A DNA stretch of 48,162 nucleotides from Cloacibacillus sp. (lineage in GTDB: Bacteria; Synergistota; Synergistia; Synergistales; Synergistaceae), in the NCBI GenBank assembly GCA_036655895.1, contig JAVVPF010000025.1, positions 1 through 48,162 on the forward strand, written 5' to 3'. The translations under genes were made by a program, and so were the position numbers. A model generated the notes under the pieces. The model searched no databases and had not been told where the DNA came from. It saw nothing but the letters and a program-made list of their open reading frames with translations. Shown one piece after another: positions 1 through 48,162 of the stretch (the first letter of the stretch is position 1; every line of letters starts with the position of its first letter).

Positions 1-36
1 CCCCGTTTTATATGGAACTTCTAGCTGTTTGTATCT

Positions 37-1836
37 TTAGGAGATATACCGCCGCAGGTATCTGTCGAGAACGTAGTTCATGTAGGAGTGCCGGAAGGAG
101 AAGGCGGCGAGCGGTTTTTCGTTTTTCATCACGTAGGTGGCCTCGCCCTCCTTTGAGATGATGTCGATGTTTTTAAAGGGAAAATCGGCACGCGTGACAC
201 AGCGGTAGTTTGAACGTTCCTCCGCGAGACGCTCGAGGGCTCTCGTATGTTCGACGAATTCTTCTTGTGTGTAGAAGAGTCCCGTGCGTTCCACAAGCCA
301 CGGCGTGCAAAGCGGCACGCGGCCTTCTTTGATCTCTTCCAACGTATATTCTGGATATATCTCGGTGACGCCTACCTCGGAGAGCGAGCTTAGAAAAGCC
401 CTTCTTCTGGCGTGGTAGTATTCCATCATTTCTTCTCGTTTGCCTTCATTCATAGTCCTTGTGAATATCCGCTTCGCCAGGTGCTCGGGCATTGACTCCA
501 GCGACAGCCGGTGCATGAGTTTGATGATGTCTCCGCCGCCCGCCGCTCGGTTGTTTTCGATGTCGTGGTGGAGTTGCGCGACATCCTCTATGCCGTATGT
601 CTTCACAAGCGGCTTTGCATAGACGAGAAAATTGTCGAACTGTTTCTTGATGAAGGCTGCTTTATCCGGACTATTTGAGAAAAAGGCCGTCACCTCGGAC
701 TCCATGCCTTTGAAGCAGGAAAAGCGCATCGAACAAAGGCCCTCCGCCACGCCGGCGTATTCACTGATTACCGGCCTGCTGGGGATCGTAAGGTAGTAGG
801 GTTCCACCTGTCCGGAGGTATAGAGCGGTATCCATGACTCTGCGGCGCGGAACATTTCTTCCGCGTCCAAGTTGAGATCGTGGATTATCCTTATTCTGTG
901 CCCGCCAGAAAGCATTACCTGCATAAGCGCCGTCCAGCCGTCGCGGAAAAGCGGCGCGCGCGCGAACCAACTGAAGTCGGAGGCACATATATTGATGTTC
1001 ACCGGTTCTTTGCTTGCGAGGATAGTCTTCGTGAATTTCAGAAAGGCCTCGTAGACGCCGTCGAAGCCGTGTGCTATCTCCTCCATGTACTGCACGCTCG
1101 CCGTCTTTTCCGCTCCTACATGGCGCGTGGCTTTTGGCGCTTCCGCCGAATCTATTCCCTCCAGCAGGATGTTAGTCCGCGCGGCGTCTCTGGTCTCGCG
1201 AAACCACTCAAAGAGCTTCGCCGTCATGTACTCGTCGTTTCCGGCCTCTTCCGTGGATACGCGGATCTCTGCGGAAAGTTCCTTGGGAATGCCCTGCGAG
1301 CGGCAGAGGAAGGCAAAATAACGGCAAAGTTCACGCAGGATCGGATCTTCCAGCCCGATGCAGCGGCTGCCGCTGCGATAGCGCGATATTGAGGAGCTGT
1401 CTACATTAACGTAGCGTGCGAGCGCGGCGTTCGTGGTATTAAAACTATCCATGAGGAGACAGAGCCGCTGCGCCGTTCCGACGCGCTGCTTTTTATTTGC
1501 ACTGCGCACAGAGGGACGGGGCTCCTTACGCTTTATCTCTATGAGCTCCGAGTCGTCGGCGTTGAGCCAGCGAGCAATGGCGTCATACAGCACTTCGTCC
1601 TTGTCGGCTCCGGCCACTTTTCGGAGTTCGTGGGTTGTCTTGTCGCAATCGGCCAGTTTTGCCGCGCCCGCCGCGATTTGAGCCACCGCCGTGCCGTGCC
1701 GCGCCGGTTTATGCCGCGCCCCCAGATAGCGGCTGATAGATGAAGGGTCAAGCTCAGAGCCGCGCGCGAGCTCTGCGCTTGTAGCGCCCAGGATCTCTTT
1801 GACCAAGAAAAGTTTTTCATGAAAGCGCATGCTCAT
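37..1836 (-). CDS. Large regulator with two helix-turn-helix segments
   Basis: A 599-residue protein I cannot assign to a named family. It has two related HTH-like segments, at about residues 17-41 and 133-158, each carrying the identical string SSISRY at the start of the putative recognition helix (residues 32-37 and 148-153). This suggests an internal duplication of a DNA-binding unit. The remaining 430 or so residues have no signal peptide or obvious membrane span and end in an Arg/Tyr-rich tail (LDRYLRRYIS). They may form a ligand-binding or catalytic sensor domain; that is inference. The start is the ATG after an AGGAGGATGAG-like ribosome site. The gene lies downstream of the beta-aspartyl peptidase unit on the same strand, but a 230-base gap with two inverted repeats argues for its own promoter. 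Confidence 0.7.
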   Translation of the reverse strand: MSMRFHEKLFLVKEILGATSAELARGSELDPSSISRYLGARHKPARHGTAVAQIAAGAAKLADCDKTTHELRKVAGADKDEVLYDAIARWLNADDSELIEIKRKEPRPSVRSANKKQRVGTAQRLCLLMDSFNTTNAALARYVNVDSSSISRYRSGSRCIGLEDPILRELCRYFAFLCRSQGIPKELSAEIRVSTEEAGNDEYMTAKLFEWFRETRDAARTNILLEGIDSAEAPKATRHVGAEKTASVQYMEEIAHGFDGVYEAFLKFTKTILASKEPVNINICASDFSWFARAPLFRDGWTALMQVMLSGGHRIRIIHDLNLDAEEMFRAAESWIPLYTSGQVEPYYLTIPSRPVISEYAGVAEGLCSMRFSCFKGMESEVTAFFSNSPDKAAFIKKQFDNFLVYAKPLVKTYGIEDVAQLHHDIENNRAAGGGDIIKLMHRLSLESMPEHLAKRIFTRTMNEGKREEMMEYYHARRRAFLSSLSEVGVTEIYPEYTLEEIKEGRVPLCTPWLVERTGLFYTQEEFVEHTRALERLAEERSNYRCVTRADFPFKNIDIISKEGEATYVMKNEKPLAAFSFRHSYMNYVLDRYLRRYIS

Positions 1837-1879
1837 CCTCCTTTAAGTGAGACTATTATCCGGCCCCTTTGGTGGTTTT

Positions 1880-1924
1880 ACAATATAAATTGTCGAAGCG
1901 GCAAAAATTGGCACTGGCAATTTT
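1880..1924. promoter_or_regulatory. Two adjacent inverted repeats upstream of the tandem-HTH regulator
   Basis: ACAAT-N4-ATTGT at 1880-1893 and AAAATTG-N7-CAATTTT at 1904-1924 lie 44-88 bases upstream of the regulator start. Both are perfect. The position fits an autoregulatory operator for a protein with two HTH units. No convincing -35/-10 pair was found, so the promoter itself is unassigned. Confidence 0.35.
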
Positions 1925-2066
1925 AAGCATCCCGGCAATCGTTGGCGGCTATGGCGGCAGAGGTTGAGCTGTCGTCGCAGGCGGCGAAAAACCGGCGCGG
2001 AATGCCGTTAAGAGAAGACAAGACAACATACGGCGGCTTGTGCCGCGTCATCTTGCGCAGCCGCGC

Positions 2067-2234
2067 TTATTTTTTCTTATTATTAGACCGGTCCCACATA
2101 TAGGCCACAACTCCGCCCCCTATTCCGCAGACCAGCCAGCCGATCACGCGTGCCGTGCCTGTGAGGTCCAGTATGTCCATAAACAGAATGACCGCTATCG
2201 CAAGCCCCAGCCCGCCGAACTTCTTGATGTCCAT
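2067..2234 (-). CDS. Small two-span membrane protein, 55 aa
   Basis: A short ORF starting MDIKKFGGLG and ending in a basic DRSNNKKK tail. It holds two hydrophobic stretches at about residues 8-22 and 28-46, the second glycine-rich (CGIGGGVVAYMW). An AAAGGA ribosome site lies nine bases before the ATG. It sits 62 bases downstream of the iadA-like gene on the same strand, so it is probably the last gene of that unit. Function is unknown. Possibilities are a small accessory subunit of the nearby YfcC-type carrier or a membrane anchor. Reality is supported by the ribosome site, the membrane-protein composition and the operon position, not by a recognised family. Confidence 0.6.
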   Translation of the reverse strand: MDIKKFGGLGLAIAVILFMDILDLTGTARVIGWLVCGIGGGVVAYMWDRSNNKKK

Positions 2235-2296
2235 TTAATGATGTTCCTTTCAGTTGTTGCGTTTTTATCGCGTCCGCCATAGCAAACGGCCTGCGT

Positions 2297-3463
2297 TTAC
2301 TCAAAAGTCCCCTTAACTGCGACCTCTCCATTATCCATCATCACGCGGCCTCTGGCGAATACATATTTCAGCTCCAGGTTTTTGTCCAAGAGCAGGAGGT
2401 CTGCGTCGAACGCCTCTTTTACGCGGCCCTTGCGGGGGAGCCTGTGATGCTCCGCGGTGGTTGTGGAAATGACGCGCAGGGCCTCTTCCATTGAGATGTT
2501 TTCTTGCAGCACGCAGTCGCGGAAGGCTTCGATGTTCGAGGCGACTCGTCCTATCGTCAAGCCTTTGTAGCTGCCGTCTTCATCAAATAGCGGCATAGAG
2601 CCCTGTCCGTCGGAGGAGAAGGATATGCGCGACGCGGGTACGCCGTCTTGCAGCATTATTTTGAGCGCCCTGGAGCAGGGCACTTCGCCTTCGGCTATGA
2701 ACTGGGGCGTGGTGCTTGTGGTGAAGTCGACGTAACCGCCCATTTTTCCGTAACGGCGCGCCTCTTCAAAGAGCTCGGGATTTCTGTTCATGTGGGTGGG
2801 GACGAACTGCGATATGGGTATTTCCGTCTCCGCCGCGCGAAATAGGTATCCAATGCCGTCTTTGCCGTCGCCGAGATGTACGTTGACCTGCCCGCCGATT
2901 CCCGCAAACATTCCTCCGACGCGCGCTGCGGCCGCCACCTGTATAAATTCTTCAAAGGTCGGCTGTGAGGAGCGGTGGTCGGAGATAGCAACCTCGCCTA
3001 CGCCGATCACTCTGTCGATGAGCGTTATGTCGTCGCGGATGCCGGAGCAGACTGTCTTTATTGGAAGCTGGTATGAACCGGTCATCACCCACGCGCTCAC
3101 GCCCTCGGCAATGAGGCCGTTTGCCTTTGCTATCAGCGCGCCCATGCTTCGCGTGACGTCGTCCGTCCCCCGGAGGCCGATCACGGTGGTGACGCCGCCG
3201 CGTATCATCTCTGAGAGCGCAAGCTCCGGCGTGCGCGTAGCCGGGCCGCCCTCGCCGCCGCCGCCGGTTATGTGGACATGTCCGTCGACAATGCCTGGCG
3301 TCAGGTACATGCCTTCGGCGTCGATGATTTTTAAATCAGGCATCGTATTTTCCGCGGGGAAATCATTTCCTATCCAGGCTACGATTTCGCCGCAGATGAG
3401 AAGATCTTTTTTCCCCAGCGCCTCGGGCGCGTATATTTCGGCGTTTTTGATCAGTGTGAACAT
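2297..3463 (-). CDS. iadA: Beta-aspartyl (isoaspartyl) dipeptidase, IadA-like amidohydrolase
   Basis: A 388-residue amidohydrolase that hydrolyses beta-aspartyl dipeptides released from isomerised asparagine or aspartate, probably in the cytoplasm. Family marks: DGHVHITGGGGEGG (metal ligands His62 and His64, Glu71), GSYQLP (Tyr131), AISDHRSS (Arg164), NVHLGDGK (His196), THMNRN (His224, Arg227) and SSDGQGS (Asp285). The spacing follows E. coli IadA. By that alignment the carboxylated bridging lysine (Lys162 in E. coli) falls on Glu157 (GEVAISDHR), an unusual replacement. The gene lies 19 bases after the GntR gene and before the small membrane protein. It is divergent from the YfcC-type carrier, which suggests uptake and cleavage of such dipeptides. 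Confidence 0.88.
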   Translation of the reverse strand: MFTLIKNAEIYAPEALGKKDLLICGEIVAWIGNDFPAENTMPDLKIIDAEGMYLTPGIVDGHVHITGGGGEGGPATRTPELALSEMIRGGVTTVIGLRGTDDVTRSMGALIAKANGLIAEGVSAWVMTGSYQLPIKTVCSGIRDDITLIDRVIGVGEVAISDHRSSQPTFEEFIQVAAAARVGGMFAGIGGQVNVHLGDGKDGIGYLFRAAETEIPISQFVPTHMNRNPELFEEARRYGKMGGYVDFTTSTTPQFIAEGEVPCSRALKIMLQDGVPASRISFSSDGQGSMPLFDEDGSYKGLTIGRVASNIEAFRDCVLQENISMEEALRVISTTTAEHHRLPRKGRVKEAFDADLLLLDKNLELKYVFARGRVMMDNGEVAVKGTFE

Positions 3464-3482
3464 TATGTATCGTCAGTTCCTT

Positions 3483-4205
3483 TCAATTCAATTTAAGTAG
3501 CTTGCAAAACATGTCAGAGGGGCAGCTAAACTGCTTTGAGAGCCTGTGCGTGAAGGTAGCGCGGATGTGCTCCAGGCATCTTTCCGCGGCGGCTGCCGGG
3601 TCCCTGTTTGCCACGGCCTCTATGATATGGGCGTGTTCGTGCGGTGTGTCGCTGTTATAGTCTTTCATGTCAAATAGGACCTTCTCTTCTTTGCTGAAAG
3701 GGCCAAGGTAGTAGACGTAGAGCTGTGTGCGCCAATAGACCGGGCTGTAGCTGCGTTCGATATAGCGGTTTTTCGCTATCCGAGAGAGGCTGAGATGGAA
3801 GAGGTCGTTTGCCTTTATATATTCTATCTTTTTGCCCTCGTCATAAAATTTTATCTCCTGTTCGTTGTAGAAGCGTAGTATTTCTATGTCGGATTTCTGC
3901 GCCTTTTCCGCAGCGAGCCAGCCTATTTTTTCCTCCAGACTCTCGCGTGCTTCAAAGGCCTCGCGCATGTCGTCAAACTCAAGCGCGGGTACGCGGCAGC
4001 CTCTCTTGCCGGGAGACTGCTCAAGGAAGCCGTTGGCGACAAGACGCCCCAACGCGTCGCGGACGGGCGTTCTGCTCAGCCCCAGCTCTTCTGCGAGAGA
4101 GGTCTCGTAAATGCAGTCCCCGGGCCGTACTTTGTGGTTTGCGTACATCTCTGTCACGTAGCTCTGTACAGTTTCAAACGCCTTACTGTCGTTCTGGCCC
4201 GCCAT
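3483..4205 (-). CDS. GntR family regulator, FadR/FCD subfamily
   Basis: 240 residues from the preferred ATG, which has GGAGGT seven bases upstream; an in-frame GTG 15 bases earlier overlaps that ribosome site and is less likely. The N-terminal winged helix carries ETSLAEELGLSRTPVRDALGRL-type residues (20-residue core SLAEELGLSRTPVRDALGRL). The C-terminal two-thirds is a helical FCD-type ligand domain with Asp/His positions typical of metal and carboxylate binding (HLSLSRIAKN, HEHAHIIEAV). It is the first gene of the iadA unit and divergent from the YfcC-type carrier. It probably controls both through the inverted repeats in the intervening 150 bases. The effector may be an aspartyl compound (inference). 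Confidence 0.88.
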   Translation of the reverse strand: MAGQNDSKAFETVQSYVTEMYANHKVRPGDCIYETSLAEELGLSRTPVRDALGRLVANGFLEQSPGKRGCRVPALEFDDMREAFEARESLEEKIGWLAAEKAQKSDIEILRFYNEQEIKFYDEGKKIEYIKANDLFHLSLSRIAKNRYIERSYSPVYWRTQLYVYYLGPFSKEEKVLFDMKDYNSDTPHEHAHIIEAVANRDPAAAAERCLEHIRATFTHRLSKQFSCPSDMFCKLLKLN

Positions 4206-4232
4206 CGGTGATACCTCCACGAAAATTTTGGG

Positions 4233-4296
4233 TTGACTATTGCGTACCCGTATTGTATTAATGGGTACGTTATGATATTATGCGCTTATATCATAA
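4233..4296 (+). promoter_or_regulatory. Promoter of the YfcC-type carrier with two abutting inverted repeats
   Basis: A good sigma70-type promoter reads TTGACT (4233-4238), 17 bases, TATTAA (4256-4261). The perfect inverted repeat CGTACCC-N13-GGGTACG (4243-4269) has one arm in the spacer and the other just after the -10, a classic repression position. Directly next to it lies a second perfect repeat, TTATGATAT-N9-ATATCATAA (4270-4296), also 27 bp long. The first is the better GntR operator candidate. The second could be a site for another regulator or a hairpin in the leader. Confidence 0.6.
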
Positions 4297-4355
4297 ATTA
4301 TCTTTATTAGAGAGTCAAGCTGTAATACAACTTTCGAAAAATGGAGGAGTGTAAG

Positions 4356-5867
4356 ATGTCACAACAGCAAAACAAAGCGCGGTGGGTGCCGGATACGTAC
4401 ATCATTATCTTTTTCGTTGTTCTTTTTGCGGCGCTTCTCACGTGGACCGTTCCTGTGGGGCAGTTTGAAACAAAGGAAATCAAATATACGATCGGCGCGT
4501 CAGAGAAGACGCGCAACGTTCTCGTCCCTGAATCTTTCAAGTATAAACTTGACGATAACGGACAGCCGGTCAAGCAGGGCATCAAAATTTTTGAACCTTA
4601 CGGAGAGACTGGAGTTCTCAACTATACTTTTGAGGGTTTTTGCTCCGGAGATAAATGGGGTTCCGCCGTCGGCGTAATGGCCTTTATCCTCATAGTAGGA
4701 GGCGCCTTCGGGATAATCCTTCGCACTAAGGCCGTTGAAACAGGCATCAAGAAGATGATCTCGAAGTCAAAGGGCATGGATAAACTTATAATCCCTATTC
4801 TCTTCGTGCTCTTTTCGCTTGGCGGCGCGGTCTTTGGTATGGGCGAAGAGGCTATACCATTTGTCTTTATTGTTGTGCCGGTAGTCATTTCACTTGGTTA
4901 CGACTCTATTGTCGCGGTGATGATAACCTATGTGGCGACGCAGATAGGCTTTGCCACCTCCTGGATGAACCCTTTCAGCGTGGCTATTGCGCAGGGCATT
5001 TCGCAGATACCGGTCATGTCGGCGGCGGGTTTTCGTATGTTTATGTGGGTCTTCTTCACGCTTTTAGGCACAGCCTACACATGGCGCTACGCAATGAAGA
5101 TCCGCAAAGATCCAAAGCTTTCGCCCGTATACGAAGCAGATGCCTTCTTCCGTACCGATATAAAAGAAACCGAGCTTTCGGACGAAACATTTTCGACAGG
5201 CGACATGCTTGTCATTCTTACTATAGTGGCGGGCATGGTGTGGATAATATGGGGCGTCGTTGAAAAGGGGTATTACATTCCAGAGATAGCGACGCAGTTT
5301 TTCATCATGGGGCTTGTCGCGGGATTCATCGGCGTAATATTCAAGCTTGACGGGATGAAGGTAAACGACATCGCCTCCTCGTTCCGCAGCGGTGCGGCGG
5401 ATCTTCTTGGCGCTGCGATGGTTGTTGGTATGGCGAAGGGCATCATACTCGTACTCGGCGGAGATTCGCCGACTGAGCTTACGGTGCTAAATACGATACT
5501 GCACAATGTCGGGAACGCAATCGCCGGCGTCTCTCCTGTCGTCACGGCGTGGGTAATGTACGTATTCCAGTCTGTATTTAACTTCTTTGTAGTCTCTGGC
5601 TCTGGACAGGCGGCGCTTACAATGCCTCTTATGGCTCCGCTTGCGGACATTGCCGGAGTCTCGCGCCAGGTGGCGGTAGTCGCCTTCCAGCTTGGTGATG
5701 GATTTACGAACCTAATCGTTCCCACTTCCGCATGCCTCATGGCCTGCATAGGCGCCGCGCGCATCGACTGGGCAACCTGGGCCAAATGGCAGATAAAATT
5801 TCAGGGCGTCCTCTTTCTTTTCGGCTCGTTATTTGTAATGGGCGGCGTGCTGATCGGGCTGAAGTAA
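4356..5867 (+). CDS. YfcC/DcuC-superfamily anaerobic C4-dicarboxylate or amino-acid carrier
   Basis: 503 residues from the ATG that has GGAGGAG six bases upstream; an ATG 15 bases earlier overlaps that site. An integral membrane protein with about a dozen hydrophobic spans and a first span near residues 13-33. Family marks include GGAFGI, MGEEAIPF and a C-terminal SGSGQAALTMPLMAPLAD-type hairpin, as in the YfcC/ArcD-like branch of the DcuC superfamily. Such carriers move dicarboxylates, amino acids or small peptides in anaerobes. Divergence from gntR-iadA suggests aspartyl dipeptides or aspartate as substrate (inference). Two strong hairpins follow the stop codon. Confidence 0.82.
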   Translation: MSQQQNKARWVPDTYIIIFFVVLFAALLTWTVPVGQFETKEIKYTIGASEKTRNVLVPESFKYKLDDNGQPVKQGIKIFEPYGETGVLNYTFEGFCSGDKWGSAVGVMAFILIVGGAFGIILRTKAVETGIKKMISKSKGMDKLIIPILFVLFSLGGAVFGMGEEAIPFVFIVVPVVISLGYDSIVAVMITYVATQIGFATSWMNPFSVAIAQGISQIPVMSAAGFRMFMWVFFTLLGTAYTWRYAMKIRKDPKLSPVYEADAFFRTDIKETELSDETFSTGDMLVILTIVAGMVWIIWGVVEKGYYIPEIATQFFIMGLVAGFIGVIFKLDGMKVNDIASSFRSGAADLLGAAMVVGMAKGIILVLGGDSPTELTVLNTILHNVGNAIAGVSPVVTAWVMYVFQSVFNFFVVSGSGQAALTMPLMAPLADIAGVSRQVAVVAFQLGDGFTNLIVPTSACLMACIGAARIDWATWAKWQIKFQGVLFLFGSLFVMGGVLIGLK

Positions 5868-5902
5868 AAATATCCAGCTCTCAGCTCGTAAAAGTGTAGC
5901 TA

Positions 5903-5936
5903 AAAAGAGGCCTCGGCGTTTGTCGAGGCCTCTTTT
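5903..5936. terminator. Intrinsic terminator after the YfcC-type carrier
   Basis: A perfect 13-bp stem, AAAAGAGGCCTCG pairing with CGAGGCCTCTTTT, with an 8-base loop. The A-tract and T-tract at its ends make it usable on both strands. It lies between convergent genes. Confidence 0.85.
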
Positions 5937-5954
5937 GAAACATATCTCAAGATC

Positions 5955-6000
5955 AACAATAGCCGCCTTCTCCTGCAAAAGGGAGAAGGCGGCTATTGTT
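5955..6000. terminator. Second intrinsic terminator between convergent units
   Basis: A perfect 19-bp stem (5955-5973 with 5982-6000) and an 8-base loop, followed on the plus strand by a T-rich stretch (6001-6013). It sits just beyond the last gene of the minus-strand dehydrogenase operon. With the hairpin at 5903-5936 it insulates the two units. Confidence 0.85.
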
Positions 6001-6022
6001 TTTAGGTTTTTTTGTGATGATA

Positions 6023-7171
6023 TTAAACGACGTTTGGCTCTATTATCTTTTCGCCGCGCTCAAACCTTCTGTAGTCCATGATCGTTGGATCGATGGGCGG
6101 TGTGTCTCCGTTGAGCAGAGCGGTCATTATCTGACCGGCCACAGGGCCAAGCATGAAGCCGTGGCCTGAGAAGCCCGTGGCGTGCCAGAAGCCCTTGACG
6201 TCTGTTTCGCCGAGTATCGGCGCGGCGTCCGGGGTCATGTCGTAATGTCCGGCCCACTGGCGCACTACGCGGATGTTCTTCGCGCGCGGCAGGAGCTTGA
6301 GGATGGTCTTCGCAATGCTTGCCACGGAATGGACCGTCGAGGTGTAGCCGAGGAGCGGTTCATGCGAGGGGCTTTCGCCGGCGATGATGGAGCCGTGCGG
6401 ACGCTGCTGGATGTAGTAGTTGCCGGAGAAGCTCATGAGCATCGGAGGGCAGACGCCCGGATCGACAGGCTCTGTGATGAGGATCTCGTGACGTTCGGCC
6501 CAGTTCGGCAGTTTGATGCCGGCCATGGCCGCGATGTCCTGCGCCCATGAACCCGCGCAGTTGATGACGTTGTCGCATTCGATGACGCCGCGGTTGGTCT
6601 CTACGCCCTTTATTTTGCCGCCCTCTGTTTTGAGGCCGGTCACTTCGGTGAATTTATAGAATTTTGCGCCGTAGCGTTTTGCCGCTTCCTGGAATGCGAA
6701 GGTGGTGAGGAACGGGTCCGCGTGTCCGTCGCGCTGGTAGAAGGTGAATCCGAGTGCGTCGTCAACGGCTACTCCGGGGCATATCTCCTGCGCTCTTGCC
6801 TTGTCGGTGAACGCTTCCGTGTTGATGCCGAGCTTGTGCTGGAGCACTACGTTTTTCTGGAACTGGTCCCATTCTTTTTCTTTGTAGGCGACGAGAAGGT
6901 ATCCGCCCTGATTGAGGCCTGTGGGGAGGCCGAGTTCTTCGTCGAGCTGCTCAAAGGTGTCAAGGCAGGAGAGCGCCATGCGGCAGTTGAGCTCAAGGCC
7001 CCACTGCGCGCGGATGCCGGCTCCGCAGCGGCCCGTCGAACCGGAGCATACTGTGTTTTTTTCAAGAAGGACGACGTTCTTTCTGCCTGACTTTGCAAGA
7101 TAGTATGCTGTTGCAACGCCGACTACGCCGCCTCCGATGATGACTACGTCTGCTGTTTTTGGGAAATCCAT
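6023..7171 (-). CDS. FAD-dependent amino-acid dehydrogenase, catalytic (DAO-fold, beta) subunit
   Basis: 382 residues from the ATG with GGAGGT seven bases upstream. The N-terminal dinucleotide-binding motif VVIIGGGVVGVATAYYLA is followed by a DAO-type fold. The C-terminal FAD segment ends WHATGFSGHGFMLGP, as in sarcosine oxidase beta, HcnC, OoxB and proline or hydroxyproline dehydrogenase beta subunits. It oxidises a secondary or imino-type amino acid and passes electrons to the partner Fe-S and FAD subunits encoded just upstream. It is the last gene of a four-gene unit, 12 bases after the ferredoxin/BFD gene. The substrate cannot be read from sequence; L-proline, D-hydroxyproline or another D-amino acid are the likely options. 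Confidence 0.85.
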   Translation of the reverse strand: MDFPKTADVVIIGGGVVGVATAYYLAKSGRKNVVLLEKNTVCSGSTGRCGAGIRAQWGLELNCRMALSCLDTFEQLDEELGLPTGLNQGGYLLVAYKEKEWDQFQKNVVLQHKLGINTEAFTDKARAQEICPGVAVDDALGFTFYQRDGHADPFLTTFAFQEAAKRYGAKFYKFTEVTGLKTEGGKIKGVETNRGVIECDNVINCAGSWAQDIAAMAGIKLPNWAERHEILITEPVDPGVCPPMLMSFSGNYYIQQRPHGSIIAGESPSHEPLLGYTSTVHSVASIAKTILKLLPRAKNIRVVRQWAGHYDMTPDAAPILGETDVKGFWHATGFSGHGFMLGPVAGQIMTALLNGDTPPIDPTIMDYRRFERGEKIIEPNVV

Positions 7172-7183
7172 TACCTGCACCTC

Positions 7184-7975
7184 CTAATCGCAGTCCTCAG
7201 CAAGGAGGCTGAGTTTTATCGGTTTAACCGGGGGTCTCATGGTTCCCGGGGTGAGCTCGGAGACCTGTTTGCCCGTCGCCTTCGCGATCTCGCGGAGGAT
7301 TATGTCGCGGCAGCCGCGGCCCTGGCAGGGGCCCATTCCTATGCGGAGTTCGCGCTTCAGTTCGTCGAAGGTGTCGTATCCGCGCGCTATCCATTCGCGG
7401 ATCTCGTCCATTTCGATTTCTTCGCAGCGGCAGACGATGTTTGCGGTCTTGCGTTCAGGAACGCTGATCGCGCGGACTTCGTCTGCGAGCTCTTTGGGGA
7501 TGACTACGCTTACGACGTATGTCCTGTCTTTCGACGGCTCTGTGACGGAGACGACTTCGCCCTCGGCGACCGGCTGGCCCATTCTGTTGAGGCAGACGAC
7601 GGTCTGTCCCTTTTCGGGAACGGGGATGAGTTCGTAGGGGAGTTTTATTACGGCCTTATCGGGCGCGTAGGTCATGTCGATTACGAAGCAGGCAAGTCCG
7701 GGGCAGCGCGAGACGCAGATGCCGCAGCCTGTGCACTTGTCGTAGTTTATCTTCGGGGTGTCGTTGATATCCTCAAAGGGCAGCACTGCGCCTGTCGGGC
7801 AGCTTGTGAAGCACGGGTTGCAGGGGATGCGTTTGGGGCATTCTATTACGACGTAGCCGCCCTTTTTCTGCTCCCATTTTTCCTGTGGCGGGAGCACGGC
7901 GCCTTCGACGTGATCGGTCAGTATTCCGCTGTTGAAGAGTTTTTCTTTTGTTTCTTTATCGCAGCCGCAGGTCAT
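7184..7975 (-). CDS. Ferredoxin-like plus BFD-type [2Fe-2S] electron-transfer subunit
   Basis: 263 residues. The N-terminal half has two cysteine clusters suited to Fe-S binding: CPKRIPCNPCFTSCP near residue 45 and CTGCGICVSRCP near residue 81. After a central beta-rich stretch the C-terminus carries the BFD-like pattern CRCEE, about 32 residues, then CQGRGC. The same layout of a ferredoxin domain and a BFD domain fused occurs in multi-subunit proline, opine and hydroxyproline dehydrogenases. There the BFD domain is often attached to the alpha subunit; here the alpha subunit ends before it. Start ATG follows GGAGGC at seven bases. It lies three bases after the alpha-subunit gene, which suggests translational coupling. 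Confidence 0.87.
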   Translation of the reverse strand: MTCGCDKETKEKLFNSGILTDHVEGAVLPPQEKWEQKKGGYVVIECPKRIPCNPCFTSCPTGAVLPFEDINDTPKINYDKCTGCGICVSRCPGLACFVIDMTYAPDKAVIKLPYELIPVPEKGQTVVCLNRMGQPVAEGEVVSVTEPSKDRTYVVSVVIPKELADEVRAISVPERKTANIVCRCEEIEMDEIREWIARGYDTFDELKRELRIGMGPCQGRGCRDIILREIAKATGKQVSELTPGTMRPPVKPIKLSLLAEDCD

Positions 7976-7978
7976 TGT

Positions 7979-9082
7979 TTACGCCTCCCATTCCGGTACG
8001 AGTACCTGGCCTATGCCGGCCAGTATCTTTTCTCCGACTTCGCCGGCGCGGAGATGGTCGAGCCGTGTCCAGTATTCGTCGAATTTTTTATCGTCTACGG
8101 GAAGTCCGAGCGCTTTGGCCGCGGAGTGTCCCGCTACTCTGCCTTCTACCATTGCGGCGGAGGCTTCTTCTATTCCGGAAGCGTCTCCCGCTACCCACAT
8201 GTCGGGGTTGCTGGTGCGCATCGTCTTGTCACGGAAGGGAACGTGTCCGCAGAGCTGGGGCACGAACTGCATTTTGCATCCGGCCTGCCAGAAGAGCTCT
8301 GTCGTCGGCGTGAGGCCGACGGCCATGCAGATGATGTCGCAGTCAACTTTGACGGGTTCGCCCTTGGGCTGGAATTTTTCGTCAAGCTCCTGGATCATCG
8401 CGCCTTCAAGCACTTTGTCGCCGAGCGCTTCGGAGACTGTGTGGCGAAGCAGTATCGGGATGCCGAGGCGGCGTATCTTCGCCGCGTGCACCCAGTAGCC
8501 GCCGATCTTGGGCATCGCTTCAACTACCGCTACGATGTCAACGCCGGCCTGTTTCAGCTGGTAGCTGACGATGAGGCCGATGTTGCCTGCGCCTACCATA
8601 ACTACTTTTTTGCCTGGGACTACGCCGTAGACGTTCATAAGCGTCTGCACTGCGCCCGCTCCGTATACGCCGGGGAGGTCGTTGTTCGGGAAGGGGATCA
8701 TGCGTTCCTGAGCGCCGGTCGCCACTACGGTTTTCTTTGCTTTGAGTCTGTAGTATTCGTCTTCGCCGCGCATTACGGTGAAGAGGCCGTCTTCGGGATA
8801 ATAGCCTGTTACTGTGGAGTTGAGGCGGATGTCGACTTTGTCGCCGAGCGCTTTTATTTCGTCAAGAAGGATGTCGGCAATTTTGAAGCCGCGAGTTCCC
8901 GCGTATTCGTCGCGTGAACCGAAGAACTTATGCGTCTGTTTTACGAGCTGGCCGCCGGGATGGAGGTCGCTTTCAATGATTGTAACTTTGGCTCCCGCCG
9001 CCGCCGCTTCCGCTGCGGCGCACAGCCCCGCCGCTCCGCCGCCGATAACGAGGAGGTCAGTTTCCTGTACGTTTTTCATCAT
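7979..9082 (-). CDS. NAD(P)/FAD-binding (alpha) subunit of the amino-acid dehydrogenase
   Basis: 367 residues with two Rossmann motifs, LLVIGGGAAGLCAAAEA near the N-terminus and VVMVGAGNIGLIVS near residue 160, and the FAD motif WVAGDASGIEEASAA near the C-terminus. This is the HcnB/OoxA/SoxA-like alpha subunit that mediates electron transfer from the catalytic subunit. An AAGGAGG site lies five and eight bases before two consecutive ATG codons, so the start is 9082 or 9079. It follows the small [2Fe-2S] gene by ten bases. The protein lacks the C-terminal BFD domain found in many homologs; that domain is in the next gene. Confidence 0.86.
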   Translation of the reverse strand: MMKNVQETDLLVIGGGAAGLCAAAEAAAAGAKVTIIESDLHPGGQLVKQTHKFFGSRDEYAGTRGFKIADILLDEIKALGDKVDIRLNSTVTGYYPEDGLFTVMRGEDEYYRLKAKKTVVATGAQERMIPFPNNDLPGVYGAGAVQTLMNVYGVVPGKKVVMVGAGNIGLIVSYQLKQAGVDIVAVVEAMPKIGGYWVHAAKIRRLGIPILLRHTVSEALGDKVLEGAMIQELDEKFQPKGEPVKVDCDIICMAVGLTPTTELFWQAGCKMQFVPQLCGHVPFRDKTMRTSNPDMWVAGDASGIEEASAAMVEGRVAGHSAAKALGLPVDDKKFDEYWTRLDHLRAGEVGEKILAGIGQVLVPEWEA

Positions 9083-9092
9083 TCATTCCTCC

Positions 9093-9413
9093 TTAGCAGA
9101 CTTCCATGGGGACGCGGCCCTTGTCAAGCTGGGTCTCCACCTTCATGCCGGCCATAAGCGGCGTAACGCAGGTGCGTACATTCGGCACGCCGTCTACCAC
9201 CATGAAGCATGAGCTGCATTTTCCGATGGCGCAGAAGAAACCGCGGGTGCGCTTCATCTCGGGCGTCACCCTGTAGATGTGGACGCCGTTTGCGTGCAGC
9301 GCCATTGCGATGGGCTCGCCCTCAAAGCCTTTGAGCTCTTTCCCGTCGAAGGTGAACGTTACCTCCCGACCGTGCGCGTAATCGAGTATCGGGTGTTTCT
9401 GAATAAGTTCCAT
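9093..9413 (-). CDS. Small [2Fe-2S] (HcnA-like, gamma) subunit
   Basis: 106 residues from the ATG starting MELIQKHPIL, chosen because AAGGAGG lies ten bases before it; an upstream ATG would add 15 residues ahead of the ribosome site. The C-terminal half has the four-cysteine plant-type ferredoxin pattern C-x4-C-x2-C-x12-C (CAIGKCSSC then RTC). It is the first gene of the four-gene dehydrogenase unit and matches the small subunit of hydrogen cyanide synthase and related amino-acid dehydrogenases. The promoter is in the 212 bases upstream. Confidence 0.87.
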   Translation of the reverse strand: MELIQKHPILDYAHGREVTFTFDGKELKGFEGEPIAMALHANGVHIYRVTPEMKRTRGFFCAIGKCSSCFMVVDGVPNVRTCVTPLMAGMKVETQLDKGRVPMEVC

Positions 9414-9523
9414 GCCCTCTCTCCCTCCTTGGTCTTGTGCCGAAGATGCCTCCGGCAAACCAGATGCAGATAAAATAGGTGCTGATCAGATAAGTAGATT
9501 ATACAGCTAAAACTTGTCTTTGT

Positions 9524-9579
9524 ATCAAAATTTTGATGTTCCCACAGATTATTTTGCACTGATATTAAAATTTTGTCAA
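9524..9579 (-). promoter_or_regulatory. Promoter and palindrome of the amino-acid dehydrogenase operon
   Basis: On the minus strand TTGACA (9574-9579), 17 bases, CAAAAT (9551-9556). About 15 bases past the -10 lies the perfect palindrome ATCAAAATTTTGAT (9524-9537), a good operator position for the regulator encoded immediately upstream. A second possible -10 (TATAAT, 9498-9503) has TTGATA 19 bases upstream and overlaps the palindrome. Confidence 0.55.
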
Positions 9580-9625
9580 GAAAAAATGAAAATCGTGACC
9601 AATTAAAACAATATTTCACAAACCT

Positions 9626-10333
9626 CTATTTTTGGATGTCGCGTATATAGGAATAGATGGTGAATTTCGTGTTGTCCATCTCCGCGGCAAGACGCTCGAC
9701 GGAGCCTTTCAAAAGGAAAAAGCCCTTGTCGTAAAGCTCGCGTATGACCTGCTGCTTCTCGGGCTTCGTCAGATATTTGAAGGGTTTGTCTATGCGGCGT
9801 TTTACCTGCTCGAGCGAGTCGTTGACCACCTCTTCAAGGTCCTGCGCGAAAGATTCTCGCACCGGCTCGGGGAACTTTTCGGGCAGCGGGGCGCTGTCGT
9901 CGGCTGTGTACGGGTACTGGTCTATCTTGCCCGTGTCCACCGCGACGAGGCTTTCTATCAGGTCGCGCGCGGCTATTGCTTTTTTCAGGTCGTAGTTGAT
10001 GCAGAGAAAGGCGATTATTTTTCCGTTATCGTCGCGGATGAAGATACAGCTGCATTTTATCAGCTCGCCGCGGTTGTTCTTCGCAAGGTAGTTGTAGATG
10101 CCGTCTTTCGTGCGGTATTCTTCGGACTGGAGCATGAAAAGACCGAAGTCCGTCATCGGGCCGCCCTCTCTTCGCCCTGTGACATAACCGTTTTCGCAGA
10201 GCACTAAAGAATGTTCCGGCATAGAGACGTCGTGCAGGTTCACCTCGTAGTCGCGCCCAAGGATTTTCGCCAGCCCGCGCACAACGGGAATCAAAATATT
10301 TAACCTCGGGTTCATTTTTATCTCAGCCGCCAT
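9626..10333 (-). CDS. YheO/DauR-like PAS-HTH transcriptional regulator
   Basis: 235 residues from the ATG with GAGGTG six bases upstream; a GTG nine bases earlier is part of that site. The N-terminal PAS-like YheO domain (about residues 5-120) includes HDVSMPEHSLVL and IAFLCINYDL. The C-terminal region ends with LYDKGFFLLKGSVERLAAEM and TKFTIYSYIRDI, the HTH of the DauR-like group. DauR controls D-arginine dehydrogenase in Pseudomonas, so this gene directly upstream of an amino-acid dehydrogenase operon supports a D-amino-acid or imino-acid substrate. That link is inference from context. Confidence 0.85.
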   Translation of the reverse strand: MAAEIKMNPRLNILIPVVRGLAKILGRDYEVNLHDVSMPEHSLVLCENGYVTGRREGGPMTDFGLFMLQSEEYRTKDGIYNYLAKNNRGELIKCSCIFIRDDNGKIIAFLCINYDLKKAIAARDLIESLVAVDTGKIDQYPYTADDSAPLPEKFPEPVRESFAQDLEEVVNDSLEQVKRRIDKPFKYLTKPEKQQVIRELYDKGFFLLKGSVERLAAEMDNTKFTIYSYIRDIQK

Positions 10334-10477
10334 ACGGTCCACCTCATTTCGCCCTCTATTCTACACTAAATATTTTAACAATGTAACAATAAATTGATAT
10401 TAGATGCGAAAAATAGGCAGGTATTTTTACTGACAGCACAGGGTCGAAAAATTTGCGTAGTTTTCAGCTGATAAAAG

Positions 10478-10530
10478 TTGAGATTAACGGCTTTTCTGGT
10501 TATACTATATCAGCTTGATAAAGTGATATA
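10478..10530 (+). promoter_or_regulatory. hisD promoter and probable his operator
   Basis: TTGAGA (10478-10483), 17 bases, TATACT (10501-10506). Around the expected transcription start lie TATATCA-N11-TGATATA (10506-10530) and the nested TATCA-N3-TGATA (10508-10520). The strings GCTTGATA (10513-10520) and TAAAGTGATA (10519-10528) both recur in the hisZ/HAD promoter region. Confidence 0.6.
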
Positions 10531-10558
10531 TGGAGAATATGACAAAGGAAGTGTGCTC

Positions 10559-11830
10559 ATGAAAATCATAAAAGAGGCGAGGCCGCGCAGCGGCCGAGAT
10601 TCGCTAAAGCTGCGGGAGACGGTCGCCGCGATGATAGAAAAGGTACGTGAGGAGGGGGACGCCGCGCTGTGTGGGTTCAACCACCGTTTTGACGGAAACG
10701 ACCGGCAGAATTTCCGTCTCACGGCCGAAGAGATAAAGGCCGCCTACGCGCAGGTATCTTTGCATGAGATAAAGAATATGAAGAGGGCGGCCGCAAATAT
10801 AAAAAACTTCGCCGAGGCGCAGAAAAAGACGATGGGCGAGCTGCGCGGCTTTGAGACGCAGCCGGGCGTGACGCTTGGGCACAGCGTCATTCCGGTCTCA
10901 TCGTGCTGCTGCTATGTGCCTGGCGGCGGCTACCCGCTTTATTCCACGGCGCTCATGCTCATCATCCCGGCAAAGGCTGCGGGCGTGGGGCGTGTCGCTG
11001 CGTGCAGTCCGTCGATGAAGGGAAGCCATGCCGTGCATCCGAAGACGGTCGTCGCGATGGATATAGCGGGAGCGGACGAGATCTATTCCGTGGGCGGCGC
11101 GCAGGCTGTCGCGGCCTTTGCCTACGGCACCCGCCAAATAGAGCCTGTCGATCTCATCGTAGGCCCCGGCAATCAGTATGTGGCGGAGGCGAAGCGCCAG
11201 TGCTACGGCCAAATCGGCATAGATTTTGTGGCTGGCCCAAGCGAAGTGCTGATAATAGCCGACGGCTCAGCGAACGCCGAGATAATGGCGGCCGATATTT
11301 TGGCGCAGAGCGAGCACGACAACATTGCGAAAGGAATATTGGTGACGACCTCCGAAGAACTTGCGAAAGAGACGATAGCCGCCGTAGAAAGACAGCTTGC
11401 AGCACTGCCGACGGCGGATATAGCCGCGCGCTCATGGGCCGACTACGGAGAGGTCATCATAGCCGAAACGCTGGACGAGGCGGCCTCTATTGCAAACAGC
11501 AGGGCGCCGGAGCATCTTGAGATAATAGTAGAAGACACGGCGGCTTTGTCTAAGAAACTGACAAATTACGGCTCGCTCTTCATCGGCCAGTCGTCGGCGG
11601 AGGTCTTTGGAGATTATGTGTCGGGCACCAATCACACGCTGCCGACGTCGAGGGCCGCGCGCTACACTGGCGGCGTTTGGGTGGGGACCTTCCTGAAAGT
11701 CTGCACCTATCAGAGCTTGACGGAGGAGGCGATGCGTTCGCTTGCGCCGCTTACCTCGGAGATGGCGCGCGGCGAGGGCCTCATAGCGCACGCAAGGGCC
11801 GCGGAGATTCGCGCAGAGCTGCTGAAATAA
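10559..11830 (+). CDS. hisD: Histidinol dehydrogenase
   Basis: 423 residues, the usual HisD length. It carries out the last two NAD-dependent steps, L-histidinol to L-histidine, in the cytoplasm. Marks: YVPGGGYPLYSTALM, GPGNQYVAEAK, QSEHDNIAKG (zinc and catalytic His), RAPEHLEI and SGTNHTLPTS. The start is ATG (MKIIKEARP) with AAAGGAAG eight bases before; an upstream in-frame GTG overlaps the -35 element and is rejected. hisD is transcribed alone towards the his operon, and a shared terminator separates it from hisF. Confidence 0.96.
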   Translation: MKIIKEARPRSGRDSLKLRETVAAMIEKVREEGDAALCGFNHRFDGNDRQNFRLTAEEIKAAYAQVSLHEIKNMKRAAANIKNFAEAQKKTMGELRGFETQPGVTLGHSVIPVSSCCCYVPGGGYPLYSTALMLIIPAKAAGVGRVAACSPSMKGSHAVHPKTVVAMDIAGADEIYSVGGAQAVAAFAYGTRQIEPVDLIVGPGNQYVAEAKRQCYGQIGIDFVAGPSEVLIIADGSANAEIMAADILAQSEHDNIAKGILVTTSEELAKETIAAVERQLAALPTADIAARSWADYGEVIIAETLDEAASIANSRAPEHLEIIVEDTAALSKKLTNYGSLFIGQSSAEVFGDYVSGTNHTLPTSRAARYTGGVWVGTFLKVCTYQSLTEEAMRSLAPLTSEMARGEGLIAHARAAEIRAELLK

Positions 11831-11841
11831 AAGATAAACAA

Positions 11842-11873
11842 AAAAGGCCCCCGGAGGTTTTCGGGGGCCTTTT
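11842..11873. terminator. Bidirectional terminator between hisD and hisF
   Basis: A 12-bp perfect stem, AAAAGGCCCCCG with CGGGGGCCTTTT, loop of 8. A-rich and T-rich flanks on both sides suit both convergent genes. Confidence 0.9.
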
Positions 11874-11884
11874 GCGTCTGGTTT

Positions 11885-12706
11885 TTACGCCTCGGAGCAT
11901 ATTCCAAAGACATCCGTCTCGTCCTGTGACATTTCATTCGGCGCGCTTTTTTCGCGCATGGGCAGGCCGCGTTCTTTTAGATATTTTTTCAGCTTTTGGA
12001 TGGGGATCTCGCTGAAGTGAAAGAGCGACGCCGCAAGCGCTGCGTCCGCTTTGCCCGTCGTCAGCGCGTCATAAAAGTCGCAGCAGGAGCCCGCGCCCCC
12101 GGAAGCTATGACGGGGATGCCGACGGCTTCGCTTATCATACGAGTCAGTTCAAGGTCGTAGCCTTTTTTCGTGCCGTCCCTGTCCATGCTTGTCAGCAGA
12201 AGTTCACCCGCGCCCAACTGCTGCGCCTTCACGGCCCAGCCGAAGGCCTCCATGTGTTCTGGGCTGCGTCCGCCCGCGCTGTAGACCTCCCAATAGCCGT
12301 CGCCCTTGCGTTTTGCGTCTATTGCGACGACGACGCACTGGCTGCCGAAGGCCTTCGCCGCGTCGCTTATAAGCCTCGGGTTTTTTATGGCGGCCGTGTT
12401 CAGCGATACTTTGTCGGCGCCGGCGCGCAAGATCGCGCGGATGTCGTCGACGCTCCTGATGCCGCCGCCCACCGTTATCGGGATGAAGACCTCTGCGGCT
12501 ACACGGCGCACAAGTTCCGTTACAGTCTCGCGCCCGTCGCTGGTCGCCGTGATGTCCAAAAATACTATCTCGTCCGCTCCGGCCCGCTGATAGGCCTTCG
12601 CGCATTCGACGGGGTCTCCCGCGTCGCGCAGGCCTTCGAAGTTCACTCCTTTGACGACGCGCCCGTCCTTTATATCTAGGCATGGTATGATTCGCTTTGC
12701 GTACAT
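11885..12706 (-). CDS. hisF: Imidazole glycerol phosphate synthase, cyclase subunit
   Basis: 273 residues, a TIM barrel. It uses ammonia from HisH to convert PRFAR to imidazole glycerol phosphate and AICAR. Marks: [16 protein letters not shown] (Asp11), [11 protein letters not shown] and [15 protein letters not shown]. It is about 20 residues longer than typical HisF because of a polar C-terminal tail ([20 protein letters not shown]). It is the last gene of the hisZGBA(IE)HF operon, two bases after hisH, with its ribosome site (GGAGGA) inside the hisH end. Confidence 0.96.
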
Positions 12707-12708
12707 TT

Positions 12709-13329
12709 TTATCTTCCTCCGTTTACGATCTCTATGAAATTTTTTAGTATCAAAAGCCCCGCTTCGCCGCTTTTCTCAGGGTGGAACTGGCAGCCGAAGA
12801 TGTTTTCGTCCTCCACCGCGGCGTCGAAGGTCGTCCCGTATTCCGCCGTTGCGCTCACCTGATGCCGTTTTGCCGCCACTACGTGATAGGAATGTACGAA
12901 GTACATGTATGGCTCAGATGGCAGCCCGGCAAGCAGGCGGCTCTTCTTTGCCGCGGTGATGGAATTCCAGCCCATGTGAGGTATCTTAAGTCCCATTTTA
13001 TTTGAAAAGCGCGGGACGCTCCCCGGCAGCAGCCCCAGGCCGCGCGCTTCGGGGCTTTCGCCGCTTTCGTCAAATAGCAGCTGCATCCCAAGGCATATAC
13101 CAAGAAACGGTCTGCCGCCACAAGCCGCGGCGACAAGAGCCTCTTTGAGGCCGCGACGTTCGATCTCAGCCATTGCCGCGCCGAACTCGCCTACACCGGG
13201 CAGTATGACGGCGTCCGCAAGAAATATCTCTTTTGCAGTGGCGGCGCGCATGTTTGCCGCGCCAAGATAATCCAGCGCATTTTTGACGCTTTTTAGATTG
13301 CCGGCGCCATAGTCTACGACCGCTATCAT
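12709..13329 (-). CDS. hisH: Imidazole glycerol phosphate synthase, glutaminase subunit
   Basis: 206 residues, a class I glutamine amidotransferase that supplies ammonia to HisF. The nucleophile elbow is [14 protein letters not shown] with Cys79; the His/Glu pair is in [13 protein letters not shown]. The start codon shares one base with the hisIE stop (TAATG), so the genes are translationally coupled. Confidence 0.95.
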
Positions 13330-13961
13330 TATCTTTGCGCCCCCTTATGGCGCGACGCCAATTCGCGCAGCACCTCGGGCAGCGGCACGCCGGAGGCGAT
13401 ACAGGCGACGAGCAGGTGGTAGAGCAGGTCCGCCGCCTCGTAGCGGAAGCCGTCCCTGTCCTTCGTCGCGCAGGCAAGCGCCGCCTCGACGCCCTCTTCG
13501 CCGATCTTCTGCGCCACGCGCGAGAGGCCGGAGGCAAGCAGCCGCGCCGTGTAGCTCTCTTTTGGGTCGTCCTCTTTGCGCAGTTCTAAAAATTTCCAAA
13601 GCCGCCCCAAAAAGGTCGCCTCATCGGCGGACGCTCCCCATAGGTTTCTATAAAAACAGCTTCGTTCTCCGGTGTGGCAGGCGGGGCCAGCCGGCTCAAC
13701 CTGCGCAAGCAGCGTGTCGCCGTCGCAGTCGGCGCGAAGCGCAAGCAGCTTCATCGTGTTGCCGCTAGTCTCTCCTTTGCGCCATAATGCGTTGCGTGAC
13801 CGGCTCCAAAAGACCATTTCGCCGCGCGCCGCCGTCTCTTCGAGCGCCTCGCGGTTGGCCCAGGCCGTCATCAGCACCTCCGCCGTTACCGCGTCCTGGA
13901 CGACGACAGGCACCAGCCCTTTGTCGTCAAATTTTATTAAAGAGAAATCGATTTTTTGCAT
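13329..13961 (-). CDS. hisIE: Bifunctional phosphoribosyl-AMP cyclohydrolase / phosphoribosyl-ATP diphosphatase
   Basis: 210 residues, steps 2 and 3 of histidine synthesis. The HisI domain (about 1-110) has the metal-binding pattern [16 protein letters not shown] and [14 protein letters not shown]. The HisE domain (about 115-205) has [10 protein letters not shown] and [12 protein letters not shown]. The HisI-HisE fusion is the common bacterial form. It lies 47 bases after hisA. Confidence 0.95.
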
Positions 13962-14008
13962 GGCTTTTATTTACCTCTTTACCTTGCTGAATTTTTATAA
14001 AAATAAGG

Positions 14009-14752
14009 CTATATTTTTCTTGCGTTTGCGAAATTCTGTATCTGCGCCGCGGCTATCGCCTCGCATATAGTCATCCGTCCCTCGTAGAGGCTCTTGCCGA
14101 TGACGGCGGCGTTCACGCCCACGGCTGCGAGGTTTGATATGTCGCGCGGCGTGGTGACGCCTCCCGCCGCCGCTATGAAGCGCCCCGGCGCTGAAAGCGG
14201 CGCGTAGTCCGCGGCCTCCGTGCCTTCCATCATGCCGTCCCGCTCCGTCTGTGTTACGAGAAATGAGGTGAACCCCTTTGCCTCAAGTGTTGAAACGGCC
14301 TCTTTTGCACTTAGATTTGTCGCCTCCAGCCAGCCGGAATGAACCACCTTTTTATCTTTTATGTCTATCGCCGCCATTATTTTTTCGCCAAAGCGCGCGG
14401 CAAGCGTTTCCGCCTGCTCTATCTCCTTGAAGATGAGGCTTCCAGCCATAACGCGCCCAGCCCCCGCCGACAAGGCCTCCGCTACAGCCACCGCGCTGCG
14501 CAGGCCGCCGCCATACTGCACAAAAAGCCCTAGTGCTGCTATCTGCGAAAGCACCTCAAGGTGGCGTGGTTCTCCAGCCTTTGCTCCTTCGAGGTCTACG
14601 ACATGTATTGCGGAACACCCTGAATCAATGAAGGCCTTCGCCGCCTCAATCGGAGAAAGCGCGTAATCGCGCCGGCGCATATAGTCGCCCTGCGTCAGGC
14701 GGACGACCCGCCCTTCGTAGAGATCTATCGCGGGTAAAATTATCATAGCCAC
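14009..14752 (-). CDS. hisA: ProFAR isomerase
   Basis: 247 residues, a TIM barrel. It opens the ribose of ProFAR by an Amadori rearrangement. Catalytic aspartates lie in ILPAIDLYEGRVVRLTQGD (Asp10) and the second half near IAAAGGVTTPRD/TERDGMMEGT; AIDIKDKKVVHSGW sits mid-protein. Its start overlaps the hisB end by ten bases. Confidence 0.95.
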   Translation of the reverse strand: MAMIILPAIDLYEGRVVRLTQGDYMRRRDYALSPIEAAKAFIDSGCSAIHVVDLEGAKAGEPRHLEVLSQIAALGLFVQYGGGLRSAVAVAEALSAGAGRVMAGSLIFKEIEQAETLAARFGEKIMAAIDIKDKKVVHSGWLEATNLSAKEAVSTLEAKGFTSFLVTQTERDGMMEGTEAADYAPLSAPGRFIAAAGGVTTPRDISNLAAVGVNAAVIGKSLYEGRMTICEAIAAAQIQNFANARKI

Positions 14753-15312
14753 AGCCCCTTTGTGCTTGGGTCGCCGGATGCCGGCTCAAGCGCTTCCGCG
14801 ATTGCTACGCCCGCGCCTTTAAAGGCCGCCTCCGCCGCGTGATGCGAATTGTCAGTCTCCAGCAGTGCGATGTGCAGCGTAAGCCGGGCTTCGCGCGCAA
14901 GCGCCGCAAAAAATTCAGGCACCAGTTCCGTATCAAAGTCGCCGCAGCGCTGCGAAGGAAAATCTCCGCGCCACGTAAGGCCGCCGCGCCCGCTGAAGTC
15001 AAGCGCCACGCGTGCAAGTGAGCCGTCCATAGGCAAAAGCGCCCACCCGTAGCGGCGAATGGGGCCCGCCGCGGCAAGTTCTTTGAGCGCCTGCCCAAGG
15101 GCGATGCCCACGTCTTCCGCCGTGTGGTGAAAGTCTACTTCTGCGTCTCCGCGTGCGAATATTTTTATCCCAAGGCGTGCGCGATGGCAGAAAAGGTCTA
15201 TCATGTGCGCGAGAAAGCCGCAGTTGATATCTATTGAGCGTTCGGTTTGTTCGTTGCTCAGCACAAGCTCTATCTGCGTCTCTTTCGTGTCGCGCTTTAT
15301 ATTTATCTCCAT
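14743..15312 (-). CDS. hisB: Imidazoleglycerol-phosphate dehydratase
   Basis: 189 residues from the ATG of MEINIKRDT; this codon overlaps the hisG stop as TGATG. Earlier in-frame starts lie inside hisG and are not favoured. The two manganese-binding histidine motifs are DFHHTAEDVGIALGQAL and DNSHHAAEAAFKG. It is monofunctional: there is no N-terminal HAD phosphatase domain as in the enterobacterial HisB, so histidinol-phosphate phosphatase must be a separate protein. Confidence 0.95.
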   Translation of the reverse strand: MEINIKRDTKETQIELVLSNEQTERSIDINCGFLAHMIDLFCHRARLGIKIFARGDAEVDFHHTAEDVGIALGQALKELAAAGPIRRYGWALLPMDGSLARVALDFSGRGGLTWRGDFPSQRCGDFDTELVPEFFAALAREARLTLHIALLETDNSHHAAEAAFKGAGVAIAEALEPASGDPSTKGLWL

Positions 15313-15950
15313 CAGGCCGCCCTCACGGCGGAAGCAAGCGCGCCCACGACGCCGGACAAGGATCTCCACCGCATCTGCACAGAGGCGTTTCCCGCCACCA
15401 GCCGCAGAGAGACGGGCATCGTCTCCTTTATCACCTGCAGGCCGTTTGCGGCAAGCGTGCCTCCGGTCTGCACCACGTCAAAAATACAGTCCGCAAGGCC
15501 CAGCGCCGGCGCCAGCTCCACGGAGCCGTTTAGCTTCAGCAGCTTTATCTGCACGCCCCAGCCGGCGAAAGTTTTTTCCGCAAGGTGCGTGTATTTTGTC
15601 GCCACCTTAAGTCCCATCAGTCCGCAGGCCTCTTTGCGAAAACGCGCCGCGACACGGGCCGGCCCCGCCACAGCCATGCGGCAGCGCCCGCGCCCCGTGT
15701 CGAGCAGTTCGGTAAGAGCTACGTCCGCCTCTTCGATGACGTCCTTTCCGGCAAGAGCCAGGTCCGCTGCGCCGTAATAGACCATTGCCGGAACGTCCGA
15801 CGGTTTTGAGAGCAGGTAACGGAAATTGGCCTCTTCAATGACGAGGCTGCGTTCCGCCTTTTTCAGTCGTTCCGTGGGCAGTCCCGCGCAGTCAAGAATC
15901 TCTATACATTCCTTTAGGGAACGCCCAGTAGGCAGTGCAAATGTCAGCAT
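15312..15950 (-). CDS. hisG: ATP phosphoribosyltransferase, short catalytic form
   Basis: 212 residues, the short HisG that lacks the C-terminal ACT-like regulatory domain and needs HisZ. It performs the first committed step. Marks: LTFALPTGRSLKECIEIL, YYGAADLALAGKDVIEEAD and the PRPP-loop region DVVQTGGTLAANGL. It overlaps hisZ by seven bases, consistent with a HisG-HisZ complex. Confidence 0.95.
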   Translation of the reverse strand: MLTFALPTGRSLKECIEILDCAGLPTERLKKAERSLVIEEANFRYLLSKPSDVPAMVYYGAADLALAGKDVIEEADVALTELLDTGRGRCRMAVAGPARVAARFRKEACGLMGLKVATKYTHLAEKTFAGWGVQIKLLKLNGSVELAPALGLADCIFDVVQTGGTLAANGLQVIKETMPVSLRLVAGNASVQMRWRSLSGVVGALASAVRAA

Positions 15951-17155
15951 GACAGCGCCTCCGTCTCAAATTCGTTCAATGTAAGTTCGCGGCGGGAGCC
16001 AAGCGAAAACGCTTTTTTGCCGCCGAAGTCGATCCACCATTCGTAGCCGCGCAGCCGCGCCGTCGAAATGGATTCTTCTTTTTTAGAGGCCCAGCTAAGT
16101 TCAAAGGCCACATCCTTTTTGGAGAGAGCGTCCGCATAGCGAAGCGCCTCCGCGCAGTCGCAGGAGCCGCCCCAGAGCATCATTACAGGCTTTGGTGCGG
16201 GAGAGGCGCAGTGAGCCGCAAGCTCCTTTAAATTCAGAGCAAAACCGGCCGCCTGCCCCTCTATGCCCTCCTTTGCAAGCAGCCCGTCGTAACGGCCGCC
16301 GCCTCCAAGCAGCGTCCCGTCCACAGAAGAATAGGCGTTGTATATTGGGCCGCTGTAATAGCCCAGGTCACGCACAAAACTCAAATCGACGCGCAGCCGT
16401 TCTGCGTAGCCGAGCTTGCAGAGACTGGCGCATAGCCGCCTCAAGGGCTCAAACATCGCAGCGCAGCCCGTGAGTTCGGTCGCTTCGGAGAGCACCTCGC
16501 AGCCGCCTTTGAGCGACGGCAGAGCAAGTATCGGCCCCTTTGCCGCGTCAGCTATGTCGGCCGCGCGCGCCTCTTCCATGTATTTTGTGTAGTCGCCGTC
16601 GTTCAGCGCGTCTATTAATTTTTCCGCCGTCCTGCGCGGCACGCGGCTGAAAATTTCTGATATGACCGAGACGTCGCCCAGCACGAGCACCGAGTTTTCT
16701 ATATTCAGCGCGTCCAGCGTGCGCAAAAGCAGCGCTGCAGTCTCCGCGTCCGCGCTTGCGCCCTCCCAGCCGATGAGCTCCACGCCCACCTGATTTTCCT
16801 CAAGATTCTCCTTTGGGGGCCGCGGAACAGAAAAGACGCGCTCCGCGTAGGAGAGGCGCAGCGGTTTTTCGTCAGTCGTATAGTGGCTGCCGAGATAGGC
16901 TACGGCAGAAAGCGTAAGATCGCCGCGCAACACGCACGGTTCGCCGAGCGGCGACATCAGCGGAATGAGCCTCCGCGCGCGCGAAGGCGCCATATTGCCC
17001 CACACGTCCTCAATAAGCTGAAACTCCGCTGGGCTGAATGGATGGTATCCATAAAGGGAAAATAAATGCATCGCCGCGCCCCTGCAATATTCCATATTGG
17101 CCGCTATCGGTCCGCCAATGTTGCTGCACCCCTTTGGATTCCTGTTCATGTTCAA
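15944..17155 (-). CDS. hisZ: ATP phosphoribosyltransferase regulatory subunit
   Basis: 403 residues, a catalytically inactive histidyl-tRNA-synthetase paralog that binds histidine and controls the short HisG. The class II fold shows in RGDLTLSAVAYL, YYSGPIYNAYSSVDG and LLGGGGRYDGLL, but the protein is too short for a true HisRS and has no anticodon-binding domain. It is the first gene of the his operon. ATG at 17155 or at 17149 could start translation; no strong ribosome site distinguishes them. Confidence 0.9.
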   Translation of the reverse strand: MNMNRNPKGCSNIGGPIAANMEYCRGAAMHLFSLYGYHPFSPAEFQLIEDVWGNMAPSRARRLIPLMSPLGEPCVLRGDLTLSAVAYLGSHYTTDEKPLRLSYAERVFSVPRPPKENLEENQVGVELIGWEGASADAETAALLLRTLDALNIENSVLVLGDVSVISEIFSRVPRRTAEKLIDALNDGDYTKYMEEARAADIADAAKGPILALPSLKGGCEVLSEATELTGCAAMFEPLRRLCASLCKLGYAERLRVDLSFVRDLGYYSGPIYNAYSSVDGTLLGGGGRYDGLLAKEGIEGQAAGFALNLKELAAHCASPAPKPVMMLWGGSCDCAEALRYADALSKKDVAFELSWASKKEESISTARLRGYEWWIDFGGKKAFSLGSRRELTLNEFETEALSC

Positions 17156-17174
17156 TACACCCTCTCAACGTTTT

Positions 17175-17233
17175 GCTATCATTTTACTTAGGTAAAGTGA
17201 TAGCTTGATAATTTAGCAAGCGGGATATATAAT
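17175..17233. promoter_or_regulatory. Divergent his promoter region with a 30-bp imperfect palindrome
   Basis: GCTATCATTTTAC-N4-GTAAAGTGATAGC (17175-17204) is palindromic but for one position. It directly precedes a near-consensus plus-strand promoter for the HAD/hisC unit: TTGATA (17205-17210), 17 bases, TATAAT (17228-17233). The left part lies where the minus-strand hisZ promoter must be (TAAAAT complement at 17181-17186). TAAAGTGATA (17193-17202) and GCTTGATA (17203-17210) recur at the hisD promoter. Confidence 0.65.
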
Positions 17234-17369
17234 AGCACGCGTTCGCCGCTTTTGCAAACCAAGCGCACCGTTTGCGCGCGCTAAGCTGCAAAACCGCGTT
17301 GGGCGGAGCCGGCGTACAGTGTTATATAATGATGTGGGGATGAGTTTACGGCAAAGGGAGTTTTATAAA

Positions 17370-18176
17370 ATGCAAAAGAAGAACACGGAGGGCGCAAGCG
17401 TCGACGCGCTCATTTTTGATATAGACGGAGTGCTGCTTGACGTAACAAAGTCATTTCCAGAGGTCATACGGCGCGCGGTCGCCGTCGGTTGGGAAAAATT
17501 CTGCGGCGGGACGACGGACTGCGGCGGGTACTGCGCGGAGCATGAATGGGTATTCAAACGTCACGGGAGCTTCAACGACGATTACGACATCGCATGGACG
17601 CTGCTTTCGATGGCAGCGGCCTCGGGTGAAAAAAAACTTTCCGCAGCGCTTCCATCGCCGGAAAAGCTTGCGGAAGAGCTGAAAACATTTTATCGCCCTC
17701 TGCCTGAGTGGGTGCGCGAAAAATACGGCGACGGCGCGCCGCGCTCCGAAGTGCGCGCTTTCTGCGCCGAGCTTTACGGAGGCAAGGGCTTCGGCCTGCA
17801 TCTTCTGGAGCGGCCGATGATAAAAAAGCATTGGAGCGAGCTGGGCCTGCCGGTCGCCGTCTATTCCGGGCGCAACGCGCATGAATGGGAGCTTGCGAAG
17901 GAGAGCCTGGGCTGGGAGGATTTTCCGGACGCTCTCGTAGTTCACAGCGACCACGGCATTGAAAAGCCGTCGCCCGACGGGCTTGAAATTCTTTGCGGCC
18001 GGCTCGGCGTCTCGTCGTTCGTATTCTTTGGCGACACCGCAAGCGACATGCAGGCGCAGGCGGCCTGCGGCAAAGGACTGTTCGCCGCGATAGGCGCGCT
18101 GCTGCCCGAGGCGAAATACAGATATGACACAACAGAAGAGGCGGTAGCCGCCTTCACAAAGGGGCTGCCGCGATGA
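17370..18176 (+). CDS. HAD-superfamily phosphatase, candidate histidinol-phosphate phosphatase
   Basis: 268 residues from the ATG with AAAGGGAG eight bases upstream; an earlier in-frame GTG (17319) has no ribosome site. All HAD motifs are present: FDIDGVLLD (nucleophile Asp17 and acid Asp19), VYSGRN, EKPSPDG (Lys) and FFGDTASDMQA. It overlaps hisC by four bases (ATGA) and is divergent from hisZ. The locus encodes every histidine enzyme except histidinol-phosphate phosphatase, since HisB lacks the phosphatase domain and no PHP-type HisK is seen. This gene is therefore the likely missing enzyme. That is inference from context; HAD phosphatases are hard to assign by sequence. Confidence 0.8.
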   Translation: MQKKNTEGASVDALIFDIDGVLLDVTKSFPEVIRRAVAVGWEKFCGGTTDCGGYCAEHEWVFKRHGSFNDDYDIAWTLLSMAAASGEKKLSAALPSPEKLAEELKTFYRPLPEWVREKYGDGAPRSEVRAFCAELYGGKGFGLHLLERPMIKKHWSELGLPVAVYSGRNAHEWELAKESLGWEDFPDALVVHSDHGIEKPSPDGLEILCGRLGVSSFVFFGDTASDMQAQAACGKGLFAAIGALLPEAKYRYDTTEEAVAAFTKGLPR

Positions 18177-19255
18177 CTAATCAGGAAAAAGAAAAATTCT
18201 TCGCGGAGCTGGCGCGTCCTGCGATAGGCGAGATAGAGCCATACGACGCGCGGACGATGGAGCGGCCGGCCATACGCGTCTCGGCCAACGAAAATAACGC
18301 GGGAGTCCCCGCCTCTGTGCTATACGCAATGCGTGAGGCGCTCTGTTTGGCAAACCGCTATCCCGACAGCAGAAACACCGCGCTCAGAGAAAAGCTGGCC
18401 GCGCGCTTTGCGCTGTCGCCCGATCAGTTCATCACCTCAAACGGCCTGGACGGACTTTTTACGATGCTGGGCCGCGCCTTCCTTGACCCGGGCTGCGAAG
18501 TGCTGTGCGGAGAATGTACCTTCGGCGTCTACGCCGAGACCGCAAAAATAGCGGGCGCCTCAGTCAAAAAAATACCGCTTGACGACAACTGGAAGCAGCT
18601 CCCGGAGCGTTTTGCGCAGGCTGTCACAGCAGCCACCAGGATGCTTTTTTTCTGCAACCCGAACAACCCCACTGGCACATATTCCGCACCGGACGAAATA
18701 ACGCGGATGCTGCGCGCCGTCCCCACGCGCGTCATCGTGGTGCTCGACGAAGCCTACATTGATTTTGCCGACGCGGATAAAGAGGCGTCGTTCCGCCTGC
18801 TTTCCGAATTTCCCAATTTGTTGATATGCCGCACCTTCTCAAAGATTTTCAGCCTCGCGGGAATGAGAGTGGGCTGGGCGGCCGCAGACCCGAGGCTGTT
18901 GGAAAGCCTCTATAAAGTGCGCGAACCCTACTGCGTCACAGCCGCGGCCGAAGCCGGAGCCTGCGCCGCGCTGGAAGAGAGGGAGGCCGCTTTGACCGCC
19001 GCGCGCACTGCCGCCTGCGAACGTGAAAAACTCTGCGCAGTATTAAAAGAATGCGGCCTAGCCTATATTCCATCTGCCGCAAATTTTGTTCTGACGCTTG
19101 CAGGAGAAAGACACGACGCGCTTACCGTGGCCTTCGCAAAGGCCTCTATCGACGTGCGCACGCTCTTCGTGCGCGGAGCGCCAGCCATAAGGATATCCAT
19201 AGGAACGCCCACCGAGAACCGCGAGGTCGCGCGCGTGCTGCTGGAAAACAAATAA
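18173..19255 (+). CDS. hisC: Histidinol-phosphate aminotransferase
   Basis: 360 residues, a PLP-dependent class I/II aminotransferase. It converts imidazole acetol phosphate to histidinol phosphate. Marks: RYPDSRNTALREKLA, FFCNPNNPTGTYS, VLDEAYIDFAD and the PLP lysine in RTFSKIFSLAGMRVGW (Lys224). It is coupled to the HAD phosphatase gene by a four-base overlap. The neighbouring his genes support the HisC assignment over other aminotransferases of this fold. Confidence 0.93.
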   Translation: MTNQEKEKFFAELARPAIGEIEPYDARTMERPAIRVSANENNAGVPASVLYAMREALCLANRYPDSRNTALREKLAARFALSPDQFITSNGLDGLFTMLGRAFLDPGCEVLCGECTFGVYAETAKIAGASVKKIPLDDNWKQLPERFAQAVTAATRMLFFCNPNNPTGTYSAPDEITRMLRAVPTRVIVVLDEAYIDFADADKEASFRLLSEFPNLLICRTFSKIFSLAGMRVGWAAADPRLLESLYKVREPYCVTAAAEAGACAALEEREAALTAARTAACEREKLCAVLKECGLAYIPSAANFVLTLAGERHDALTVAFAKASIDVRTLFVRGAPAIRISIGTPTENREVARVLLENK

Positions 19256-19344
19256 ACGTCCGAAAAATCATTCCGCGTGCCGGGTGCGGCAGCCAAGGTC
19301 AGGTTAAAGAAATAAATTCTTAGCGAGATAACGAGGTGCTTAAA

Positions 19345-20238
19345 TTGGGAAAATTATGTGGTGTTTTTGCTCCGGTTCCGACGCCTTTTCACACAGATGA
19401 AACATTGGATCTTGTAAGCTGGGAGGATAATCTTTTTCAGTGGAAAAACTCCGCGCTGGACGGCATTGTCATCGCGGGTTCAAATGGAGAAATGCCTTTC
19501 ATAGATATTGAGGAAAGGGTAAAGCTGACACAGGCGGCGGCGAAGGTGTGCCGCGGCGTCAAGCACATAATGACAGGCGCTTACTTTGCATCGGAGGCCA
19601 AGACGGTCGAAGCGGCTAAAAGGCTGGCTGATGCTGGAGCGGACAGCCTGCTGCTGCTCCCTCCCCATTATTTCAAAGGCAATAATGCCGCTATCCTTAA
19701 GTTTTATCTGGATGTCGCAGACAATTCCCCGCTGCCCTTATTCCTTTATAATATGCCCAAAAATACAGGCGTCGACCTCACGGAAGAGGTCATCTTGCAG
19801 GCGGCGGCTCATCCAAATATCCACGGGATCAAGGATACCTCCGGCGACATGTCGAAAATAGGTTTCACAGCGTCAAAAGCCCCGAAAGATTTTGCCGTAT
19901 TCGGAGGTACCGGCAACTGGTTTTTGGCGGCGCTTTCAATGGGGGCCTGCGGCGGAACGATGGCGGTCTCAATTCTCTTTCCCCGCGCATGCAGGAGGCT
20001 CTATGATGACTTTTGTGAGGGGCGCCTCACGGAGGCTCTTGAAATTCAAAAAAGGCTGCTGCCTGTAAGTGATGTCATTACCCGCAGATACGGAGTGCCG
20101 GGGCTCAAGCATGCACTGGCGCGGCGCGGCATGGCGGGCGGCAGCTGCCGCCGTCCGCTGCTTCCCATCACCGACGAGGATAAAAAAACGATTGATGCTG
20201 TAATCGAAGCTTCGGGATTGGCGGACTACGAAAAATAA
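19345..20238 (+). CDS. DapA-superfamily aldolase, 4-hydroxy-2-oxoglutarate aldolase (HOGA)-like
   Basis: About 297 residues. I prefer the TTG start at 19345, with GAGGTG six bases before; a GTG at 19336 overlaps that site. The TIM barrel has APVPTPF, AGSNGEMPFI, LYNMPKNTGVDL and the Schiff-base lysine in HGIKDTSGDM. The C-terminal stretch VITRRYGVPGLKHAL and GGSCRRPLLP resembles the mitochondrial HOGA1 group more than dihydrodipicolinate synthase. HOGA splits 4-hydroxy-2-oxoglutarate to pyruvate and glyoxylate. It lies 89 bases after hisC and may be read with it, though a functional link with histidine synthesis is not evident. Other 2-keto acid aldolases of this fold remain possible. Confidence 0.72.
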   Translation: MGKLCGVFAPVPTPFHTDETLDLVSWEDNLFQWKNSALDGIVIAGSNGEMPFIDIEERVKLTQAAAKVCRGVKHIMTGAYFASEAKTVEAAKRLADAGADSLLLLPPHYFKGNNAAILKFYLDVADNSPLPLFLYNMPKNTGVDLTEEVILQAAAHPNIHGIKDTSGDMSKIGFTASKAPKDFAVFGGTGNWFLAALSMGACGGTMAVSILFPRACRRLYDDFCEGRLTEALEIQKRLLPVSDVITRRYGVPGLKHALARRGMAGGSCRRPLLPITDEDKKTIDAVIEASGLADYEK

Positions 20239-20471
20239 CTAACTATACGGGCGGGTGGTGCAGCGTCGTCATCCGCCTCTTATCTTTCTCGGAAACCAGC
20301 GCGCACTTACAGAACGAAGAGGTCGGAGAGGCCGGCGTCAGCGTTCTGCTGTGCGTTAAAAACATTACGCCTTTTCACGCAATACGCGCAAAAAACATCT
20401 TATCCGTACTCGTTCGCCGCGCTTATGATATATAATTTCATCATATAACTTCTGAACTTGGAGGGAGATAC

Positions 20472-21800
20472 ATGCTTACATTAAAAGATTTTCTTCACGC
20501 TGAGGTGAAGCCGGCGCTTGGATGTACGGAGCCTGGGGCTGTGGCCCTCGCCGTGGCGCGCGCCTGCGCCGAGCTTCCAGACAGAGCGGACATTGCCGCC
20601 GTGCGCGTCACGGTGAGCGCAAGCATCTATAAAAACGGCATGGCGGTAGGCATCCCAGGCACGCAGGGCGCGCGCGGAAACACTATAGCGGCGGCTCTTG
20701 GCGCTATACGCGGAGATGCCTCGCTGGGGCTTGAAGTGCTGCGCGGAACTACGATGGACGACGTAAAAAAGGCTGAACACTGGGTGAGCGACGAACGCGT
20801 CTCCATCTACTGCGACCCGGACAGGACGGGCGTCTATGTGCTTGCCTCCGTATTCACGCCGGGGCACAAGGCGACCTGCCTCATTGAAAACAGCCACGCC
20901 AACGTCATAAAGGTCATTTTGGACAACGAAACAAAATTCGAGGCGCCGCAGAAGGCATCATCGGCCTCCGGCTTTGACGACGGCTTCCCAGCAACGCTCA
21001 AAGAGGCGCTCAAAATGGCCGAAGAGATGGACGACGACGACGTGCGCTTCATCTGGGACGGTATCCGCATGAACCTGCACGTAGCTGAAGGCGGCCTCAA
21101 ATCGACGCAGGAGTGCAGCGCGTGCGGCGCCTGCATACAGGGCAGCAAGTTCGCGCGCACCCTGCTTGATCTGGAGCCGGCGGGGGCCGCCGTGCCCGCC
21201 GTCATGGAGATACGCAGCACCTGCGCGGCCGCTGCCGAAGCGCGCATGTCCGGCATCCTTCTGCCGGTGATGAGCAGCGCCGGAAGCGGCAACCACGGCA
21301 TCACGGCCATAGTGCCCGTCGCGGTGCTTGGACGGCGCGCCGGAAAAAGCGACGCCGAAATAGCAAAGGGCGTTATCGTCAGCCACATCGCCACAAGCTT
21401 CGTCAAGCACAACCTCGGGCGTCTGTCGCCCGTCTGCGGCTGTTCCGTAGCGGCGGGCGCAGGGGCCGCCGCCGGCATGACATGGCTCATGGGCGGAGAC
21501 TACGAACAGATATGTACGGCGATGAGCATACTGCTTGCCAATATAGCCGGGATGCTGTGCGACGGCGCGAAGGAAAGCTGCGCGCTGAAAGTGGGCGCCG
21601 CCGCCTCCGAGGCCTATTACGCGATGGAGTGGGCGCTCAAAGGGCAGAAACTCGCCGTGCCGCAGGGCGTCTTTGGCGACACGATCGAAGAGACGGTGGA
21701 AAACGTCGGACGCGTCTCGCGCGAAGGCATGAGGAGCGTAGACCGCGTCATGATAGAGATACTCGACAAGCGCCACCGTCCCACGGCCGCTTCACTTTAA
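20472..21800 (+). CDS. cyuA: L-cysteine desulfidase, CyuA/YhaM (UPF0597) family
   Basis: 442 residues, an Fe-S enzyme that breaks L-cysteine into pyruvate, ammonia and sulfide. Marks: ALGCTEPGAVALAVA near the N-terminus, IPGTQGARGN, CSACGACIQGS and GSGNHGITAIVPVAV. The conserved cysteines likely hold a [4Fe-4S] cluster, as in serine-dehydratase-alpha-like proteins. A GGAGGGAG site precedes the ATG. The 233-base upstream gap holds a perfect TATAAT (20431-20436) but no clear -35, so an activator may be needed. It begins a cluster with a secreted protein and threonine ammonia-lyase. Confidence 0.9.
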   Translation: MLTLKDFLHAEVKPALGCTEPGAVALAVARACAELPDRADIAAVRVTVSASIYKNGMAVGIPGTQGARGNTIAAALGAIRGDASLGLEVLRGTTMDDVKKAEHWVSDERVSIYCDPDRTGVYVLASVFTPGHKATCLIENSHANVIKVILDNETKFEAPQKASSASGFDDGFPATLKEALKMAEEMDDDDVRFIWDGIRMNLHVAEGGLKSTQECSACGACIQGSKFARTLLDLEPAGAAVPAVMEIRSTCAAAAEARMSGILLPVMSSAGSGNHGITAIVPVAVLGRRAGKSDAEIAKGVIVSHIATSFVKHNLGRLSPVCGCSVAAGAGAAAGMTWLMGGDYEQICTAMSILLANIAGMLCDGAKESCALKVGAAASEAYYAMEWALKGQKLAVPQGVFGDTIEETVENVGRVSREGMRSVDRVMIEILDKRHRPTAASL

Positions 21801-21852
21801 GATATTTGCAGCAAGTGTAAAGATATAAAGAAAAGAAAGGTCTGAAATCACC

Positions 21853-22311
21853 ATGAACAAAATGACGAAAAACATAAAAAGAGCTCTTGCCGCGCTTCTT
21901 ATATGCGCCACGCTCGCCGTCTCCGTTCCAGCGGCGCGTGCGCTTGATTTGGGCGACATCCTTAAAAAAGGAGCCATCGGGATTGCCGCGGGATGGCTCG
22001 TCACCGCAATATCGCCACAAATGAACGATTTCATCAACACGATCACCTTCAACAAAGGCGTCAAATATGAGGGATACACGAAAGTAGTACCCATAGTTTC
22101 CTTGGGCGACGGCACCCGTATCGGAGCGGCGCAGGTGGGCGCAACGACGCAGGACGCCATCGACCGTACAAAGGCGGTCGCCCAAATAGAGGGCAACTTC
22201 CAGAGCGTACATGCCACGGCGCTCATCCCCATCGACTCCACCAACCCGCTGCAGCGTTTTCGCCGCGTCAAGGGCGTCGGTGTCACCGCAATAATCAACG
22301 TGCAGCTGTAG
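21853..22311 (+). CDS. Secreted or periplasmic protein of unknown function
   Basis: 152 residues. A typical signal peptide (KNIKRALAALLICATLAVSV then PAARA) would be cleaved near residue 32. The mature part has a possible short hydrophobic helix (GAIGIAAGWLVTAI) and a beta-rich C-terminus (VSLGDGTRIGAAQVGA and GVGVTAIINVQL). No cysteine in the mature part and no known motif. An AGAAAGG site precedes the ATG. It lies between cyuA and ilvA, close to both, so co-transcription is likely. It may be lineage-restricted; I do not recognise it. Confidence 0.75.
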   Translation: MNKMTKNIKRALAALLICATLAVSVPAARALDLGDILKKGAIGIAAGWLVTAISPQMNDFINTITFNKGVKYEGYTKVVPIVSLGDGTRIGAAQVGATTQDAIDRTKAVAQIEGNFQSVHATALIPIDSTNPLQRFRRVKGVGVTAIINVQL

Positions 22312-22320
22312 GCGCAGGAG

Positions 22321-23574
22321 ATGTCAGACTACAGACCGCAGCTTCCGGACATCCAGCGCGCAAAGCAGCGCATAAGCGCGGTGGTGGAAAACACGCCGCT
22401 TGCGCTGAATCTGCCGCTATCCGCGCGTTACGGCGCGCATATCTGGCTAAAGCGCGAAGATCTTCAAATAGTGCGTTCCTACAAAATACGCGGAGCCTAC
22501 AATAAAATAGCCGGGCTTTCAGAGGAAGAACGGGCGCGCGGCGTAGTCTGCGCCTCCGCGGGCAACCACGCACAGGGAGTGGCGCTTGCCTGTTCGCGCC
22601 TTGGCATACAGGGCACCGTCTTCATGCCGAAGCCCACGCCGAACCAGAAGATAAATCAGGTAAAAATGTTTGGACGCGACAACATCAATATCGTCCTCAC
22701 GGGAGACGCCTATGACGACGCCTGCGCTGAGGCGACCGCCTTCTGCGAGAAAAACGGCGGCGCCTTCATCCACCCCTTCAACGACCCGCAGATAATCGAA
22801 GGGCAGGCGACGCTCGGCCTCGACATCCTGAACGAGGCGCAGGGCCCCATCGACTATATACTGCTGCCGATAGGCGGAGGCGGCCTCGTCTCCGGCGTCG
22901 GCAGCGTCTTCAAAAGCCTTAGCCCCGAGACGCGCGTCATCGGCGTAGAATCGGCGGGAGCCGCCTCTATGCAGGCGGCCTTTGACGCGGGCTGCCCCGT
23001 CACTCTGCCAGAGATAGAGACCTTTGCTGACGGCATAGCGGTGCGCCGTGTCGGCGACGTAACCTACGACATCTGCCGCGACGTAGTAGACCGTCTTGTG
23101 CAGGTGCCCGAGGGCGACATCTGCACCACGATACTGAAGCTTTACAACGAAAGCGCGATAGTGGTGGAACCTGCGGGCGCAGTCTCCGTCACCGCGCTTG
23201 ACGCCGTGCGGGAGGAGATCGCCGGTAAAAACGTAGTCTGCGTCATAAGCGGCAGCAACAACGACATAACGCGCATGGAAGAAATAAAAGAGCGTTCGCA
23301 GCTCCAGCAGGGCCTCAAACACTACTTCATAGTGCGCTTCCCGCAAAGGGCGGGCGCTCTGCGCGAGTTTCTGGAAAACGTCCTGGGCCCCGACGACGAC
23401 ATAACGCATTTCGCCTACAGCAAGAAAAATTCCCGCGAACGCGGCCCCGCCGTAGTCGGCGTCGAGCTGCAAAAAGCGGAAGACTTCGCCCCGCTCATAG
23501 CCAGAATGAAAGCAAGGGGCATCGCCTACGAGTACCTCAACGACAAACCGGATCTGTTTCAGTTTTTGATCTAG
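22321..23574 (+). CDS. ilvA: Threonine ammonia-lyase
   Basis: 417 residues, a PLP enzyme that converts threonine to 2-oxobutanoate and ammonia. Marks: the PLP lysine in VRSYKIRGAYN (Lys55), SAGNHAQGVA, the phosphate-binding GGGGLVSG and a C-terminal ACT-like regulatory segment beginning at about residue 335 (YFIVRFPQRAGALREFL). This is the short one-ACT form of IlvA. Only AGGAG directly abuts the ATG, so the ribosome site is unusually close; no better in-frame start exists nearby. Next to cysteine desulfidase the role may be amino-acid fermentation as well as isoleucine synthesis. Confidence 0.93.
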   Translation: MSDYRPQLPDIQRAKQRISAVVENTPLALNLPLSARYGAHIWLKREDLQIVRSYKIRGAYNKIAGLSEEERARGVVCASAGNHAQGVALACSRLGIQGTVFMPKPTPNQKINQVKMFGRDNINIVLTGDAYDDACAEATAFCEKNGGAFIHPFNDPQIIEGQATLGLDILNEAQGPIDYILLPIGGGGLVSGVGSVFKSLSPETRVIGVESAGAASMQAAFDAGCPVTLPEIETFADGIAVRRVGDVTYDICRDVVDRLVQVPEGDICTTILKLYNESAIVVEPAGAVSVTALDAVREEIAGKNVVCVISGSNNDITRMEEIKERSQLQQGLKHYFIVRFPQRAGALREFLENVLGPDDDITHFAYSKKNSRERGPAVVGVELQKAEDFAPLIARMKARGIAYEYLNDKPDLFQFLI

Positions 23575-23656
23575 GGCGCGCGTCACAGCCCGCTTAACGG
23601 TCGCCGTCCCGCATAGGAACATTTTGCTCAGACGAATTTTGTCTTGCGCGGTGTTT

Positions 23657-24319
23657 CTATGCGGATTTTTCGTCTTCGCCGCGGGCGGCGAAAATTTTTG
23701 AATCCTGGATAAACCCAATCAGCAAGGATGAAACCGTGACCGTCACCAGTGAAAATCCGATGCGGCTGAACGGTATATAGCTAAGTGAGAGCGTGAGCAC
23801 GAGAATATCCGTGATAAGGTACGCTCGCGCTATATTCCATTTGGTAACGTGTGAGATGGTCAGGGCCAGCGCGTCGTCCCCGCCGCCGGAGCCGCCCTGC
23901 CGGACTATCAGGCCGACTCCCAGCCCTACAAAAAGGCCGCCGCAGACGGCTGCAAGCAGCGGTTCTCCGCTCATATCGGGCAGCAAACGCGGGAACTGCT
24001 CCCAGAGCCTGAAAAAACCTGTGAGGCTCAAAGTCGCCACCGCCGACAGCCTGATAAAGACGCCGCCTAAGTATCTAAAGGCCAGCAAATAGCAGGCGAT
24101 ATCCAGCACCGGCGTGGTTATGGCGGGGGAGAGGCCCAGCCAGTGATTGGCCAGCAAAATCATGCCAAGAACGCCCCCCTCTGTGATGACGCCGACCTGA
24201 TGTATGTTATAGACACCAAACGAGCTGATTGCCGTTCCTGCCAGAATCATAACGATTTTTCGAAGGGAAAAGCCCTCCGTGTTTTTCCGTATTAAATCAA
24301 GAAGTAAATTTTTTGTCAT
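23657..24319 (-). CDS. YitT-family membrane protein
   Basis: 220 residues from the ATG; an in-frame GTG 12 bases upstream overlaps the AAAGGG ribosome site. Five or six hydrophobic spans, with the family pattern GVYNIHQVGVITEGGVLGM near residue 37 and GGSGGGDDALAL near residue 145. It is shorter than many YitT proteins and lacks the soluble DUF2179 domain at the C-terminus. Function of the family is not established. It is divergent from a MerR regulator through a promoter with MerR-type geometry. Confidence 0.82.
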   Translation of the reverse strand: MTKNLLLDLIRKNTEGFSLRKIVMILAGTAISSFGVYNIHQVGVITEGGVLGMILLANHWLGLSPAITTPVLDIACYLLAFRYLGGVFIRLSAVATLSLTGFFRLWEQFPRLLPDMSGEPLLAAVCGGLFVGLGVGLIVRQGGSGGGDDALALTISHVTKWNIARAYLITDILVLTLSLSYIPFSRIGFSLVTVTVSSLLIGFIQDSKIFAARGEDEKSA

Positions 24320-24343
24320 TTTGATACGCACCCTTTCGCAAAC

Positions 24344-24374
24344 ACTATAAACTCTGGCATAATACCAAGGTCAA
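24344..24374 (-). promoter_or_regulatory. MerR-type promoter with a 19-bp spacer for the YitT gene
   Basis: On the minus strand TTGACC (24369-24374), 19 bases, TATAGT (24344-24349). The spacer holds the near-dyad ACCTTGG-N7-CCAGAGT. A lengthened spacer with a dyad inside is the hallmark of promoters activated by MerR proteins, and the divergent neighbour encodes one. Confidence 0.7.
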
Positions 24375-24415
24375 GAAAAAAATTACGCGGCCTGCGTGGC
24401 AAGAGGTGTCTGACG

Positions 24416-25240
24416 GTGAGAGACTACTATAAAATCAGCGAAATATCCAAACTTTACGGCATCGGCGCCGATTCCCTCCGGTATTATGAAAGGCTGGGCA
24501 TACTCCGGCCGCATCGGGACGACAACGGCTACCGGCTCTATCGCCTGAAAGAAATGTATAAGCTGAACATCATACGTGACCTGCGGCGGCTGGATTTTTC
24601 CATGTCCCAGATAAAAGAATACCTGGCAGACCAGAACGTCGACAACACCCTGGAGTTGCTGCACAGCGAACGGCGGATGCTGGAAGAGCGGATACTGGAA
24701 CTAAAAAACAGAAAAGGACTTATCAACGAAAGGATAGCCGTCCTTAATAACGCTCGGGAGATAAAAACGAACATCTTTACGAAAAAGACCTTGCGCGAGA
24801 GGTTCTGCGTGCAGCTCTGCGAACACATCACAAGAGATGAGGAGATGGACTTTGCAGTCAAAAGGCTCCACAGAAAGCACGAGGAAAAAATACGCGATTT
24901 AGGAAATCAAGTCATCGGCGCCTTTTTGTCGATAGACAGAGTGAGACAAGGCATTGCAAATGTCTATGACGCCGTTTTCTTTATACTGGAACAAAAGACG
25001 ACGGATTACGACTTTATATTGCCAGCCGGAGAATATCTCTCGTATTTTTACAGCGGCGGCTACGGGCAGAACGTAGAACGGATGGAAGAGATGCTGAGCT
25101 ATGCGGCGCGCAACAAGCTGCGCCTGCTGGGAGAACCATTTGAAATGTATGAAATAGACAACCGCGACACGGTGCGGGAAGAAGAGTTTCTCACAGAAAT
25201 ACAGGTGCGGATAGCGGAGGACGATACGAAACGAGAATGA
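24416..25240 (+). CDS. MerR family transcriptional regulator
   Basis: 274 residues from GTG, with AGAGGTG eight bases upstream. The N-terminal winged helix is canonical: KISEISKLYGIGADSLRYYE followed by RLGILRPHRDDNGYRLY. A long dimerisation helix (about residues 78-120) follows. The C-terminal 150 residues form a large effector domain (including EYLSYFYSGGYGQNVERM and MYEIDNR), which points to a small-molecule or GyrI-like binder rather than a metal sensor; no cysteine pair typical of metal-binding MerR proteins stands out. It likely activates the divergent YitT gene. Confidence 0.88.
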   Translation: MRDYYKISEISKLYGIGADSLRYYERLGILRPHRDDNGYRLYRLKEMYKLNIIRDLRRLDFSMSQIKEYLADQNVDNTLELLHSERRMLEERILELKNRKGLINERIAVLNNAREIKTNIFTKKTLRERFCVQLCEHITRDEEMDFAVKRLHRKHEEKIRDLGNQVIGAFLSIDRVRQGIANVYDAVFFILEQKTTDYDFILPAGEYLSYFYSGGYGQNVERMEEMLSYAARNKLRLLGEPFEMYEIDNRDTVREEEFLTEIQVRIAEDDTKRE

Positions 25241-25307
25241 ATGGAAGAAACTTGCCAGACCGCGTGGTCCGCGTCTAAAAAGCAATAAATATAACTGCTG
25301 ATTCAGC

Positions 25308-25338
25308 GAGAGCGGAAGGATATTATCCTTCCGCTCTC
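25308..25338. terminator. Terminator between the MerR gene and tctA
   Basis: A perfect 13-bp stem, GAGAGCGGAAGGA with TCCTTCCGCTCTC, and the 5-base loop TATTA, followed by TGTTATATTT. It lies between convergent genes. Confidence 0.75.
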
Positions 25339-25370
25339 TGTTATATTTAGCTGGCGCAAAAAACCCTCTG

Positions 25371-26873
25371 TTACTTGCCCTTGATCATCTGCGCTTTTAT
25401 GCCCTTCCACAGAGACAGGGCTGTGAAGAATATTATCACGAGGGAGAGCGGGCTTGTCGCCATGCTGCGCAGCAGGTCAAGAACGCTTCCGTGAACCAGC
25501 GACATCGCTCGAGCAAGTTCCCCCTCAGCCATTGTCCCAAGCACAAGGCCCAGTACGAGAGGTTCGCGGGGGACTTCGAAGAATTTCATCAGATAACCCA
25601 GTAGCCCTACGGCCAGCATGATCATTACCTCGACCATAGACATGTTGATGGCGTATGACCCGATCACCGCAAGCCCTATTACCAGAGGCCCCAGTATTGA
25701 CGCGGGGATCTCAATGAGGCGCACGCAAAAACGCGAGATAAAAAGCCCCACGGGCACGAATACAAGATTTGAAACAAACAGGCTCATTATAAAGGTGTAG
25801 ACGACGGCCGCGTTCTCAGTAAAAAGAGTCGGGCCCGGCTTCAAGCCGTGTACCATCAGGCCGCCAAGAAGCACCGCGGAGACGGCGTTGCCGGGGATGC
25901 CCAGCGTCAGCGCAGGCACAAGAGAGCCTCCAACTACCGCGTTGTTCGAAGTTTCAGAGGCGATTATCCCCTGCGGACAGCCCGTGCCGAAGGCCTTTGG
26001 ATCTTTTGAAGATCTCTTCGCGTCGTCATACGCTACAAAGCTTGCGATGCTGCTTCCGGCCCCCGGTATTATGCCGACGATGATGCCTATTACCGTAGAG
26101 CGTATCAGCAGCATATTGTAACGGAATATCTCCATCATCTCTCCGAAGGCGCCCTTTCCGACGGCCCGGCTCTGTTCTACTTTTCCCTTGTTCAAAAGTT
26201 TCAGCGACTCTATGACCTCCGGTATGGAATAGAGGCCTATCAAGGCTATGACGAGAGAAAGCCCGTTATAAAGCTCGGCCACGCCCATTGTGAAACGCAG
26301 GTCGCCAGTGATCGGGTGCATTCCAATGACGCTGAGGAAGAGCCCCAGCGCGCCGGCCCACAGCCCTTTCAGCATGTTTGTCTCAGAGAGCGAAGCGATG
26401 ACGCTCACGCCGAATATAGCCAGCAGAAAATAATCCTGAGAGCCGAATTTCAGCGCAAATTCAGCAAGCGGAGGCGCCAAAAAGAGCAGCGCGAAGATGC
26501 TCAAAAATCCGCCGACCGCGGATGAGGAGGTTGCAAGCGCGATTGCGCGGGACGACTGCCCCTTTTTCGTCATCGGGTAACCGTCAAGCAGCGTACAGCA
26601 GTTTGCCGGAGTTCCCGGGATATTCAGCAAAATGGCGCTGATTGCGCCGGAATAGGTCGAAGAGCAGTAGATAGCGCCAAGCAGCGCAAGCCCAGCGGCG
26701 GGACTCATGCCGAATGTAACGGGGACGAGAAGCGCTACTCCCATGGTGCTGGTAAGCCCGGGCAGCGCGCCTATTATTACGCCGAAAACGGTCCCGGCAA
26801 AGATGAGCCCCAGAATAACTGGGTCGGCTAAAGCTATCGTTCCTTGAACAACGTTGGAAAATATCTGTTCCAT
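25371..26873 (-). CDS. tctA: Tripartite tricarboxylate transporter, large permease TctA
   Basis: 500 residues, about twelve spans, in the cytoplasmic membrane. Typical TctA strings: GTVFGVIIGALPGLTSTMGV near residue 27, GIPGTPANCCTLLDGYPM (a Gly/Pro-rich loop), GIIPGAGSSIASFVAYD and LGIPGNAVSAVLLGGLMVHG. These are the repeated family hairpins. AAAGGAGG lies nine bases before the ATG. It works with the TctB and TctC proteins encoded just upstream. Confidence 0.94.
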   Translation of the reverse strand: MEQIFSNVVQGTIALADPVILGLIFAGTVFGVIIGALPGLTSTMGVALLVPVTFGMSPAAGLALLGAIYCSSTYSGAISAILLNIPGTPANCCTLLDGYPMTKKGQSSRAIALATSSSAVGGFLSIFALLFLAPPLAEFALKFGSQDYFLLAIFGVSVIASLSETNMLKGLWAGALGLFLSVIGMHPITGDLRFTMGVAELYNGLSLVIALIGLYSIPEVIESLKLLNKGKVEQSRAVGKGAFGEMMEIFRYNMLLIRSTVIGIIVGIIPGAGSSIASFVAYDDAKRSSKDPKAFGTGCPQGIIASETSNNAVVGGSLVPALTLGIPGNAVSAVLLGGLMVHGLKPGPTLFTENAAVVYTFIMSLFVSNLVFVPVGLFISRFCVRLIEIPASILGPLVIGLAVIGSYAINMSMVEVMIMLAVGLLGYLMKFFEVPREPLVLGLVLGTMAEGELARAMSLVHGSVLDLLRSMATSPLSLVIIFFTALSLWKGIKAQMIKGK

Positions 26874-26888
26874 AGTTTGGAGCCTCCT

Positions 26889-27326
26889 TTAAAAGAGCAG
26901 TCCCTCGGGCAGACGCAGCCCAAGGAAGGAGATAAAGAGCGCGTAGACCACTCCCAGGAATATCAGTATTGCGGCGGCGGAGGGAAGAAAACGTCTCTCG
27001 CCGAAGAAGAACATTGTAAAGGCCATGAAGGCGACGGTGCTGACAAAATATCCGATGTGCTGTATGGCTATTATGTAGAGCGCGGTAAGGCCGAAGACGA
27101 GGACTGGAAGTTTAAAGGTCTGGATGATGCTGCCGCCGTCTTCCTGTTTTTGAACGTTGTTTTTCAATGTTTTTATTAAAATAAGAATAGAGAAGAAAAC
27201 CATTAAAATGCAGAGAAACCGTGGAAACACAGCGGACTCCGCCGGATAACTGAATGACTGTGCCGCAAGAAGCGTTGATATCACGGTAATGCTGGCTGCG
27301 AAAAAAAGATTTTTATTGACCGTCAT
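26889..27326 (-). CDS. tctB: Tripartite tricarboxylate transporter, small permease TctB
   Basis: 145 residues with four hydrophobic spans, the size and topology of TctB. GAGGGGTGA precedes the ATG. It is followed 15 bases later by tctA and preceded by a GC-rich hairpin that separates it from tctC. The sequence is weakly conserved in this family, so the call leans on the neighbours. Confidence 0.88.
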   Translation of the reverse strand: MTVNKNLFFAASITVISTLLAAQSFSYPAESAVFPRFLCILMVFFSILILIKTLKNNVQKQEDGGSIIQTFKLPVLVFGLTALYIIAIQHIGYFVSTVAFMAFTMFFFGERRFLPSAAAILIFLGVVYALFISFLGLRLPEGLLF

Positions 27327-27355
27327 CAGGTCTCACCCCTCGAAGATATTAAATT

Positions 27356-27375
27356 CCCGCCGCGTGCGCGGCGGG
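27356..27375 (-). other. GC-rich hairpin between tctC and tctB
   Basis: CCCGCCGC (27356-27363) pairs with GCGGCGGG (27368-27375) around a 4-base loop. There is no T-tract on the minus strand, only AATTTAAT. It probably protects the 3' end of the abundant binding-protein message or lowers permease expression rather than ending transcription. Confidence 0.55.
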
Positions 27376-27395
27376 AGGCGTTATCAAACTTTTAG

Positions 27396-28361
27396 TTAAA
27401 AGAGCGATTTGTATTCTTCAACGATCTTGTTGGACTCGTTGACAAGTTTGCCGGATTCTTTCGTACCGATAAATTTAATGATAAGTCCAAGCGACTTAGC
27501 CTGCGCTTTGAACTCAGGATTTTCTGCGACCTTTTTAAACGCCTTTTCAAGCACGGCCACATCTTCAGCTTTGGTCTCCTTAGGCACCGCTACTCCGCGC
27601 AGCGCGGTGCCCGCCGACGGTATCTTGACTTTAAAAACGGACTTCGAAGACTTGATGTCGACGCCGTCTATTTTGCCGTCATAGAACATGACGAGAGGTA
27701 CGATCCTTCCTGCTTCAAGATGGGAGACCGCGGCGCTGAGTGTAGTGAGGGTGACGTCGACCTGTTTGCCAAGCAGCGCGGTGAGCGCGGGGCCAGAGCC
27801 GCTGTAGGGAACGAAGTTTGCTTCCATTTTCAACACTTTGCAGTTGATGAGGTGCTGGAGCTGTACGTTGCTCTGAGGACCGTCGCCCGCGACATTCAAT
27901 TTGCCGGGGTTTTTCTTTGCGAAATCGACTATTTCAGCTGCGTCTTTGAATTTGCTGTCTTTATTCACTACCCAGATGAGAGGGTCTATTTGGAAGTTGC
28001 ATACATATTTGAAATCATCAAGACTGAACGGAACGTTCGGGCGCAGCGCCTTTACAAGGACCATAGAGGGCTGGCTTGTCGCGCCCATTGTGTAGCCGTC
28101 GGGACGCGCCTTTGCGAGCGCGGTCCATCCTATCTGTCCGCCCGCGCCGGGTTTGTTTTCAACGACGAGAGCCTGCCCGAGAGCCGGCGTCATATATTTC
28201 GCAACGAGCCTGATGACAATGTCATTGCCGCCGCCGGGAGAGAACGGAACTATGACGGAGACGGGCTTCGTCGGGAAAGCGGCCGCAAAAGAGGCGGCTG
28301 CCGGGCACATCATCAACGCAAGAGCCATAACAATAACGAAAGACTTAAACATTTTTTTCAT
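27396..28361 (-). CDS. tctC: Tripartite tricarboxylate transporter binding protein TctC (Bug family)
   Basis: 321 residues from the ATG with GGAGG seven bases before; an upstream extension is ignored. A signal peptide (KSFVIVMALALMMCPAAASF) precedes the mature start near AFPTKPVSVIVPFSPGGG. Family marks: PFSPGGGNDIVIRLVA, VVENKPGAGGQIGW and ARPDGYTMG. It binds an organic acid, or similar ligand, outside the membrane and hands it to TctA/B. The ligand is not readable. The gene before it encodes an M29/NicX-like hydrolase, which may act on the imported compound. Confidence 0.93.
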   Translation of the reverse strand: MKKMFKSFVIVMALALMMCPAAASFAAAFPTKPVSVIVPFSPGGGNDIVIRLVAKYMTPALGQALVVENKPGAGGQIGWTALAKARPDGYTMGATSQPSMVLVKALRPNVPFSLDDFKYVCNFQIDPLIWVVNKDSKFKDAAEIVDFAKKNPGKLNVAGDGPQSNVQLQHLINCKVLKMEANFVPYSGSGPALTALLGKQVDVTLTTLSAAVSHLEAGRIVPLVMFYDGKIDGVDIKSSKSVFKVKIPSAGTALRGVAVPKETKAEDVAVLEKAFKKVAENPEFKAQAKSLGLIIKFIGTKESGKLVNESNKIVEEYKSLF

Positions 28362-28407
28362 AATGGATCCTCCTCGTTTTATTTGATACTGCATATTTAA
28401 AAAATTC

Positions 28408-29361
28408 TTATAGGTTTACCTTGCGGCCTTCGACCAGCTTCACGCCGTCCACTTCTATGGTAGGCTCCCACATCAGCAGGTCGTAGTGCGTCGGCGCTTT
28501 TACCGTGCCGCCCAGTGTGATGCTGGTGCCTATGCCGATGTGCGCCGTGGGGATGACTCCTTCGTCTTCGAGCATTATTCCGCAGAGCCTGCATTTTGGG
28601 TTCAGCCCGAGGCCAAGTTCCGCGATATTGTAGCAGTTGGGGTCATTGTGGCTTGCGAGGTCCTTTTTCAGAACTTCCGCCTGTTTGCCGCCCGTGATGT
28701 TCGTTATCATGCCGTCTTTCACGTCGACTATGACGGGTTCGTTCAGCACACCTATGCCAAGATAGGGGATGCTTGCGTCCGCTACGATCCTGCCGTTTGC
28801 GGAACCTTCGACCGGCGACGAGTTTGCCTCGATCGTGGGGATGGTTGAAAATTCTCCCGGCTCTACGACGCAGTAAAGAGCGTTTCCGCGGCGTCCCGTT
28901 ATGTCAAGCCAGAGGTCTGTTCCGCCCGGCGTCGTCACATGCACGCGTTTTCCTTTTGCGAAGGCGTCCGCTACGCCCTTGCATATCGGCTTGATGGCGC
29001 GGAAGTCCGCCTCGATGCCGCCTGAAATGAGCATATCTTCGGTAAAGTCCGTCAGCACCAGTATGCGCGCTCCATGCTCCGCGGCCTCTTTGACCGCGAA
29101 GGTGTGTGTGACCGAATAGCTGACGGGGATGAGGATGACGTCGGCGTTTTTCATGCTTTCGGCGATCAGCTTCGGCGGTTCTTCTCCCGCCCTGCGGCGA
29201 GGCTTCATGACGCTCACCACTACCTCCGCGCCGCGTTCCACGGCCGCCGCCGCGAGCACCTTGGCAATTTTTTCCTGGACCATGTCCGTAACGATGAGCA
29301 CCGATTCTCCCGCTTTCAGAGAGACGCAGTTGTCCATGATCGTCTTGGCCCCCTGGAGCAT
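28408..29361 (-). CDS. M29 aminopeptidase / NicX-like metal-dependent hydrolase
   Basis: 317 residues from the ATG with AAGGAA six bases before (MLQGAKTIMDN); in-frame ATG 29376 and GTG 29391 are alternatives. The layout resembles the thermophilic M29 aminopeptidases and the 2,5-dihydroxypyridine dioxygenase NicX. Candidate metal ligands are in ANSSPVEGSANG and GVLNEPVIVD, the AELGLGLNPKC region and GVIPTAHIGIGTS. An oxygenase is implausible in an anaerobe, so peptidase or other hydrolase activity is favoured. It heads the tctCBA unit, 46 bases before tctC, and is divergent from a FadR-type regulator. The arrangement suggests processing of the transported substrate. Confidence 0.75.
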   Translation of the reverse strand: MLQGAKTIMDNCVSLKAGESVLIVTDMVQEKIAKVLAAAAVERGAEVVVSVMKPRRRAGEEPPKLIAESMKNADVILIPVSYSVTHTFAVKEAAEHGARILVLTDFTEDMLISGGIEADFRAIKPICKGVADAFAKGKRVHVTTPGGTDLWLDITGRRGNALYCVVEPGEFSTIPTIEANSSPVEGSANGRIVADASIPYLGIGVLNEPVIVDVKDGMITNITGGKQAEVLKKDLASHNDPNCYNIAELGLGLNPKCRLCGIMLEDEGVIPTAHIGIGTSITLGGTVKAPTHYDLLMWEPTIEVDGVKLVEGRKVNL

Positions 29362-29453
29362 TAGGCATTCCTTCATTTCCAAATAAACCACTCCCCTGTT
29401 CCCTTGATAATAAAAACACTTTAGTGCGCCTGTTGGCTTTAAATAACTTATTA

Positions 29454-29466
29454 TAGTATAATACTA
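29454..29466. promoter_or_regulatory. Palindrome between the hydrolase-tct unit and its divergent regulator
   Basis: TAGTATAATACTA is a perfect 13-bp palindrome in the 240-base divergent region. FadR-type regulators bind short palindromes with GT...AC half-sites, which this has (GT-N5-AC). It is the best operator candidate for the gene at 29604. Confidence 0.45.
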
Positions 29467-29603
29467 CAATCATACAAATATATGTCAAGAGGCAAAATTT
29501 ATTTTGGCTGACGGCGTATTATTTAAGAAAAGATGTAATAAAATATATTAAGCTGTATCATGTTGATGACCACCGGCGCACGGCTTGGAAAGAGGTTTTA
29601 TTT

Positions 29604-30341
29604 ATGAGGGCGACAGAGACAATGCAAAGTGCAAACTTAATGCCGTTGAGAGGTGAAAGGCTTTCCTCTCAAATCTCAAAACTGATATTGGCGGAAATAC
29701 AATCCGGTCAGCTCTCGACGGGGGACAAGCTGCCGCCTGAAACGGAGCTTGCGCAGAAATACGGCGTCAGCAGGACGATCCTGCGCGAAGCGATCGCGAG
29801 CCTTAAAAACGACGACATCCTTGAATCGAAGCAGGGACGCGGCATCATAGTAAAGAATCCGCGCGGACGGCAGGCCTTTCGATTCTCCGACGTCTTTGAG
29901 AAGGTCTCTATGGATGAAGTGAATTATTTTTATGAGATGCGTGCGCTGCTTGAGTCCGAAGCGGCGGGGCTGGCGGCCATGAGGCGCACCGATTCCGATA
30001 TGGAGGAAATCTGCGCGGCGCTGGCCGGAATGGAAAACGCGGTCAGCCAAAACGCGCTCGGGGCGCAGGAGCACGACCGTTATAACGCGGCCATAGCGGC
30101 CGCAAGCCATAACCCGGTGCTCATAGAATTTCTTTCGTTTTTGCAGTACAAGCTCCACGATCTTGCGAAGGAGCTGCGCATCCGCACAATGTCCTCTCCT
30201 GAGAGGGCCCACGCCGTGCTTGCGGAACATAAGCAGGTGGTGGACAGAATATCCGGGAAGGATCCCGCGGGCGCACAGCTTGCCGTGCTGACCCATTTAA
30301 AAAACGCGGCGGAGCGCGCCGGCATAAAAATCTACGATTAG
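29604..30341 (+). CDS. FadR/FCD family GntR regulator
   Basis: 245 residues with AAAGAGGT seven bases before the ATG. The winged helix (about residues 18-85) reads PPETELAQKYGVSRTILREA then LESKQGRGIIV. The helical FCD ligand domain follows, with EHDRYNAAIAAASHNPVL and EHKQVV supplying the usual acidic/His metal-ligand set. It is divergent from the hydrolase-tctCBA unit and most likely represses it until the substrate or a breakdown product is present. Confidence 0.88.
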   Translation: MRATETMQSANLMPLRGERLSSQISKLILAEIQSGQLSTGDKLPPETELAQKYGVSRTILREAIASLKNDDILESKQGRGIIVKNPRGRQAFRFSDVFEKVSMDEVNYFYEMRALLESEAAGLAAMRRTDSDMEEICAALAGMENAVSQNALGAQEHDRYNAAIAAASHNPVLIEFLSFLQYKLHDLAKELRIRTMSSPERAHAVLAEHKQVVDRISGKDPAGAQLAVLTHLKNAAERAGIKIYD

Positions 30342-30373
30342 TCGTTAACGAGCCGCTCCTAGCGCGGCCAAAA

Positions 30374-30405
30374 CAATAGCGGAGGCCAAACGGCCTCCGC
30401 TATTG
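30374..30405. terminator. Bidirectional terminator
   Basis: A 14-bp perfect stem, CAATAGCGGAGGCC with GGCCTCCGCTATTG, and a 4-base loop. On the minus strand it is followed by TTTT, and on the plus strand by CCTTT. It serves the FadR-type gene and the ACT gene, which converge here. Confidence 0.85.
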
Positions 30406-30433
30406 CCTTTAGCAAATCATATCGATTTATAAT

Positions 30434-30871
30434 TTACAAATTATACATATCTTCCTGCGCGGTGATGTTTATTCCTTTTTGCGCGAGCAGATCCGCCGCT
30501 TTTTCTATGTTCTTGTCGGCTACGCGGAAAACCATGTAGGCGGCCTGATCTTTTCTTGTTGTGAAGGCGTAGCTGTATTCGATGTTTATCTCGCCCTCCG
30601 TAAGCGCGGCTAAAATGTCAGTCAGCGCGCCGGGACGGTCTGGCACCTCGACGGCGAGCACAGGGGTGACGGCGGAGATTTTGCCGGCCTCTTTCAGCAC
30701 CTGCTGCGCGTGTTCGGGGTCGCTCACTATGGTGCGCAGCACGCCGAAATCTGCGGCCTCCGCGAGAGAAAGGGCCCTCATGTCGATGCCGTTTGCGCGA
30801 AGCAGCTCGACGAACTGCGCCAGCTTGCCGGGCTTGTTTTCAAGAAATACCGAAATCTGTTTGACTGTCAT
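30434..30871 (-). CDS. Tandem ACT-domain protein
   Basis: 145 residues from the ATG of MTVKQISVF, with AAGGGGGA seven bases before; an ATG 18 bases upstream overlaps that site. Two ACT domains: residues 1-65 (ISVFLENKPGKLAQFVELL) and 70-140 (LAVEVPDRPGALTDILAAL). ACT proteins bind amino acids. A two-ACT protein of this size is regularly found next to phenylacetate-CoA ligase and indolepyruvate oxidoreductase genes, and probably senses an aromatic or branched amino acid. It follows paaK by 31 bases. Confidence 0.88.
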   Translation of the reverse strand: MTVKQISVFLENKPGKLAQFVELLRANGIDMRALSLAEAADFGVLRTIVSDPEHAQQVLKEAGKISAVTPVLAVEVPDRPGALTDILAALTEGEINIEYSYAFTTRKDQAAYMVFRVADKNIEKAADLLAQKGINITAQEDMYNL

Positions 30872-30902
30872 TTTATTTTCCCCCTTCATAGCTGATCTCC
30901 TC

Positions 30903-32210
30903 CTAGTATAACTTACGATTGTCTATTACGCGAACGGCCTTGCCTTCGCTGCGCGGGATGCTCTTAGGCTCGACGAGGTGCACCTTGGCGAAAATTCCGA
31001 GGAAGCCCTTGACCGCGTTGACCAGCGTTTTTTCGCGCGTTGTGATCTCGCTCACGTTGTCGCTGAACATCTCCTGCGTCATCTCGACGTTGATGTCAAG
31101 CGTATCGGAGGTGCCGACGCGGTTGACGACTATCTGGTAGTTCGGCGAATAGCCGTTGTCGATGAGCACTGTCTCTATCTGCGACGGGAATACGTTGACG
31201 CCCTTTATGATGAGCATGTCGTCGCTTCTGCCCATCGGCTTCGCCATGCGCGCGTGCGTGCGTCCGCAGGCGCACGGCTCGTGGTTCAGCACGCAGATGT
31301 CGCGCGTGCGGTAGCGTATCATCGGAAAGGCTTCCTTTGAGATGCTGGTGAAGACTAGCTCGCCTTTTTCTCCGTCGGGCAGAGTCTCTCCAGTGTTGGG
31401 GTCGATTATCTCCGCGATGAAGTGATCTTCGTTGATGTGCATCCCCTGCTGCGCGCAGCACTCATAGCTGACGCCGGGGCCTGCTATCTCAGTCAGTCCG
31501 TATATGTCGTAGGCTTTGATGCCAAGCTTTTCTTCGATGTCATGGCGCATCTCCTCCGTCCACGCCTCAGCTCCGAATATTCCGGCCTTCAGTTTTATCG
31601 TGCCGCGAAGGTTTTTTTCGGTGATCGTCTCGGCAAGGAAGGCGGCGTAGGAGGGCGTGCAGCAGAGTATGGTGGAGCCCAAGTCCTGCATGAACTGTAT
31701 CTGGCGCTCCGTCGAGCCGGAGGACATCGGAAGCGTCAGCGCTCCCACCTTGTGCGAGCCGCCGTGAAGCCCCAGTCCCCCGGTGAATAGGCCGTAGCCG
31801 TAGGAGATGTGCACGACGTCCTCCTTTGTGCCGCCCGCCGCCATTATTGCGCGCGCGCAGCAGTCGTCCCACATGTCGAGGTCGTTCTGCGTGTAAAAGG
31901 CGATTACGCGCTTTCCGGTTGTGCCGCTGGTTGACTGTATGCGCTTGCAGTCGGCAAGCGGCGCGCAAAGCAGGCCGTAGGGGTATGCTTCGCGGAGGTC
32001 GTCCTTTTTGATGAACGGCAGTTTGTGAAGGTCGCAGAGGCCTTTGATGTCGGCCGGAGTGACGCCGTGCTCGTCCATCTTGGCCCGGTAATAGGGCGAG
32101 TTTTCGTAAGCGCGCGCGACAGTTTTGACGAGCCGTTCGCTCTGCCATTCTCGTATTTGTTCTCTTGACGCACATTCGATCTCAGGTTGGTAGCAGTTTG
32201 TTTTTTGCAT
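30903..32210 (-). CDS. paaK: Phenylacetate-CoA ligase family protein
   Basis: 435 residues from the ATG of MQKTNCYQPE. This is the usual length; the open frame upstream covers the terminator and is noncoding. It makes aryl-CoA from arylacetate, CoA and ATP. Marks: the phosphate loop STSGTTGKRV, YGLTEIAGPGVSYEC, RYRTRDICVLNHEPCACGRTH and GRSDDMLIIKGVNVFPSQIE. In anaerobic amino-acid fermenters this AMP-forming ligase is run in the direction of ATP formation or used to activate arylacetates from Phe, Tyr and Trp breakdown (known of the family; direction inferred). It is preceded by a leader ORF and terminator. Confidence 0.92.
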   Translation of the reverse strand: MQKTNCYQPEIECASREQIREWQSERLVKTVARAYENSPYYRAKMDEHGVTPADIKGLCDLHKLPFIKKDDLREAYPYGLLCAPLADCKRIQSTSGTTGKRVIAFYTQNDLDMWDDCCARAIMAAGGTKEDVVHISYGYGLFTGGLGLHGGSHKVGALTLPMSSGSTERQIQFMQDLGSTILCCTPSYAAFLAETITEKNLRGTIKLKAGIFGAEAWTEEMRHDIEEKLGIKAYDIYGLTEIAGPGVSYECCAQQGMHINEDHFIAEIIDPNTGETLPDGEKGELVFTSISKEAFPMIRYRTRDICVLNHEPCACGRTHARMAKPMGRSDDMLIIKGVNVFPSQIETVLIDNGYSPNYQIVVNRVGTSDTLDINVEMTQEMFSDNVSEITTREKTLVNAVKGFLGIFAKVHLVEPKSIPRSEGKAVRVIDNRKLY

Positions 32211-32270
32211 ATCGTTCACATTTCCCTTCCATGTTCTTTTTGTAATATTTTTTATCCGCTGGCAAGCAGC

Positions 32271-32305
32271 AAAAAAGCAGGGCCCGCAAATCACGGACCC
32301 TGCTT
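32271..32305 (-). terminator. Intrinsic terminator in the paaK leader (candidate attenuator)
   Basis: On the minus strand AAGCAGGGTCCG pairs with CGGGCCCTGCTT (12 bp, one G-T pair) around a 7-base loop, followed by a run of T. It stands between the paaK promoter (32496-32523) and the gene, so it must be conditional for paaK to be expressed. The 5' arm (GGTCCGTG) can instead pair, with wobbles, with CGCGGGCC inside the leader ORF, a possible antiterminator. Confidence 0.8.
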
Positions 32306-32346
32306 CAACGATAACCACGCTACGCTAGATTCTCAAACTTTATGAA

Positions 32347-32445
32347 TCAGGCGATCTTCGCGCGGACTCTCGTGAAGAGGCCCGCGCCGGTAAAGGAGAA
32401 CCGCGTGACATGATTCTTTGTTGATGATGTTGTCATATTCGTCAT
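32347..32445 (-). CDS. Leader peptide of the paaK-ACT operon, 32 aa
   Basis: A short ORF beginning MTNMTTSSTKNH and ending FTRVRAKIA, preceded by AGGGGAG at seven bases and sited about 45 bases after the -10 of a consensus promoter. It stops 41 bases before the terminator hairpin at 32271-32305. Its middle (RFSFTGAGLF) has three Phe codons within nine, and the coding region can fold into GCGCGGGC/GTCCGCGC. Phe is a plausible control amino acid for an arylacetate pathway, but the codon signal is weak. The ORF has good translation signals and the position of a classic attenuator peptide. I know of no described family that matches. Confidence 0.65.
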   Translation of the reverse strand: MTNMTTSSTKNHVTRFSFTGAGLFTRVRAKIA

Positions 32446-32478
32446 GCCCTGGCTCCCCTTCCCTGAAATATCAACTTG

Positions 32479-32523
32479 ATTTCCTGTTGTTGGAAATTTT
32501 AGCACTTGAAAATCATTTGTCAA
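32479..32523 (-). promoter_or_regulatory. Promoter of the leader-paaK-ACT operon with an operator-like repeat
   Basis: On the minus strand TTGACA (32518-32523), 16 bases, TAAAAT (32496-32501). ATTTCC-N7-GGAAAT (32479-32497) is a perfect inverted repeat overlapping the -10 and the start site. Its half-sites resemble the TGGAAAT half of known IclR boxes. The divergent gene encodes an IclR protein. Confidence 0.65.
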
Positions 32524-32581
32524 CCAACACCGTAAAATTTGTCGCGTCTTGCGCGAGGAGAAAGAATCTCAGTTCACGCAT

Positions 32582-32599
32582 GATATAATTTATTATATC
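32582..32599 (+). promoter_or_regulatory. 18-bp perfect palindrome at the IclR gene promoter
   Basis: GATATAAT-N2-ATTATATC contains a perfect TATAAT (32584-32589) and lies 37 bases before the IclR start. No good -35 is visible. It is a likely site of autoregulation. Confidence 0.5.
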
Positions 32600-32635
32600 C
32601 GGCGTTTATGTAAAGACAAAGGGGGCGGCGGTCTG

Positions 32636-33397
32636 ATGGAGGATCATGTCAGGGTCATTGAGCGGGTCTTTGATATAATCGAGCTTCTCGCGCAGGCGCA
32701 GGAGCCGATGTCTCTCACTGACATCGTTAAAAGAAGCGGCATAAGCAAAACGACGGTCTATCGCCTTTTGCAGACGATGTGCAGCCGCTGCTATGTCGAA
32801 AAGGACAAGGACAACTGCTACACCGTTGGGCCGAAGCTCATCGAGGCGGCCAGCTGCCACATCATCGGCCTTGAGCTGCAAACGGAGTCAAAGCCGATAC
32901 TGGCCGAGCTGCGCCGCAGGCTTAATCTTTCCGTGCATCTTGGCATACTTGACGGGCATGAGATCGTATATCTTGAGAAGATGGACATCTACCCGACGAT
33001 GCGGCTTTATACGCAGGTGGGCTATCGTTCTCCAGCCTACTGTTCCTCGATGGGCAAGTGTCTGCTGTCGTGCCTTTCCGGCTCCGAGCTTGAGAAAGCG
33101 CTCTTTGCCTGCCCCTTCGAACGTTTCACGCCGCACACCGTGACAAATTTCCACGACTTCAAAAAGCTGCTGAAGGGCGTGCGCGAAAGGGGCTGGGCGA
33201 TGGACGATCAGGAATATCTCCTTGAGCACCGCTGCGTCGGCGCGCCCGTCTTCGATTACCGCGGAGACGCCATAGCCTCCGTCAGCGCAAGCGGGACTAC
33301 GGCTGAGATAACGGACGAACGGCTGCCCTCCGTAATCGAAGAGGTGAAGCGCGCAGCGGGCCGGCTCTCGCAGCGGATGGGTTACATAGAAGAATGA
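32636..33397 (+). CDS. IclR family transcriptional regulator
   Basis: 253 residues from the ATG of MEDHVRVIE, with AAAGGGGG ten bases upstream; earlier in-frame starts would cover the palindrome and promoter. The N-terminal winged helix (residues 7-70) includes MSLTDIVKRSGISKTTVYRL. The C-terminal effector domain has the family pattern (VHLGILDGHEIVYLEKMD, SSMGKCLLSCLSG, DDQEYLLEHRCVGAPVFDYR). It is divergent from the leader-paaK-ACT operon and probably controls it in response to an aromatic acid (inference). Confidence 0.9.
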   Translation: MEDHVRVIERVFDIIELLAQAQEPMSLTDIVKRSGISKTTVYRLLQTMCSRCYVEKDKDNCYTVGPKLIEAASCHIIGLELQTESKPILAELRRRLNLSVHLGILDGHEIVYLEKMDIYPTMRLYTQVGYRSPAYCSSMGKCLLSCLSGSELEKALFACPFERFTPHTVTNFHDFKKLLKGVRERGWAMDDQEYLLEHRCVGAPVFDYRGDAIASVSASGTTAEITDERLPSVIEEVKRAAGRLSQRMGYIEE

Positions 33398-33399
33398 TA

Positions 33400-33435
33400 A
33401 AAAGCCGGCCCTCCGATGCAGGAGGGCCGGCTTTT
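33400..33435. terminator. Bidirectional terminator between the IclR and aldehyde dehydrogenase genes
   Basis: A 15-bp perfect stem, AAAAGCCGGCCCTCC with GGAGGGCCGGCTTTT, and a 6-base loop. A and T tracts on both sides suit both convergent genes. Confidence 0.9.
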
Positions 33436-33460
33436 ATTTGCGGCTGCGCGCCGCGCGCTG

Positions 33461-34897
33461 CTACTTTAGGATGTTTTTCAGCACGATGGATTTTGTGTGC
33501 GTCATCTCGTCGAAGGTGGACATAACTCCCTCTGTGCCAATGCCGGAGAATTTGTAGCCGCCGAATGGCATTTCGAAGCTGCGGAAGAAGCTTGCGCCGT
33601 TGATGACGGAGCCGCCGCATTCAAGCGCGTTCGCTACGTGGAACGCCTCTTTCATGTCCTTCGTGAAGACGCATCCGCAGAGGCCGAACTTTGAGGCGTT
33701 TGCGATTTCGATCGCCTCTTCCGGCGTCTCAAAGGTGATGATGGGAACGACGGGGCCGAATATCTCCATATCTTTTGCGACGTCCGCCGTCTTTGGCACG
33801 TCCACTATGACGGTCGGTTCGTAGAAGGCGCCGCAGCGTTTGCCGCCGAGCACTATTTTCCCGCCCTGTTCCACCGTCAGCTCTACCTGCTTTTCGACTT
33901 CTTTTGCGGCCTTTTCGCTGATGAGGCAGCCGAGGCGCGTATCTTCGTCCTGCGGCATTCCGACCTTTATCTTCTTTATCTTTTCTACGGCCTTCTTTGC
34001 GAACTCCTCCGCGACATTTTTGTGGACGAGGAAACGCTTTGAAGCGCAGCAGACCTGCCCGGTATTGTACATGCGGCCCCAGATGAGTTCGTCGGTCGCG
34101 AGATCTATGTCGGCGTCCTCAAGGACGATGAAGGCGTCGTTTCCTCCCAATTCAAGCGCCACGTGCGCAAGGTTTTTCGCCGCGTGCTCCGCCGTCTCTA
34201 TGCCGACCTCGGTGGAGCCTGTGAGCGTTATAAGGTCGACGTCGGGGTGGGTGCAGAGAGCATTGCCCACTATCGACCCACGTCCCGTGACTATCTGGAC
34301 AGCTCCGTCCGTCACGCCCGCCTTTGTCAAAAGCTCAGTCAGCATACAAAGCGTGAGCGGATTGTCGGTGGAGGGCTTGACGATGGCGGCGTTTCCCGCA
34401 AGCAGCGCGGGCGCCACCTTCTGGTCGAAGAGGTCGCATGGGAAGTTGAATGGTATGACGCAGACGACGACGCCGACCGGTTCCCTTTGCGTAAAGAGGA
34501 TGTTTTTGTCTTGCCCCGCCTCCATGCCGGATGGGACTACTTCTCCGTACAGATGCTTTGCCTTCTCGCTGAAGGCCTCAAATGAAATAAAGATGTTGCC
34601 TATCTCGGCGCGCGCCTCGACGATGGGCTTGCCGGTCTCGGCGGAGAGCGTCTGCGCGAGCTTTTCCCTGTTCGCGTCAACGAGCTTCAGGAAATTTTTC
34701 ATGATCTCCGCTCTTTTATAGACAGGTATCTTGGCCCATTGCTTCTGCGCCGCCTTCGCGGAGGCGACGGCCCTGTTTACGTCCTCCTGCGTCGCCGCGG
34801 GCACTGTGTCGATGAGCGCGCCGGTCGCTGGGTTTGTAACTTCGATGACCTTGCCGTCTGAGGCGTCGGCCGGTTTTCCGTTGATTATCATTTTCAT
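33461..34897 (-). CDS. NAD(P)-dependent aldehyde dehydrogenase family protein
   Basis: 478 residues, full length. It oxidises an aldehyde to the acid. Marks: VIPFNFPCDLFDQKVAPAL (oxyanion Asn), TGSTEVGIETAEH (coenzyme loop), LELGGNDAF (general-base Glu), GQVCCASKRF (catalytic Cys, first of CC) and EIFGPVVPI. It resembles the lactaldehyde, succinate-semialdehyde and glycolaldehyde group more than acylating enzymes. AGGAGG lies ten bases before the ATG. It follows a FIST-domain gene by 29 bases in one unit, so a sensed small molecule and an aldehyde oxidation may be linked. The substrate is unknown. Confidence 0.9.
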   Translation of the reverse strand: MKMIINGKPADASDGKVIEVTNPATGALIDTVPAATQEDVNRAVASAKAAQKQWAKIPVYKRAEIMKNFLKLVDANREKLAQTLSAETGKPIVEARAEIGNIFISFEAFSEKAKHLYGEVVPSGMEAGQDKNILFTQREPVGVVVCVIPFNFPCDLFDQKVAPALLAGNAAIVKPSTDNPLTLCMLTELLTKAGVTDGAVQIVTGRGSIVGNALCTHPDVDLITLTGSTEVGIETAEHAAKNLAHVALELGGNDAFIVLEDADIDLATDELIWGRMYNTGQVCCASKRFLVHKNVAEEFAKKAVEKIKKIKVGMPQDEDTRLGCLISEKAAKEVEKQVELTVEQGGKIVLGGKRCGAFYEPTVIVDVPKTADVAKDMEIFGPVVPIITFETPEEAIEIANASKFGLCGCVFTKDMKEAFHVANALECGGSVINGASFFRSFEMPFGGYKFSGIGTEGVMSTFDEMTHTKSIVLKNILK

Positions 34898-34926
34898 CTG
34901 GATTTTTCCTCCTGTTTTTACGTGGG

Positions 34927-36093
34927 TCAGTTGCTGAAGGCGGTAAATGAAAGCATCAGGCCGCCGCAGGTATTGTTGTTGTCGCTTTCGTAGCCGTACT
35001 CTCCGAAGGTAAATTCAACGATGAACGGCACACCGTCTGCCTCGCGCTTGACGGCTTCGGCCACCTCGCCGATGCGGTCTCCGATGCCGGCGCGTCTGCC
35101 GCCGCAGTGTACCAGGTGATAGGCCGCGGGCTTCGCCCCCGCCTTTTCCCTGAGAGCGCGCAGCGTCTCTCCCGCAGAGGCCACCAGCTCGTCCACCGTC
35201 GCCTCCATGCGGATGACGCATGTTTTTTCCGCGAGGTTGTTGCCTACCGCCATCGAGCCGTCCGCGTTGCCGTTCATCGGGTGGCGAATGGCCACCAGGT
35301 CGCCGAGCCTGTCTTTGACGCCAAGAGGCGACGTGACGCAGGTGACCAGCAGGTTTGCTCCCGTTACGGCCTCTTTGCCGCAGCCGAGCCACTTAGCGAA
35401 CTTTTCCGTCGCCGGCTCTCCGTCTATTTCAACGAGAGTCCTGCTGCCGGAGGTCTTTGTGATTACGCCGAAGTCGTTCGTCTCGCGGTAGGCGCCCGTG
35501 AAAAGGTTCGTCATTTTGACGTCGCCGTAGAAAAAGGCGACTACGAGGCCGTCCGCGAAGTTTTTATCGCCAGCGTACAGCTTCCATTCCCCGGAGATCG
35601 AATTGTCGGCGGCGCTGCCGCCGAAGAAGGGAACGCGGCCTATGACGGAGCTTATGCCTTTTAAATAAAATTCTTCTTCCGCGGGAGAGGCTGCCATGTA
35701 GAAAAATTTAGGAGCGCAGTCCATCTGCGCCGCCTTCATAGCCGCAAGCGCCACAGCGCGCCCGGTAGCCACGGCGTCCGCTCCGCGTTCCGACGCAGCG
35801 ACCCCAACTTTCATATCCTTGTCCGCGAAAGCCATTACGCCGACAAAGCCGTCGTCTGAGGAGACGTAGCCGTCGGGCGTGATTATGCCGGTGAACGAGG
35901 TATTGCCGAAAGCTGGAACTCCGGGAAGAGCCTCTTTGACGCCATTCATCATTTCCGCAATGTCATATCCGCAGCTTCCGTAAACAAAGGCCGCCTTCAC
36001 GCCGTCCAAATTTTTGGCGGCGGAGGCCGCAGCCTCTTTTCCAGCCTCTTTTGCGGATTTCAGTACGCTTGAACCAACATTAGCCTGTAACAT
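34927..36093 (-). CDS. Free-standing FIST-domain protein
   Basis: 388 residues containing FIST_N (about 25-215: AAFVYGSCGYDIAEMMNGVK, FGNTSFTGIITPDGYV, VPFFGGSAADNS) and FIST_C (about 220-380: AVGNNLAEKTCVIRM, GGLMLSFTAFSN). FIST is a small-ligand sensor unit, thought to bind amino acids, and usually sits in chemotaxis, kinase or cyclase proteins. Here there is no output domain, signal peptide or membrane span. AGGAGGG lies seven bases before the ATG. It is the first gene of an operon with an aldehyde dehydrogenase. It may act as a ligand carrier, an adaptor or an enzyme rather than a sensor. Confidence 0.82.
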   Translation of the reverse strand: MLQANVGSSVLKSAKEAGKEAAASAAKNLDGVKAAFVYGSCGYDIAEMMNGVKEALPGVPAFGNTSFTGIITPDGYVSSDDGFVGVMAFADKDMKVGVAASERGADAVATGRAVALAAMKAAQMDCAPKFFYMAASPAEEEFYLKGISSVIGRVPFFGGSAADNSISGEWKLYAGDKNFADGLVVAFFYGDVKMTNLFTGAYRETNDFGVITKTSGSRTLVEIDGEPATEKFAKWLGCGKEAVTGANLLVTCVTSPLGVKDRLGDLVAIRHPMNGNADGSMAVGNNLAEKTCVIRMEATVDELVASAGETLRALREKAGAKPAAYHLVHCGGRRAGIGDRIGEVAEAVKREADGVPFIVEFTFGEYGYESDNNNTCGGLMLSFTAFSN

Positions 36094-36135
36094 AAAAAAT
36101 CCCTCCTGTCGCTCGTCGCGAATTTATTTTATTGT

Positions 36136-36197
36136 TTAAAGATGAGAATTGAGCCTGTTTGACATCTTTAATATATACCCTTGTGCAGAATTATCAA
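36136..36197 (-). promoter_or_regulatory. FIST-aldehyde dehydrogenase promoter with a long inverted repeat
   Basis: On the minus strand TTGATA (36192-36197), 16 bases, TATATT (36170-36175). A perfect 9-base inverted repeat, TTAAAGATG (36136-36144) and CATCTTTAA (36163-36171) with an 18-base gap, begins at the -10 and covers the first 30 bases of the transcript. It could be an operator or a leader hairpin. Confidence 0.55.
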
Positions 36198-36496
36198 CGT
36201 AAATATTCCGCATCACAGAACGGTGGTTCCGCTTGCCGGAACATTGTTACTAATCAATTCTCAGGCGGTGCGCGTGCGCGCCCGCGGGGGCGGCTCACGC
36301 GAAAGCGCGGCGCGGCGGCGATATGTGAGAAAAATAATATTTACTGCAAGTTGTCAAAAGTCGCGTCAAAAAGTCCACACAATTTCCGCCGCTTTGAGTT
36401 TTTCAGCGCGGAAGCAGAGTCTTTTTCCGCGTAAAGTGCAGCCGTCTGCCTCAATCCCATCGTAATATGCTAAAATAACCATCGAGGTGAGCGCGT
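36198..36496. other. Gene-free stretch upstream of the HD-GYP sensor
   Basis: This is part of a 403-base gap between divergent genes. It holds a GC-rich purine/pyrimidine patch (about 36265-36325) and, near the end, TAAAAT (36471-36476) as a possible -10 without a good -35, then the GAGGTGA ribosome site of the next gene. I see no RNA gene, and no ORF with a ribosome site. Confidence 0.4.
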
Positions 36497-39436
36497 TTGA
36501 AGAATAAAATTTTTATTTTTTTAATTCCCGTCCTGCTGCTGCTCAATGTGGCGCGAGCCTCGGCTGATAACCTTTTTCTTGCCGACTACAATCAGGTTTT
36601 ATACAATTCAGAATCGGGCATGGAGGCAAACGAGGCAAACGACGTCTGCCAAACCTCCGACGGATATATATGGGTCGCCACTTACAGCGGGCTTATGCGT
36701 TTCGACGGAGTCAAATTCCAGCGTTTCAACACCAAAGCAGACGAATTTACGGCAAAAAGCGCGACGACTCTCTTTGAGGACAGCCGCAAACGCCTCTGGG
36801 TCGGCACCAACGACAAAGGGCTCTTCGTGCGTGAAAACGGCCGTTTCCGCCATATCGAAGACGCCTCAGGCGGCGGCTTCAACACAGTACGCGCGCTCGC
36901 GGAGGACGCGGCCGGGCGTATATACTTTGGCGCTGGCAGCGGCGTCGGCGTCGTTTCTGAAAAGGGCCTCGTGCGCGTCGGCATGGGAGAATGGGACTCC
37001 TCCTTCATCCTTGACATGGGCGCTGCGCCGGACGGAAGCGTCTGGGCCGTCGCGCGCACAGGAGAACTGTTCATCCTGCGCGGCGGAACGCTTGAACGCC
37101 GTTTCGCGCAGAAGGAACTGGGCGGACACGGCGTCATCAGCATCCTGCAACATTCCTCCGGCACAATGTACGGAGGCCTCTCCGACGGCGGGCTTCTGCA
37201 AATGACCTATACCGGCGGCGCGCTTACGACGCGGCTGATAGAGACGCCCGGCATGAGCAGCGTCAACGGCCTTTTTGAAGACCGGTCGGGGCGGCTGTGG
37301 CTCTGCGCCGACAACGGCCCTGCCTATTTCGACGCCGATTTTAAATTCCACAAAGTGGACGGCTGCCGGCTCAACAGCTCTCTTGAACGCATCCTCCAGG
37401 ACTACGAGGGGCAGTACTGGCTTGCCTCCTCGCGTCAGGGGATGCTGCAGCTTTCAAGGAATAAATTCACCGATATAAACTTCGCGCTCGGTGTTCCGGC
37501 AGGCGTCGTCAACGCCGCTCTTGCCGAAGAGGGACGCCTTTATATAGGCAGCGACGCTGGGCTTTTCATCGCCGATAAAAACTACCGATTCATCGAAACG
37601 CCGTATACGAAAGCGCTCGCCGGAAAGCGCGTGCGTCACCTCATGCGCGATTCAAAAGGAAATCTCTGGATAAGCGTTTACTCGACCGGCGACGGTCTCA
37701 TGCGCGTGAAGCCCGACGGCTCTGTGCGGATATTCTCGAAGGCCGACGGTATGCCCAACAATAAAATACGAATGACGATGGAACGCGCAAACGGCGATGT
37801 CGTGGCCGCCACAAACGGAGGCGGCGCCGTCATCCGCGGCGACAAAGTGGTGCAGACGATAGGCGCGCGCGAAGGCCTGACGAACCTCACCGTCCTCACA
37901 CTCTGTGAGGACGGCGACGGCGCACTCTGCATAGGCACCGACGGCGGCGGCATCTTTGTGATGAAGGACGGGAGCTTAAAAAACTACACGGCGCGCGACG
38001 GCCTACACGCGGACGTCATCCTCAGGCTCCTTTACGACAAACAGCACAAAGGCCTTTGGGTGAGCGCCGGAAACGGCCTCTGCTTTGTGGACGCGAACGG
38101 CAAGATACGGCAGATAGAGGTCAACGCCCCGATAACAAGCGGCATATTCGACATAGTTGAAAACTCAAACGGAAAGCTCGTGCTGCTTGCCGACACCGGC
38201 GTCCATATCGCTGACAAAAAGGCGCTCTTTGCCGGAGACGATGTGAAATGGGAATCCTACATGCACCGCGACGGCCTGCACTCCACAGTGACCGCCAACT
38301 CATGGAACCAGTACGGCGGCTCGGGCAAATTATACCTCTGCGGCACGAACGGGCTTTACTCAATAAACTTAGACAACGTGCAGAAAAACAAACACAGGCC
38401 GAAACTTGCGGTCAACCGCGTCACGGCCGACGGAAAAGTCTTTGAGAACACAACGAAAATAGAGATACCCAGCACAACGAAAAGGCTTACGGTAGACCTC
38501 GCCGTGCTCAGCTACATGAATCCCGACTACAACCGGGGACAGTACCGTTTAAAAGGCTTTGACAAAGAAGACAACTACGGCGGCCCAAAAGAACTCTCTA
38601 ACATAAGCTACACAAACCTCAAAGGCGGCACCTACACGCTTGAGTTCACCGCAGAAAACAGCGACGGCGTCACAAGCACGGCACCGCTTGAAATAATCAT
38701 AGTAAAAGAGCGCGCTTTCCACGAGCGGCCCGCAGTCGTCGTCATGGCGCTGCTTTTGCTTGCCGCGCTCATCTTCCTCCTCACGCGCTGGTATTATCAA
38801 AGACGCGCCAAAGAGCTTGAGCGCAGACAGGAAGAACTGCGCGCGATCGTGGCCCAGGCCTTCTCCGCGATAGCCGACACCATCGACGCGAAGGATACAT
38901 ATACGCGCGGCCACTCTACCCGAGTCGCGGAATATTCTGTCGCAGTAGCAAAAGAGATGGGCTTTTCGCAGCAGCAGCTCGACAACCTCTACTACACGGC
39001 GCTGCTGCACGACATCGGGAAAATAGGCATCCCCGACAACATCTTGAACAAGCCCGCAAAACTGACGGACGAGGAATACGAGATAATGAAGCAGCACCCG
39101 GCAAAGGGCGGCCACATCCTCCGCAACATAACGATAATAGACGAAATAAAGGACGGCGCCGCCTACCACCATGAAAAATACGACGGCACGGGATACAACG
39201 AAGGTCTCAAAAGAGAGGCCATCCCGCTCATAGCGCGCATAATATGCGTAGCCGACGCACTTGACGCAATGGCCTCCACTCGTCCCTACAGAACTGCGCG
39301 CAGCCTGGACTACATTCTCTCAGAGCTTGAAAAAAACATCGGCACGCAGTTTGACCCGCAAATAGCCCGAATAATGATAGAGCTGCTGAAAAACGGAAAA
39401 CTGAAACTCTACCAGGACGGGGAAGAGGAACGCTGA
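36497..39436 (+). CDS. Two-component-type beta-propeller sensor with HD-GYP output
   Basis: 979 residues from TTG, with GAGGTGA six bases upstream. Order: signal peptide (1-24); periplasmic beta-propeller of Reg_prop repeats (about 40-640, recurring pattern LWVGTNDKGLF, LWISVYS, LCIGTDGGG); Y_Y_Y domain (about 660-740); membrane span (about 748-768); coiled coil; and an HD-GYP domain (about 785-975) with HSTRVAEYS, LLHDIGKIGIPD (His838, Asp839) and YHHEKYDGTGYNEGL. The output is probably a c-di-GMP phosphodiesterase. The usual GYP is GYN here. It resembles hybrid polysaccharide-sensor kinases with the kinase part replaced by HD-GYP. The ligand is unknown. Confidence 0.9.
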   Translation: MKNKIFIFLIPVLLLLNVARASADNLFLADYNQVLYNSESGMEANEANDVCQTSDGYIWVATYSGLMRFDGVKFQRFNTKADEFTAKSATTLFEDSRKRLWVGTNDKGLFVRENGRFRHIEDASGGGFNTVRALAEDAAGRIYFGAGSGVGVVSEKGLVRVGMGEWDSSFILDMGAAPDGSVWAVARTGELFILRGGTLERRFAQKELGGHGVISILQHSSGTMYGGLSDGGLLQMTYTGGALTTRLIETPGMSSVNGLFEDRSGRLWLCADNGPAYFDADFKFHKVDGCRLNSSLERILQDYEGQYWLASSRQGMLQLSRNKFTDINFALGVPAGVVNAALAEEGRLYIGSDAGLFIADKNYRFIETPYTKALAGKRVRHLMRDSKGNLWISVYSTGDGLMRVKPDGSVRIFSKADGMPNNKIRMTMERANGDVVAATNGGGAVIRGDKVVQTIGAREGLTNLTVLTLCEDGDGALCIGTDGGGIFVMKDGSLKNYTARDGLHADVILRLLYDKQHKGLWVSAGNGLCFVDANGKIRQIEVNAPITSGIFDIVENSNGKLVLLADTGVHIADKKALFAGDDVKWESYMHRDGLHSTVTANSWNQYGGSGKLYLCGTNGLYSINLDNVQKNKHRPKLAVNRVTADGKVFENTTKIEIPSTTKRLTVDLAVLSYMNPDYNRGQYRLKGFDKEDNYGGPKELSNISYTNLKGGTYTLEFTAENSDGVTSTAPLEIIIVKERAFHERPAVVVMALLLLAALIFLLTRWYYQRRAKELERRQEELRAIVAQAFSAIADTIDAKDTYTRGHSTRVAEYSVAVAKEMGFSQQQLDNLYYTALLHDIGKIGIPDNILNKPAKLTDEEYEIMKQHPAKGGHILRNITIIDEIKDGAAYHHEKYDGTGYNEGLKREAIPLIARIICVADALDAMASTRPYRTARSLDYILSELEKNIGTQFDPQIARIMIELLKNGKLKLYQDGEEER

Positions 39437-39519
39437 TTTTTTGCACTTGTCGATTGCGAAAGTAACCGAGAGTTTGTCTCTGCATATAGATTAGAATGTC
39501 AATGCACCATTTCTGGAAG

Positions 39520-40425
39520 CTATGGTAATTTTACTGTGAAATCGTATTCTTTGAATTCAAACATATCAGAAGCGATAATCAGCGCTTCGTAGCGTTTGAG
39601 ACGCTCTTTTATGTTGGCGTTGTCTTTTTGGTACATCCTCATTAGCATGGCGTGGATCAAAGCTACTGCAGACGAGGCCGGTTCTACAAATAGAAAATAT
39701 TTTAAAGGGGTTATCAAAACATGGTTTGCATGCTGGACGATGGGGGACATTTGACTGTCTGTTACAGCAATTATAGGTATACCTTGGGTATGTAAGGTCG
39801 ATGCTATTTTCAATGTTTCTTTCGGATACCTAGGGTAGGTAAAGACAAGTGCGACAGATTTTTCACAGAGGAACTCCATTGCTCCGTAGAATGCCATATC
39901 TCTTTGCTTTACAACAAAGACTCTCTCTCTAAAAATCGTTAGGTAATCGGCAAGATATTGAACTAAATACCCTTGGGTGGGGCCTCCTACGAGCACCACG
40001 GTATCCGCTTGAATAAGCCTGTCTACACATTGGTCAAAAATTTGGGGGTCAATGCTAAGCATGGTTTCGTCAATAAGATCTTTTTCTAAAGTCAGGATCC
40101 TATGGACTACATGCTCGTCAGATCCAACGCAAGAAATTTGACGGAACGCACTTGTTTGCGTTGCCTCTTGTGTTTGTATTCTCAAATCGAGTTGGAACGC
40201 TGAAAAGCTACTATAGCCTATAGCATAAACGAACCTAGTCAAAGTGGCTTCGCTGACATGAGCTTTTTTGGCAATTTGGGGGGCATTCAGGAGTGCCACC
40301 TCATAGATGTTGTCACATATAAACTTCCCGATGAAGGTTTGTTTTTTAGTTAGATTAGGTGCGGCTTCGATAATCTTTTCGCTTATTGTTTTCATTAGAC
40401 AGCTCTTGCATAATGCAAGATACAT
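39520..40425 (-). CDS. RpiR family transcriptional regulator (HTH plus SIS)
   Basis: 301 residues. The N-terminal HTH_6 domain (about 12-90) has LTKKQTFIGKFI, APQIAKKAHVSEATLTRFVY and GYSSFSAFQLDL. The C-terminal SIS domain (about 130-265) has TVVLVGGPTQGYLVQYLADY and LVFTYPRYPKETLKIA. RpiR proteins usually sense phosphosugars; here the divergent genes encode methyl transfer and uptake, so the ligand is open. AGGAAGG lies four or five bases before the ATG. A later ATG (40395) has only a weak site. GAAATNATTTC palindromes in the 363-base divergent region are its likely operators. Confidence 0.88.
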   Translation of the reverse strand: MYLALCKSCLMKTISEKIIEAAPNLTKKQTFIGKFICDNIYEVALLNAPQIAKKAHVSEATLTRFVYAIGYSSFSAFQLDLRIQTQEATQTSAFRQISCVGSDEHVVHRILTLEKDLIDETMLSIDPQIFDQCVDRLIQADTVVLVGGPTQGYLVQYLADYLTIFRERVFVVKQRDMAFYGAMEFLCEKSVALVFTYPRYPKETLKIASTLHTQGIPIIAVTDSQMSPIVQHANHVLITPLKYFLFVEPASSAVALIHAMLMRMYQKDNANIKERLKRYEALIIASDMFEFKEYDFTVKLP

Positions 40426-40488
40426 AAGGCCTTCCTTCCTAATAATTATCCATTGTGAAATTTAATAGAAAATTATTTTTAAAATTAT

Positions 40489-40499
40489 GAAATCATTTC
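40489..40499. promoter_or_regulatory. RpiR operator candidate, site 1
   Basis: GAAATCATTTC, a perfect palindrome with a one-base centre, 64 bases before the rpiR start and probably within its promoter. The same pattern recurs near the mttB-like promoter. Confidence 0.5.
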
Positions 40500-40610
40500 T
40501 TCAGCAAGTATATATTCTATCATTGTTGTTTTAAGTACACAACTCTTATTTACTACATACGTGTCTATATTAGGACGTCAATCTCTTATATTTTTAGAAT
40601 AAGCGTCCAA

Positions 40611-40633
40611 AATATTTTTTGTATAAAAATATT
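40611..40633. promoter_or_regulatory. AT-rich inverted repeat in the RpiR/MttB divergent region
   Basis: AATATTTTT-N5-AAAAATATT, perfect, in the middle of the divergent region. Its AT-only composition makes chance more likely than for the GAAAT sites; it may be an upstream promoter element or protein-binding site. Confidence 0.3.
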
Positions 40634-40692
40634 ATAATTATAACAGCCTCTATAGAAGAAAAATTATACTAGATAGCGTTGAGTTCATCCTA

Positions 40693-40720
40693 TTGACAAG
40701 AAAGCTAAAGGGAATATAAT
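40693..40720 (+). promoter_or_regulatory. Consensus promoter of the methyltransferase-TRAP operon
   Basis: TTGACA (40693-40698), 16 bases, TATAAT (40715-40720): both hexamers are perfect. Transcription should start near 40727 and leave a leader of about 60 bases, within which two palindromic sites lie. Confidence 0.8.
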
Positions 40721-40723
40721 GAA

Positions 40724-40762
40724 GATATTATTTCATAAATCAAATAACAAAGAAATTATTTC
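40724..40762. promoter_or_regulatory. RpiR operator candidates, sites 2 and 3
   Basis: GATATTATTTC (40724-40734, one mismatch) covers the predicted start site. GAAATTATTTC (40752-40762, perfect) lies 28 bases further down, before the ribosome site. With site 1 they define GAAATNATTTC. Binding here would block initiation or elongation. Confidence 0.5.
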
Positions 40763-40788
40763 TTAAATAATTGAAAGGGATGGAATTC

Positions 40789-42201
40789 GTGAGACCAAAG
40801 ATAAAATTATTGGATGACGAAGAAATCAAATATATTGATCGTATTTCGAGAGATATATTAAAAGAAATTGGCTTTATTTGTGAAGATGATGAAGCAATGT
40901 CAATATTTGCAAAGGCTGGGGCGCGTGTACTGATAAAAGATAAGAAAGTTTTTCTAACCAATCATATTATTGACCAAGTTATTGAAACTTTCAATCCTAT
41001 GGTGGAACTATATGGGCGCAACGGGCGTGAAACTCTTCATGTTGGAGGAGATAATCTGTATTTTGGAACCACAGGCTTTGCTACCAATTATCTTGATTTA
41101 GAAAACGGAGGGTATCGTCCGTCAACTAGTAAAGATGTCGTAGATATAATGAAGCTCTGTGACGTTTTGGATCCGCCGGATTATATTCTTCCTAGTGTTG
41201 GAGCTACAGATGTGGAGCCTGAATATGTGGATCTGTATGAGTTTAAGGCGGGAATGCTTTATACCTCCAAGCATATTCAAACGCAGGCAAATGATCGTAA
41301 AAATGTTAAGAAAATAATTAAAATGGCGGAGTTTATGGCTGGTAGCAGTGAGGAACTGAGGAAGGCGCCATTTTTTTCGTTCCTAGTAACATTGACCAGT
41401 CCTTTGCATCAGCGCAGCGACTCCATGCAGCTCATTATAGAGTCCGCGCAGAATAATATACCTCTCTTTATTGAATCTGGGCCTATGGCAGGGGCGACGT
41501 CGCCAGTGACTTTAGCTGAAACTGTCGCTATAGCAAATGCAGAACTTTTAAGCAGTATGATTCTGGCTAAACTGGTAAACCCCACGGTTCCAACTATATA
41601 TGCAAGCTGGGCAAGAGCCATCAATATGCAAAACGGTTATGTGAGTGTTGGTTGTCCGGAGTTTGGTATGTTGCGTGTGGCAACAACTCAGATGGGAAAA
41701 TATTATGGGCTCCCAACCGGAGGCGGCGGAAACCTGACTGACTCTTTATCTCTTGATCCGCAGCTTGGAGCGGAACAGTGTTCGACTAGTATGTTGCCTG
41801 CGATGGCTGGCATTAATATGATCCAAGGCATGGGGCTAATCGCCGGTATGAATGCTGTAAGTGCGGAAGCGCTTGTCATTGCGTCTGAAATTGCAAATTA
41901 TGTAAAAAGAGTACATAGAGGAATTGATGTCAATAAGGATTTTAAGGGGGTTGAGCTTATTAAAAATATTGGCCCTTCTGGCGATTTCTTAACATCGGAA
42001 CACACTTTAGAAAATTTCAAAAAAGAACTTTGGATGCGGAGCATATTCGACTGTTCTGCCGTTAAAAACGAAAACAGTCAACTGGAATCTGGTGTGCTGA
42101 GTAAAACGGTTATGAAAACTAAGAAACTAATGAAAAGATATGTTCCTATTACTTTGCCCGAGGATGCAGAGACTGTGCTTGATAATATTATCCGCAGCTA
42201 A
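40789..42201 (+). CDS. MttB-family corrinoid-dependent methyltransferase, non-pyrrolysine
   Basis: 470 residues from GTG (MRPKIKLLDDEE), with AAAGGG nine bases before; the ATG at 40780 abuts that site. The protein belongs to the trimethylamine methyltransferase superfamily (YFGTTGFATNYLDLENGGYR, SGPMAGATSPVTLAE, YASWARAINMQNGYVSVG, GLPTGGGGNLTDS). There is no in-frame amber codon, so it is a member of the non-Pyl group, which demethylates quaternary amines such as glycine betaine, proline betaine, carnitine or butyrobetaine. It transfers a methyl group from the substrate to the Co(I) corrinoid protein encoded next. The substrate is not predictable from sequence. Confidence 0.88.
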   Translation: MRPKIKLLDDEEIKYIDRISRDILKEIGFICEDDEAMSIFAKAGARVLIKDKKVFLTNHIIDQVIETFNPMVELYGRNGRETLHVGGDNLYFGTTGFATNYLDLENGGYRPSTSKDVVDIMKLCDVLDPPDYILPSVGATDVEPEYVDLYEFKAGMLYTSKHIQTQANDRKNVKKIIKMAEFMAGSSEELRKAPFFSFLVTLTSPLHQRSDSMQLIIESAQNNIPLFIESGPMAGATSPVTLAETVAIANAELLSSMILAKLVNPTVPTIYASWARAINMQNGYVSVGCPEFGMLRVATTQMGKYYGLPTGGGGNLTDSLSLDPQLGAEQCSTSMLPAMAGINMIQGMGLIAGMNAVSAEALVIASEIANYVKRVHRGIDVNKDFKGVELIKNIGPSGDFLTSEHTLENFKKELWMRSIFDCSAVKNENSQLESGVLSKTVMKTKKLMKRYVPITLPEDAETVLDNIIRS

Positions 42202-42255
42202 CGATTATAGAATTTTTTACCTATCATATAAAAAAGAAAGTGTGGAGTTACAAGG

Positions 42256-42894
42256 ATGGATAGTAAAGTTCTCAGGTCTATTGCAGAGGCAGTTATAGAT
42301 GGCTCCGTCAAACAGGTTGCCACTTTAGTCAATGAGGCGGTTTGTGCTCAAATCCCGGCTGGGAAAATCCTGAATGACGGGTTGATTTCAGGAATGAACC
42401 AGGTTGGAGAACTTTTTAAAGAGGGCGAAATGTTTGTGCCCGAGGTTTTAGTTTCAGCAAAAGCGCTACAAAACGGGGTTGATATTATTCGTAGTCTGCT
42501 TGTAGAGGAGGGGGTAAAAGCGGCAGGCAAAATTCTGACGGTGACGGTAGAGGGAGACCTTCATGATATTGGCGTTAAGCTTGTCGGAATGATGTTAGAA
42601 GGGGCCGGTTTTGAGGTGGTCAATATTGGTGTGGATGTCACCGTTGCCAAAATTGTTGAGAAGGTCAAAGAAATAAGGCCGAATATTCTTGGACTATCTG
42701 CGATGCTCACAACTACGATGGTAAATATGAAGGATGTGATGGATGCTCTTAAGGAAGAAGGATTACTTGATGATTTAAAAGTAATGATAGGCGGTGCTCC
42801 TGTGTCTCCTCTGTATGCTGAAAAGATTGGGGCGGTGTATTCTGCCGATGCAAGTGACGCTGTAACTGTAGCGAGAAATATTCTGCCGCGTTAG
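42256..42894 (+). CDS. Methyltransferase cognate corrinoid protein (MttC/MtgC-like)
   Basis: 212 residues. The N-terminal helical cap (about 1-88) has GLISGMNQVGELFKEGEMFVP. The Rossmann-like B12 domain has VEGDLHDIGVKLVGMML, with the DxHxxG signature at Asp101-His103-Gly106; His103 is the lower cobalt ligand. Further cobalamin contacts lie in LGLSAMLTTTM and MIGGAPVS. It accepts the methyl group from the MttB-family protein and hands it to a second methyltransferase. A GGAGTTA-like site precedes the ATG. No RamA-type reductive activase is present in the window, so it must be supplied elsewhere. Confidence 0.93.
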   Translation: MDSKVLRSIAEAVIDGSVKQVATLVNEAVCAQIPAGKILNDGLISGMNQVGELFKEGEMFVPEVLVSAKALQNGVDIIRSLLVEEGVKAAGKILTVTVEGDLHDIGVKLVGMMLEGAGFEVVNIGVDVTVAKIVEKVKEIRPNILGLSAMLTTTMVNMKDVMDALKEEGLLDDLKVMIGGAPVSPLYAEKIGAVYSADASDAVTVARNILPR

Positions 42895-42985
42895 GCGATA
42901 CTTCTCAGAGATTAATCTAATCTGTTCTTTTAATGTAATGGTTTAAGTACTAGCAAATTATTGAAGACAAAAGGAGAGATTGTGT

Positions 42986-44014
42986 ATGAAAAAATATCTT
43001 ATAAGAGTAATGGCGATATTTACTTTTAGCTTTATGTTTGCCTCCTGTTTTTCACTTGCTGCGGAGGCTAAGGTGCTTAAAATGTATGCTCCGTACCCTG
43101 CGGATAGTTTTATTACACAAGGATTAGTCTCTGCGGTGGAGCAGATAAAAAAAGAGACGAAAGGGAAAATATCAATAAAAATTTTCCCTGGTGGGCAACT
43201 TGGAGGATATGAGGAAGCGGTAGAAGAAGTTCGTCAAGGAACAATAGACTTGGCTTCAACATGGCTTACGAAGCGTTTTGACCCGCGCCTTGATATGCTT
43301 AATCTGCCAGGTTATGCTCCTTTGGGGTATAAGCAGCTCGCAAAAATTTGTTTTGCAGTAGATTCTCCCTTTGCTACAAAAATCGAATCCGTTCTTCAGT
43401 CAATTAATATTGTGAGTCTTGGCCCGTGGCCGGAACCTTATGCGAATCTTATTTTTGCCAAAGGAAAACGCCCTGAAAAATTCATCGGCTTTGAAAATAA
43501 AAAAAGAAGCATAAGGGTACCCGGAATGCCTCTTTATAGAGATTCTTATGTGGCTATGGGGTATCAGACTCTGACGATGGATGTATCGGAGCTTTGGAAT
43601 GCTATGCAGACTGGGCAGGTTGACGGCGCCTCTGGACAAACGCTTGAAAGCACATATCTTCTTGGTAAGGATATTGTAAAACATGTAGATTACAACAGGG
43701 CAGTCTGTCCTCCTTCGTGGCTTATCATTAATAAAGACCTCTGGTCCTCATTCACCAAAGAGCAGCAGAAGATAGTATCTAAGGCGTTTAATACTTGGTC
43801 GCTTAAAACGCTTGATTTGATGGCTAAAAAAGACATCGAGTATGCGAAACTTCTGAAAGATTATGGAATTGAAGTGGCAGAATATAATGACAAATATTAT
43901 TCTGAACTAGCGGCATATCTCAGAAAGACAGTTTGGCCGAAATACTATGATGTGTTTGGTAAAGATTTCCTTGTCAATCTTGATAAGATTGTAAATAATA
44001 TGAAAAATAAATAA
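42986..44014 (+). CDS. dctP: TRAP transporter substrate-binding protein, DctP family
   Basis: 342 residues from the ATG with AAGGAGAG seven bases before. The signal peptide (YLIRVMAIFTFSFMFASCFS) is cleaved near AEA-K. DctP marks: FPGGQLGGYEEAVEEVRQGTIDLA, the ligand-binding Arg in RSIRVPGMPLYRD and GQVDGASGQTLES. The conserved Arg normally pairs with a carboxylate (or sulfonate) of the ligand. As the transporter is encoded in the same unit as the methyltransferases, it probably brings in their methylated substrate, which would then bear an acidic group. Confidence 0.93.
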   Translation: MKKYLIRVMAIFTFSFMFASCFSLAAEAKVLKMYAPYPADSFITQGLVSAVEQIKKETKGKISIKIFPGGQLGGYEEAVEEVRQGTIDLASTWLTKRFDPRLDMLNLPGYAPLGYKQLAKICFAVDSPFATKIESVLQSINIVSLGPWPEPYANLIFAKGKRPEKFIGFENKKRSIRVPGMPLYRDSYVAMGYQTLTMDVSELWNAMQTGQVDGASGQTLESTYLLGKDIVKHVDYNRAVCPPSWLIINKDLWSSFTKEQQKIVSKAFNTWSLKTLDLMAKKDIEYAKLLKDYGIEVAEYNDKYYSELAAYLRKTVWPKYYDVFGKDFLVNLDKIVNNMKNK

Positions 44015-44031
44015 CCAGTAGAAACATATGG

Positions 44032-44074
44032 TAAAAGCATGCCTGAAGTCGAGTAACCTTTGGGTATGCTTTTA
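44032..44074 (+). other. Intercistronic hairpin after dctP
   Basis: TAAAAGCAT (44032-44040) pairs with ATGCTTTTA (44066-44074), extendable by three pairs, around a loop of about 20 bases. There is no strong T-run after it. It probably stabilises the binding-protein message or partly ends transcription before dctQM. Confidence 0.5.
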
Positions 44075-44102
44075 TGTTTAAAAGAAAGCCGGGGTGATTG
44101 TG

Positions 44103-44630
44103 GTGAAAAAAATAAAAGCAACAAATCAAATCATGGAATCAAAAATATGGAAAAGCCTACTGGTGATCCAAAGAGGCATCATGTTGCTCACTTCTTTGGT
44201 GATGCTGATGATATTGGGAGCTGTTGTTGTTGCTAGATATGTTTTTCATATGGATATTTTTGGTTATGATGAGATAGTTCTTGTCGATTCTTTCTGGATG
44301 TATTTTATAGGGGCTTCCTATGCAATGTATGAGGGCGGTCATATTAAAGCGGACATCTTATCTTCGTTGCTCAAGCCGAGAAAACGTGCATTGATGAAGG
44401 TTGTGGCGGGGATATTTCAAACTTTGGTGAATATTATTTTTAATGTTTTTGCCTACAATTTAATTGTAAGATCAATAAAAATATGGCCAGTAACCTCTTC
44501 ATGGAATATTCCATTTCTGATTCCACAGATGGCCTTATTTTTAGGTTTTACATTAATGTCATTTTATCTAATCATCTACACAGCCAAAGACCTCAATATA
44601 TATATTGGTATAGGTAAGGAGGAGGATTAA
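44103..44630 (+). CDS. dctQ: TRAP transporter small permease, DctQ
   Basis: About 175 residues, four spans, the DctQ topology. Several GTG codons (44094, 44100, 44103) could start it; I take 44103 because GGGGTGA lies six bases before. Characteristic DctQ features are the first-span VMLMILGAVVVARYVF and the conserved loop YAMYEGGHIKAD. It partners the large permease encoded two bases downstream. Confidence 0.9.
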   Translation: MKKIKATNQIMESKIWKSLLVIQRGIMLLTSLVMLMILGAVVVARYVFHMDIFGYDEIVLVDSFWMYFIGASYAMYEGGHIKADILSSLLKPRKRALMKVVAGIFQTLVNIIFNVFAYNLIVRSIKIWPVTSSWNIPFLIPQMALFLGFTLMSFYLIIYTAKDLNIYIGIGKEED

Positions 44631-44632
44631 CC

Positions 44633-45931
44633 GTGGCGATTTTTATAGCCATTTTGATTATTATAGCCGGCTTGCTGCTTGGAATGTATATACAATATGC
44701 CTTTATGGCGGCGGCGTTATTTTTGATAGTGACTTTAGATTATCAGACGAGTTTTTTGCTCACGTATGGATATAGTATAGTCAATTCCTTAATATTGATT
44801 TGTGTGCCCCTTTTTATAGCCGTCGGTTTGCTCATGAATAAAAGTGGCATCGGTAAATGTTTGGTTGATTTTGTCGACATTTTTGTTGGAAGAATAAAAT
44901 GCGGGCTTGCTATAGTTGCCATTGTTGCTTCTGGAGCCTTTGGCTCCATTGCAGGCAGTAGTCTTGCGACATTGTCATGTATTGGTTCCATCATGAAGCC
45001 GAGGTTTGAAGAGGCCGGATATGATAAGGGGTTTACTGCTGCATTGATTACCTGCGCTGCGCCGCTGGGACTCTTGATCCCTCCAAGCGCGCACATGGTA
45101 CTCTATTCTTGGGCGGGGCGCCAGTCATTGCTGGCCTGTTTTCTTGCTACTGTTGGCCCCGGTATCATGTTAATGATCATGCTTTCAATTACAAGTTACT
45201 TTATCCTCAGAAATAACCCAAATATTAAAATCAGACAACCAATGAGTTATGCTGATTTTATTGGCATGGCTTCAGAAAGGACGTTTTCTGCCATTCCTGC
45301 TCTTGCTATGCCAGTCATTGTGCTCGGAGGTATTTATGGAGGTTATTTCACCCCAACGGAAGCTGCGGCTGTTGCCGTAATATATTCGATTCCTGTCGGT
45401 TTTTTTGTTTATAAAAAATTGACCCTGAAGGGGCTATGTGAGACCTTGATTGAGACGGCATCGACGACTGGTGTTATTATGGTCATGATATTTTGCATAA
45501 TGATGCTTAGCCGGATTTACATTATGGAAGATTTACCGGGAATGATCACTAAAACGCTAAAAGAATTTTCAGACAGCAAATATGTTATTTTGCTAGGTAC
45601 TAATATTATTCTTTTAATAATAGGGATGATTATGGATGATACCAGTGCGATTCTCCTATGTACGCCGATATTCATTCCGATTCTCCAAAACTTTGGTGTA
45701 GACCCGATACATTTTGCGGCGATAATCGGGGTGAATATAGGAATCGGTCTCCTTTCCCCTCCGACCGCGCCATGTCTATATTTTGGTTCAGGCGTGATGA
45801 AGACGGCGGTTGCAGATATGCTGCCTATGACGCTAAAATTTATTGTATTTGCGTGGCTTCCTACATTATTAGCGGTAACTTATTTTCCAGAAATGGCCCT
45901 TTGGCTTCCGAGACATGTTCTTGGATGGTAA
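44633..45931 (+). CDS. dctM: TRAP transporter large permease, DctM
   Basis: 432 residues from GTG, with GGAGGAGG upstream. About eleven or twelve spans. Marks: FGSIAGSSLATLSCIGSIM near residue 103, LLIPPSAHMVLYSWAG, GGIYGGYFTPTEAAAVAV and GMIMDDTSAILLCTPIFIPI. These are the standard DctM motifs. It works with DctP and DctQ to import the ligand by sodium symport. The C-terminus ends 38 bases before the UroD-type gene. Confidence 0.95.
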   Translation: MAIFIAILIIIAGLLLGMYIQYAFMAAALFLIVTLDYQTSFLLTYGYSIVNSLILICVPLFIAVGLLMNKSGIGKCLVDFVDIFVGRIKCGLAIVAIVASGAFGSIAGSSLATLSCIGSIMKPRFEEAGYDKGFTAALITCAAPLGLLIPPSAHMVLYSWAGRQSLLACFLATVGPGIMLMIMLSITSYFILRNNPNIKIRQPMSYADFIGMASERTFSAIPALAMPVIVLGGIYGGYFTPTEAAAVAVIYSIPVGFFVYKKLTLKGLCETLIETASTTGVIMVMIFCIMMLSRIYIMEDLPGMITKTLKEFSDSKYVILLGTNIILLIIGMIMDDTSAILLCTPIFIPILQNFGVDPIHFAAIIGVNIGIGLLSPPTAPCLYFGSGVMKTAVADMLPMTLKFIVFAWLPTLLAVTYFPEMALWLPRHVLGW

Positions 45932-45969
45932 TGCTTAGTATTGAAATTAGAAGAAAGCAGGAAACTAAG

Positions 45970-47337
45970 ATGAGTGATGGTAAAGATTTACTTTTCAAGG
46001 CGCTTCGCTGTGAAGAAGTCGATAGAATTCCGTGGATCCCTTTCACGGGAGTACATTGTGCAAAGTTACTTGGAGTTGATGCTGAAACATACCTTAAATC
46101 TCCTCAGAATATCGTGGCGGGTGTTAAGCTGGCTGCTGAAAAATATTTTGCAGATGGTGTGTGCTCTGTTTTTGACCTTCAAATTGAGGCTGAAGCCTTG
46201 GGGTGCGGGTTGAAATGGTCGAAAAACAATCCGCCCGCTGTAGCTACACATGTACTTGATACGAAAAAAATCGGAGAACTTCCTGAATTTACTAAAAAAC
46301 TTGGGCGTATTGAGAATGCTCTTAATGTTACCGCTACGTTAAAAAAAGAAATTGGAGATGATGTGGCTATCTTGGGACTAATATGCGGCCCGTTTACCTT
46401 AGCGTTACATCTCGCAGGGGCTAAATTCCTCACGGATATGATTGAAGAACCGGAATATGCAAACGAGATACTATTGTTCTGCGCAGAGATATCTCGTAAA
46501 ATGTCCGCTTGGTATGTGGAGGCTGGAGCTGATGTAGTTGCGCTTGTAGACCCAATGACGAGCCAGATATCGCCAAGACACTTTAAAAAATATGTTACAA
46601 CGGCCGTGGCTCCTTCGATTCAGGAGGTAAAGTCAAGGGGAGCGTTCGTAACTCTCTTTTGTTGTGGAGACGCAACGAAAAATATTGAGCTTATGATGCA
46701 ATGTGAACCGGATGGTATTGCTTTTGATGAACAAGTGAGCGTGGTGATGTCTCGGGAGCTGTCTGCGAAATACAACGTAGCGATAGAGGGGAACCTGCAC
46801 CTTACTACAACATTGCTTTTCGGGAATCCGCTGGAATGCGTGGCGGATGCAAAAAAATGTTTAAAAGAAGGAGGGCATAAAGGTTACATTCTCTCGCCGG
46901 GCTGTGACCTGCCATTTGACACCCCGGAATATAATCTTGAAGCAGTGGGCAGATACGCTGTGCTTGGCGAAGAACCTTCTAAAAGCAGCGGATTTTCATC
47001 GCTTGAAGAAGCGCTTTCCGGTTGCAATGCCGCCGCTGAAGGGTTTGAGGATGTGACTATAGAACCAGGCAGGATATTTATTGAGGTGGTCACACTTGAC
47101 TCAGAAGGATGTGCTCCGTGTCAGTACATGATGGAATCTCTATATAGAATCAAGGATAAGTATGGAGATAAACTATTTTATCGTGAAACTCTGATAAAAA
47201 GCCTCGCCGGCATTAAACGCGTAAGTGCCATAGGAGTGAAAAATCTTCCCTCTATGTTGATGAATAATGAAATAGTTTTTGATAATATAGTTCCTACAGA
47301 CAATGAACTCATGAAAGAGATAAATAAAAGATTGTAG
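45970..47337 (+). CDS. UroD/MtaA-type methyltransferase fused to a thioredoxin-like domain
   Basis: 455 residues from the ATG with AGGAA six bases before; the open frame extends upstream inside dctM but has no start signal. Residues 1-340 form the uroporphyrinogen-decarboxylase fold of MtaA/MtbA methylcobalamin:thiol methyltransferases. In these enzymes zinc is held by an HxC motif and a distal Cys. Here the HxC position reads LFCCG (residues 229-233), so His appears to be replaced by Phe, with Cys232 kept. The distal Cys312 is in PGCDLP. Residues 365-455 look thioredoxin-like: a CAPC motif at 381-384 and a likely cis-proline in VKNLPSM (Pro427). It presumably takes the methyl group from the corrinoid protein; the acceptor is unknown. 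Confidence 0.82.
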   Translation: MSDGKDLLFKALRCEEVDRIPWIPFTGVHCAKLLGVDAETYLKSPQNIVAGVKLAAEKYFADGVCSVFDLQIEAEALGCGLKWSKNNPPAVATHVLDTKKIGELPEFTKKLGRIENALNVTATLKKEIGDDVAILGLICGPFTLALHLAGAKFLTDMIEEPEYANEILLFCAEISRKMSAWYVEAGADVVALVDPMTSQISPRHFKKYVTTAVAPSIQEVKSRGAFVTLFCCGDATKNIELMMQCEPDGIAFDEQVSVVMSRELSAKYNVAIEGNLHLTTTLLFGNPLECVADAKKCLKEGGHKGYILSPGCDLPFDTPEYNLEAVGRYAVLGEEPSKSSGFSSLEEALSGCNAAAEGFEDVTIEPGRIFIEVVTLDSEGCAPCQYMMESLYRIKDKYGDKLFYRETLIKSLAGIKRVSAIGVKNLPSMLMNNEIVFDNIVPTDNELMKEINKRL

Positions 47338-47410
47338 ATTTTTTGGGGTATAAGCATACACTGGCTGAAAGGTAAAAGTTTTAATATTGAACCGACTAGG
47401 TGGGCGTCTG

Positions 47411-47440
47411 GTCCATCAACATCGGTTTTTATTGATGGAC
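47411..47440. other. Hairpin between the methyltransferase operon and the last gene
   Basis: GTCCATCAA and TTGATGGAC form a 9-bp perfect stem around a 12-base loop. Neither strand has a T-run after it, so it is not a standard terminator, though it lies between convergent genes. Confidence 0.4.
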
Positions 47441-47489
47441 ATAGTTTGCAAGATTCAAATGAATAATTGCACAAAGATATGTGTGTTAC

Positions 47490-48162
47490 TTATTGTTTCA
47501 GATTGTTTAGTTTATTCGCATAATAAACATCCATATCTACAACGCCAGGGATATGATAAAGAGAGGCTTGCTCGTTGACTTCAACGTCTATCACATTGCC
47601 GATTTCTTCAAATGCGACGTGCTCCCATCTCTCTTTCATATAGAGCTTAAAATGCTTATTGTCATAACTTCTATCCCAAGCTTCAGGGTACTGATGGTGC
47701 AATTCTGTGACGGAAGGGCTTTTTTGATCGAAAGAGAAGAAAGCGCCCATTGCGCAACTGTCAGGTTTGAGATAACGGGAAACGGCCTCGAGCGAATACC
47801 CTTTATGGAATAAAGCGTATTCGTTGGCAGAATCAAAATCTATATACAAATCCACAGAGTTTTCTTTTAGCGGGAGCAGGCTGCTTGCAGTAGCCACATA
47901 TAGAATGTCTCGTTCGAGGCCGAGTTTATCTATTAAACCTTTATATATAGCAACGAGTTCCGGGTATTTGTCGGTGATGATGTATAGTGCGTCAGCGGGC
48001 ATCTCCTCAATATTTGCATGGCAGAAACAATAATTATTTATAAAATCCTCTAATATGACTTTGCCAGCCATATTCTGTGACTTTAGTTTTTCAAGAAGCC
48101 AATGATAAGATTTTTGCATATATGAAACCAAAGTGGGATTCATCAGCCTGTAGCAGTTTCTT
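47490..48162 (-). CDS. Partial SAM-methyltransferase-like protein, N-terminus outside the window
   Basis: An open frame runs to the window edge without an upstream stop, so the ATG at 48143 may be internal (the preceding codons read RNCYRL). The visible 217 residues from that ATG resemble the methyltransferase part of a class I Rossmann protein: KVILEDFINNYCF, then ALYIITDKYPELV, ATASSLLPLKENSVDLYIDF and YLKPDSCAMGAFFSF. The glycine-rich SAM loop is degenerate or absent, so catalysis is doubtful. An N-terminal HTH domain fused to such a domain is one possibility. It is convergent with the methyltransferase operon and shares its AT-rich composition. Confidence 0.6.
   Translation of the reverse strand, partial: RNCYRLMNPTLVSYMQKSYHWLLEKLKSQNMAGKVILEDFINNYCFCHANIEEMPADALYIITDKYPELVAIYKGLIDKLGLERDILYVATASSLLPLKENSVDLYIDFDSANEYALFHKGYSLEAVSRYLKPDSCAMGAFFSFDQKSPSVTELHHQYPEAWDRSYDNKHFKLYMKERWEHVAFEEIGNVIDVEVNEQASLYHIPGVVDMDVYYANKLNNLKQ

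Follow-up and report, generated by a model that had tools for sequence, protein, structure and literature searches.

A putative corrinoid-dependent demethylation operon of Cloacibacillus sp. with a TRAP importer and a UroD–thioredoxin fusion as candidate acceptor enzyme

Results and Discussion

Gene content and control region

The window, which is the entire contig of 48,162 nucleotides from a member of the Synergistaceae, carries a block at 39520–47337 in which a divergent RpiR gene is followed on the plus strand by the genes for an MttB-family enzyme, a corrinoid protein, the complete TRAP importer DctP-DctQ-DctM and a UroD-type methyltransferase, as assigned with Pfam and NCBIfam (Table 1). 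The plus-strand genes are separated by gaps of 54, 91, 79, 2 and 38 bp, and on the side of the block the window closes at the contig end. Every gene named in a first-pass annotation of this DNA was found at about the position given there, and the block is indeed AT-rich as described, with a GC content of 40.2% against 55.5% in the remainder of the window. Also the central claim of that annotation, a module for corrinoid-dependent demethylation that includes a TRAP importer, is supported by the gene families and the operon layout. An Rfam scan of the window gave no cobalamin riboswitch family at threshold.

Table 1: Features of the block and their positions in the window.
Feature	Position	Strand	Evidence
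RpiR/MurR-type regulator	39520..40425	-	HTH_6 (PF01418) + SIS (PF01380)
Operator-like palindrome GAAATCATTTC near RpiR gene	40489..40499	+	putative site, motif match
Sigma-70 promoter TTGACA-16-TATAAT for operon	40693..40720	+	12/12 match
Operator-like GATATTATTTC, directly past -10	40724..40734	+	putative site, motif match
Operator-like GAAATTATTTC, 28 bp after preceding site GATATTATTTC	40752..40762	+	putative site, motif match
Non-pyrrolysine MttB-family substrate:corrinoid methyltransferase, GTG start	40789..42201	+	PF06253 E 2.1e-81, residues 9-474
Corrinoid-binding methyl carrier protein	42256..42894	+	PF02310 + PF02607; TIGR02370 194 bits
DctP, solute-binding protein of TRAP importer	42986..44014	+	PF03480; Arg177 kept
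DctQ, small TRAP membrane subunit	44094..44630	+	PF04290
DctM, large TRAP membrane subunit	44633..45931	+	PF06808; TIGR00786 above cut-off
UroD-type methyltransferase with C-terminal thioredoxin-like domain	45970..47337	+	PF01208; NF047660

The 363-bp gap between the divergent genes holds three GAAATNATTTC sites (at most one mismatch), a count reached by 0 of 5000 shuffles with a motif that was derived from the same sequences on which the sites were counted. RpiR orthologues adjoin MttB also in two other genera, represented by the genomes G167 (63% identity) and G170 (52% identity). The control region of G170 has a matching three-operator layout including the repeated 28-bp spacing, and its promoter is identical in spacing and offset to that of the window.

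The MttB enzyme

The MttB gene is free of in-frame TAG codons and encodes Leu316 at the position aligned to the pyrrolysine of 7xcl, in agreement with its earlier assignment to the non-pyrrolysine type. Its product is 70% identical to the orthologue in G167, and in the phylogenetic tree it groups with proteins of G167 and G170 (support 100/99) with MtgB being placed elsewhere. A tree placement among the known enzymes had been proposed at the first pass; the protein now falls outside the MtgB and pyrrolysine-MttB clades, and the tree, which is without MtpB, MtcB, MtyB and MthB sequences, speaks for those two clades only.

The block resembles the MtgBC/MtgA system of Desulfitobacterium hafniense (2QNE, 9YCE) in its combination of a non-pyrrolysine MttB enzyme, a corrinoid protein and a second methyltransferase, but it has a TRAP importer instead of a BCCT transporter and a UroD–thioredoxin fusion instead of a methyl-THF transferase. 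For MtgB the betaine contacts Tyr94, Asn199, Arg309 and His345 have been predicted (PMC6855144, where the numbering is one less than that of our alignment). None of them is kept in the window protein, which is 28% identical to MtgB and shows Phe, Thr, Gly and Gln at these positions. Demethylation of a betaine-like acid is the likely role of the operon, and transporter type and family habits are what points to a small N-methylated (betaine-like) carboxylate as the presumed substrate.

The UroD–thioredoxin fusion

The most informative part of the block, absent from the first-pass annotation, is the C-terminus of the UroD protein, where a thioredoxin-like tail was recognised at residues 474–557 of the 559-aa frame scanned (NF047660, E 5e-9). 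An AF2 model of the fusion (pLDDT 93.6, pTM 0.92) matches the fold of MtaA (4ay7) with a TM score of 0.87 on the target length and 26% identity, and this coenzyme M methyltransferase is the closest characterised protein to the UroD part in both fold and sequence. Characteristic motifs are F230-C231-C232-G, SPG-C312 and GC381-A-P-C384, the latter being the GCAPC of the tail. The fusion thus shares with MtaA/MtbA (4AY7) the URO-D fold and the second and third zinc ligands (Cys232 and Cys312) but differs from them by the additional C-terminal domain and by Phe230 as replacement of the first ligand, giving a Phe-Cys-Cys instead of a His-Cys-Cys triad that is invariant in 81 fusion sequences. As the zinc-ligand histidine of MtaA is phenylalanine in every fusion, the metal site must, judging from the sequences, differ from that of the known S-methyltransferases. 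A coenzyme M route is not expected in this bacterium. The CxxC motif is kept in 18 of the 18 proteins of the HMM-based Synergistota set, including the divergent CAAC of L143; only this set counts, because the scan behind set A3 used the peptide CAPCQYM as query and its invariance there is uninformative by construction.

Scanning of species-representative genomes gave at least 357 confirmed loci of the fusion in many phyla, often adjoining a CobW GTPase gene. It is located inside MtmB-like clusters in Synergistota and inside pyrrolysine/MtmB (Pyl-MtmB/pyl) clusters in Negativicutes, and in genomes of both groups it is the UroD partner next to MttB/MtmB-type enzymes. In Bacteroidota it occurs together with a corrinoid protein as well as a homocysteine-methyltransferase domain and a protein carrying an activation domain, and with neither MttB nor MtmB. 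In the open-access literature that we searched, we found no description of the fusion, of its link to CobW or of a link between TRAP and MttB.

All five UroD proteins of this genome are such fusions, with 61–83% mutual identity, and they belong to four MttB modules and one conserved non-pyrrolysine MtmB module (C11). The other MttB proteins are only 25–29% identical to that of the window, a pattern that we read as variable front ends joined to one constant acceptor enzyme. In Eubacterium limosum MtpB, MtcB and MtyB share one MtqC and the THF-dependent MtqA (PMC8604678), so that there, too, MttB enzymes of differing specificity feed one kind of acceptor; here, in contrast, every module comes with a separate corrinoid protein and a separate copy of the fusion, and no MtqA-like protein was found in the genome. 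Neither an MtrH-type nor a stand-alone pterin-type methyltransferase was found in it, pterin domains being limited to DHPS and a MetH-type protein, and no protein reaches the MtrH cut-off (PF02007) in 11 genomes with the fusion (this one and ten others from Synergistota, Negativicutes and Bacteroidota). The fusion is therefore the only dedicated exit enzyme for the methyl group found here.

Bacterial UroD-type S/Se methyltransferases accompanied by a corrinoid protein and RACE are known from type 1 mlp clusters (PMC10418091). The block shares the UroD-type enzyme and the corrinoid protein with them but has a single UroD instead of an Mlp2/Mlp3 pair and no RACE, and the fusion is set apart by its Phe-Cys-Cys site, its thioredoxin domain and its MttB or MtmB partner. 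The MtmB-like partner of the fusion in Synergistota (C11 module) belongs to the same Pfam family as MtqB, a non-pyrrolysine MtmB homologue for tetramethylammonium/choline (PMC13044021), but MtqB is archaeal and paired with the coenzyme M methyltransferase MtqA.

Related blocks and the importer

G167 has the same gene order RpiR-MttB-corrinoid-DctP-DctQ-DctM with identities of 63, 70, 73, 64, 56 and 84%, and with a plain UroD (HNCG motif) instead of the fusion. The six-gene order, whose conservation had been raised at the first pass, hence repeats except for its last gene; this substrate does not require the fusion, and the acceptor enzyme can be exchanged. The block also cannot be called self-contained as before, since it is without an activase and the G167 block without a fused UroD; an activase is missing from the window as noted, but RACE-type activases are encoded elsewhere in the genome (L011:17059-18651 and L014:949-2571).

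The conserved carboxylate-binding arginine of DctP was confirmed as Arg177 (IRVPG, aligned to IRVQG of 4xfe), although this feature is family-wide, and solved structures are not diagnostic for DctP specificity with best matches around 77 bits. The first-pass annotation took the TRAP importer as a hint to a different substrate. This step is not supported, as in G170 the same RpiR, with matching operators, accompanies a sister MttB whose transporter is BCCT; TRAP alone therefore implies no novel substrate and is ruled out as proof of a non-betaine one.

Proposed pathway and alternatives

On balance we favour an RpiR-controlled catabolic operon for a betaine-like acid whose methyl group would leave via the fusion to a thiol. 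Going by family membership, the TRAP system would import the acid, the MttB protein would transfer one methyl group to Co(I) of the corrinoid protein and the fusion would remove it from the methyl-corrinoid, with RACE proteins encoded outside the block being responsible for activation. The acceptor is probably a thiol, as suggested earlier, and the thioredoxin tail together with the lack of MtrH makes this more plausible. It could be a thiol substrate bound at the Cys232/Cys312 site or a cysteine in the thioredoxin domain itself.

The block may also, with a chance somewhat short of even, be a betaine demethylase unit of the ordinary kind, with TRAP in place of the usual BCCT and with substrate and acceptor unremarkable beyond the swapping of paralogues. 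The sister MttB of G170 and this genome's own C38 and C11 modules, all paired with BCCT, are in line with it; the distance of the MttB to MtgB, both in the tree and in the contact residues, argues against it, as do the fused nature of the acceptor enzyme and its changed metal site.

To our knowledge, folate or coenzyme M receives the methyl group in the known MttB/MtmB systems. The fusion, widespread in bacteria, may mark an uncharacterised destination of corrinoid-borne methyl groups. We tentatively suggest that it represents a new class of second methyltransferases in many phyla, in which a Phe-Cys-Cys site, with maturation by a CobW GTPase, transfers the methyl to a thiol; this would be either the thioredoxin cysteine of the fusion itself or a small thiol that the protein reduces and binds. 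If true, pyrrolysine and non-pyrrolysine methylamine and betaine demethylases would have a third outlet in addition to folate (MtrH/MtqA) and coenzyme M (MtaA/MtbA). The identity of the acceptor would show where betaine and methylamine methyl groups go in such bacteria and would give a function to a fusion with so many loci.

Since MTHFR and FTHFS are encoded in the genome, a folate route has to be considered, in which the fusion would replace MtrH/MtqA as methyl-corrinoid:tetrahydrofolate methyltransferase, methyl-THF would be oxidised via both enzymes and the thioredoxin would only keep active-site cysteines reduced. The lack of another second methyltransferase in the genome, the Bacteroidota context, which resembles a split methionine synthase without pterin part, and the use of methyl-THF by MetE from the same superfamily as the UroD part speak for it. 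Nevertheless we regard it as rather unlikely, as the closest characterised protein is MtaA, the two conserved cysteines suit a soft (S/Se) ligand and the fusion is without a pterin-binding module.

Action in the donor direction, from a methylthiol, methylselenol or thioredoxin-bound methyl group to the corrinoid protein and thus auxiliary in MttB modules, appears improbable: it would fit the Mlp proteins, which act on methyl-S/Se compounds (PMC10418091), and the MttB-free Bacteroidota loci with homocysteine methyltransferase, but in Synergistota and Negativicutes the fusion accompanies MttB/MtmB as their UroD protein, in genomes where no further second methyltransferase was found. That the TRAP genes are mere neighbours unrelated to demethylation is very improbable, as G167 keeps the operon order and the window genes lie closely spaced on one strand, even if the closest TRAP orthologues of G170 (DctM 78% identical) sit at a separate locus beside the fusion and a RACE activase and without MttB.

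A minor observation concerns the surroundings of the G167 block. The glycyl radical enzyme gene adjoining it was ruled out as a clue to the substrate, as it duplicates (99.9%) a gene that has its own locus on C20 of the same genome and is still accompanied there by its activase. This copy, together with the 1037-bp direct repeats of a plain UroD gene (99.5% identical) between which the block sits, points to a recent rearrangement.

Results and Discussion

We regard the module as a new form of methyl transfer by corrinoid, and the aspect worth following is its UroD-thioredoxin protein and not the TRAP link. Database placements matched the gene content and layout of the block as described in the first-pass annotation, and its AT-richness was also borne out (40.2% GC versus 55.5% for the rest of the window). 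The six plus-strand genes form an operon with intergenic gaps of 54, 91, 79, 2 and 38 bp. Synergistaceae are the closest named relatives of the host genome. It is true that the window lacks an activase, but RACE-type activases are found on two further contigs of the same genome (2.9 Mb in 160 contigs); as the window is one complete contig, this absence and the cut gene at 47490-48161 (minus strand) are contig-end effects. The latter had no match in Pfam or NCBIfam and by eye resembles the C-terminal region of class I methyltransferases. Directly outside the block we noted, also by eye, a FIST-type sensor protein (34927-36093, minus) and a propeller sensor ending in an HD-GYP-like domain (36497-39436, plus).

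Genes of the corrinoid module in the window
Feature	Position	Strand	Basis
RpiR/SIS regulator	39520-40425	-	Pfam, NCBIfam
MttB	40789-42201	+	Pfam, NCBIfam
Corrinoid protein	42256-42894	+	Pfam, NCBIfam
DctP, DctQ, DctM	between corrinoid protein and URO-D genes	+	Pfam, NCBIfam
URO-D protein	45970-47337	+	Pfam, NCBIfam

The UroD-type enzyme had been recognized before but its tail was overlooked: the final ~85 residues match the thioredoxin-like family NF047660 (E 5e-9) and carry a GCAPC motif. An AlphaFold2 prediction of this protein, run on 81 relatives, shows a beta-alpha-beta thioredoxin-like layout behind the barrel (pLDDT 93.6, pTM 0.92), and the best match of the barrel is the coenzyme M methyltransferase MtaA (4ay7). 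Whereas MtaA has the Zn ligands His-Cys-Cys, the aligned residues of the fusion are Phe230, Cys232 and Cys312, which are invariant across 81 fusion sequences.

The host genome encodes five MttB and five URO-D proteins. All five URO-D proteins possess the thioredoxin-like tail (61–83% identity to the window copy), and the remaining four MttBs are 25–29% identical to the window MttB. Four fusions belong to MttB modules, whose carriers are TRAP, TRAP, BCCT or other types, and the fifth is grouped with a non-Pyl MtmB-like protein, a corrinoid protein, NhaC, an aminotransferase and RACE, a module repeated across Synergistota at 86–94% MtmB identity. In the UroD-Trx tree the four MttB-linked copies and one relative form one clade and the MtmB-linked copies another, so the fusion duplicated together with its donor modules, as would be expected of an enzyme with one shared role in all these modules. 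The MtmB-family protein (L014 7277-8668) and its strongly conserved orthologues in many Synergistota always lie near a UroD-Trx. A second TRAP module of the host genome (L012 1813-11320) comprises, besides MttB, a corrinoid protein and UroD-Trx, genes for an octopine/nopaline dehydrogenase and, as judged by eye, an MmgE/PrpD protein; its substrates are maybe N-methylated opines.

Scanning GTDB representatives with the peptide CAPCQYM, which selects for itself, we confirmed 357 loci, the best 80 of which cover Synergistota, Bacillota, Bacteroidota, Planctomycetota, Verrucomicrobia, Lentisphaerae and KSB1. A CobW-type GTPase is present within the fetched stretch at 57 of these 80 (L021-L100), and at 43, over half and across phyla, it follows on the same strand at most about 2.3 kb downstream, likely as a metal-insertion partner. 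Three Negativicutes loci lie inside pyrrolysine gene clusters with MtmB, and at several Bacteroidota loci, where MttB is lacking, the fusion is accompanied by a corrinoid protein, a homocysteine methyltransferase domain and an activation-domain protein. An HMM-based search of 188 Synergistota genomes separated fusions (at least 297 bits) cleanly from plain URO-D (at most 192 bits), with one exception, a contig-end fragment comprising 100 aa of the tail (G037), and CxxC is retained in 18/18 fusions of this set. A strongly divergent, long-branched copy (L143, G136:C257) with SFYCG and CAAC is possibly a second subfamily.

Among 11 scanned fusion-bearing genomes no MtrH family member reached the cut-off. 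Each has one DHPS and one MetH-sized pterin match, except for one additional weak match in G170 and two in G021 (one DHPS-like, one weak); in the host genome the pterin-binding domain occurs only in DHPS and one MetH-type protein. A thiol, already considered in the first-pass annotation, is most likely the methyl acceptor of UroD-Trx, but folate is also possible, as MTHFR and FTHFS are encoded in the window's genome.

The gene order from RpiR through DctM is kept in a different genus (G167; identities 63/70/73/64/56/84%), but this block has no fused URO-D, and a plain URO-D (HNCG motif) lies close by. Direct repeats of 1037 bp of a plain UroD gene, 99.5% identical (L116, G167:C23, 1123-2159 and 12126-13162), border a segment that holds both the AT-rich block and a gene for a glycyl radical enzyme, of which C20 carries a 99.9% identical copy; this segment looks like a recent insertion or rearrangement. 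In a further genus (G170) a sister MttB (46%) occurs with RpiR (52%), a corrinoid protein, BCCT and RACE, and the TRAP orthologues (DctM 78%) are grouped with a UroD-Trx and RACE. The divergent control regions of the window and G170 are alike: both have TTGACA-16-TATAAT at equal offset and three GAAATNATTTC sites, with a 28-bp pair beyond the promoter. Shuffles gave three sites in 0/5000 and 2/5000 cases (window and G170), odds that are optimistic since the motif was read off the same sequences. Judged from these control regions, regulation is conserved.

That a TRAP importer implies a different substrate was not upheld: the same regulator pairs with TRAP in the window and BCCT in G170, which argues for similar ligands and hence a betaine-like acid. 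The window MttB is non-Pyl and, in a 19-row tree without MtpB, MtcB, MtyB and MthB, falls outside MtgB and Pyl-MttB; the contacts proposed for MtgB (PMC6855144) are not retained. Most characterised non-Pyl MttB members have acid-bearing quaternary amines as substrates (PMC12155760), fitting a carboxylate-binding TRAP, and we infer that the module transports and demethylates a betaine-like acid. Elsewhere in Synergistota, genus g11 has Pyl-MttB-clade genes with in-frame TAG in G150 and G154 (L120 3164-4666, L121 2470-4056) and a PylS-like gene in G146, G150 and G154 (L203-L205), making pyrrolysine use in this phylum likely.
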